A DNA stretch of 34,665 bases from Candidatus Gastranaerophilales bacterium. Its GTDB lineage: Bacteria > Cyanobacteriota > Vampirovibrionia > Gastranaerophilales > Gastranaerophilaceae. This document shows positions 1 to 34,665 of the stretch, one piece after another. The notes beneath the pieces are model-generated. The model did not search any database, was not told the origin of the DNA, and saw only the letters and a program-made list of their open reading frames with translations. Position 1 is the first letter of the stretch, and every line of letters starts with the position of its first letter. The DNA is taken from contig CALVBV010000012.1 of assembly GCA_944325815.1 (NCBI GenBank), positions 1 through 34,665 on the forward strand, written 5' to 3'. Both the position numbers and the translations under genes were made by a program.

Positions 1-321
1 TTAACAAGAAATTATCAGGATATTGAACAATTATTCAGGTTAATGTGCTTTAATGTGTTTGCACACAACAGAGATGACCATTCAAAGAATTTTTCTTTTC
101 TTTTTGATGATACAAAAAAAGAATGGCACTTATCTCCTGCGTATGATTTGACTTACAGTTTTTCATTTAATGGGGAACATGCAACCACTATTAATGGTGA
201 AGGCAAAAATCCGACTTTAAATGATATATTAGCGGTTGCAAAAAATATAGGACTCAAGGAAAAACTAGCAAAAGATATTACATTAGATATTCAGGAAAAA
301 TGTTCTAAATTATTTAATTAA
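1..321 (+). CDS. HipA-like Ser/Thr kinase, C-terminal end (5' truncated by window edge)
   Basis: The frame is open from base 1 and gives the last 106 residues of a HipA-family protein. HipA kinases are the toxin half of HipBA-type systems and phosphorylate translation-related targets. Two family signatures are visible: NRDDHSKNFSFL, the catalytic-loop aspartate region, followed by W-x-LSPAYDLTYS, the metal-binding aspartate region. After these comes a short helical tail ending in KLFN. The catalytic half is therefore intact as far as it can be seen; the N-terminal half and any HipB-type antitoxin lie upstream of the window. The internal ATG at 43 is not a credible start because the motif-bearing helix begins before it. 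The family call is confident. Whether it acts as a toxin cannot be judged from this fragment. Confidence 0.82.
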   Translation, partial: LTRNYQDIEQLFRLMCFNVFAHNRDDHSKNFSFLFDDTKKEWHLSPAYDLTYSFSFNGEHATTINGEGKNPTLNDILAVAKNIGLKEKLAKDITLDIQEKCSKLFN

Positions 322-524
322 TCTCATATTTTTGTGCATTTAATCTTTAAACAAAAGTTTCTTTATACAATGATTTTCGCGTTCTCACTCCCTCCATTGG
401 CTTATGTCTAACTTGGTGTTTGTACCAAAACGCAACGCAAAACGTGACATTTAGTCACCTTTTGCTGCTCGCCAACGGAGTCCTTACCACCACTTTAAAA
501 GACTCCTTGAGGGGGCGTTTAAAG
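322..524. other. Intergenic spacer with a repeated hairpin
   Basis: This convergent spacer lies between the hipA-like gene and trxA. It holds a strong 29-nt hairpin (437-465) whose core recurs at 14979-15007. No open reading frame or tRNA fold was found in the rest. Confidence 0.6.
437..465. repeat. 29-nt hairpin repeat, copy 1
   Basis: Outer arms GCAAAA/TTTTGC and inner arms GTGAC/GTCAC flank a five-base loop ATTTA, with one C/C mismatch between the arms. The reverse complement of the core is identical to the core of the hairpin at 14979-15007. The outermost pair differs compensatorily: GC...GC here, GG...CC there. No T-run follows on either strand, so it is not a plain terminator. Confidence 0.75.
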
Positions 525-842
525 TTATAAATGTTTTTCTATGTTTGTAATAATTGAACTTTTAGGCATAAGCCCGACCATTCTTTCTACAACCTCGCCG
601 TTTTTAAACACAAGAAGAGTCGGAAGCCCGCTAACCTGATATTTTTTTGCGGCATCTAAATTCTCATCCGTGTCAATCTTTGCGAATTTAACCTTTCCTG
701 CAAGCTCACCGGACACCTCTTCCAATATCGGCCCCAATTTTCTGCAAGGCCCGCACCAGTTTGCAAAAAAATCTACAACTGTCAGCTTATCAGAATTTAA
801 AACTTCTGCATCAAAATTATCTATATTTATTTCCTGAACCAT
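525..842 (-). CDS. trxA: Thioredoxin
   Basis: A 105-residue protein of normal thioredoxin length. It is a cytoplasmic dithiol-disulfide oxidoreductase that reduces protein disulfides. The redox motif WCGPC is at residues 29-33 behind the typical VVDFFA beta strand. The cis-proline segment SGLPTLLVFKNGEVVERMVG lies around residues 70-89. The start is supported by an AAGGAG-type ribosome binding site about 7 bases upstream of the ATG. It stands alone on the minus strand, divergent from the exonuclease/rlmD pair and convergent with the hipA-like gene. Nothing is missing or odd apart from the FFANWCGPC variant of the usual F-W-A-x-WCGPC lead-in. Confidence 0.96.
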   Translation of the reverse strand: MVQEINIDNFDAEVLNSDKLTVVDFFANWCGPCRKLGPILEEVSGELAGKVKFAKIDTDENLDAAKKYQVSGLPTLLVFKNGEVVERMVGLMPKSSIITNIEKHL

Positions 843-965
843 ATTTTAAACTCCTTTTCTTATTTCAACAAAGTTTATATTACCATATATTATATTTTTA
901 TGCTATTATTCTGTTAGAGGAGTAACAGGGGATATACTGAAAACATCACCCCAAAGGTAAGGAAC

Positions 966-1886
966 ATGCCAAGAAAAAAAGAGATTGAGATTGTATTAGA
1001 CACAGAAACAACCGGTTTAGATTACACCAGAGAAAAAATTATTGAATTTGCTGCGGTGAGGCTTGAAAACGGAAAAATTAAGGAAGAGTTTCAAACCCTT
1101 ATAAATCCGCATCAGCATATTAGAAAATCCAGTATCGCCATACACGGAATTACGCAGGAAATGGTTGAAGATGCGCCTTCGGAAGAGGAAGCACTTCCTA
1201 AAATTCTTGAGTTTATCGGAGATTATCCAATCGTTGCTCATAATGCAATTTTTGATTATTCATTCTTGAATGAAGCAAAAATTAGGGTTTTCGGAGAGAA
1301 GCTTGAAAACCCGAGAATAGATACTCAGGCTATGTTCAAAGAAATTGCGCCGGATTTGGAATCTCATGGGCTTGAAGCTTTATCTCACAGATTTAATATT
1401 GAGCTTTCAAACCATCACAGAGCTATGGCTGATACAATGGCGCTTGCACTTGCTTATCCTAAACTTAAAAAACTTTATCTGCAGAGACTTGACTGGCAGA
1501 AGAAACAGCTTGCTAATGTGGATTATCTTTTTGACAGGTACCTTAGAATCCAGCAGAGCATTGCAACTATGCAGGCTGAGCTTCAGGATTTAAAATCTAT
1601 ATTCAAACTCCACTTTGAACTCGGAGGAGAACCGCTTGTTGCGGAGACAGGCGAGATGATGGTTTATCAGTCAAAGCAATCTTTTGCTTATGATTTAGCT
1701 GATATTAAAGATGTCCTTGAAAATGTCGGGGCTCTTGAAAAAGCCGTAAAAGTTAATAACGGTTTTATTGACAGATTATGTAACGGGCTAAGCCTTTCCG
1801 AAGAATACAAACAAATTATTAAAGACGCAAGGCAGGAAATTTCCGAGACAAGAAATATTCAAATAATCAAACCATGCAAACAATAA
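966..1886 (+). CDS. DnaQ-like 3'-5' exonuclease with C-terminal extension
   Basis: A 306-residue protein with an N-terminal DEDDh exonuclease domain at about residues 7-165. The ExoI motif is VLDTETTG (D12, E14). ExoII is IVAHNAIFDYSF (D97). ExoIII is HHRAMADTMA (H151, D156). These are the metal-binding and catalytic residues of the DNA polymerase III epsilon / PolC exonuclease superfamily. About 140 residues follow that I cannot assign to a domain, with a helical, coiled-coil-like stretch near residues 180-215. The start follows a GGTAAGGAAC ribosome binding site. The 3' end overlaps rlmD by 13 bases, implying cotranscription and coupled translation. It could be a proofreading subunit or an independent repair exonuclease. 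The extension argues against the plain E. coli-type epsilon. Confidence 0.85.
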   Translation: MPRKKEIEIVLDTETTGLDYTREKIIEFAAVRLENGKIKEEFQTLINPHQHIRKSSIAIHGITQEMVEDAPSEEEALPKILEFIGDYPIVAHNAIFDYSFLNEAKIRVFGEKLENPRIDTQAMFKEIAPDLESHGLEALSHRFNIELSNHHRAMADTMALALAYPKLKKLYLQRLDWQKKQLANVDYLFDRYLRIQQSIATMQAELQDLKSIFKLHFELGGEPLVAETGEMMVYQSKQSFAYDLADIKDVLENVGALEKAVKVNNGFIDRLCNGLSLSEEYKQIIKDARQEISETRNIQIIKPCKQ

Positions 1887-3247
1887 ACAAAAAAGATATT
1901 CCTCAAGAACTTACTGTTGAGGTTGAAAAACTTTCAAACCTTGGATATGGTATCGCAAAAATTGACGGTTACGTTATCTTTATAGAAGGCGCCTGCCCTG
2001 GTGATACTGTTAAAATTAGAATCGGCAAAAAAAATAAAAATTACGCAAACGCAAAAGTTCTGGAAGTTATAAAGCCCTCAAAAGCCAGAATCGAGCCTTT
2101 TTGTCCTATGCAGAAAATCTGCGGCGCATGCCAGCTTCAATTCATTGATTACAATGCGCAGCTTAAATTAAAAAAAGAAATCGTGGAAGATACTATGCGG
2201 AATATTCTCGGAGAAATCCCAGAAATCCGTGATGTTATTCCAAGCCCCAAGATAAAAGAATACAGGCATAAAATTCAGTATCCTGTATCAGAGACAAAGG
2301 ATTCTAAAAGAATTATTGCAGGGTATTATAAATCCGGAACGCATGAGCTTGTAAATATCAAATACTGCCCAATTCAGCCCGCTTATTGCGATAAAATCAT
2401 TGAATTTATAAAAGAAAAAGCAAAAGAATGCGGAGTTACAGGTTACAGAGAAAATTCAGGAGAGCTGAGGCATATTGTTATAAGGACATCAGAATATAAC
2501 AAAAAAAGCCTGATTGTTCTGGTTATTAATTCTGACAAAATTACGGAGAATATAAAATCCCTTGCCGGCCGGATTTACAGAGAGCTGGAAAACATATCGG
2601 GAGTAGCTGTAAACTTTAACAAGAAAAATACTAATGTAATTCTAGGTGATAAAACAAAAATTCTTGAAGGAGAGGGGTTTATTGAGGAAAAACTCTGCGA
2701 TAAAATTTTCAAAGTCGGGGCAAAGACATTTTTCCAGGTAAATCCTCAAAGCGCTGATAATATTTTTCGTTATGTTAAAGAATATATCTCGCAGAATTTT
2801 TCAAAACCAAAAATTCTTGATGCTTACGCAGGGATTACAGCATTCGGGATTTGTCTTTCCGATATTGCAGAAAAAGTCGTAAGTGTCGAGGAGGTAAAAG
2901 AATCCGTAGAGCTTGCACAAGAGGTTGTTAAAGAAAATCAGATTAGGAATATTGAACTTAATAATATGGATGCGGGCAGGTTCTTTGAAGAGGAACTTAA
3001 ATCAGGTGAGAGTTTTGACATTACAATACTCGATCCTCCGCGTAAGGGGTGTACAAAAGAGAGTCTTGATTATGCGTACAACCTCACTAAGAAACAAATT
3101 ATTTATGTGAGCTGTAATCCTGCAACACTTGCAAGAGACTTGAAATACTTGAAAGAAAAAGGGTGTAAGATAGAATATATACAACCATTTGACATGTTTC
3201 CTCACACATATCACATAGAAAATGCGGCAATTATTAATATTAATTAG
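1874..3247 (+). CDS. rlmD: 23S rRNA (uracil-C5)-methyltransferase, RlmD/RumA family
   Basis: A 457-residue SAM-dependent RNA uracil-5 methyltransferase. An N-terminal TRAM domain spans about residues 12-68. It is followed by the iron-sulfur cysteines C77, C83 and C86 (C-x5-C-x2-C) and C165. The methyltransferase domain shows KTFFQVNP near 285-291, the SAM-binding strand LDAYAGITAFGI near 315-326, DPPRKGC at 387-393, the nucleophile C414 in YVSCNPATLARDL, and a terminal HTYHIENAA carrying the catalytic-base glutamate. This is the full RumA architecture including the 4Fe-4S site. Assignment to U1939 rather than U747 is by family resemblance. The start ATG lies inside the preceding exonuclease gene. 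The stop TAG shares bases with the stop of a possible small gene on the other strand. Confidence 0.92.
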   Translation: MQTINKKDIPQELTVEVEKLSNLGYGIAKIDGYVIFIEGACPGDTVKIRIGKKNKNYANAKVLEVIKPSKARIEPFCPMQKICGACQLQFIDYNAQLKLKKEIVEDTMRNILGEIPEIRDVIPSPKIKEYRHKIQYPVSETKDSKRIIAGYYKSGTHELVNIKYCPIQPAYCDKIIEFIKEKAKECGVTGYRENSGELRHIVIRTSEYNKKSLIVLVINSDKITENIKSLAGRIYRELENISGVAVNFNKKNTNVILGDKTKILEGEGFIEEKLCDKIFKVGAKTFFQVNPQSADNIFRYVKEYISQNFSKPKILDAYAGITAFGICLSDIAEKVVSVEEVKESVELAQEVVKENQIRNIELNNMDAGRFFEEELKSGESFDITILDPPRKGCTKESLDYAYNLTKKQIIYVSCNPATLARDLKYLKEKGCKIEYIQPFDMFPHTYHIENAAIININ

Positions 3248-3435
3248 CGTTCCCTTCCTGCCAAAACAATAACAGATTCATAAATTCTCTCTCCGGATTG
3301 GAGAGAATAAACCTGCTTGTCAGTTCTTGTGCATTCTGCGGAATGACAGGCCTGTACAGTTAAAGCGGATGCATTCAAAATATATTTTTCCGGCGACAGA
3401 ATGTAATTTTTTATTACAGGATTTTCCTTTTGCAT
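3244..3435 (-). CDS. Possible small protein of unknown function (63 aa)
   Basis: I do not recognise this 63-residue frame, but three things favour it over chance. It fills most of the 273-base gap between rlmD and the transglycosylase gene. Its codon use looks like that of neighbouring genes. Its stop TAA interlocks with the TAG of rlmD in the four bases TTAG, the same convergent arrangement seen at two other junctions here. A TAATAT hexamer ends exactly six bases before its ATG, matching the leaderless pattern of five other genes. There is no Shine-Dalgarno sequence. The protein is soluble-looking, with two cysteines (QACHSAEC) and no membrane segment. A small hairpin (3284-3308) lies inside it. 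It could still be noncoding. Confidence 0.4.
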   Translation of the reverse strand: MQKENPVIKNYILSPEKYILNASALTVQACHSAECTRTDKQVYSLQSGERIYESVIVLAGRER

Positions 3436-3441
3436 GTTTCT

Positions 3442-3447
3442 ATATTA
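3442..3447 (-). promoter_or_regulatory. Candidate -10 element placing +1 at the ATG of the small gene
   Basis: TAATAT on the minus strand is separated from the ATG at 3435 by exactly six bases. No convincing -35 hexamer is seen. Confidence 0.3.
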
Positions 3448-3520
3448 AAATATTTATAAAAAAGAGACATTGGTCTTTTGATGTTAAAATAGGATTATTA
3501 GACAGCTGGGTTTGATTTGA

Positions 3521-5485
3521 ATGAGAAGAAGACGGAAAAAGTATGATTTATATATTGTTATAGCTTTATTAATTGTAACAATCGGTTATTTTGTATACAA
3601 TCACATCTCCTCTGAATCACGCGGAGTAGATAATTATGCCTCTGCTCTTGAAGCGTATAAATCTAATGATTACGAAACTGCCTATCAAGAGTTCGGAAAA
3701 GTTCCATCCGGCTCAAGCCTGAAACCTTCTGCATTATTCCGTCAGGCAAGATGTGCTACAAATTTTGACAAAAAAGAACTTGCTGTAAAAAAATATAAAA
3801 GAATTATACGTTCCGGCTCTAAGTCAACAATTGTTCCGATAAGCCAATATAATATGGCAATTTTAATGTATGAAATACAAGATAAAGATGCTAAAAAATA
3901 TTTTAAAAAAATAATCAAAAAATATCCTTCAAGTGATTATGCAATCGCATCCGAGTACTACCTGGGTATGATTGAAGCTCAAACTCCGCATAAAAGCGAG
4001 AAACAAAAGGCAAAGTCAAAAGAAAGGGCTTTAATACATTTCAAAACCTATTTAGAAAAAGCACCCGACGGCAGATTCGCGCTTCCGGTTATTGACGAAA
4101 TTGTAAAATTGGATACAACTCTTACGAATTATGACAACCTTCTTATTGTCAAAGGCTATTACCAGAACGGCGAGTACGAAAAAGCAAAGACTTATTTGAA
4201 CAAAACAACTCTTGCCGAGAGCTGGTCAGACTTTGCAAAGAATGAATATAAATTAAAAAATAATGATAAAGCAAAATATTACACTGAACTGGGGTTACAG
4301 AAACACGCAGCAACTACAAATCAGGATGATGTATTTGAAGTAATAGATAATTATATTACAATGTTTCCGACAAGGGGCGAAGGTATCAAAAAACTTGTCA
4401 GCCTGAATACAAAATCAACCGGCGCAGACTACATTGCGTATCTAAATTGCAATGAAGTTGTTGAATCTAATTTTAAAGAGGCGTGCTTCAGGACATTATA
4501 CGAAAACTATCCGAACGGGCAGTTTTCTGCGGATTCCTTGTATAATCTTTTTATAACAAAATATTTGCAGAAAAAATACTATGATGCCCAGCGTCTGGGT
4601 TTTTTGCACCTCAAAAAATTTCCTAATGTAAAATCAAGTCCTGCTGTTACATATTTTATGGGCAAAATCGCCTATAAGCTAAAACATTATGAAAGTGCAA
4701 ACAGTTATTACAAAAAAGTTATCGACACTTATCCGGATACGTATTATGCATACAGAGCAAACTACAATCTTTATAAAGATGACGGAACTCTTCCGTTTGG
4801 CGAGCTGATGGAAAAGCCTGTAATATTTCCTTACAAAAAATCACTTGATAATAATCTGGTCGTAAAGCTTGCCTATCTTGGCGATTATGATTTAGTGGAA
4901 GAGCTTTGCAAGAAAGATAAGTTTATTCAGAGCTGGCTTGCTTATGAAAAGGGGAATTATACAATATCTGCTGTATTAGCCCGCAATGCAATGGAAGAAC
5001 TCACGGAAAAACCTCCGTTTACAGACCTCAGGTGGAGGCTGATTTATCCGATGCACTATTATGATATTGTAGATAAAGTTAAAGGGGATAATAATCCTAT
5101 AATACTGGAAGCTATAATAAAAGAAGAAAGCCACTTTAACCCGTTCGCCTCAAGTGCTGTAGGTGCAAAGGGTTTGATGCAGTTAATGCCTGCTACATAT
5201 AACGAAGTTGTAAAAAAACACAATCTGCCTTCTAACCCTAATGATGAAACAGCAAATATTACAGCGGGAAGCCTTTATTATGAAGGATTAAAGAAAGTTT
5301 TAGGCAACAAGGATTTGTATGCAATAACAGCCTATAACGGCGGTATCGGCTCTGTTAACTGCTGGTTTTCCAAGCTAATTTACAATGATACAGACGAGTT
5401 TGTTGAGCAGATTCCTTATCCTGAAACAAAGAATTATGTCAAAAAAGTCTTGCGCTCTTACTGGGTCTACGGAAATATATATTAA
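3521..5485 (+). CDS. TPR-containing soluble lytic transglycosylase (Slt/GH23)
   Basis: A 654-residue membrane-anchored murein lytic transglycosylase. A basic N-terminus (MRRRRKK) precedes one transmembrane segment at about 9-27, so the rest lies outside the cytoplasmic membrane. Residues about 38-440 are repeated helical TPR-like units (for example A-L-E-A-Y-K-S-N-D-Y and S-A-N-S-Y-Y-K-K-V). A C-terminal SLT domain spans about 522-650. It carries the catalytic glutamate E536 in IKEESHFNP, then GLMQLMP at 551-557 and AYNGG at 604-608, all standard for family GH23. The protein cleaves peptidoglycan glycan strands with anhydro-MurNAc formation. The chosen ATG directly precedes the basic anchor but has no clear ribosome binding site. 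Confidence 0.9.
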   Translation: MRRRRKKYDLYIVIALLIVTIGYFVYNHISSESRGVDNYASALEAYKSNDYETAYQEFGKVPSGSSLKPSALFRQARCATNFDKKELAVKKYKRIIRSGSKSTIVPISQYNMAILMYEIQDKDAKKYFKKIIKKYPSSDYAIASEYYLGMIEAQTPHKSEKQKAKSKERALIHFKTYLEKAPDGRFALPVIDEIVKLDTTLTNYDNLLIVKGYYQNGEYEKAKTYLNKTTLAESWSDFAKNEYKLKNNDKAKYYTELGLQKHAATTNQDDVFEVIDNYITMFPTRGEGIKKLVSLNTKSTGADYIAYLNCNEVVESNFKEACFRTLYENYPNGQFSADSLYNLFITKYLQKKYYDAQRLGFLHLKKFPNVKSSPAVTYFMGKIAYKLKHYESANSYYKKVIDTYPDTYYAYRANYNLYKDDGTLPFGELMEKPVIFPYKKSLDNNLVVKLAYLGDYDLVEELCKKDKFIQSWLAYEKGNYTISAVLARNAMEELTEKPPFTDLRWRLIYPMHYYDIVDKVKGDNNPIILEAIIKEESHFNPFASSAVGAKGLMQLMPATYNEVVKKHNLPSNPNDETANITAGSLYYEGLKKVLGNKDLYAITAYNGGIGSVNCWFSKLIYNDTDEFVEQIPYPETKNYVKKVLRSYWVYGNIY

Positions 5486-5552
5486 ACGTATGATTTAAAA
5501 AGATATCGGATGTGATAAGCTTTTCTTAGCTATAATAGAAAGGAAATATATT

Positions 5553-6125
5553 ATGTCAACAACAATTATTGCAATAGTTGCAGCAGTCGTAGTGATTGGC
5601 TGGGCTTATTCTGTTTATGTATCTTTGATTCAGAAGAGAAACAAGACACAGGAAGCATTTTCATCTATTGATGTTCAGCTTAAGAAAAGATACGATTTGA
5701 TACCTAACATCCTTACAATTGCACAGAAATTTATGGATCACGAGCGCGGTTTGATGGAAGAAGTTACCAAACTGAGAACTCAGGCAATGGAAATTCCGGG
5801 TAATTTCGAAAATATTGACCGCAAAATTGCTCTTGATGGTGAAATCGCCAAGAAGATGGGACAGATTATGGTTGCTGTAGAAAATTATCCGCAGTTAAAA
5901 TCCGACCAGACAATGGTAACTGCAATGCAGACTTATAATGAAGTTGAAGAACATATTGCTGCAGCAAGAAGATTCTACAACTCTGCAGCACTGGAGTTAA
6001 AGAACGCTGTAGAAATCTTCCCTTCATCATTCTTTGCGCGTATGATGAATATCAAATCTACTGATTTCTTCAAGGCAGAAGAAAAAGAAAGACAGGCTGT
6101 TAACGCATCTGACTTTTTGAAATAA
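5553..6125 (+). CDS. lemA: LemA family protein
   Basis: A 190-residue protein of typical LemA length. An N-terminal transmembrane helix spans about 4-25, with a very short outside tail, followed by the family signature KRYDLIPNIL and long amphipathic helices. LemA proteins are membrane-anchored with a helical body of unknown biochemical role. The start follows a good AAAGGA ribosome binding site. A hairpin terminator sits just downstream, then three DUF3137-type genes in the same direction. LemA beside DUF3137 proteins is an association I recall from other bacteria, so the four genes probably act together, although the terminator may lower expression of the last three. Confidence 0.9.
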   Translation: MSTTIIAIVAAVVVIGWAYSVYVSLIQKRNKTQEAFSSIDVQLKKRYDLIPNILTIAQKFMDHERGLMEEVTKLRTQAMEIPGNFENIDRKIALDGEIAKKMGQIMVAVENYPQLKSDQTMVTAMQTYNEVEEHIAAARRFYNSAALELKNAVEIFPSSFFARMMNIKSTDFFKAEEKERQAVNASDFLK

Positions 6126-6138
6126 ATGTTTTTTTTTT

Positions 6139-6165
6139 AATCCCCGCTTTAAAAAAGCGGGGATT
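6139..6165 (+). terminator. Intrinsic terminator or attenuator after lemA
   Basis: A perfect 12-bp stem (AATCCCCGCTTT and its complement) with a three-base loop is followed by TTTTAT. It ends only 12 bases before the ATG of the next gene, so it probably attenuates readthrough into the DUF3137-type cluster rather than isolating it. Confidence 0.8.
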
Positions 6166-6177
6166 TTATGAGGATTT

Positions 6178-7302
6178 ATGAACAAATCAAAGGCTCAATT
6201 AAAATCAGAGTTTACGGAATTTTTTGAGAAAGACGCCTCGCCGCTTCTCGGGGAATACGAAGCGATGCGTAAAAAAGACAGAATTGCGCAGCTCGGCCTT
6301 TACTTATTTCTGACAAGTATTCCTGTTCTCTGGCTGTTTCCTCCTTTAGGGCTTGCTCTGCTATTTTTAGCGATGGGCTTTTTCTGCATATATTTCAATT
6401 TGATTAAAAAAAACAATAATAGTATTGATTTAGACTATGAAATGAACCTTAAAAAAAAGCTTATGCCAAAATTTTTGGCCATATTCGGGGATTTTAAATG
6501 GTCAAAATTTCTGCCTCAAAAATTCAAGACTTCAGCCTTGAAGATTCGGACTCTTAATATCTTCCCAAAAACTTTCTTTATGAAGTTTGACGATTTTATT
6601 GAGGGTAAATATTTAGATATTAATATTGAAATTGTTGAAACCCTTACCGGGAGATATAGCTGGACGTTTATCTCCTTTTTACTATTAGTAATCTTTGTTT
6701 TACCTGTTATCTTTATAATAACAGCAATATTTATTTTTATAATAATGCTTATTACTTTCGCAGTAACAGGCAATAATATTGATATCATGGGTATAGTACT
6801 TATTGCATTACTTGCTTTAATATTTGTTATTATTCCGGCGGTTTTTATAATACTGGACTCATCCATGCGCTGTGTTGTTATTTCCTGCAAAATTCCTAAG
6901 CCTTTTAAAGGAAAAACTTTTATGTATGAAAACGCTAAAACATCTAATAAATTGATTCTTAAGGATAGAAGGAATTTCGAAGAAGTAAATCTTGAGGATG
7001 TGAATTTTAATAAAATGTATACGGTATTTTCTACTGACCAGGTAGAAGCAAGATATCTTTTAACTACAGGTTTTATGGAAAGATTCCAAAATATTAAAAC
7101 CGCATTTGATGCCAAATACATCAGAGCAGAGTTTAAAGACGGAGAACTTGTGATTCTTATCGGAGTAAATAAAGATATGTTTGCAATGGGAAATTTGGCT
7201 AAACAAACAACTTACAAAACATTTTTTGAATTATTTGAAGAGATGTATTCTGTATTATCTCTGGTTGAGCACTTGAAATTGAATCAAAATATAGGATTAT
7301 AA
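6178..7302 (+). CDS. DUF3137-type membrane protein, paralogue 1 (divergent)
   Basis: A 374-residue protein I place in the DUF3137 family, whose function is unknown. The family features are a helical N-terminal stretch ending in a hydrophobic pair (about 38-78), an F-x-G-K-x-F block near 240, and the hallmark DQVEARYLLTTGFMERF near 288-302. Unlike its two downstream relatives it has an extra hydrophobic block at about 158-222 that could form two or three membrane helices. It ends in LKLNQNIGL, almost the same as the other two copies. The ATG follows an AGGA site directly behind the lemA terminator. Only two bases separate it from paralogue 2, so the three copies form one transcription unit. 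It probably works at the membrane with LemA; that role is inferred only from context. Confidence 0.72.
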   Translation: MNKSKAQLKSEFTEFFEKDASPLLGEYEAMRKKDRIAQLGLYLFLTSIPVLWLFPPLGLALLFLAMGFFCIYFNLIKKNNNSIDLDYEMNLKKKLMPKFLAIFGDFKWSKFLPQKFKTSALKIRTLNIFPKTFFMKFDDFIEGKYLDINIEIVETLTGRYSWTFISFLLLVIFVLPVIFIITAIFIFIIMLITFAVTGNNIDIMGIVLIALLALIFVIIPAVFIILDSSMRCVVISCKIPKPFKGKTFMYENAKTSNKLILKDRRNFEEVNLEDVNFNKMYTVFSTDQVEARYLLTTGFMERFQNIKTAFDAKYIRAEFKDGELVILIGVNKDMFAMGNLAKQTTYKTFFELFEEMYSVLSLVEHLKLNQNIGL

Positions 7303-7304
7303 AT

Positions 7305-8288
7305 ATGAACGAAGTAAAAACATACAAACAAATGAGAGAAGAATTTTACACAAAATACAGGAATAACATTGTTCCTGCCGTTTCCGGATTTGAACAAGAG
7401 CGCAAGACAAAGCTGGTGCTTGCAATTTCCCTAAGCTGCGGACTATTTATTATCGGACTGGTGATTATGTTATTCCTGTCTTTTAACTCCAATCCGGAAC
7501 ATAACATAAATCTTGACGGAAAAGTATTAGGTATACTATTTGCCGTTGCTATTGGTGTTTATTTCATATTCAAAAAAACTTTTGAAAATAAGATTAAAGA
7601 AAAAATTATGCCAATCGTATGCTCATGTTTTGGAGATTTAAAATGGCTTACCTTAAAGGAAAAAACAAATATAAACGGTAAGATTTTATTAGAATCCCAC
7701 CTCATTGATAAATACAATATCGAGAATTTTGATGATATTTTTGAAGGGAAATATCATGGTGTTGGGTATCGAATTGTAGAATCTGAATTTATTATGGACT
7801 ATGAGAAAAACAAACCTATAAATCACGACAACAGTAGCACAAAGAATAGACGTACTGTTTTCAAAGGTGTTGTGGTAATTCTTGATATGAATAAGAATTT
7901 TACCGGAAATACTGTGATAAGACCGAACAGTTTTACACATTCATCCCCGGCCAAAAACCTTAAGCATACGACTTTAGAGGATGTTGTTTTTGAAAAAAAA
8001 TTTGATGTTTATACAGATGACGAAGTTGAGGCAAGATATTTGATTACAACTTCATTTATGGAAAGATTAAATAACATGCAAGTAGCCTTTTCTGCAGATA
8101 ATATATCCTGTGCTTTTTATGACAAGTATCTAATTATAGGACTGCATACCAATAAAGATTTATTTTCCATTTGTTCACTATTTAAACCGGTAGATGATTC
8201 TAAACAGTATTTTACAATGTTTGAAGAAATTATATCCATTGTAAATCTTATTGACCACTTTAAACTGAATCAGAAAACAGGACTATAA
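7305..8288 (+). CDS. DUF3137-type membrane protein, paralogue 2
   Basis: A 327-residue protein and a close paralogue of the next gene. It opens with YKQMREEFYTKY, followed by a hydrophobic pair (about 35-57 and 70-87), then FDDIFEGKYHGVGYRIVESEF and the family signature DDEVEARYLITTSFMERL. It ends LNQKTGL. Compared with paralogue 3 it carries an insertion of about a dozen residues, rich in Asn and Lys, near residue 170. The ribosome binding site (AGGA) lies in the last codons of the preceding gene, which implies translational coupling. The high identity with paralogue 3, including the bases around the start codon, points to a recent tandem duplication. No catalytic motif is recognisable. Confidence 0.75.
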   Translation: MNEVKTYKQMREEFYTKYRNNIVPAVSGFEQERKTKLVLAISLSCGLFIIGLVIMLFLSFNSNPEHNINLDGKVLGILFAVAIGVYFIFKKTFENKIKEKIMPIVCSCFGDLKWLTLKEKTNINGKILLESHLIDKYNIENFDDIFEGKYHGVGYRIVESEFIMDYEKNKPINHDNSSTKNRRTVFKGVVVILDMNKNFTGNTVIRPNSFTHSSPAKNLKHTTLEDVVFEKKFDVYTDDEVEARYLITTSFMERLNNMQVAFSADNISCAFYDKYLIIGLHTNKDLFSICSLFKPVDDSKQYFTMFEEIISIVNLIDHFKLNQKTGL

Positions 8289-8290
8289 AT

Positions 8291-9229
8291 ATGAGCGAAG
8301 TAAAAACATACAGGCAGATGAGAGAAGAGTTTTATGCCAAATACCGCGACGTGATAGTTCCCGCGGTATCAGGGTTTGAAAAAGAACGTAAAACAAAGCT
8401 TCTTCTTGCACTCTGCTCAAGCGCTGTACTATTTCTTTTTGGTATAGTGTGCGCATATATTGTTTTTACCTCTGAACATCGTTCCAGAAATGATGGAGAT
8501 GCAATAGGTATTATTTTTGCTGCGGCTATAGGAGTTTATTTTGTGTTTAAAAAATCTTTTGAAGAAAAGATTAAAGAAAAAATCATGCCAACTGTTTGTT
8601 CCTGTTTTGAAAATTTAAGATGGCTTACACCAAAAGAGCAAGAAAACGCAAATGGGAGTATATTACTGGCTTCCTATCTTATTGATTCATATACATCAGA
8701 AAGTTTTGATGATATTTTTGAAGGGAAACACAACGGAGTCGGATACACAATTGTGGAATCCGAGTTTTCTACAGGTTCCGGAAAAAACCGGCGGACTGTT
8801 TTTGATGGCGTTGTTGTCATACTTGATATGAATAAAAAATTTACCGGCAATACTATTATAAGACCGGACAGTTTTACACATTCCTCTCCGGCCAAGAATC
8901 TTAGGCATACGACTTTAGAAGATGTGGTTTTTGAGAAAAAGTTTGATGTTTATACAGACGATGAAGTTGAGGCAAGATATCTGATAACTCCGTCATTTAT
9001 GGAAAGACTGAATAAGATGAAGGTTGCCTTCTCGGCTGATAAAATATCCTGCGCATTTTATGATAAATATCTTCTTGTCGGGCTTCACACATCAAAAGAT
9101 TTATTTTCATTGGGTTCATTATTCAAGCCTGTGGACGATTCCAAACAGTTTTTCACTATGTATGAAGAAATTGTCTCTATAATTAAGCTCATTGAGCATT
9201 TCAAACTGAATCAGAAAATAGGGCTCTAG
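8291..9229 (+). CDS. DUF3137-type membrane protein, paralogue 3
   Basis: A 312-residue protein, nearly collinear with paralogue 2. It has the same N-terminal Y-R-Q-M-R-E-E-F-Y block, two hydrophobic segments (about 36-56 and 67-85), FDDIFEGKHNGVGYTIVESEF, the DDEVEARYLITPSFMERL signature and the C-terminal FKLNQKIGL. It lacks the Asn/Lys-rich insertion of its twin. It starts two bases after the twin's stop, behind an AGGA in the same sequence context, so the duplication included the gene junction. The putative next promoter (TTGCGA) begins eight bases after its stop. Function is unknown; an envelope role with LemA is inferred from order. Confidence 0.75.
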   Translation: MSEVKTYRQMREEFYAKYRDVIVPAVSGFEKERKTKLLLALCSSAVLFLFGIVCAYIVFTSEHRSRNDGDAIGIIFAAAIGVYFVFKKSFEEKIKEKIMPTVCSCFENLRWLTPKEQENANGSILLASYLIDSYTSESFDDIFEGKHNGVGYTIVESEFSTGSGKNRRTVFDGVVVILDMNKKFTGNTIIRPDSFTHSSPAKNLRHTTLEDVVFEKKFDVYTDDEVEARYLITPSFMERLNKMKVAFSADKISCAFYDKYLLVGLHTSKDLFSLGSLFKPVDDSKQFFTMYEEIVSIIKLIEHFKLNQKIGL

Positions 9230-9236
9230 GCTTCGA

Positions 9237-9265
9237 TTGCGAAAAAGCTTGTTTTTTTGTAAAAT
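9237..9265 (+). promoter_or_regulatory. Promoter for hepT-mntA-tmk-prfB, predicted leaderless
   Basis: TTGCGA (9237-9242), a 17-base spacer, TAAAAT (9260-9265), then exactly six bases to the ATG at 9272. The predicted +1 is therefore the A of the start codon. No Shine-Dalgarno sequence is present before this gene. Confidence 0.55.
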
Positions 9266-9271
9266 AAAATT

Positions 9272-9685
9272 ATGGAGAATATTGAACTTGATATAGAATC
9301 TCTAAGAAAAGCATTCGATTCTTTGGAAAAAGCTTTTACTGTTTATCAAAAAGGCAGTTTGGAACAGGATATCTGCGATATTTATGCTGATTCCTGCGTT
9401 AAACGGTTTGAATATACTTTTGAAACCGCCTGGAAGCTTATGAAAAAATATTTTAAACTTCAATATTCCAAAAAGGAGGAAGAGCTTACCATGAATAATA
9501 TATTCAGATTTATGGAAGGTTATGGTTTTACTGACTCCTGGCTAAAGTGGAAAGATTATTATGCCATGAGGAATAATACTTCACATGAATACAACTTTGA
9601 AAAATCACGCAATCTAATTAAAATTATTCCGGATTTTCTTTCTGATGTAAAATTCTTATTAAATAAATGGGATTCCCTGTCATGA
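9272..9685 (+). CDS. HepT-like HEPN toxin (HI0074 / nucleotidyltransferase substrate-binding type)
   Basis: A 137-residue all-helical HEPN-fold protein of the nucleotidyltransferase substrate-binding family. The conserved R-x4-H-x-Y motif appears as RNNTSHEY (R100, H105, Y107). In HepT toxins R and H form the RNase centre, and the tyrosine is the residue AMPylated by the partner MntA. The helices around VKRFEYTFETAWKLMKKYF (about 43-61) are typical of the family. Its stop overlaps the partner's ATG in ATGA, so the two are translationally coupled. The start has no ribosome binding site but has a -10 element six bases upstream. It heads an operon with two essential genes. RNase activity is family knowledge; activity here is inferred. 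Confidence 0.85.
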   Translation: MENIELDIESLRKAFDSLEKAFTVYQKGSLEQDICDIYADSCVKRFEYTFETAWKLMKKYFKLQYSKKEEELTMNNIFRFMEGYGFTDSWLKWKDYYAMRNNTSHEYNFEKSRNLIKIIPDFLSDVKFLLNKWDSLS

Positions 9686-9969
9686 TAAAAGGTGTAAGCA
9701 GAGAAGAAGAACAAATAATCCAAAACATACTTGCAGCTTATAAAAACGATTACGAATTTTACTATTATGGCTCAAGGGTTAAAGGTAATTTTGAAAAAAT
9801 ATCGGATTTGGATATTTTGATAAAAAGCAATATACCTTATGAAAAATTAGAAATTATAAAATTTCTTTTTGACCAATCGAATTTACCATACGTTGTCAAC
9901 TTTACAGATTATGCCGCAATAGACGAAAAATTTTATACACTTATAGAGAAGGATTTGGTACAGATTTAG
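9682..9969 (+). CDS. MntA-like minimal nucleotidyltransferase antitoxin (HI0073 type)
   Basis: A 95-residue minimal nucleotidyltransferase. The signature GS-x10-D-x-D is exact: G30-S31 in YYYGSRVKG, then D42 and D44 in SDLDILI. A further acidic residue in NFTDYA near 74 could be the third metal ligand. MntA enzymes neutralise HepT by transferring AMP to its motif tyrosine. I chose the ATG at 9682 because it forms the ATGA overlap with the hepT stop and has GGGA about nine bases upstream. An in-frame ATG at 9667 would add five residues. The stop is one base from the tmk start, so antitoxin and thymidylate kinase are on one message. Confidence 0.85.
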   Translation: MIKGVSREEEQIIQNILAAYKNDYEFYYYGSRVKGNFEKISDLDILIKSNIPYEKLEIIKFLFDQSNLPYVVNFTDYAAIDEKFYTLIEKDLVQI

Positions 9970-9970
9970 A

Positions 9971-10579
9971 ATGAAACGAGGCTTATTTATAACATTTGAA
10001 GGTGCTGACGGATGCGGAAAAACTACCCAGATAGAACTTCTGGACAAATATTTGCGCGCCGCTGGGCGTGATACGCTTCTCACCAGAGAGCCGGGCTCAA
10101 GGGGATTAGGCGAAAAGTTAAGAGAAATTTTGCTCAATTATGAGGGAGAAGTATCCCCGACTGCCGAATCTTTTTTATTTCTCTCAGACAGAGCTCAGCA
10201 TGTTGACTGTATTATAAAACCCGCACTCAGGGAAGGAAAAATCGTTCTCTGTGACAGGCATACAGATTCAACTGTTGCGTATCAAGGCTACGGAAGAGAG
10301 CTGGATATTGAAAAAATTAATTACCTGAACAATATTGCAACCGGAGGGCTGAAACCGGATTTAACAATCGTTTTCGATATTGATATTGAAACTTCACTTT
10401 CAAGAGTCGGGAAGAACAAAGATAGGATGGAATCTGCAGGAATTGAATTTTTTAACCGCGTGCGGCAAGGTTATCTTGAAATTGCTCGAAAAGAACCGCA
10501 AAGGGTAAAAGTTATAGATTCTTCCGATACAATAGAGAATATACACAAAAAAGTTTTGGAGTTAGTAAACAATTTATGA
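9971..10579 (+). CDS. tmk: Thymidylate kinase
   Basis: A 202-residue dTMP kinase, which phosphorylates dTMP to dTDP with ATP for DNA synthesis. The P-loop [11 protein letters not shown] occupies residues 9-19. The nucleotide-binding DRH motif is at 95-97, followed by [12 protein letters not shown] lid-like segment [10 protein letters not shown] lies near 145-154. Length and motif order are normal. It starts one base after the mntA stop and its own stop overlaps the prfB start in ATGA, so it sits in the middle of a tightly coupled operon. Placing this essential gene immediately downstream of a toxin-antitoxin pair is unusual. Confidence 0.95.
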
Positions 10580-11637
10580 ACTTGCAGGAACTGGAAGAGC
10601 GTATCAGCAAAAACAGACAGAATATGGATTTTGAAGCTTTAAATCAGGAACTAAAGGATTTAGAGGGCAGACTTCAGACGCCTGAAGTTTGGTCAAATCA
10701 GAATCTGGCATCCGAGCTGGGGCAAAAATCAAGAGAAATCAAAGAAACATTAGAAATGTTTTCGAGATGGAACAACATTATAGAGGACGCTAAAACCGCT
10801 CAGGAAATAGGAGATGAAGAACTCATTAAAGAAAGTGAATCTGCTCTTCAAAATTTAGAAAAAGACCTTGATAAATACGACATTCAGAAAATGCTTTCAG
10901 GCGAGTATGATGAGGCTGATGCGTTTTTGAGTATTAATGCGGGCGCCGGAGGAACAGACGCACAGGATTGGGCCAATATGCTTCTTAGAATGTATACCAG
11001 ATGGGCAGAATCAAAGGGCTGGAAGGTTGAACTTGTTGATAAATCAGAAGGCGAAGAAGCCGGCATAAAATCTGCAACCATAAAAATTACAGGCAAATAC
11101 GCTTACGGGTATGCAAAAGCTGAAAAAGGCGTACACAGACTTGTAAGAATATCACCTTTCAATGCAAACGGCAAAAGGCAGACAAGTTTTGCCTCCTGCG
11201 AAGTCTCTCCGATAATTCCGGATTATGAAAAGACCATTACGATTCCGCCGGAAGACATAGAAGTAGACACAATGCGCTCAGGCGGCGCCGGCGGGCAGAA
11301 TGTCAATAAGGTTGAAACCGCCGTAAGAATATTGCACAAACCGACAGGAATTGTTGTTAAATGCCAGCAGGAACGTTCGCAGCTTCAAAATAAAGAAAAT
11401 GCAATGCAAATGCTTGCTTCAAAGCTTCTGGAAATCCGCCAGAGAGAACACGAAAAGAAGCTTGCGGAACTTAAGGGCGAAAATTTTGATATCAACTTTG
11501 GTTCACAAATCCGTTCTTACGTTTTCCATCCGTACAAATTAGTAAAAGACCACCGCACAGGATTTGAGATGGGAAATGTTGATGCTGTTATGGACGGCGA
11601 TTTAGACGGTTTTATTGAAGCATACCTAAAGGGGTAA
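10576..11637 (+). CDS. prfB: Peptide chain release factor 2
   Basis: A 353-residue class I release factor that reads UAA and UGA and triggers peptidyl-tRNA hydrolysis. The type-2 specificity tripeptide SPF is at 193-195 in [18 protein letters not shown]. The catalytic GGQ is at 239-241 in [18 protein letters not shown]. The N-terminal domain runs straight through the region where many bacteria have an in-frame UGA and a +1 frameshift site. Here no stop or slippery CTT-TGA is present and one frame encodes the whole protein. It overlaps tmk by four bases (ATGA). No terminator hairpin with a T-run immediately follows; instead the repeat-rich spacer begins. Confidence 0.96.
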
Positions 11638-11703
11638 ATGTAAAGCAATACCGGTTTTAATAAGTTGAAGAGCTTAAAAGTTGAGAAGTTTAGTGGTTTA
11701 GTC

Positions 11704-11732
11704 GTTGAGAAGAAGTTATAAATGTTGAAGAG
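11704..11732. repeat. 29-nt direct repeat, copy 1
   Basis: Identical over 29 bases to 11885-11913. The unit begins GTTGAGAAGAAG and ends TGTTGAAGAG. Confidence 0.85.
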
Positions 11733-11763
11733 CGGAAGAGTGGAAGAGTTGACAAATAATTAT

Positions 11764-11800
11764 CCCCTCTCCCCTTGTGGGAGAGGGCCGGGGAGAGGGG
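11764..11800. repeat. Inverted repeat with two alternative stems
   Basis: The 5' arm CCCCTCTCCCC (11764-11774) can pair perfectly with GGGGAGAGGGG (11790-11800; 11 bp). Alternatively nine bases of it can pair with GGGAGAGGG (11779-11787), leaving a short loop. The two stems are mutually exclusive. No T-run follows. Confidence 0.75.
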
Positions 11801-11838
11801 TCAGCTTGGGTTGAATAGTTAAGGAGTTTGTAACAGTT

Positions 11839-11856
11839 CCTCCCTAATGAGGGAGG
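11839..11856. repeat. 7-bp inverted repeat with 4-base loop
   Basis: CCTCCCT, loop AATG, AGGGAGG, followed by TTAGGTGGGTG. The layout resembles the 11764-11800 element: a purine/pyrimidine stem plus a G-rich tail. Confidence 0.7.
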
Positions 11857-11884
11857 TTAGGTGGGTGCCGGCCTTGGTTGAGGA

Positions 11885-11913
11885 GTTGAGAAGAAGTTAT
11901 AAATGTTGAAGAG
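11885..11913. repeat. 29-nt direct repeat, copy 2
   Basis: Perfect copy of 11704-11732, 181 bases downstream. Confidence 0.85.
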
Positions 11914-11922
11914 TGGATAAGC

Positions 11923-12001
11923 TGAATAGTTGAAAAGTAGTTATAAATTCTTAGTCACTTAGTCACTTAGTCACTTTATAAACGCACGCCTCACGCTTCA
12001 C
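11923..12001. repeat. Imperfect tandem repeat unit A with 8-nt microrepeat
   Basis: Begins TGAATAGTTGAAAAG, then TTATAAATTCTT, then three CTTAGTCA octamers (11950-11976), then a tail ending CACGCTTCA. It is the counterpart of 12010-12103. Confidence 0.75.
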
Positions 12002-12009
12002 TCATTACT

Positions 12010-12103
12010 TGAATAGTTGAACAGCCGTTATAAATTCTTGATCACTTAGTCACTTGGTCACTTGGTCACTCCATAAATGCCCCTTTCACCCTTCACGCTT
12101 CAC
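12010..12103. repeat. Imperfect tandem repeat unit B with 8-nt microrepeat
   Basis: Same order as unit A: TGAATAGTTGAACAG, TTATAAATTCTT, three TCACTTRG-type octamers (12042-12070), then a tail ending CACGCTTCAC. The octamers have drifted from CTTAGTCA to CTTGGTCA in two of three copies. Confidence 0.75.
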
Positions 12104-12312
12104 GAGCAGTAGTCTACCACATTACAGAAAGGTTTAGGAGTTAAGCCGTTTAGAAGAATTTATATATAAAACATTAATAAATTTAAAGCAGTGTGAATAA
12201 ATCAGCAATTTAAACAATTAAAAATTTTATCCGCACATTTTATAAATTTTTCCACTCTTTTTATTATAAGCAAATATTTTTTCATATATAATAATCATAG
12301 AGGAGAGAAAAA

Positions 12313-13686
12313 ATGATAAACGACCTTACCAAAGGCGCACCGGTTAAGTTGATGCTGTTTTTCTCCGTACCGCTTTTGATAGGAAATATATTTCAACAAT
12401 TTTACAATATAGCCGATATTATTATTGTAGGCAGAGTTCTGGGTATGAATGCTCTGGCAGCCGTCGGCGCAGTTTCGCCTTTATTCTTTCTGATAATGTT
12501 TATTATTGTGGGACTGACAAACGGGTTTGCTGTTATTACGGGACAAAAATTCGGCGCGAAGGATTTTGCCGGTGTAAGACGTTCTGTCACTATGTCATCT
12601 ATTTTGTGCTTTGCTTTTACCATTATTTTTACTCTGTTTTGTGCAATATTTATGAAGTATTTATTGCATTTTATGAACGTACCGAAAGCTATTTATAATG
12701 ACGCTTTCTGGTATATTCAAATTGTTGTGGCCGGACTTATGATTGCAAGTTTTTATAACCTGCTTGCAAGTATCATAAGAGCCCTGGGTGACAGTCTTAC
12801 TCCACTTTATTGTCTTATTATTGCCTCTGTATTGAATATATTTCTTGCATTGCTTTTTATTCTCAAATTTCATTGGGGTGTGCCCGGATCTGCCGTTGCA
12901 GTAGTTTTGTCGCAGGCGATTTCCGTAATTTTGTGTACATGGTACGTAAAAATCAAATTCCCCATTCTCCACCTTTCTAAAAAAGACTGGATTTTTAATT
13001 GGAAAAAGGATTATACATTTGCAATCCTTCACTTAAAAGTCGGCATTCCAATGGCTGTTCAGTTTACGATTTTGGGGCTAAGCATTTTAATTATTCAAAG
13101 TGTATGCAATTCTTTCGGTCCGGATGTTATTGCCGCTTTTACCGCAGCACTTCGGATTGAGCAGATTGCAACATTGCCGATGATATCATTCGGGGTTGCT
13201 CTGTCGGCTTATGTAGCTCAAAATTTCGGTGCGCGGAAATTCTCAAGAATCAGGTATGGCGTAAAGAAGGCCTCTTTGATTAATATCGGAATAAGTATTT
13301 TTATGGCGTTAATTATGCATTTCTGGGGCGGGGCCTTTGTTAGAGTTTTTATAGGGAGAGGAAATGAACATGTTGTAAAAATTGCGCATGATTATTTGTT
13401 CATAAGTTCCTTATTTTATCTTTTCCTTGCTCAAATCTTTATATACAGAAACGCTCTTCAAGGACTGGGAAGAGCTGTTATTCCAATGCTTGCATCTGCG
13501 GGGGAACTTTTGATGAGGTCTTTTGCAGCAGTTTATTTAGCCGTAAGAATAGGGTATTTCGGAGTATTTTATGCAGGTCCTATCGCTTGGGTTGCAGCAT
13601 CATTAGTCCTTGCCGGAGGGTATTACACAACCATTAAAACTTTTATTTATAAAACACAAAAAAAATTAAGACAGTCAAGGGGTTAA
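12313..13686 (+). CDS. MATE family multidrug/metabolite efflux transporter
   Basis: A 457-residue inner-membrane protein with about 12 hydrophobic helices in two related halves, the normal size and layout of MATE cation antiporters. The N-terminal hallmark is visible: P-L-L-I-G-N-I-F-Q-Q-F-Y-N, then D-I-I-I-V-G-R and G-M-N-A-L-A-A-V-G-A (residues about 20-55). The second-half counterpart is around 240-300 (IPMAVQF, MISFGVALSAYVAQNFGA). The family uses Na+ or H+ gradients to export cationic drugs or metabolites; the substrate cannot be told from sequence. The start is fixed by AGAGGAGAG upstream. Its TAA stop interlocks with the TAA of the convergent acyltransferase gene in TTAA. Confidence 0.9.
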   Translation: MINDLTKGAPVKLMLFFSVPLLIGNIFQQFYNIADIIIVGRVLGMNALAAVGAVSPLFFLIMFIIVGLTNGFAVITGQKFGAKDFAGVRRSVTMSSILCFAFTIIFTLFCAIFMKYLLHFMNVPKAIYNDAFWYIQIVVAGLMIASFYNLLASIIRALGDSLTPLYCLIIASVLNIFLALLFILKFHWGVPGSAVAVVLSQAISVILCTWYVKIKFPILHLSKKDWIFNWKKDYTFAILHLKVGIPMAVQFTILGLSILIIQSVCNSFGPDVIAAFTAALRIEQIATLPMISFGVALSAYVAQNFGARKFSRIRYGVKKASLINIGISIFMALIMHFWGGAFVRVFIGRGNEHVVKIAHDYLFISSLFYLFLAQIFIYRNALQGLGRAVIPMLASAGELLMRSFAAVYLAVRIGYFGVFYAGPIAWVAASLVLAGGYYTTIKTFIYKTQKKLRQSRG

Positions 13687-14786
13687 CTGTTTTTTGCCTT
13701 TTCCATGCTGTGTTTTAAATTTTGGCAAATAGTATCAAGAATTTTGTCAGAGCTATGTTTGTTTGAGGCAGTCATTATCTTTTGCTTTTCAACACCTTCT
13801 GTATACATAATCCCGGTTTTATAATGTTTAAAATAGAGCGGTCTGCCTATATAAATTCTGCCGAGACTGCCTTTTTGTTTTTTTGAATAATCTATTCCAA
13901 CAGGGACAACACGCACACTTTTTTTGTGTTTTACGGCTTCTTTTATAAAAGAAGCAATACCCGGCTGAATCCGTTCATCTAAAGATTTGGACTGATAAGC
14001 GGAATTATTTCCTTCCGGAAATATAAATATATTTGATTTATTTTTTATAAATTCCTGCATAAGATTTTTCATTGTTTTAGCGTTGAAAGCTCTGTCTTTC
14101 TTGCCCAGCGAGGCGTCGACTTCAACAAGCCCAAGCTTTCTGTAAATATTACCGATTTTAGGATGAACAATTTTCAGCATGTTCCGGCTCACAAGGATTT
14201 TCGGACGCGGACATTTTGTCTGTTTCCCTTGAGAGGCATAGAGCTTGCAGAGCATAGAACTTAAAAATGCATAAATAAATTTATCTTTGTGATAGTTAGG
14301 ATGATTTAGCACAAAAATAGTACTGTTGTCTGATTGTGCAATTCTATCCAGTATTTTATCTTCTGTATTCGCAATAATGAATTTATTTTCGAGAGTATTT
14401 CCGATTTTTGCCAGTTCTTCAATATATTCACCGGACTCCTGACCGGTATTTACAAAACCGGAATTGAGTTCATTTATTGCTCGTTTATTATCAAAAAGAA
14501 AAATTCTGTCAGCAAGGATTCTTGAGTATAATATAATCTTTTTTTGAATATTTACAAGCATTTTTTCAAGTAATGTCTTAGGGGCATTAAAGTATTTACA
14601 GAGGATTTTATTTTTAATAAATACAGACAAGTTATCAAGACCTTTGACTATAGAATTTTCATTAAACATGGAATCCAGATGCGTTGATTGGGAAAATAGC
14701 GGCGTATTCCTTAACATTTCGCGGTTGTTAAGCGGAATTTTTGCTCTGAATTGCGGGGTATAAATTTTTTGATTTGTTACTTGCAT
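13683..14786 (-). CDS. PlsC-like acyltransferase with lineage-specific N-terminus
   Basis: A 367-residue protein with an acyltransferase core in its second half. The motif-I region reads VLNHPNYHKDKF (residues 160-170), with H162 and D168 separated by five residues rather than the usual four. Motif III is IFPEGNNS (255-262), followed by GIASFIKEAVKHKKSVRVVPVGIDY. Such enzymes acylate lysophosphatidate or related lipids at the membrane. The first 110 residues, with an early PQFRAKI tail, match no domain I know. I chose the ATG at 14786 because TATAAT ends six bases upstream. A longer frame using a non-ATG start would have to run through that promoter. The stop is shared with the MATE gene in TTAA. 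Confidence 0.68.
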   Translation of the reverse strand: MQVTNQKIYTPQFRAKIPLNNREMLRNTPLFSQSTHLDSMFNENSIVKGLDNLSVFIKNKILCKYFNAPKTLLEKMLVNIQKKIILYSRILADRIFLFDNKRAINELNSGFVNTGQESGEYIEELAKIGNTLENKFIIANTEDKILDRIAQSDNSTIFVLNHPNYHKDKFIYAFLSSMLCKLYASQGKQTKCPRPKILVSRNMLKIVHPKIGNIYRKLGLVEVDASLGKKDRAFNAKTMKNLMQEFIKNKSNIFIFPEGNNSAYQSKSLDERIQPGIASFIKEAVKHKKSVRVVPVGIDYSKKQKGSLGRIYIGRPLYFKHYKTGIMYTEGVEKQKIMTASNKHSSDKILDTICQNLKHSMEKAKNS

Positions 14787-14792
14787 ACTGTA

Positions 14793-14798
14793 ATTATA
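14793..14798 (-). promoter_or_regulatory. TATAAT six bases upstream of the acyltransferase ATG
   Basis: A perfect -10 hexamer on the minus strand, then TACAGT, then ATG at 14786. +1 is predicted at the start codon, giving a leaderless mRNA. The -35 is weak. Confidence 0.5.
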
Positions 14799-14867
14799 AA
14801 ACACAAAAAAATAAAATTTGTTAGTTTTAAAATCAAATGATGTGACTTTTTTATCTGTTATATAAAT

Positions 14868-14896
14868 TTGAAAGAAAAGAGGCTTTATGTTATACT
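14868..14896 (+). promoter_or_regulatory. Strong promoter for tRNA-Ala and the downstream UvrA-like gene
   Basis: TTGAAA (14868-14873), a 17-base spacer and TATACT (14891-14896), each one mismatch from consensus. Predicted +1 is near 14903, which is 174 bases before the intact tRNA but only 48 before the truncated tRNA copy at 14951. Confidence 0.6.
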
Positions 14897-14923
14897 TTGA
14901 ATTGCGAATGCAGGCGCAGATAT

Positions 14924-14968
14924 TGAAAATTAACAATTAAATATCACTAAGGGGCGTTAGCGCAGTTG
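14924..14968 (+). repeat. 45-nt direct repeat, upstream copy, containing the first 18 nt of the tRNA-Ala gene
   Basis: Differs by one base from 15050-15094. It contains tRNA positions 1-18 (14951-14968) and 27 bases of leader, then diverges. It is a broken tRNA start with no tRNA body. Confidence 0.85.
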
Positions 14969-15049
14969 ACTCTGCCGAGGAAAAGGTGACTAAATGTCAC
15001 GTTTTCCGAGAGGTAGCCAAGGCGAAGGCCTTGCGCGCTACGCAACTGC
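14969..15049. repeat. 81-nt insert between the tRNA-Ala repeats
   Basis: The segment contains the 29-nt hairpin at 14979-15007, a small AAGGC/GCCTT hairpin near 15019-15032, and a right end (15035-15049) that is an inverted near-copy of the tRNA D-arm at 15088-15101. No coding capacity. It looks like a small non-autonomous insertion or a rearrangement product. Confidence 0.55.
14979..15007. repeat. 29-nt hairpin repeat, copy 2
   Basis: Outer arms GGAAAA/TTTTCC and inner arms GTGAC/GTCAC with loop TAAAT and one G/G mismatch. The core is the reverse complement of the hairpin at 437-465, and the outermost pairs covary with it. Confidence 0.75.
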
Positions 15050-15094
15050 TGAAAATTAACAATTGAATATCACTAAGGGGCGTTAGCGCAGTTG
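15050..15094 (+). repeat. 45-nt direct repeat, downstream copy
   Basis: The copy joined to the intact tRNA-Ala gene; 44 of 45 bases match 14924-14968. Confidence 0.85.
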
Positions 15095-15149
15095 GTAGCG
15101 CACGACACTGGCAGTGTCGGGGTCAGGGGTTCGAATCCCCTACGCTCCA
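15077..15149 (+). tRNA. tRNA-Ala (anticodon GGC)
   Basis: A complete 73-nt cloverleaf. The acceptor GGGGCGT pairs with ACGCTCC (one G-U), with discriminator A. The D-arm is GCGC/GCGC. The anticodon stem CGACA/TGTCG holds the loop CTGGCAG, giving anticodon GGC (Ala, codons GCC/GCU). The variable loop is five bases. The T-arm is AGGGG TTCGAAT CCCCT. The 3' CCA is not encoded. The first 18 bases are repeated 126 bases upstream. The UvrA-like gene begins 20 bases after it. Confidence 0.97.
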
Positions 15150-15169
15150 TTTTTTGGGAGTTAGCCGGT

Positions 15170-17671
15170 ATGCAGCAAAAAAATGAATGGAAACCGGATA
15201 AAATTCTTGTCCGTGGTGCAAGAGTTCATAATTTGAAAAATATTGACGTAGACATACCTCTTAATAAAATAGTCGGGATTGCTGGTGTGTCCGGATCCGG
15301 GAAATCATCGCTTGCGCTTGGTGTACTATATGCCGAAGGCTCAAGAAGATATCTGGAATCCCTCTCCACTTATACCCGAAGAAGAATGACCCAAGCCTCA
15401 AAAGCACAGGTTGATGACATATTGTATATTCCTGCGTCTTTAGCGCTTCATCAGAGACCCGGTATACCAGGCATAAGGAGTACTTTTGGCACGGGTACGG
15501 AATTACTGAATAGTTTAAGATTAATGTTTTCGCGTCTTGCAAGCCACAGATGTCCAAACGGGCACTATATGGAACCGACTCTTTTGGTAGCAGCCGGCAA
15601 GGAACTTGTTTGTCCCCAATGCGGAGTTCATTTTTATGCACCCGGTGCGGAAGAACTTGCATTTAACAGCCAGGGTGCCTGTGAAAAGTGCGGCGGCGCG
15701 GGCTCTGTAAGAACCGTTGATGAATCTACACTTGTACCCGATGAATCACTTACAATAGATGAAGGCGCTGTTCTTCCATGGAACTCTTTGATGTGGTCAT
15801 TGATGACAGATGTCTGCCGTGAAATGGGTGTCAGAACAAATGTACCGTTTAAAGAACTTACAAAAGAGGAGAGAGAAATCGTTTTTCACGGTCCTGCCGA
15901 AAAGAAACATATTTTTTATAAGGCAAAAAATTCCAATCAAGCCGGAGAATTGGATTTTACGTATTTTAATGCTGTATATACTGTCGAGAATGCTTTGAAA
16001 AAAGTAAAAGACGAAAAAGGAATGAAACGTGTAGAGAAATTCCTGAAGGAAGATATTTGTCCGGCATGCCATGGCACACGGCTTTCCGAAGCAGCAAGGG
16101 CACCCAAGCTCAGAGGAATTTCTCTGGATGAAGTCTGCAAAATGACACTGACAGATGTAATAAAATGGGTGAATGGTGTTCCCGGGTCGCTATCAGAAGA
16201 AATGCGTCCTATGGCAGAATCAATCTGTGAATCATTTCAGGTAACGGCAAGGCGATTAATAGACCTGGGACTTGGCTATCTTGCGCTTGACCGAGCCTCT
16301 TCAACTCTTTCTACCGGAGAAAGGCAGAGAATGCAGCTTGCACGTTCCGTAAGAAATCGTACAACAGGGGTTTTGTATGTTTTGGACGAACCTTCCATAG
16401 GCCTGCATCCAGCTAATATAAAAGGCTTGAATGCTGTAATGCACGACCTTGTATCTGACGGTAATTCCGTTATCCTCGTAGATCACGACACGCAGATTCT
16501 GTCTGAATCCGACTGGATTATAGAGATGGGTCCCCAGTCAGGTGCTGATGGAGGAGAAGTTCTGGCAGAAGGAGACATTCCTGCAATTATTAACAACCCT
16601 AAGTCTAAAATAGGCCCGTTTTTGGCAGGAAAGGCCAAGACTAAACTGCGCCCGCAGATAAATAAAGCCGAAATGTTTGAAAAAGGTAGTATAAACCTTT
16701 CAACATCATCTATTCATACCGTAAAACCCTTGGAAGTTCTTATTCCCAAGGGCAGACTCACTGTAATAACCGGAGTTTCCGGTTCAGGCAAAACAACTTT
16801 GGTATTGGAAAGCCTGATTCCGGCTCTGGAAAATCATATTGCGGGAAAAAAACTGCCGGAACACGTTAAGAGCGTGAGCGCAGAGGGGATAAAACACGTA
16901 AAACTTATAGATGCAGCACCGATAGGGATTAACGTACGTTCAACAGTTGCAACTTATGCAAATGTTCATGACGAGTTGAGAAAAGTATTTGCAAGAACAA
17001 GCCGGGCAAAAGAACAAGGATATAAAGCCGGAGATTTTTCATATAATACCGGCAGTCTGCGCTGTCCAACCTGCGACGGAACAGGATGTATAAGTCTGGA
17101 TGTTCAATTTCTTCCGGATGTTGATATTCCTTGCCCAGACTGTCATGGTTCCCGCTATTCAAAACAGGCAAATGCTATAAAATATATCTCCAAATCAAAA
17201 CAAATGTATTCACTTCCCGAACTTATGGATATGGATATAAATCATGCGCTGTGTGCGTGTAAAGACTTGACTGTAGTAAGACAGAGGCTTCAAGTTTTAA
17301 AAGATTTGGGGCTAGGATATTTAACGCTAGGAGAAGCCACACCCAGTTTGTCTGGCGGAGAGGCACAACGTTTAAAGCTTGCATCTGAAATGGGAAAGAA
17401 GCAGGAAGATTCAGTATTTGTGTTTGATGAGCCGACAATAGGCCTGCATCCATTAGATGTAAGGTCGCTTTTGGGAGTATTTCAACAGCTTATAGAGAAT
17501 AATGCAACGGTTATAGTAATTGAGCACGACTTAGATGTTATAAAAAATGCAGATTATGTAATAGATATGGGGCCGGGAGGCGGTGAAGACGGAGGCAGAA
17601 TCGTAGTTTGCGGTACGCCGGAAGAAATATCTTCCTGCCCAAAAAGTATTACCGGGAAGTTCTGCCTGTAA
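15170..17671 (+). CDS. UvrA-like ABC ATPase lacking the UvrB-binding domain (class II UvrA)
   Basis: An 833-residue tandem ABC ATPase, about 100 residues shorter than UvrA. Walker A motifs lie at 39-47 (GVSGSGKSS) and 535-543 (GVSGSGKTT). The signatures are LSTGE (380-384) and LSGGE (726-730), with Walker B-type LDEPS and FDEPT. Zinc-type pairs occur at C148/C151, C171/C174, C297/C300, and C632/C635 with C655/C658. After the first Walker A the chain passes from RCPNGHYMEP to CPQCG in about 15 residues, where true UvrA carries the UvrB-binding domain of about 100 residues. This is the class II UvrA layout, linked in some bacteria to drug or DNA-damage tolerance. I chose the ATG at 15170 with GGGAG upstream; earlier in-frame starts fall inside the tRNA. 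Confidence 0.85.
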   Translation: MQQKNEWKPDKILVRGARVHNLKNIDVDIPLNKIVGIAGVSGSGKSSLALGVLYAEGSRRYLESLSTYTRRRMTQASKAQVDDILYIPASLALHQRPGIPGIRSTFGTGTELLNSLRLMFSRLASHRCPNGHYMEPTLLVAAGKELVCPQCGVHFYAPGAEELAFNSQGACEKCGGAGSVRTVDESTLVPDESLTIDEGAVLPWNSLMWSLMTDVCREMGVRTNVPFKELTKEEREIVFHGPAEKKHIFYKAKNSNQAGELDFTYFNAVYTVENALKKVKDEKGMKRVEKFLKEDICPACHGTRLSEAARAPKLRGISLDEVCKMTLTDVIKWVNGVPGSLSEEMRPMAESICESFQVTARRLIDLGLGYLALDRASSTLSTGERQRMQLARSVRNRTTGVLYVLDEPSIGLHPANIKGLNAVMHDLVSDGNSVILVDHDTQILSESDWIIEMGPQSGADGGEVLAEGDIPAIINNPKSKIGPFLAGKAKTKLRPQINKAEMFEKGSINLSTSSIHTVKPLEVLIPKGRLTVITGVSGSGKTTLVLESLIPALENHIAGKKLPEHVKSVSAEGIKHVKLIDAAPIGINVRSTVATYANVHDELRKVFARTSRAKEQGYKAGDFSYNTGSLRCPTCDGTGCISLDVQFLPDVDIPCPDCHGSRYSKQANAIKYISKSKQMYSLPELMDMDINHALCACKDLTVVRQRLQVLKDLGLGYLTLGEATPSLSGGEAQRLKLASEMGKKQEDSVFVFDEPTIGLHPLDVRSLLGVFQQLIENNATVIVIEHDLDVIKNADYVIDMGPGGGEDGGRIVVCGTPEEISSCPKSITGKFCL

Positions 17672-17762
17672 ATCTTTTGAAAAAGCAGAGTATGTGAATA
17701 TGCGGCAGTACATTGGATGGCTTATACTCCATATTAAAACCGTTTTCTGAAATTTCGGGTTA

Positions 17763-18245
17763 TTATTTATTTTTCCAGGGAGTAAGTCTGGGAATCCACA
17801 TAGGTACATTTTTTTTGTACAGCAAGTAACTCTCTTTAAATCTTTGTTCGAGTTGTTTTTCTTCAAAAACATAAAAATGAATATTATTTATGATAAAAAA
17901 TATCACAGCCCACCAAATAATCTGTACAGCGCTAAGAAGTAAGCTTTCTGCTGCCAGAATAATTAATATACTTATAATCATCGGATTTCTTACATAGCAG
18001 TAAGGCCCTTTAACAACAAGCTTTTTAGGCGGATTCCAAGGGGCTAAAGTTCCTTGCGCATTATTAAATAATACCATTGTCCGGCCTGCAAGTAATAAAC
18101 CCGATACCAACAACAAACATCCTGTAATAAAAGATGTTTTATGAAAAATAAAGCTATTATAATTTGAAAAATGTAATATTAAATAAGGAATTGTAATTAC
18201 TACATTAAAAGGTAATATCAATATAGCTTTCAGCCACTCAAACAT
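17763..18245 (-). CDS. Isoprenylcysteine/phospholipid methyltransferase-like membrane protein
   Basis: A 160-residue integral membrane protein with about four hydrophobic segments. The C-terminal half carries the pattern of the ICMT/PEMT-like family: VVKGPYCYVRNPM (about 82-94), then after two helices FEEKQLEQRF and YKKNVPMWIPRLTPW. In this family the R-N-P-M/E-E-x-x-L elements bind SAM, with methyl transfer to lipid-like or prenyl-cysteine substrates. The bacterial substrate is unknown. The ATG at 18245 follows TGCTATAAT, an extended -10, by six bases, so the mRNA is predicted leaderless. A non-ATG start nine codons earlier would place the promoter inside the gene. Confidence 0.7.
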   Translation of the reverse strand: MFEWLKAILILPFNVVITIPYLILHFSNYNSFIFHKTSFITGCLLLVSGLLLAGRTMVLFNNAQGTLAPWNPPKKLVVKGPYCYVRNPMIISILIILAAESLLLSAVQIIWWAVIFFIINNIHFYVFEEKQLEQRFKESYLLYKKNVPMWIPRLTPWKNK

Positions 18246-18251
18246 ACAAAG

Positions 18252-18257
18252 ATTATA
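18252..18257 (-). promoter_or_regulatory. Extended -10 (TGCTATAAT) six bases upstream of ATG
   Basis: A perfect TATAAT preceded by TGC on the minus strand, then six bases, then the ATG at 18245. The -35 is poor, as expected for an extended -10 promoter. Confidence 0.55.
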
Positions 18258-18306
18258 GCACAAAATCAGCAATAAGATATTCTGCCCGGTTTAAACATTC
18301 AAAGTT

Positions 18307-18708
18307 TTAAAAAAAATCAAACAAATTCCTTAATTTTGAAAAAGCACCTTTCCATTTTGGATGCGGTCTTGACGCAACAAACAGCCTAAATGCCATGGCA
18401 AGGGATAATGCGGTAAATCCTGTAGTAGAAATAACATCTTCATCGGTTATACTTTTTCCTTGTTTAATTGTATTATATAGCTTCCCTAATATCGGTCCAA
18501 ATGCCAGGGCAGAAATTCCTGCCCATAGAGCATTTTTTCCGGTCTGTTTAAAAATTTCTTTTGAAGAGCGTTTAATATTGTTTTTTGAGCTATGATATAT
18601 ATCAGCACAAGTCCCAACCCCCATATCAATCGCAAACCAGGTTGCAGCGCATTTATAAGTATTTTGTTTGTTCATATTATTTGTTGGATTTATAGAACTT
18701 AGTGCCAT
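18307..18708 (-). CDS. Small protein of unknown function with hydrophobic segments
   Basis: I do not recognise this 133-residue protein. It has an Asn-rich polar N-terminus, a mildly hydrophobic stretch around 20-36 (AATWFAIDMGVGTCAD), a basic linker, a Gly/Ala-rich segment at about 58-76 (GKNALWAGISALAFGPILG), and another hydrophobic stretch at about 92-112 before a basic tail ending FDFF. This suggests two or three membrane-associated helices. The start is supported by TTGCCC-17-TATTAT ending six bases before the ATG, although no ribosome binding site exists. It is isolated between the methyltransferase-like gene and gatD with short gaps on both sides. Confidence 0.55.
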   Translation of the reverse strand: MALSSINPTNNMNKQNTYKCAATWFAIDMGVGTCADIYHSSKNNIKRSSKEIFKQTGKNALWAGISALAFGPILGKLYNTIKQGKSITDEDVISTTGFTALSLAMAFRLFVASRPHPKWKGAFSKLRNLFDFF

Positions 18709-18714
18709 AGGACG

Positions 18715-18743
18715 ATAATAGCATAACTCTAATTTTTGGGCAA
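18715..18743 (-). promoter_or_regulatory. Promoter TTGCCC-17-TATTAT, predicted leaderless
   Basis: On the minus strand the -35 is at 18738-18743 and the -10 at 18715-18720, preceded by TGC. Exactly six bases separate it from the ATG at 18708. Confidence 0.55.
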
Positions 18744-18769
18744 ATTTTACAGAAAGTTACAGACATTCC

Positions 18770-19474
18770 CTAATACTTCTTATTTACCAGCGAATTATGC
18801 GCCAGATATTCTATTTTGTCATCCAGCGGCTCCGGTTTAAGACCGAGCGCAAGCTCTAACATATAATCCGCAAAATGAGGATTTTTAGGCAGAAAAGAGC
18901 CATGAAGATAGGTTCCGAAAACGTTCTTAAACCTTGCGCCCTCTGTCTTGTCCCTGCCATTGTTTCCGTTTCCGACAGAAACTTTTCCAATAGGGACAGT
19001 ATCTCCTTGAAGATAAGTAAGTCCGCTGTGGTTCTCAAAACCGACCAGAGTATGCGGTTCAACCAAATCCGTTTCGGCGGTTACATTTCCGATGAATCTC
19101 TTATTTCCGGCAACTGTATATGCATCAAGAAGACTTATGCCCTCAAGTCTTTCGCCGTTATGAGGCTGGTAATAATGCCCCATAAGCTGATACCCGCCGC
19201 AAATGCCTAAAAATACAGCCATGCGGTCGCGCTCTTCCGAAAAAAAATCTTTATTTTTAAGAAGTTCTTTTGAAACCTCTACCTGCTGTAAATCCTGGCC
19301 GCCGCCGATAAAATAAATATCATGCCTGCCGATTTTATCTCCAATCCCGATTTCATCAAGTTCAACCGTTATGCCGCGCCACTCACAGCGTTTGATTAGT
19401 GCAAGAATGTTCCCGCCGTCGCCGTAGATATTTAATAATTTAGGATACAAATGAGCTATTCTCAGCTTTTTCAT
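18770..19474 (-). CDS. gatD: GatD-like type 1 glutamine amidotransferase (CobB/CobQ type)
   Basis: A 234-residue class I glutaminase of the CobQ-like subgroup. Family marks are HLYPKLLNIYGDGGNI (9-24), GGGQDLQQ (57-64), the nucleophile C92 in LGICGGYQLMGHYY, GFENHSGLTY (145-154) and H191 in GTYLHGSFLPKNPHFADY. GatD supplies ammonia to MurT, which amidates the D-Glu of lipid II stem peptides. MurT is not next door here, so the partner must lie elsewhere or the substrate differs. It starts two bases after the recO stop, making it the last gene of pilT-recO-gatD. The pattern fits GatD better than cobyric acid synthase, which would be about twice as long. Confidence 0.83.
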   Translation of the reverse strand: MKKLRIAHLYPKLLNIYGDGGNILALIKRCEWRGITVELDEIGIGDKIGRHDIYFIGGGQDLQQVEVSKELLKNKDFFSEERDRMAVFLGICGGYQLMGHYYQPHNGERLEGISLLDAYTVAGNKRFIGNVTAETDLVEPHTLVGFENHSGLTYLQGDTVPIGKVSVGNGNNGRDKTEGARFKNVFGTYLHGSFLPKNPHFADYMLELALGLKPEPLDDKIEYLAHNSLVNKKY

Positions 19475-19476
19475 AA

Positions 19477-20241
19477 TCAGCCCGCCAGTTCTCTTATAAG
19501 CTTAACGGATTTCTGCCGTTTATTTGTATGGGTTTTAATATATTCATCAAGCAAATCAAAACATACCTGACAAACTTTTTCAGTAGCTTTTTTATCATAA
19601 TCACTTTCAAAATCAAAATCAAACTGAAGCATTGCCTGCAGGAAATCTCTGATTTTGTGGTGCATTTTTAATTTAACACCAAGGTGCTCATTGCATTCTT
19701 TGCAAATAATTCCGCCCATAGATGAAGAAAAATACATGTCCTCATCCAGAATTTGTTCTCTGCAGCAGAGACATATATCCAACTCCACACAGAATCCCAT
19801 AATAAGCAGAATTTTTAGTTGAAATTTTATTGCCGCAATAAGCATATCCTTTTTTTCCGCCGCATTTGAAATTCTGTTAAGAGCTTTATAAAGCAGCTGG
19901 TAAACTTCGTCAGCAACAGCCTCCGAACCTTCGCCAAAGTTCATTACGATTTCTGAAATATAAGAGGAAAGCATCAGTTTGTCCATGTTCTCGCGGGTTT
20001 TTCTAAAGTGATTAACCGTCTGCGCCTGCACAATCGTATCCATAGAACGCCCTTTGATTAATTGAAGAGAATTTGCAACAAGCAAATCCATCCTTGCGCC
20101 TAGCTTGCTTTTTGGCTTTTTTATCCCCTTTGCAACGCCTTTTATAAGACCATTGTCTTTTGAGTACATTACAATTATTTTATCCGCATCATTGAGGTTG
20201 TATGATTTTAAATTTATTGCTTCTGTTACATAGTTATTCAT
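19477..20241 (-). CDS. recO: DNA repair protein RecO
   Basis: A 254-residue recombination mediator that helps load RecA in the RecFOR pathway. An N-terminal OB-fold spans about 1-80 (TEAINLKSYNLNDADKIIV, then SKDNGLIKGVAKGIKKPKS). A helical domain with the zinc-binding cysteines follows: C157, C159 and C160 in ICLCCREQ, and C180 and C183 in IICKECNEH. I chose the ATG at 20241 because it overlaps the end of pilT by eight bases (ATGAATAA) and begins at the canonical OB-fold strand. Upstream in-frame codons belong to pilT sequence. Translation is probably coupled to pilT. Confidence 0.93.
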   Translation of the reverse strand: MNNYVTEAINLKSYNLNDADKIIVMYSKDNGLIKGVAKGIKKPKSKLGARMDLLVANSLQLIKGRSMDTIVQAQTVNHFRKTRENMDKLMLSSYISEIVMNFGEGSEAVADEVYQLLYKALNRISNAAEKKDMLIAAIKFQLKILLIMGFCVELDICLCCREQILDEDMYFSSSMGGIICKECNEHLGVKLKMHHKIRDFLQAMLQFDFDFESDYDKKATEKVCQVCFDLLDEYIKTHTNKRQKSVKLIRELAG

Positions 20242-21331
20242 AAAGTGCTTTTGTACCCTGATATACGCCCCTGAATATTTTTTCCAATTCAGACGGGTCA
20301 TTTGAGTTTTCAAGAGCAAGCTCTTGGGTTATGCATCCTTCGTTAGCAAGAAGTGCAAGTGATGAATTAAGCGAAATCATTTCATCAACAGTATTACTGC
20401 TTAACAAAGAATAAATCTCTTCTGACTCATCCTTAATCAAATAATCTTTTATTGTAGAAGTTACGACCATAACTTCGCAGGCCGGAAACCTTTTCTTCTG
20501 TGCTTCCGAATAAATCAATTTTTGTGCAACCGTAGCTCTGAGAGTTTCTGCCAGCTGCTTTCTTACAATATACCGGTTAGACTCGTCAAACATATTAACA
20601 ATTCTGTTAATAGTCTGAACCGCATCATTAGTGTGTAGAGTAGAGAAAACAAGATGTCCGGTCTCCGATGCTTTTAAAGCGGCTTCCATTGTTTCTTTGT
20701 CACGAATTTCACCGATAAAAATAACATCCGGATCTTGTCTCAATGCGTATTTAATACCATCAGCAAATGTCGCGGTATCAACTCCGACCTGTCTTTGAGA
20801 AACAACGCTTTTATGATTTTCATACACATATTCAACCGGATCTTCAATTGTAATAATATGTTTTGCTGATTTTTCATTAATCTGATTAATTATAGAAGCA
20901 ATAGTGGTCGACTTACCGCTTCCGGTCGGGCCTGTCACCAGTACAATACCGTTCTGATAATTCGCAAAAGAATATAAAACTTCCGGAAGAGATAAATTTT
21001 TCAATTCCGGGATTTTATACGGAATGTTTCTTACAACAAGCGCAGGTTGCCCGAGCTGGCGGTTATAATTTATACGGAATCTGGAACAGTCTTTTATCTC
21101 ATACATAAAATCCACATCGCACATTGTGAAAATTCTGTCCCTGATAGATGCCGGAACTATATCCAGAATAGCATTATCTACATCTTCTTTAGTAAGCGGA
21201 GGAATTTTTGTTTTAAGAATAAATCCGTTTTTTCTTATATATGGTGAAGATCCCACCATGATATGCTCATCCGATGCACCTAAGGCAACAGCCTCTTTAA
21301 GGAATTTCAAAATATTGAAATACTCATCCAT
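20234..21331 (-). CDS. pilT: PilT-type retraction ATPase
   Basis: A 365-residue secretion-superfamily hexameric ATPase that drives type IV pilus retraction. Walker A GPTGSGKST is at 134-142. The Asp box lies in ITIEDPVEYVYENH, Walker B in DPDVIFIGEIRD with G207-E208, and the His box in HLVFSTLHTNDA (226-237). The start is decided by a strong GGAGGAGAG eight bases before the ATG at 21331. An ATG 18 bases earlier would place this site inside the coding region. No other pilus gene is in the window. It is promoted by TTGTCA-17-TATACT and cotranscribed with recO and gatD. The usual A-I-R-N-L-I-R-E box is replaced by LAETLRATVAQKL. Confidence 0.92.
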   Translation of the reverse strand: MDEYFNILKFLKEAVALGASDEHIMVGSSPYIRKNGFILKTKIPPLTKEDVDNAILDIVPASIRDRIFTMCDVDFMYEIKDCSRFRINYNRQLGQPALVVRNIPYKIPELKNLSLPEVLYSFANYQNGIVLVTGPTGSGKSTTIASIINQINEKSAKHIITIEDPVEYVYENHKSVVSQRQVGVDTATFADGIKYALRQDPDVIFIGEIRDKETMEAALKASETGHLVFSTLHTNDAVQTINRIVNMFDESNRYIVRKQLAETLRATVAQKLIYSEAQKKRFPACEVMVVTSTIKDYLIKDESEEIYSLLSSNTVDEMISLNSSLALLANEGCITQELALENSNDPSELEKIFRGVYQGTKALYE

Positions 21332-21353
21332 ACTCAATCTCTCCTCCATATTG

Positions 21354-21382
21354 AGTATATCATTTCCTTTGTTTTTTGACAA
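21354..21382 (-). promoter_or_regulatory. Promoter of pilT-recO-gatD
   Basis: TTGTCA (21377-21382), a 17-base spacer and TATACT (21354-21359) on the minus strand. Predicted +1 is near 21347, which would place the GGAGGAGAG ribosome binding site at the very 5' end of the mRNA with a leader of about 16 bases. Confidence 0.65.
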
Positions 21383-21383
21383 C

Positions 21384-21410
21384 AAAAAAAATCCGGTCTC
21401 ATAACCGGAT
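21384..21410 (-). terminator. Intrinsic terminator of the Cys-rich repeat gene
   Basis: On the minus strand a 7-bp stem (ATCCGGT/ACCGGAT) is followed by a run of eight T. It ends two bases before the -35 of the pilT promoter, so one unit stops where the next begins. Confidence 0.8.
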
Positions 21411-21434
21411 AAAATTTATTCTAAATTGTGTTGA

Positions 21435-21788
21435 TTAGCAAGAATAACTGCAGCTTCCGCCGGAGAATCCCGAGCTTGAAGATACCGAAGCAGAAGCGAT
21501 AGAACCGCAGGTTTCGCCGCCGCCTGAGTATGCAATAGTGCCGCAGGTTTCGCCGCTTCCTGCATAAGCTATTGAACCTGTTGTTTCACAGCTTTGACCG
21601 AAAGCAATTATAGCTGAATCAGAAGGACCTGAATAGAAACTGCATGTATCAAGCCCCCCGTCAGCAGAAGGTGCTGCAGAGATTAATGAAGTATTATTTG
21701 AAATCAAATGCACTGTTTGAGGCGCAACATCTGCACCGATAAATTTAAAACATGTACTTTGTTTTTCATCAGAATTTAATGTCAGCAT
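21435..21788 (-). CDS. Cys/Ser/Gly-rich protein with 12-residue tandem repeats
   Basis: I recognise no family. The 117-residue product has a first half of ordinary composition (MLTLNSDEKQSTCFKF onwards). A repeat region at 56-103 has four 12-residue units, the last three reading ETTGSIAYAGSG, ETCGTIAYSGGG and ETCGSIASASVS. A Ser/Gly/Cys tail ends GGSCSYSC. The seven cysteines are at 13, 49, 67, 82, 94, 113 and 117. There is no signal peptide or membrane helix. I chose the ATG at 21788 because AAGGA lies eight bases upstream; the ATG six bases earlier is too close to it. It has its own terminator. Possible readings are a RiPP-like precursor, a metal-binding or amyloid/solenoid surface protein. 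No maturation enzyme is adjacent, so none is established. Confidence 0.6.
   Translation of the reverse strand: MLTLNSDEKQSTCFKFIGADVAPQTVHLISNNTSLISAAPSADGGLDTCSFYSGPSDSAIIAFGQSCETTGSIAYAGSGETCGTIAYSGGGETCGSIASASVSSSSGFSGGSCSYSC
21480..21623 (-). repeat. Four 36-nt in-frame tandem repeats within the Cys-rich gene
   Basis: Units run 21588-21623, 21552-21587, 21516-21551 and 21480-21515. The two central units are nearly identical (GCCGCAGGTTTCGCCGC on the plus strand recurs). The outer units are degenerate. Confidence 0.75.
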
Positions 21789-21794
21789 AACCAT

Positions 21795-21919
21795 TATCCT
21801 TACTTAGTGTTTACATATATATAAAGTAAAAAAAATATATGAGATTTCAGAGGCAATATATTTTGTTACAATTCTTAATCTTTGAGCAAATTTAACCGGT
21901 AAAATGTTTTTATATATAT
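21795..21919. promoter_or_regulatory. AT-rich divergent promoter region
   Basis: This is the spacer between the Cys-rich repeat gene and the protease-like gene. It contains TATATATA runs near each gene and a long A/T tract. It must hold both promoters, but no hexamer pair with good spacing stands out. Confidence 0.4.
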
Positions 21920-23290
21920 ATGGTCAGTGTGAATTTTCAAAATGTAAATAATATTTATAAAACTGCAGGTATTAAACAATATAATCCCGAAGATAAAACA
22001 ACCGCAGTTGGTCAAAAAACTGCCGGCACTGCTTTCAGGGCAGATGCGTACACCTCTGCAGTCACTGTAAGAACGGCTCTTACTACCAAAGACGAAAAGA
22101 AAAAGTTTGAAGAAATTTCTAATGAGCTGGATTTGAAATACAGAAAAAAATTAGAATTTGCTTTAAAAACGGGACAGCTTTTAAAAAATAATTCAAATGA
22201 CAAAAGTACAGTGCTTGATAATTTGCATAAAATCATTACTGAAGAAAGAGACCCCGGGCTGGATAAAGTCAATATTTTAAAAGAATGTCTTGATATTCTT
22301 GCAAATCCGTACGTTATTACCCAGACCTGTGAAGATATTCCGCCTCAGTATAAAAAACAAATTGTCGGATTAATGACAAATCTTTCCGAAAATCCAAACG
22401 AAATCGCGCAAGCTAAGTGGGAGTTAGATAATATGCACACCGGAACTTGTCCGGCGGCAAGTATCGAATTTGATTTAGCAACCAAACATACAGCGGAATT
22501 TTTCAGGATGGTTGAAGGCTTAACTTCTCCTAAAAATGAGGTTGTGAAAACAATTAAAATGGACAGCCTGTCTGAAAAATCTTCTGACGCTATCTGGCTG
22601 CTTACAAAATTTAAAACGCCTCATGTAATAAATAATTTTGACACGGCAACTGTTCTTCTAAAACCGGATGAAAACGCAATAATAAGGGCTCGGATTCAGA
22701 ATCATCATAAAGACCCGGGCGAACGCTCAATGATTGATATTTTAATCCAATCAACACTTATGCAGCTGGGCTCACAGCAGACATATAATTCTCTTACGGA
22801 CAAACGTGCACCTAATGCCTGGACACAAGAGGACGGCGGGTTGATTGATTTTGAGAAAACTTATGTTGAATCTGTGGCAGAAGACAAAAACACAACTTCA
22901 GTAACCTATCAGATTGTTGATGAAGAAGGAAGGCTGAAAGGTTATGAAAAAGATTTTTCGACAATAAAGAAACAGCTTCTGGATACACTTAATATGGGGC
23001 ATAATATTATTATCGGCTATACCTGGCCCGACCCGGATAACGGAAACAGGCTTGCCGGGCACGAAATAACCATTGTGGGTTATAAAACAAACCCTCAAGG
23101 AGAAGTGATATTTGTATGCCAGGACTCTGACGACGATGTGGCAGGCCCAATTGAGATGAGCGAGAAATTTTTACTCCCCAAAATTCATCATGCCGGACTC
23201 CCTGATGAAATTGCTTCCAGAGATTTTGAGTATGAGGACAGCTGGAAAATAGGACTTGACGAGTTTCAAGAAATGAGACGGGCAGGCTAG
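21920..23290 (+). CDS. Putative papain-fold cysteine peptidase-like protein
   Basis: A 456-residue protein with no domain I can name with certainty. After a polar N-terminus with an F-R-A-D-A-Y motif (39-44) and a helical region, it shows features arranged like a cysteine protease: C177 in HTGTCPAASIEF, H381 in LAGHEITIVGY and an acidic D402/D404 in FVCQDSDDD, in the order C-H-D/N of papain/C39-type folds. Q286-Q287 sit in LMQLGSQQTYNSL. No signal peptide is seen. The ATG has no ribosome binding site. It is divergent from the Cys-rich repeat gene and shares its stop codon bases (CTAG) with the convergent amidohydrolase gene. The catalytic assignment is inference from motif order; a transglutaminase-like fold is equally possible. 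Confidence 0.5.
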   Translation: MVSVNFQNVNNIYKTAGIKQYNPEDKTTAVGQKTAGTAFRADAYTSAVTVRTALTTKDEKKKFEEISNELDLKYRKKLEFALKTGQLLKNNSNDKSTVLDNLHKIITEERDPGLDKVNILKECLDILANPYVITQTCEDIPPQYKKQIVGLMTNLSENPNEIAQAKWELDNMHTGTCPAASIEFDLATKHTAEFFRMVEGLTSPKNEVVKTIKMDSLSEKSSDAIWLLTKFKTPHVINNFDTATVLLKPDENAIIRARIQNHHKDPGERSMIDILIQSTLMQLGSQQTYNSLTDKRAPNAWTQEDGGLIDFEKTYVESVAEDKNTTSVTYQIVDEEGRLKGYEKDFSTIKKQLLDTLNMGHNIIIGYTWPDPDNGNRLAGHEITIVGYKTNPQGEVIFVCQDSDDDVAGPIEMSEKFLLPKIHHAGLPDEIASRDFEYEDSWKIGLDEFQEMRRAG

Positions 23291-24096
23291 AGTTTGAATA
23301 AATTTTTTGCATTATGATACATTATGTTTTCCAACAGCTTTTTGTCTTTGTAATGTTTGAGAAAATTATCCGTAAAATCGGATAAATTTTTTCCGTAAAA
23401 ATTTTTCTGTTCGGAAAAAGCACCGACCGGTGCATCTGAGGCCCACATGATACGATGTGTATAATCTCCTTTGGAGGTGTGCTTTAAACGGTCAATCAGC
23501 ATAACTGTATCTTCAAAATCCACCCAAGAAATATCTGTGTATAGCAGAGCGGTTTCTTTTTCAATGGATTCAACAATAATGTCTATCGCAGCTTTTCTTG
23601 AATAACTTATTCCGGTTGACAGGTGCCCCAGAATTATTTTTACTTTAGGAAATTGTTTTGCTTTTTTGTAAATCAGCCTGGGAGATGAGTATTTGGAGTT
23701 AATATGGCCGGCATGGAAAAGACAGGGCATGTCAAATTCTTCGGCAGTTTTCATATAATCATCGTATTTTTCTGAATCTGCGGGGAGTTTGGTAAACTCA
23801 GGATGGAGTTTTAAACCGACAAAATCAGAATATTCTTTTAGCAGTGTTCTTACTGCGTCTGCGTTTTTAGTCCTGTCAGGCTCGCACGCAATAAGAGGTT
23901 TGAGTTTCGGATATTTTTTAGAAGCTGCCAGCATCTCTAAGTTGCATTCAAACTCATCTTTTCCGACCCAGCCGTCAATTCCTTCCAGATTAGAACAGAC
24001 CGCATAATCAATCCCTTCAAGCATTGATAAAAGTATTTCGGGAGTAAACTGCCCCCAGAAGGCTCTGCCTATATGGGTATGTGCATCAATTATCAT
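23287..24096 (-). CDS. Amidohydrolase family metal-dependent hydrolase
   Basis: A 269-residue TIM-barrel hydrolase of the amidohydrolase-2 type. The first-strand metal motif is DAHTHIG (H6, H8). Then come GLKLHPEF (K96, H98), LFHAGH (H128), IILGHLS (H158) and WASDAPVG (D221), matching the metal ligands and catalytic aspartate of the superfamily. The substrate is not predictable; the family includes decarboxylases, lactonases and other hydrolases. Its ATG overlaps the end of radA by 11 bases, so it is the last gene of LysM-radA-amidohydrolase. Its TAG stop interlocks with the stop of the convergent protease-like gene. Confidence 0.8.
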   Translation of the reverse strand: MIIDAHTHIGRAFWGQFTPEILLSMLEGIDYAVCSNLEGIDGWVGKDEFECNLEMLAASKKYPKLKPLIACEPDRTKNADAVRTLLKEYSDFVGLKLHPEFTKLPADSEKYDDYMKTAEEFDMPCLFHAGHINSKYSSPRLIYKKAKQFPKVKIILGHLSTGISYSRKAAIDIIVESIEKETALLYTDISWVDFEDTVMLIDRLKHTSKGDYTHRIMWASDAPVGAFSEQKNFYGKNLSDFTDNFLKHYKDKKLLENIMYHNAKNLFKL

Positions 24097-25456
24097 TCCC
24101 CACTCCGCGTGTTATTGCTTCTAATATTCTTCTAACTTTTAAAATTTTAATCCCTTTAAACTCTTCTTGCAGCTCATTTGATGCCGGAATTATTATGCGT
24201 TTGAACCCTAATTTTTGAGCCTCGTTAATCCGTTTTTCTATATGATTAACCGCTCTGATTTCTCCTGAAAGTCCGATTTCTCCAATTATAGCAGTGTGAG
24301 AATCAAACACAACATCTCTGACGCAGGTGACAATCGCTAAAGCAATTCCTAAATCTGCAGCCGGCTCATTGACATCAATTCCGCCTATAACGTTAACATA
24401 AACATCCTGTTTAGACAGATTCAGTCCAATTCGTTTTTCCAAAACCGCAAGTATTTGCAGAAGCCTTCCTGTATCAACTCCGTTTGCAATTCTCCTTGGC
24501 GCAGGATAAGGAGTCGTGCCCACTAAGGCCTGAATTTCTACAAGTAAAGGTCTTGTTCCTTCGCTTGTTACAATAATCGTGCTTCCCGGGGTTTGGGTTT
24601 GACTATATTCTTTCATAAAAAGTTCGCTTGGATTAATTACCTCCGTTAAACCATTTGCCCCCATTTCAAAAATTCCGACTTCTGAAGTGTTCCCAAAACG
24701 ATTTTTTATTGAACGCAAAATCCTGTATGATTTATACTTATCCCCCTCAAACTGAATAACAGTGTCTACCATGTGTTCAAGAACTTTTGGGCCTGCAATA
24801 TTCCCCTCTTTTGTAACATGCCCTATTACAATAATTGAAATATTCTTCGTTTTAGCAATCTGCATCAAGGAGTTGCAGCATTCTCTTATCTGAGAAACGC
24901 TTCCTGCGGAACTCTGAATTTGTGAAGTATAAATTGCCTGAATACTGTCAATAATAACCAAATCCGGCAGCATATCTTCAATATGTTTTTTAATGAGTTC
25001 AAAATTTGTCTGAGGGTAAATATAAAGGCTGTCTGTTTTTACCCCGAGCCTTTCTGCACGGAGTTTAACCTGACCGGCCGATTCTTCTGCAGTAACATAT
25101 AGAACCTTTTTGTTATTTTTACAAAGCTCGCCGGAAGTTTGTAAAAGTATTGTAGATTTACCTATCCCGGGATCACCGGCAATAAGAACCAATGAACCCT
25201 GAACAATTCCTCCCCCGAGAACCCGGTCAAACTCGGAAATATTTGTCTGCATTCTAATTTCAGAACCGGTTTTAATTTCATTTAACTTGACCGGCGGAAA
25301 ATCATCAATTAAATCAACTGTCTGCTTTTGTGGTGAAGGCAGATTTATTTCCTCCACAAAAGTTCCCCACTCACCGCATTCAGGACATTTCCCCAGGTAT
25401 CCGGCGGATTCATAACCGCAGTTTTGGCAGACATATTTTGACTTAACTTTTGCCAT
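24086..25456 (-). CDS. radA: DNA repair protein RadA/Sms
   Basis: A 456-residue RadA, a RecA-like helicase that promotes branch migration in recombination. The N-terminal zinc finger has C10, C13, C24 and C27 (CQNCGYESAGYLGKCPEC). Walker A GDPGIGKST is at 94-102. The RadA-specific KNRFG is at 251-255 in SIKNRFGNTSEVG. A C-terminal Lon-protease-like domain (about 290-450) contains GGIDVNEPAADLGIALAI and IGEIGLSGEIRAV. Domain order and length are canonical. The start is three bases after the LysM gene and the end overlaps the amidohydrolase start. Confidence 0.97.
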   Translation of the reverse strand: MAKVKSKYVCQNCGYESAGYLGKCPECGEWGTFVEEINLPSPQKQTVDLIDDFPPVKLNEIKTGSEIRMQTNISEFDRVLGGGIVQGSLVLIAGDPGIGKSTILLQTSGELCKNNKKVLYVTAEESAGQVKLRAERLGVKTDSLYIYPQTNFELIKKHIEDMLPDLVIIDSIQAIYTSQIQSSAGSVSQIRECCNSLMQIAKTKNISIIVIGHVTKEGNIAGPKVLEHMVDTVIQFEGDKYKSYRILRSIKNRFGNTSEVGIFEMGANGLTEVINPSELFMKEYSQTQTPGSTIIVTSEGTRPLLVEIQALVGTTPYPAPRRIANGVDTGRLLQILAVLEKRIGLNLSKQDVYVNVIGGIDVNEPAADLGIALAIVTCVRDVVFDSHTAIIGEIGLSGEIRAVNHIEKRINEAQKLGFKRIIIPASNELQEEFKGIKILKVRRILEAITRGVGNDN

Positions 25457-25459
25457 ATT

Positions 25460-26014
25460 TTATTGATTCATTGGTATTATCAGTTTTTGACCGATTGATA
25501 AAGCATTTGGATTTGCCATCTGATTAGCTTCCTGAATGGCATTTACTTTATTCATATCAAAGGTGCCGTAATATCTGATTACGATACTTTCTAATGTATC
25601 GCCTTCTTTTACAACATACTCTTCGTTGGTAATAACCGGAGTTGATTTTGTTTTAGTTGTATCTGCAGGGATGAATGTAAATCTTCCGGACGACTCTGCG
25701 GCATTACCTTTGGCCGGAACAGCGGAATCATCTTTCGGAGTTGATATATTTATTAATAAACTTACAAATGTTGTAATCAAAAGAGTTATAATAACACCTG
25801 CTATCAAACCGGTAACAAAGTATACCTGCGGTGCTTTTTCACTTTTTTGCTGTTTTACACCAAACTGCTGCCAGAGTGCATCGAGTTCTTTATTTTTGCT
25901 TTGTTTTCTGTAAAAATCTTCATCCTGATGTTCTCTGTTATATCTGTTCAGAGCTTCCATCATAGCAACTTTTTCTCTGGTAATGTTTGATCTTCTTAGT
26001 GTTGTATTATTCAT
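25460..26014 (-). CDS. Single-pass membrane protein with C-terminal LysM domain
   Basis: A 184-residue protein. The N-terminal 60 residues are charged, cytoplasmic-looking helices (NRYNREHQDEDFYRKQ). One transmembrane segment lies at about 64-88. A Ser/Thr/Lys linker follows and a LysM domain at about 132-181, from YVVKEGDTLESIVIRYYG to SIGQKLIIP. LysM binds peptidoglycan glycan chains, so this is probably a type II membrane protein tethering something cytoplasmic to the wall. The start follows GAGGAG. It is first in an operon with radA and an amidohydrolase; a functional link with RadA is not evident. Confidence 0.85.
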   Translation of the reverse strand: MNNTTLRRSNITREKVAMMEALNRYNREHQDEDFYRKQSKNKELDALWQQFGVKQQKSEKAPQVYFVTGLIAGVIITLLITTFVSLLINISTPKDDSAVPAKGNAAESSGRFTFIPADTTKTKSTPVITNEEYVVKEGDTLESIVIRYYGTFDMNKVNAIQEANQMANPNALSIGQKLIIPMNQ

Positions 26015-26097
26015 AACTCCTCGCCAACTAGTAATCCTATTGAAAACTTATCATAAAATTTTAAATTGCGCAAATTTGTAATGGAGTTTATGAACTT

Positions 26098-26135
26098 TTG
26101 TAAAGCAATAAGGGAATTCCCTTATTGCTTTACAA
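26098..26135. repeat. Perfect 38-bp palindrome
   Basis: Nineteen bases from TTGTAAAGC to AAGGGAA are followed immediately by their exact reverse complement, centred on GAATTC, with no loop. It lies 16 bases beyond the stop of the EF-hand gene and 83 bases upstream of the LysM gene start. No T-run follows on either strand, so it is either an unusual terminator stem or an operator/binding site. Confidence 0.85.
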
Positions 26136-26151
26136 GCTTTATTAAATGGTT

Positions 26152-26826
26152 TTATTTAATATCTTCAATGTTAGAACGCGCTGTAGTACACCATGCCTCA
26201 AGAAGATCTCTCTGTTCCTTAACTGTAATATCTATACCTCCGTCAGAATATTCTAACATTGATATATTCATCATCAATTTTATTATATTGTCTTTTGCTA
26301 AATCGTAGTCCGGTGAATCATAACCGCAGCTTCCTTTTCCTATATCACTGTATTTAGATAGTTCTTTTATTACATCCTGAAATTCCTGAGTCGTAATATT
26401 AGGGTCATCTTTAGTTGAATATTTTATAAAAGCGTTAAATAAAGTTTGGTATTGATAAGACCCACTATGCCCTTCGGCAAGAATTACTTTTCTAGTATTT
26501 CCGTCATTTGTTTTAAATTCGTAATAAGGCTGTTCAATAGTAGATGTTCCAAACAATTTCCAGGTCTTTATAGAACGTGTTTTTTTAGCAACGGAAGGTT
26601 CTCCGGGCTGTGATGTTTTAACAGGTGTTTTATCTTTTGAAAAAAACAGTCCCAAAGCTTCCCTGTATTCAGTTTCACTGCATTGTTCATTTTTGACAAG
26701 CCCCATTGCTCTGTCAGTAAAATCGAACAATTCGGAATTATCAATATATCCGTTTTTATTTTCATCTGCTTTAATAGCTGCTTTTTTCAATGCAACATTT
26801 GTAAGTTTACTAATTTCTAATCCCAT
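26152..26826 (-). CDS. EF-hand-containing protein of unknown function
   Basis: A 224-residue protein with one canonical calcium-binding EF-hand loop at residues 20-31 (DENKNGYIDNSE; ligand positions D20, N22, N24, Y26, D28, E31), flanked by helices. A basic linker at 66-90 leads to a second part with W-K-L-F-G-T-S and EFKTNDGNTRKVILAEGHSG, which I cannot assign. No signal peptide or membrane helix is present. A second, degenerate acidic loop may be YSDGGIDITVKEQ near 193-205. The start has AAGGAG seven bases upstream. It is a single-gene unit, with the 38-bp palindrome just beyond its stop. A calcium-responsive role is inferred from the loop only. Confidence 0.65.
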   Translation of the reverse strand: MGLEISKLTNVALKKAAIKADENKNGYIDNSELFDFTDRAMGLVKNEQCSETEYREALGLFFSKDKTPVKTSQPGEPSVAKKTRSIKTWKLFGTSTIEQPYYEFKTNDGNTRKVILAEGHSGSYQYQTLFNAFIKYSTKDDPNITTQEFQDVIKELSKYSDIGKGSCGYDSPDYDLAKDNIIKLMMNISMLEYSDGGIDITVKEQRDLLEAWCTTARSNIEDIK

Positions 26827-26936
26827 AAAAATCTCCTTGTGTTTATTACTAAATCCTCTGTATATTTATAAAAGATTTTATGAATGGGAAATTGCTTTTT
26901 TTTTCTAGATAACTTTACAAAAATTAACATAAATTG

Positions 26937-27791
26937 TTACGAATTTATACTGAAGTACACTTCCTTGAGCCGTTTTTTGCTTATATGGGTATAGAGCTGG
27001 GTTGTAGCTACATCGCTGTGTCCGAGAAGCTCTTGAACGATTCTCAAATCGGCACCGTTTTCTAAAAGGTGGGTCGCAAAACTGTGCCTGAGAGTGTGGG
27101 GAGATATATTTTTATGAATTAATTTTCCCTGAGCATGTATAAAATTATAAACATCCTGCCTGCTTATAAAGTGCCCGTTATCTTTTATCAAAAGTTTTTT
27201 TGAATCTATATTATATTTTTTTATTAGCAAATCGCGGGTTAAAAGATACTCTTTGATTACAGATTTGGCAGTATCGCCCATCGGAATAATCCGTTCTTTA
27301 GAGCCTTTGCCAAAACAGCGGACATATTTGGAAGATAAATCTATATCATTGAGTTTCAGATTTACCAGCTCAGAAACCCTCAGTCCGCAGCTGTACAACA
27401 GCTCAGTTATTACATGCTCAAGCGGAGTAAGATTATTATGAAGAATTTCTTCAACTTCTTTGACAGAAATAACTTTGGGGAGTCTTTGCGGAACTTTGGG
27501 CTGCTCTAAGGTTGCTGCAGGATTTGTACTTATAATTCCTGATGAAAATGCCCATTTAAAAAAACCTCTTAACGAAGCAACTTTCCTTATTATGCTTGTA
27601 GGTGCGAGTTTATTTTCCCGCAGATTTCTGACATAAGAATTTATTGTCATTCTGTCTACAGTGCTTAAATCTTCTATGGACTCTTTAGATTCAAAATCGG
27701 ACAAATCACGCCTGTACGCTTCTATCGTATTTTGTGCCAAGCCTTTTTCCAATTCTAAATATTCTAAGTATTCTCCAATAATCTGATGCAT
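26937..27791 (-). CDS. xerD: Tyrosine recombinase XerC/XerD
   Basis: A 284-residue site-specific recombinase. Its likely role is resolving chromosome dimers at dif with its partner and FtsK. An N-terminal SAM-like DNA-binding domain lies at about 1-85. The catalytic set is complete: R138 in YSCGLRVSEL, K162 in CFGKGSKERIIP, H232 and R235 in SPHTLRHSFATHL, H258 in LLGHSD, and nucleophile Y267 in TTQLYTHI. The length and lack of neighbouring element genes favour a housekeeping Xer rather than an integrase. Choosing XerD over XerC is a weak preference. It starts one base after the dacB stop, at the end of a four-gene operon. Confidence 0.88.
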   Translation of the reverse strand: MHQIIGEYLEYLELEKGLAQNTIEAYRRDLSDFESKESIEDLSTVDRMTINSYVRNLRENKLAPTSIIRKVASLRGFFKWAFSSGIISTNPAATLEQPKVPQRLPKVISVKEVEEILHNNLTPLEHVITELLYSCGLRVSELVNLKLNDIDLSSKYVRCFGKGSKERIIPMGDTAKSVIKEYLLTRDLLIKKYNIDSKKLLIKDNGHFISRQDVYNFIHAQGKLIHKNISPHTLRHSFATHLLENGADLRIVQELLGHSDVATTQLYTHISKKRLKEVYFSINS

Positions 27792-27792
27792 T

Positions 27793-29124
27793 TTAAAGCC
27801 TCAAGTAAGCTTCCCTGATTAAGTAATCTTCCAGCGTTTTCATATCGGAAACCGTTGATGTCGGGTCATTTATCATTATACAAAATGCGTATTTATTTCC
27901 GTTCTTTGTTGTCAGGAACCCTGCAAGCGAGCTGGAATCACCAAGCGTACCTGTCTTGGCCTTTAAATTGTCTTTTATCGGAAGCATTCTGTGGGTAAGA
28001 GTGCCTTCGCCAGGAGTTGGCAGGCTTTCCATAACTTTATTGTCTTTATTTTTTATTAAGTATTCCGATATAAAATCAGCGCTTATTAAATTGTTTTTGG
28101 AGACTCCGCTTGCATCCGTTATTCTTATTTTTGAACAGTCCAGTCCGATTTTTTTGCAGTATTCCTCAAAAAGTTTTATACCGGTGATATCTGTTCCGGT
28201 GTCATTATAGGCTTTTGCGCCAGCGAGCTTTGCGACAGTTTCTGACTTGAGATTATCGCTGTTTTTCAGAATATCATCTATTGCAGGAGATATCGGATGT
28301 GTAATGCTTTCAATTTTTTTATCGGATTCTGTAATTTTATCTGTAACAAAATTTTGTTTTAAATAAATTTTTTTGTCTGCAAGTGTATTAGCAAGCCGCA
28401 CATTAAAATACCGTTTTAAATTGTTTACGGGGATAGTCAGAATAACAGGCTTATTAACCGTTCCTTTAAGCACAAGAGTATTAGCCGAGACCGAATTGTC
28501 CCTGGAAATAGTCACATCATTCTTATCACCTGTAACTACGTGGTTAAAAAAGACAAGAGGATATTTGCTCGGATTAATTATTGCGGGTGTTTGACCTTTT
28601 TCTGCAGGCATTATTGTAATTTTTAATAAGTTTCCGTCAAGATTATAAGAATTAAACCTTGGCATAAGGACATTCATGTCATCATCCCACTGCCAGCCTT
28701 CTCCCCAGTCTTTCTTTTCCAGAATGCTGTCATCTACGTATATTCGACGTATAGTTTCCGCATTCATTTTGTTTACCAGTTTTTTTAAATCAGAACTTTT
28801 CAGATAAGGATCAGCACCGAGCCGTATTACGTAGGAATCCTCTCCCCGTGAATAAACAGAGGTTGTAAATTCATAATTATCACCCAGAATTTCTATTGCA
28901 GGAATAAGCGTTAAAACTTTCTGTACGGAAGCCGGATGCATTAAATTTTTTTCATTAAGTTCATATACAGGCTTCCCTGTTTTTAAATCCTTTATAGATA
29001 TTGCAATGGAGTGTTTGTCAATTCCGGAGTCATTAATCACGGATGAAAAATCATTTTTCGGTGTTTTGGCATCTGCTATTGTACAAATGACAAACATAAA
29101 TATTAGTATTAGAATTTTTTTCAT
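27793..29124 (-). CDS. dacB: D-alanyl-D-alanine carboxypeptidase/endopeptidase (PBP4, DacB)
   Basis: A 443-residue periplasmic penicillin-binding protein of the S13 family, which trims pentapeptides and cleaves cross-links. A signal peptide is evident (MKKILILIFMFVICTIADA). The active-site motifs are S66-V-Q-K69 in HPASVQKVL, S342-K-N344 in DASGVSKNNLIS, and K390-T-G392 in LKAKTGTLGDSSSLAGF. The long insert between the first two motifs (about 100-310) is typical of PBP4. The start overlaps the nitrilase stop in ATGA. It is cotranscribed with the acyltransferase and nitrilase genes before it and xerD after it. Confidence 0.93.
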   Translation of the reverse strand: MKKILILIFMFVICTIADAKTPKNDFSSVINDSGIDKHSIAISIKDLKTGKPVYELNEKNLMHPASVQKVLTLIPAIEILGDNYEFTTSVYSRGEDSYVIRLGADPYLKSSDLKKLVNKMNAETIRRIYVDDSILEKKDWGEGWQWDDDMNVLMPRFNSYNLDGNLLKITIMPAEKGQTPAIINPSKYPLVFFNHVVTGDKNDVTISRDNSVSANTLVLKGTVNKPVILTIPVNNLKRYFNVRLANTLADKKIYLKQNFVTDKITESDKKIESITHPISPAIDDILKNSDNLKSETVAKLAGAKAYNDTGTDITGIKLFEEYCKKIGLDCSKIRITDASGVSKNNLISADFISEYLIKNKDNKVMESLPTPGEGTLTHRMLPIKDNLKAKTGTLGDSSSLAGFLTTKNGNKYAFCIMINDPTSTVSDMKTLEDYLIREAYLRL

Positions 29125-29945
29125 TTTACTATGACCTCATAAGAGTTTTTAATATCATCAAGAACAGTGCATTTACTTCTAAATTCATACATTTTTTCTA
29201 AATCAGCCTCTGCATAAATGGCACCTTCGATTTCTTCGATTTCATCCATAATTTTACCTTCATAATCAATAATCATGGAATGCCCGAGATTTTCTTCTCC
29301 GTTTGAGAGAAGCCCGGTTTGAGTAAGAGCAACAAAATATGATTGATTTTCTACCGCTCTTGCAGTAGTTAAGCTATCCCAATGTATTTTACGACTTTTA
29401 GGCCAGGCAGCCATATTCACAAGAATATCCGCGCCTGATTTTCTGTACGCTCTGTATATTTCAGGAAACCTTATATCATAGCAGATACTAATCCCTAATT
29501 TTACCTCTTCAATATTAAAAATGACGGGATTTTCACCTCTTGTAATATAATTCCCCTCAGTGTCGCCGTAGTATGTAAATAAATGATTTTTATTATACGT
29601 ACCAACCAGTTCGCCTTTTCTGTTTACCACTGGACAAGTATTAAATAGTTTATCCCCTTTTGATTCAATAATGCTTCCGCCGACAATGTTTACATTGTAT
29701 TCCTGTGCAATTTCTTTAAGCATAGAAATTGATTTTGCATTATTAATATCTTCTGCGCACTTGGGAAAAACAGCGCAATCCCACCCCGCGGTCCAAACTT
29801 CCGGCAGAAATACAAAATCTACGCATCCGTATTTATTAAGATTTGCCCGAAGAAGATTTCTCACTGTATCAATATTCAAGTCCAAATTGCCTATTATTGA
29901 TTCCATTTGGACTGCAAGAAGCTTTACTTTCTTTTTTTCTTCCAT
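29121..29945 (-). CDS. Carbon-nitrogen hydrolase (nitrilase superfamily)
   Basis: A 274-residue C-N hydrolase with the full catalytic triad: E49 in FLPEVW, K119 in YNKNHLF and C155 in ISICYDIRFPEIYRAY. Such enzymes hydrolyse amides or nitriles. The motif context (CYDIRFPE, followed by AAWPKSR) is closest to the Nit2/omega-amidase-like group that deaminates alpha-keto acid amides, but the substrate is not fixed by sequence. It is cytoplasmic, with no signal. It overlaps the upstream acyltransferase gene by 22 bases and the downstream dacB by four, so all three are translated in close coupling. Confidence 0.88.
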   Translation of the reverse strand: MEEKKKVKLLAVQMESIIGNLDLNIDTVRNLLRANLNKYGCVDFVFLPEVWTAGWDCAVFPKCAEDINNAKSISMLKEIAQEYNVNIVGGSIIESKGDKLFNTCPVVNRKGELVGTYNKNHLFTYYGDTEGNYITRGENPVIFNIEEVKLGISICYDIRFPEIYRAYRKSGADILVNMAAWPKSRKIHWDSLTTARAVENQSYFVALTQTGLLSNGEENLGHSMIIDYEGKIMDEIEEIEGAIYAEADLEKMYEFRSKCTVLDDIKNSYEVIVK

Positions 29946-30598
29946 AATCCGAATTGATATACCTCATCAAACGCCTGCGGCGCTTTTTTCTCTAAATCTT
30001 CCAGACTTTCCTGCACCTGCTTGCGGATATCTTCATCATCAGCATCCTGAGGTGCATATATAGGTTCTCCATATATATTTATCAAATTAGTTTTAAAAAT
30101 CGGCGCTCTTAAACTGTCCCAGGAGGGAAATTTCGCCCAGGTGAAATTTTTTGAATACCAATAAACAGGAACAATTGGAACCCCGGCAAGCTTCGCTATT
30201 TTAACAACGCCGTCTTTTACGACTCTTGCTGGTCCTTTAGGCCCGTCAACCATCATAGCGCAATTTTCTCCGGATTTAAGAATTGAGATCATCTGCATGG
30301 AAGCTTCTACAGCCCCTTTTTTACCTTTTGAACCGCGAACAGTCTTGAAACCCCATCTTTCTACGACATCCGCTATAATTTCTCCGTCTCTTGAACGGCT
30401 GACCAGCACATGAAGCTTAGCGCGATGCCGGATTCCGTGCACACAGAATTGATGAGCATGCCACATCGCATAGATACAAGGCATTTTATCCGGATTGTTT
30501 ACTTCTATTATTTGTGTAAAAAGCTCTTGAAACTTTAAAATCCTAAAGACTAAATGTGAAACCTTATTGATATTTTTTCCTTTTAGTATTCTAACCAT
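29924..30598 (-). CDS. DUF374-type lysophospholipid acyltransferase
   Basis: A 224-residue protein of the LPLAT-like DUF374 family. The characteristic elements are YAMWHAHQF (44-51, catalytic His region), LVSRSRDGEIIADVVERWGF (66-84), TVRGSKGKKGA (87-96) and the family signature MMVDGPKGPARVVKDGVV (115-132). It probably acylates a lipid or lipid A precursor at the inner membrane. It has no ribosome binding site, but TATAAT ends exactly six bases before the ATG, predicting a leaderless mRNA for the whole four-gene operon. It overlaps the nitrilase gene by 22 bases. Confidence 0.85.
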   Translation of the reverse strand: MVRILKGKNINKVSHLVFRILKFQELFTQIIEVNNPDKMPCIYAMWHAHQFCVHGIRHRAKLHVLVSRSRDGEIIADVVERWGFKTVRGSKGKKGAVEASMQMISILKSGENCAMMVDGPKGPARVVKDGVVKIAKLAGVPIVPVYWYSKNFTWAKFPSWDSLRAPIFKTNLINIYGEPIYAPQDADDEDIRKQVQESLEDLEKKAPQAFDEVYQFGLWKKKRK

Positions 30599-30604
30599 GC
30601 CTTA

Positions 30605-30610
30605 ATTATA
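30605..30610 (-). promoter_or_regulatory. TATAAT six bases upstream of the acyltransferase ATG (operon promoter)
   Basis: A perfect -10 hexamer on the minus strand, then TAAGGC, then ATG at 30598. The -35 is poor. Confidence 0.5.
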
Positions 30611-30629
30611 CAATAAAATTGAGAAATTA

Positions 30630-30638
30630 TGATATACT
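30630..30638 (+). promoter_or_regulatory. Extended -10 promoter (TGATATACT) for the exported protein and pncC
   Basis: TG-N-TATACT on the plus strand. Predicted +1 is near 30645, giving a leader of about 25 bases that contains the GGAAAAGAG ribosome binding site. Confidence 0.5.
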
Positions 30639-30669
30639 GAAAGCAGTGATTAATAGGAAAAGAGTTAAT

Positions 30670-31269
30670 ATGATTAAAAAGATATTTTTGTTAACGGCAA
30701 TTATGATGCAGATGGCAGTCTTTGCAAATTATAACGATGTTTACATCGCAGATATTCAGTACGATTGGATTAATAAATCAGAAGTTGAAAAAGAAGCTAT
30801 TATAAGCGAGGTTCGGGATATTATATTTGAAGAGCCTGTTGAAAAACAAAAAGATTTCAAAAAACAGTTCAAAGATATGTTAAAAGATAAAGATCATCTT
30901 GACCATTATTTTGCGGCCTCTGCCGGATACAAAGAACTCGGGGATTACAATATTTCGGCTTTTTATTACAAAAAAATGAAAAACATCTATATGTATGCCC
31001 TTCAAAATAAAAAAGACGTAACAAAAGCATATTATTATGATGCTTTGGGTAACTTAAAATATGTTGATTTTATAACCGGCGAATATCCCGATTTTCCTTA
31101 CTATGCAATACAGTACCGTATATCCGGAAAACCCGTAAGTGCAGTCTATTATGTTTCAAAAGACTGCCAGTATCTGTTCAAGCCTGACGGAACTTTTGAA
31201 GGCGTATGGTATAAACATAATTTATACAACAAAGAATCAGAGATTATTTTAACAAGGACAACATATTAA
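30670..31269 (+). CDS. Exported protein of unknown function
   Basis: A 199-residue protein with a clear signal peptide (MIKKIFLLTAIMMQMAVFA, cleavage near A-N-Y). The mature part has a Lys/Asp-rich helical region (about 35-75), a TPR-like YKELGDYNISAFYYKKMK block, and a C-terminal beta-rich part with repeats such as YDALGNLKYVDFITG and FKPDGTFEGVWYKHN. This resembles MORN/YwqK-like strand repeats, though I would not claim the family. I chose the ATG at 30670 because it begins the signal peptide and follows GGAAAAGAG; earlier in-frame codons lie over the promoter. It is probably periplasmic or outer-surface, and cotranscribed with pncC one base downstream. Confidence 0.65.
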   Translation: MIKKIFLLTAIMMQMAVFANYNDVYIADIQYDWINKSEVEKEAIISEVRDIIFEEPVEKQKDFKKQFKDMLKDKDHLDHYFAASAGYKELGDYNISAFYYKKMKNIYMYALQNKKDVTKAYYYDALGNLKYVDFITGEYPDFPYYAIQYRISGKPVSAVYYVSKDCQYLFKPDGTFEGVWYKHNLYNKESEIILTRTTY

Positions 31270-31270
31270 A

Positions 31271-31744
31271 ATGCTGGAAGAAATAGCCAAAATATTAATA
31301 GAAAAAGGGTTAACTATAGCCACAACAGAATCCTGCACCGGCGGTCTTTTAAGTTCAAAACTCACTGATGTGAGCCGGAGTTCTGCTTTTGTTCACCTCA
31401 ATTTTGTAACATATTCAAATGAGGCTAAACATAAGATTCTTGGGGTAAGAAATGAAACTCTTGAAAATTTCGGTGCCGTAAGCGAAGAATGTGCTTATGA
31501 AATGGCCAAAGGCTTATATAAAGCAACAGGCGCTGATATTTGTATCGCAACAACCGGTATTGCAGGGCCATTGGGAGGCAGCGATGAAAAACCTGTCGGG
31601 TTAATGTATTTTGCGATTTATTCAAAAAACAATGCGGAGATATTTAAAGTTATTCTGCCTTCAAACACCCCGAGAATACAAATGAAACAAATGTTTGTCG
31701 AAGAAGTATTAAAAAAACTGCTTGATACTCTTAATACTTTTTAA
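31271..31744 (+). CDS. pncC: Nicotinamide-nucleotide amidohydrolase (CinA C-terminal domain)
   Basis: A 157-residue stand-alone CinA_C domain. Signature regions are IATTESCTGGLLSSKLTDVSR (residues 16-36), with the conserved ESCTGG, then VTYSNEAKHKILGV, ENFGAVSEECAYEMAKG and ATTGIAGPLGGSDEKPVGLMY. The enzyme deamidates nicotinamide mononucleotide to nicotinate mononucleotide in NAD salvage. The N-terminal MoCF-like part of full CinA is absent, which is normal for PncC-type proteins. It follows the exported-protein gene by one base. Confidence 0.92.
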   Translation: MLEEIAKILIEKGLTIATTESCTGGLLSSKLTDVSRSSAFVHLNFVTYSNEAKHKILGVRNETLENFGAVSEECAYEMAKGLYKATGADICIATTGIAGPLGGSDEKPVGLMYFAIYSKNNAEIFKVILPSNTPRIQMKQMFVEEVLKKLLDTLNTF

Positions 31745-31812
31745 ATATAATTGAAATATGATTATGTAAATGATACATTTAAATATATAGAGAAGATAAG
31801 GAGTAAATATTT

Positions 31813-33681
31813 ATGGTCTGTTTAACCTCAAATAAGATTGATGCAAAGCTAGTATCAGAAGCACTTAAAGCATTAGGAAAAGAGAATTTCGCTCTGATAA
31901 TTCATGGCGGAAGTTTTCCGTCTAAAAACGGCGAAGATACAGGATTCGGAACATTCAATTCAGAAGCCGGACATGAGCTTATTGATTACGCACAAGGAAT
32001 ATTTAATGCTCTGCAGCTGGGGCCTGCCGGTAAAACAAAAAGTTCTGACTCATCACCATATACAGGCACAATTTTTTCCGGAAACCCGCTTTTTATAGAC
32101 TTGAAACAGTTGACGGATAAAAAATGGGATAATATTTTGTCAACAGAAACTTTTGATAAAGTTGTTGCAAACAATCCGAAACAAAATCAGGGTAGAACGG
32201 CCTATTCTTATATTATAAAAGCTCAAAATGAAGCTTTAAAAGAAGCCTGGGAAAACTTTAAGAAAATTCACGGCGGACTTTTCGGTTCTTCTTTGAAAAA
32301 AGATTTCGAAAAATTTAAAAAAGAGAATGATTTCTGGTTAGATAATGACTCTTTATATGAAGCGTTATCAATTGAAAACGGCGGAGATTACTGGTACAGC
32401 TGGAAGAATGAAACCGACAAAAAGCTGATGAATCCAAAAACAGAAGAGGAAAAGAAAGTTTACTCTCAAAGAATAGAAGAAATTAAAAACAAATATGCAG
32501 ATGAAATTGAATTTTATAAATTCTGCCAGTTTGTTCTTGAAACTCAAAATGAAGAAACTAAAAAATATGCATTATCAAAAGGAATAAGAATGATTGCCGA
32601 CCGCCAGGTAGCATTCTCTGACAGAGATACCTGGGCTTATCAGTCATTGTTCCTGGAAGGCTGGTGTTTAGGCTGCCCGCCGGACTATTTTTCAAAAGAC
32701 GGTCAGGCATGGGGATTCCCCGTTATGGATCCGGAAAAAATGTTTAATGCAGACGGTTCTTTGGGCGAAGGCGGAATTTTGATGAGAAATCTTTACAAAA
32801 AGATGTTCAAAGAAAATCCCGGCGGTGTTAGAATCGACCATATTGTAGGTTTGATTGACCCTTGGGTATACAAAGCAGGCAAAAAGCCTATGTGCGAAGA
32901 AGGCGCAGGAAGGCTATATTCATCTCCTGAACATCCGGAACTTTCTAAATATGCAATTGCAAGGAACGAAGATTTGGATTGGTCTTTGGAAGCTGATAAA
33001 GAAAAGAGGGTAAAAACTCTTTCAGACGAGCAGGTAAAACTTTACGGCAGATTAATTGAAAAAATTGTTATAGCTGCCGCAAAAGAGTGCGGACTGGATA
33101 AAAATGCAATTGTATGCGAAGATTTGGGTACGCTTACTAACCCTGTAGATGCTGTTATGAAAAAATACGGACTGCAGGGGATGAGATTAACGCAGTTTGT
33201 TGTACCTGAAAAGCCGGAACATCCTTACCGTTGTAAAAATATTACGGAAAATGTTTGGACAATGGTCGGCACACATGATAACAACCCCATTGAAATGTGG
33301 GCAGAGAGTATGATTAATACTCATGAAGGCTATCTGCATGCGAAAAATCTTGTTGAGGACTTGTTTGCAGAAGCTGATAATAAGGATGATATTATTGTAA
33401 AGCTTACTCAGGACAAAGATTATTTGAAGTTTATAAAACTAACGGAAATTTTTGCATCAAAGGCAAAGAATATTCAGATATTCTTTACAGACTTTTTCCA
33501 GATAAATGATGTTTACAATCGTCCGGGAACATCAGGCGACCAGAATTGGTCTTTAAGACTTCCAAATAACTTTAAGGAACTTAATCCGATAGATTTACAC
33601 GCTATTTTGAAGGCTTCTATAATCGCAAGAGGGAAGGATTTTGCCTCAAAACACGCAGGATTAATTGAAAGACTGGGGTAA
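31813..33681 (+). CDS. malQ: 4-alpha-glucanotransferase (GH77)
   Basis: A 622-residue amylomaltase/D-enzyme, which transfers alpha-1,4-glucan segments in glycogen or maltodextrin metabolism. GH77 marks are FGTFNSEAG, LFLEGWCLGCPPDYFSKDGQ and AWGFPV, the nucleophile D342 in GVRIDHIVGLIDPW, acid/base E436 in IVCEDLG, and D489 in VGTHDNNPIEMW. The nucleophile-to-acid/base spacing is 94 residues, against about 47 in typical amylomaltases, so there is an insertion of about 46 residues (roughly 355-415). The start follows AAGGAG nine bases upstream. It is a single-gene unit with a terminator just downstream. Confidence 0.93.
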   Translation: MVCLTSNKIDAKLVSEALKALGKENFALIIHGGSFPSKNGEDTGFGTFNSEAGHELIDYAQGIFNALQLGPAGKTKSSDSSPYTGTIFSGNPLFIDLKQLTDKKWDNILSTETFDKVVANNPKQNQGRTAYSYIIKAQNEALKEAWENFKKIHGGLFGSSLKKDFEKFKKENDFWLDNDSLYEALSIENGGDYWYSWKNETDKKLMNPKTEEEKKVYSQRIEEIKNKYADEIEFYKFCQFVLETQNEETKKYALSKGIRMIADRQVAFSDRDTWAYQSLFLEGWCLGCPPDYFSKDGQAWGFPVMDPEKMFNADGSLGEGGILMRNLYKKMFKENPGGVRIDHIVGLIDPWVYKAGKKPMCEEGAGRLYSSPEHPELSKYAIARNEDLDWSLEADKEKRVKTLSDEQVKLYGRLIEKIVIAAAKECGLDKNAIVCEDLGTLTNPVDAVMKKYGLQGMRLTQFVVPEKPEHPYRCKNITENVWTMVGTHDNNPIEMWAESMINTHEGYLHAKNLVEDLFAEADNKDDIIVKLTQDKDYLKFIKLTEIFASKAKNIQIFFTDFFQINDVYNRPGTSGDQNWSLRLPNNFKELNPIDLHAILKASIIARGKDFASKHAGLIERLG

Positions 33682-33715
33682 GCAGCAAACAAAAAGGATT
33701 GCAAGAAATAAACAG

Positions 33716-33748
33716 AAACGAAGTTGAAACCCGGCTTCGTTTTTGTTT
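33716..33748. terminator. Intrinsic terminator after malQ, possibly shared with the convergent gene
   Basis: Stem AAACGAAG/CTTCGTTT with an 11-base loop is followed by TTGTTT on the plus strand. On the minus strand the same stem is followed by a T-rich stretch, so it could serve both genes. Confidence 0.75.
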
Positions 33749-34640
33749 AATGCGTAGTTAAATACTCATATAAAGTACCTTGAGGGTCAAAATTTTTCTT
33801 TTTACTTATCACTTTCTTTTTGTAAGTCAGTTTATGAATTGGCGATATTTGTTTTAATTCTTCATATCGTTTAAGCGAAAATTTATTTGTTAATTCATTT
33901 TGCATCAGCTGAACAGGAATAAACGGAGAATAAAAAATTTCATTCCATTCCTGAGATTCCGTTTTTGTAAACATAGTAAAGGCATGGAGGTAGAAAAAAT
34001 AATTAATCACAAAGTTGTTATTTTTCCAGTATTGTTCAAGAAAAAGTTTCATTTTAGCGATAATTCTGCTATTGCCTTTAGAGGATATAAAATAGTTTGC
34101 CATATTTAAACCGTCCGGATCATCGTCTTCATTATTTTTAAACACGAACAATTCTGATTCAAAAATATAATCCGGCAGAGTATCGGTAAGCAGAACTGTC
34201 GCGTCAATCCATAAACCGCCGTGTTCATACAGCAGAAAAGTTCTTATTATATCTGAAAAGTGGGCTGGTTTTATTATGCCTTTATTTTTAAGTTTATAGA
34301 TATAATCAGGGATTTTAATATAATTTTTAAGTGTTTCATCATTAAGGACTATGTGTTCAAGGTTTCCTTTATGTTTTTCAACGCTGTTGATACAGGTTTT
34401 AACAATATCCGGCGCATCATTAATATTTCCATTCCAATATTGCCAGATTTTATAGGATTTAGGCGTTTGGGACAGAGGGATATTTTCATTTTTAATCTTA
34501 CGGATATATGGTTTAAGGTACCATTTACAGAAGTTTCCTTTCAGGATTCTTCTTAATTTTTTATCAAAAACAAATAGTTCAAGTGATATTTTAACAAAAT
34601 TATTCAATGTAAAATACAGGTAAGATTTTATTTTTTTCAT
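33747..34640 (-). CDS. Capsular polysaccharide synthesis-type glycosyltransferase
   Basis: A 297-residue protein of the Caps_synth / DXD-sugar glycosyltransferase type (GT32-like). Features include KIWQYWNG and APDIVKTCINSV near residues 60-85, HIVLNDETLKNYI, and the core SDIIRTFLLYEHGGLWIDATV near 128-148. There the D-x-x-R and the W-I-D acidic residue correspond to the nucleotide-sugar/metal site of the family. It probably adds a hexose in surface polysaccharide assembly; donor and acceptor are unknown. I chose the ATG at 34640. A TTG seven codons earlier is possible, and the window ends 25 bases upstream, so a longer N-terminus cannot be excluded. No ribosome binding site is visible. Confidence 0.75.
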   Translation of the reverse strand: MKKIKSYLYFTLNNFVKISLELFVFDKKLRRILKGNFCKWYLKPYIRKIKNENIPLSQTPKSYKIWQYWNGNINDAPDIVKTCINSVEKHKGNLEHIVLNDETLKNYIKIPDYIYKLKNKGIIKPAHFSDIIRTFLLYEHGGLWIDATVLLTDTLPDYIFESELFVFKNNEDDDPDGLNMANYFISSKGNSRIIAKMKLFLEQYWKNNNFVINYFFYLHAFTMFTKTESQEWNEIFYSPFIPVQLMQNELTNKFSLKRYEELKQISPIHKLTYKKKVISKKKNFDPQGTLYEYLTTH

Positions 34641-34665
34641 AAACACAACATTTTCCAACAATTGT

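Follow-up and report, generated by a model that had tools for sequence, protein, structure and literature searches.

The nearest described kind to the element analysed here is formed by the repetitive hairpin-forming elements (RHEs) and GC clusters of mitochondrial genomes. These are small dispersed hairpins that carry no enzyme of their own and are suspected to be mobile; they occur as nested or tandem insertions and are distributed patchily between close relatives (PMC2800124, PMC4478555). In sponge RHEs, the stems are conserved and the loops are variable (PMC2800124). The hairpin module E1, located upstream of a tRNA-Ala(GGC) gene in a 34,665-nt stretch of DNA from a Candidatus Gastranaerophilales bacterium (‘the window’), is likewise a small dispersed hairpin that lacks an enzyme of its own, is suspected to be mobile, forms nested or tandem insertions and is patchy between close relatives. 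Unlike the sponge RHEs, E1 has constant loops and ends, a constancy partly imposed by our search, and a stem that varies with compensation. Unlike RHEs and GC clusters generally, it favours tRNA arms and is accompanied by copies of tRNA ends.

E1 also resembles the bacterial REP elements with RAYT (Y1) transposases in being a dispersed palindrome, and it is even found inside REP-like palindromes; it differs from them in having no link to a Y1 gene, in targeting tRNA genes and in the accompanying duplication of tRNA ends. Downstream of the Escherichia coli tyrT gene lie repeats that each contain the 3′ end of the tRNA, and E1 units are similarly arranged in tandem, each with a fragment of the adjacent tRNA. 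The tyrT repeats, however, are confined to a single locus and to the 3′ end of its tRNA, whereas E1 units involve the 5′ or 3′ ends of many tRNAs, share modules and include inverted copies of the D-arm. For integrase-borne elements, tRNA genes are the usual targets and the interrupted gene is rebuilt. E1 units share this target and the rebuilding of the gene, but they contain no integrase, are tiny and mostly involve the 5′ end.

The tRNA-Ala(GGC) locus

The features of the locus are listed in Table 1. An earlier note, made from the sequence of the window, had described a 45-nt direct repeat with one mismatch that holds leader and the first 18 nt of tRNA-Ala(GGC). This repeat is present as the core of a longer one of 54 nt and 91% identity (14915–14968 and 15041–15094). 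The upstream tRNA copy is broken in the D-arm as described there, ending in the D-loop after tRNA nt 18, and the intact gene, identified by both ARAGORN and Rfam, follows an 81-nt insert (14969–15049) that separates it from the candidate promoter. In an Rfam covariance search of the locus, tRNA is the only known RNA family to reach its gathering score. The near-consensus promoter stands as a sequence, with 10 of 12 consensus matches and an extended TG; as a promoter it is plausible but unproven, given that ∼0.9 such matches are expected by chance in the region.

Table 1. Coordinates of features at the tRNA-Ala(GGC) locus of the window
Feature	Position	Strand	Remarks
Candidate sigma-70 promoter, TTGAAA-17-TATACT, extended TG	14868..14896	+	∼180 nt 5′ of the tRNA
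Leader copy 1, AT-rich, with TTGAAAATTNAATA-like motif	14923..14950	+	
‘L’, truncated first copy of the tRNA-Ala 5′ end (nt 1–18)	14951..14968	+	
Hairpin module E1: ACTCTGCCGA, covarying stem with TGAC-TAAAT-GTCA tip, GAGAGG	14969..15013	+	Covariance model R1, E 8.5e-13
tRNA-like continuation (TAGCC) and second small hairpin P3 (AAGGC-GAA-GGCCTT)	15014..15034	+	
Anti-D-arm segment GCGCTACGCAACTGC	15035..15049	+	Reverse complement of tRNA nt 12–25, one extra base
Leader copy 2, AT-rich	15050..15076	+	
tRNA-Ala(GGC), intact	15077..15149	+	ARAGORN; Rfam 66.8 bits

The right end of the insert, which the earlier note had recognized as an inverted near-copy of the D-arm, corresponds to the D-arm sequence GCAGTTGGTAGCGC in reverse complement, with its additional base exactly at the tRNA break point. 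The insert is a mosaic of E1 (45 nt), TAGCC, P3 and the anti-D-arm segment. Judged from its composition, it is a dispersed hairpin module combined with tRNA-derived sequence and not one fixed 81-nt element. The inserted unit (81–126 nt) has no coding capacity and contains no integrase gene.

Several congeneric genomes also have an E1 unit in the same arrangement before tRNA-Ala(GGC); at one of these loci (L005), the downstream UvrA-like gene matches as well (88% identity). This recurrence in congeners indicates that the arrangement is neither chance nor an assembly error. A near-identical tRNA-Ala(GGC) was not found in near-complete congeners of genus g1 that include G005 and G020, and its absence from several such genomes suggests that this isoacceptor is dispensable.

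A second hairpin is present in the window on the minus strand (436–466), adjoining a truncated HipA-like gene at its 3′ end. It has the TGACTAAATGTCA tip seen in E1 within other flanks (AAGGACTCCG...GCGAGCAG-hairpin-CGTTGCG), a flank type that is also seen with tRNA 3′-end duplications (G000 C76 and G019 C14).

Distribution and structure of E1

The E1 hairpin recurs throughout the genus of the window. Of 241 genomes of the order Gastranaerophilales, 216 contain matches to a covariance model built from 69 distinct E1 copies (R1). Almost all of these genomes belong to a single family, and among the weaker matches are related hairpins that are not canonical E1. An exact-pattern scan of named species genomes yielded at least 112 E1 stretches on MAG contigs labelled Gastranaerophilales, Melainabacteria, cyanobacterium or plain ‘bacterium’; the Muribaculaceae label of one E1-bearing contig (L058) is probably a binning error. 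Further copies of the insert, which the earlier note had considered, therefore exist in part: its first 45 nt recur at many sites in the order, and the segment is not unique to this locus. The genome that contains the window has E1-type units before tRNA-Ala(GGC), two before tRNA-Leu(TAG) and three before tRNA-Met(CAT); their hairpin tips are of three kinds. The counts derive from searches; the compared genomes include MAGs, many arrays lie at contig ends, and all unit numbers are minima.

No E1 was found in viral contigs by the exact-pattern scan or in phages by BLAST, and the BLAST comparison with plasmids gave a single match that is weak and partial. These results bear on the idea that the units are remnants of ordinary integrase-borne elements for which the tRNA served as an attachment site. 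Such an origin would explain tRNA targeting and gene rebuilding, but it accords poorly with the absence of matches in viral contigs or phages, with the single weak partial plasmid match and with units of ∼90–137 nt that are non-coding and lie mostly at the tRNA 5′ end. We consider it highly improbable.

The E1 consensus consists of ACTCTGCCGA, a stem closed by TGAC-TAAAT-GTCA and a terminal GAGAGG. The search pattern contributes to the conservation observed in the loops and ends, but it does not constrain the stem, where 136 cells are changed on both sides compared with 46 in shuffled and at most 29 in slid controls. Mismatches in the stem are strongly strand-biased (G.A 60 versus C.T 1, G.G 43 versus C.C 0 and G.U 11 versus A.C 3; the counts are not independent of one another), indicating that the strand as written is the one that folds, as either RNA or single-stranded DNA. 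Compensatory changes on both sides are likewise seen in the P3 stem when the tRNA-Ala locus is compared among congeners, and at this tRNA the E1 tip has been swapped wholesale from the TAAAT type to CCGAACCGTTGAGG.

The mismatch bias is informative about a purely mutational origin, in which tRNA genes, being prone to form hairpins, would undergo slipped and fold-back copying that generates partial duplications with inverted segments and corrects the hairpins towards perfect palindromes. Fold-back correction can mimic covariation, and the existence of a microhomology junction, fold-back copies and tandem units is in keeping with such a process. An excess of G.A and G.G mismatches on one strand is not expected from a strand-neutral process, however. 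The occurrence of one module with conserved ends and loops at different tRNAs and palindromes across the family also speaks against a mutational origin, which we regard as unlikely.

Units at tRNA genes and intergenic palindromes

E1 is preferentially located next to tRNA genes. Among 135 copies on named MAG contigs, 83 have a tRNA within 450 nt downstream, where a rough estimate from tRNA density predicts ∼1%. E1 lies on the 5′ side of the tRNA in the same sense in 72 cases and on the 3′ side in antisense in 11; the remaining copies are either interrupted by the end of a contig or locus (25) or lack a downstream tRNA (27). This outward orientation is expected if only those events that rebuild the tRNA survive, and selection on tRNA function is its presumed cause.

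Most tRNA-adjacent units include a terminal piece of the tRNA beside them, and some also contain an inverted D-arm copy. In 5′-side units, the tRNA is broken after nt 7–8, 11–12, 17–20 or 26 and the sequence resumes in the D-loop (GGTAGC...) with the loss of 2–12 nt. In 3′-side units, the duplicated part is the 3′ end of the tRNA together with its terminator. The simplest array, in the near-complete genome G102, has identical E1 in each of four 90-nt units preceding tRNA-Lys(CTT); a four-base microhomology, TTGA, joins the units. We also observed nine tRNA genes in G000 (C34, C61, C105, C87, C77, C92, C38, C69 and C91) where the contig ends 0–13 nt 3′ of the gene, as if a repeat started there and broke the assembly.

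Filled and empty sites can be compared directly between syntenic tRNA genes of G000 and the near-complete G164, which belong to one genus and differ in both directions. Lys(CTT) and Gly(TCC) are filled in G000 only; at Val(TAC), both genomes have an older partial duplication, to which G000 alone adds a further unit; Leu(TAA) is filled, in decayed form, in G164 only. For tRNA-Ala itself, the bare gene of G021, outside the syntenic comparison, is a candidate empty allele. Away from tRNAs, E1 replaces the tips of intergenic palindromes and the flanks are otherwise kept. Unfilled tips (GTTA, GAA, AAAGC or CAAGC) coexist with E1-filled copies of the palindromes, with one such pair located within a single locus (L114). 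The non-tRNA copies have no long duplication, which indicates that insertion of E1 does not in itself generate one.

The proposal of the earlier note, that insertion of a small element into the tRNA produced a long duplication, with the gene restored, is supported by these comparisons, and we infer that E1 itself moves. The proposal needs refinement in that the inserted sequence is a mosaic, the plan of the locus predates E1 and units occur at both the 5′ and the 3′ ends of tRNA genes.

Proposed hairpin cassettes and a possible leader RNA

With moderate confidence, we favour an explanation in which the locus is one unit of a lineage-specific family of non-coding hairpin cassettes that invade tRNA arms and survive where the displaced end is rebuilt. 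A folded single-strand module, in this case E1, would enter the loop of a stem-loop; between genes, this would be a palindrome tip, and within a tRNA gene, either the D-arm or the T-arm. In tRNA genes, only events that recopy the displaced terminus and the leader behind the module would persist; the rebuilt gene would keep using its original promoter, with a longer leader in the transcript, and the units could later grow or shrink as tandem repeats. The route probably involves folded single-stranded DNA or RNA and template switching by a polymerase, which would fit the microhomology junctions, the loss of 2–12 nt and the inverted D-arm copy.

Two types of enzyme were considered as mobilizers. 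The Y1 (RAYT) transposase is present in 26 of 78 family genomes and absent from the E1-rich genomes G102, G153 and G189, and a significant E1 match lies near only 3 of 30 Y1 genes. No reverse transcriptase is found in the E1-rich genomes G103, G109, G175, G150, G085 and G097. That neither enzyme is linked to E1 argues against the cassette reading, as do the lack of a long duplication at non-tRNA copies and the combination of conserved loops and variable stems, the latter being expected of a functional RNA.

The same plan is found with other modules in the genome of the window, at Val(TAC), Gly(TCC), Lys(CTT), Pro(CGG) and Pro(GGG), and additionally at a leucine tRNA (C5), an aspartate-type tRNA (C15) and a further proline array (C7), the last three being cut by contig ends and identified from their sequence. 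In these other-module units, an anti-D-arm segment of 11–17 nt, usually positioned 25–35 nt before the tRNA, is followed by a leader that contains a TTGAAAATTNAATA-like motif. In a set of 237 tRNAs, anti-D-arm segments are centred on tRNA nt 12–22. The modules before the C5, C7 and C15 tRNAs (L334–L337) have in common GCCGAA-type and GATA-type motifs that immediately precede the anti-D-arm segment.

The leader motif is enriched in front of unit-bearing tRNAs, and we suspect that it is an rRNA-type boxA signal. Its recurrence with different modules and tRNAs gives it the appearance of a functional element instead of a passive flank, a further point against the cassette reading. A copy of the motif, TTGAAAACTTAATA, also lies away from any tRNA, between apparent rpsJ and rplC genes (G000:C42:14983-14996). 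In two other families, f6 and f7 (G026 and G035), tRNA-Ala(GGC) has the shared plan with unrelated modules; the other sampled genomes outside the family of the window have a bare tRNA-Ala. The occupation of this site by other modules in f6 and f7 implies that the architecture is older than E1 and has been gained or lost repeatedly.

These features raise the main alternative, a cis-regulatory leader RNA. The anti-D-arm segment would be contested by the decoy start L and the genuine tRNA start, and the module would decide the pairing and thereby whether the tRNA folds or is held misfolded. The size, target and frequent spacing of the segments, which recur at Val, Gly, Asp, Leu, Pro, Lys and Ala tRNAs, are consistent with this scheme, as are the plan at tRNA-Ala in f6 and f7 and the covariation of stems on the transcribed strand. 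Pairing of the segment with the real D-arm also gives a predicted fold ∼7 kcal/mol better than unit and tRNA folded apart (−88.6 versus −47.1 and −34.6). On the other hand, units are missing at syntenic tRNA genes of a congener, the 3′-side units lie in antisense past the terminator, where a leader RNA cannot act, and E1 also occupies palindromes away from tRNAs. Many E1 units have no clear anti-D-arm segment, and pairing of E1 flanks with the D-arm is not universal: 10 of 59 5′-side units lie at or above the 95th percentile of swapped pairs. As a general explanation, the leader RNA is disfavoured and appears doubtful, although cassette and leader RNA may both be partly true. We give a minor but real chance to a tentative proposal that the units represent a new class of tRNA-embedded functional RNA, composed of a structured module with the decoy 5′ half of a tRNA on one side and an anti-D-arm guide on the other, that switches tRNA folding or guides its own insertion into matching tRNA genes.

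Under the favoured cassette explanation, the locus belongs to a large and apparently undescribed family in Gastranaerophilales, an uncultured group of gut bacteria; our search of the open-access literature found no reports of tRNA-end repeats or such arrays in this order. Transfer RNA genes are among the most constrained genes, and here ∼10 or more in one genome have partial copies, inverted arms and folded modules lying between the promoter and the tRNA; congeners differ in which tRNAs are affected. The cassettes may explain why MAGs of Gastranaerophilales break at tRNA genes. The units provide a testable case of either hairpin mobility in bacteria without a known enzyme or an unknown form of control of tRNA synthesis.
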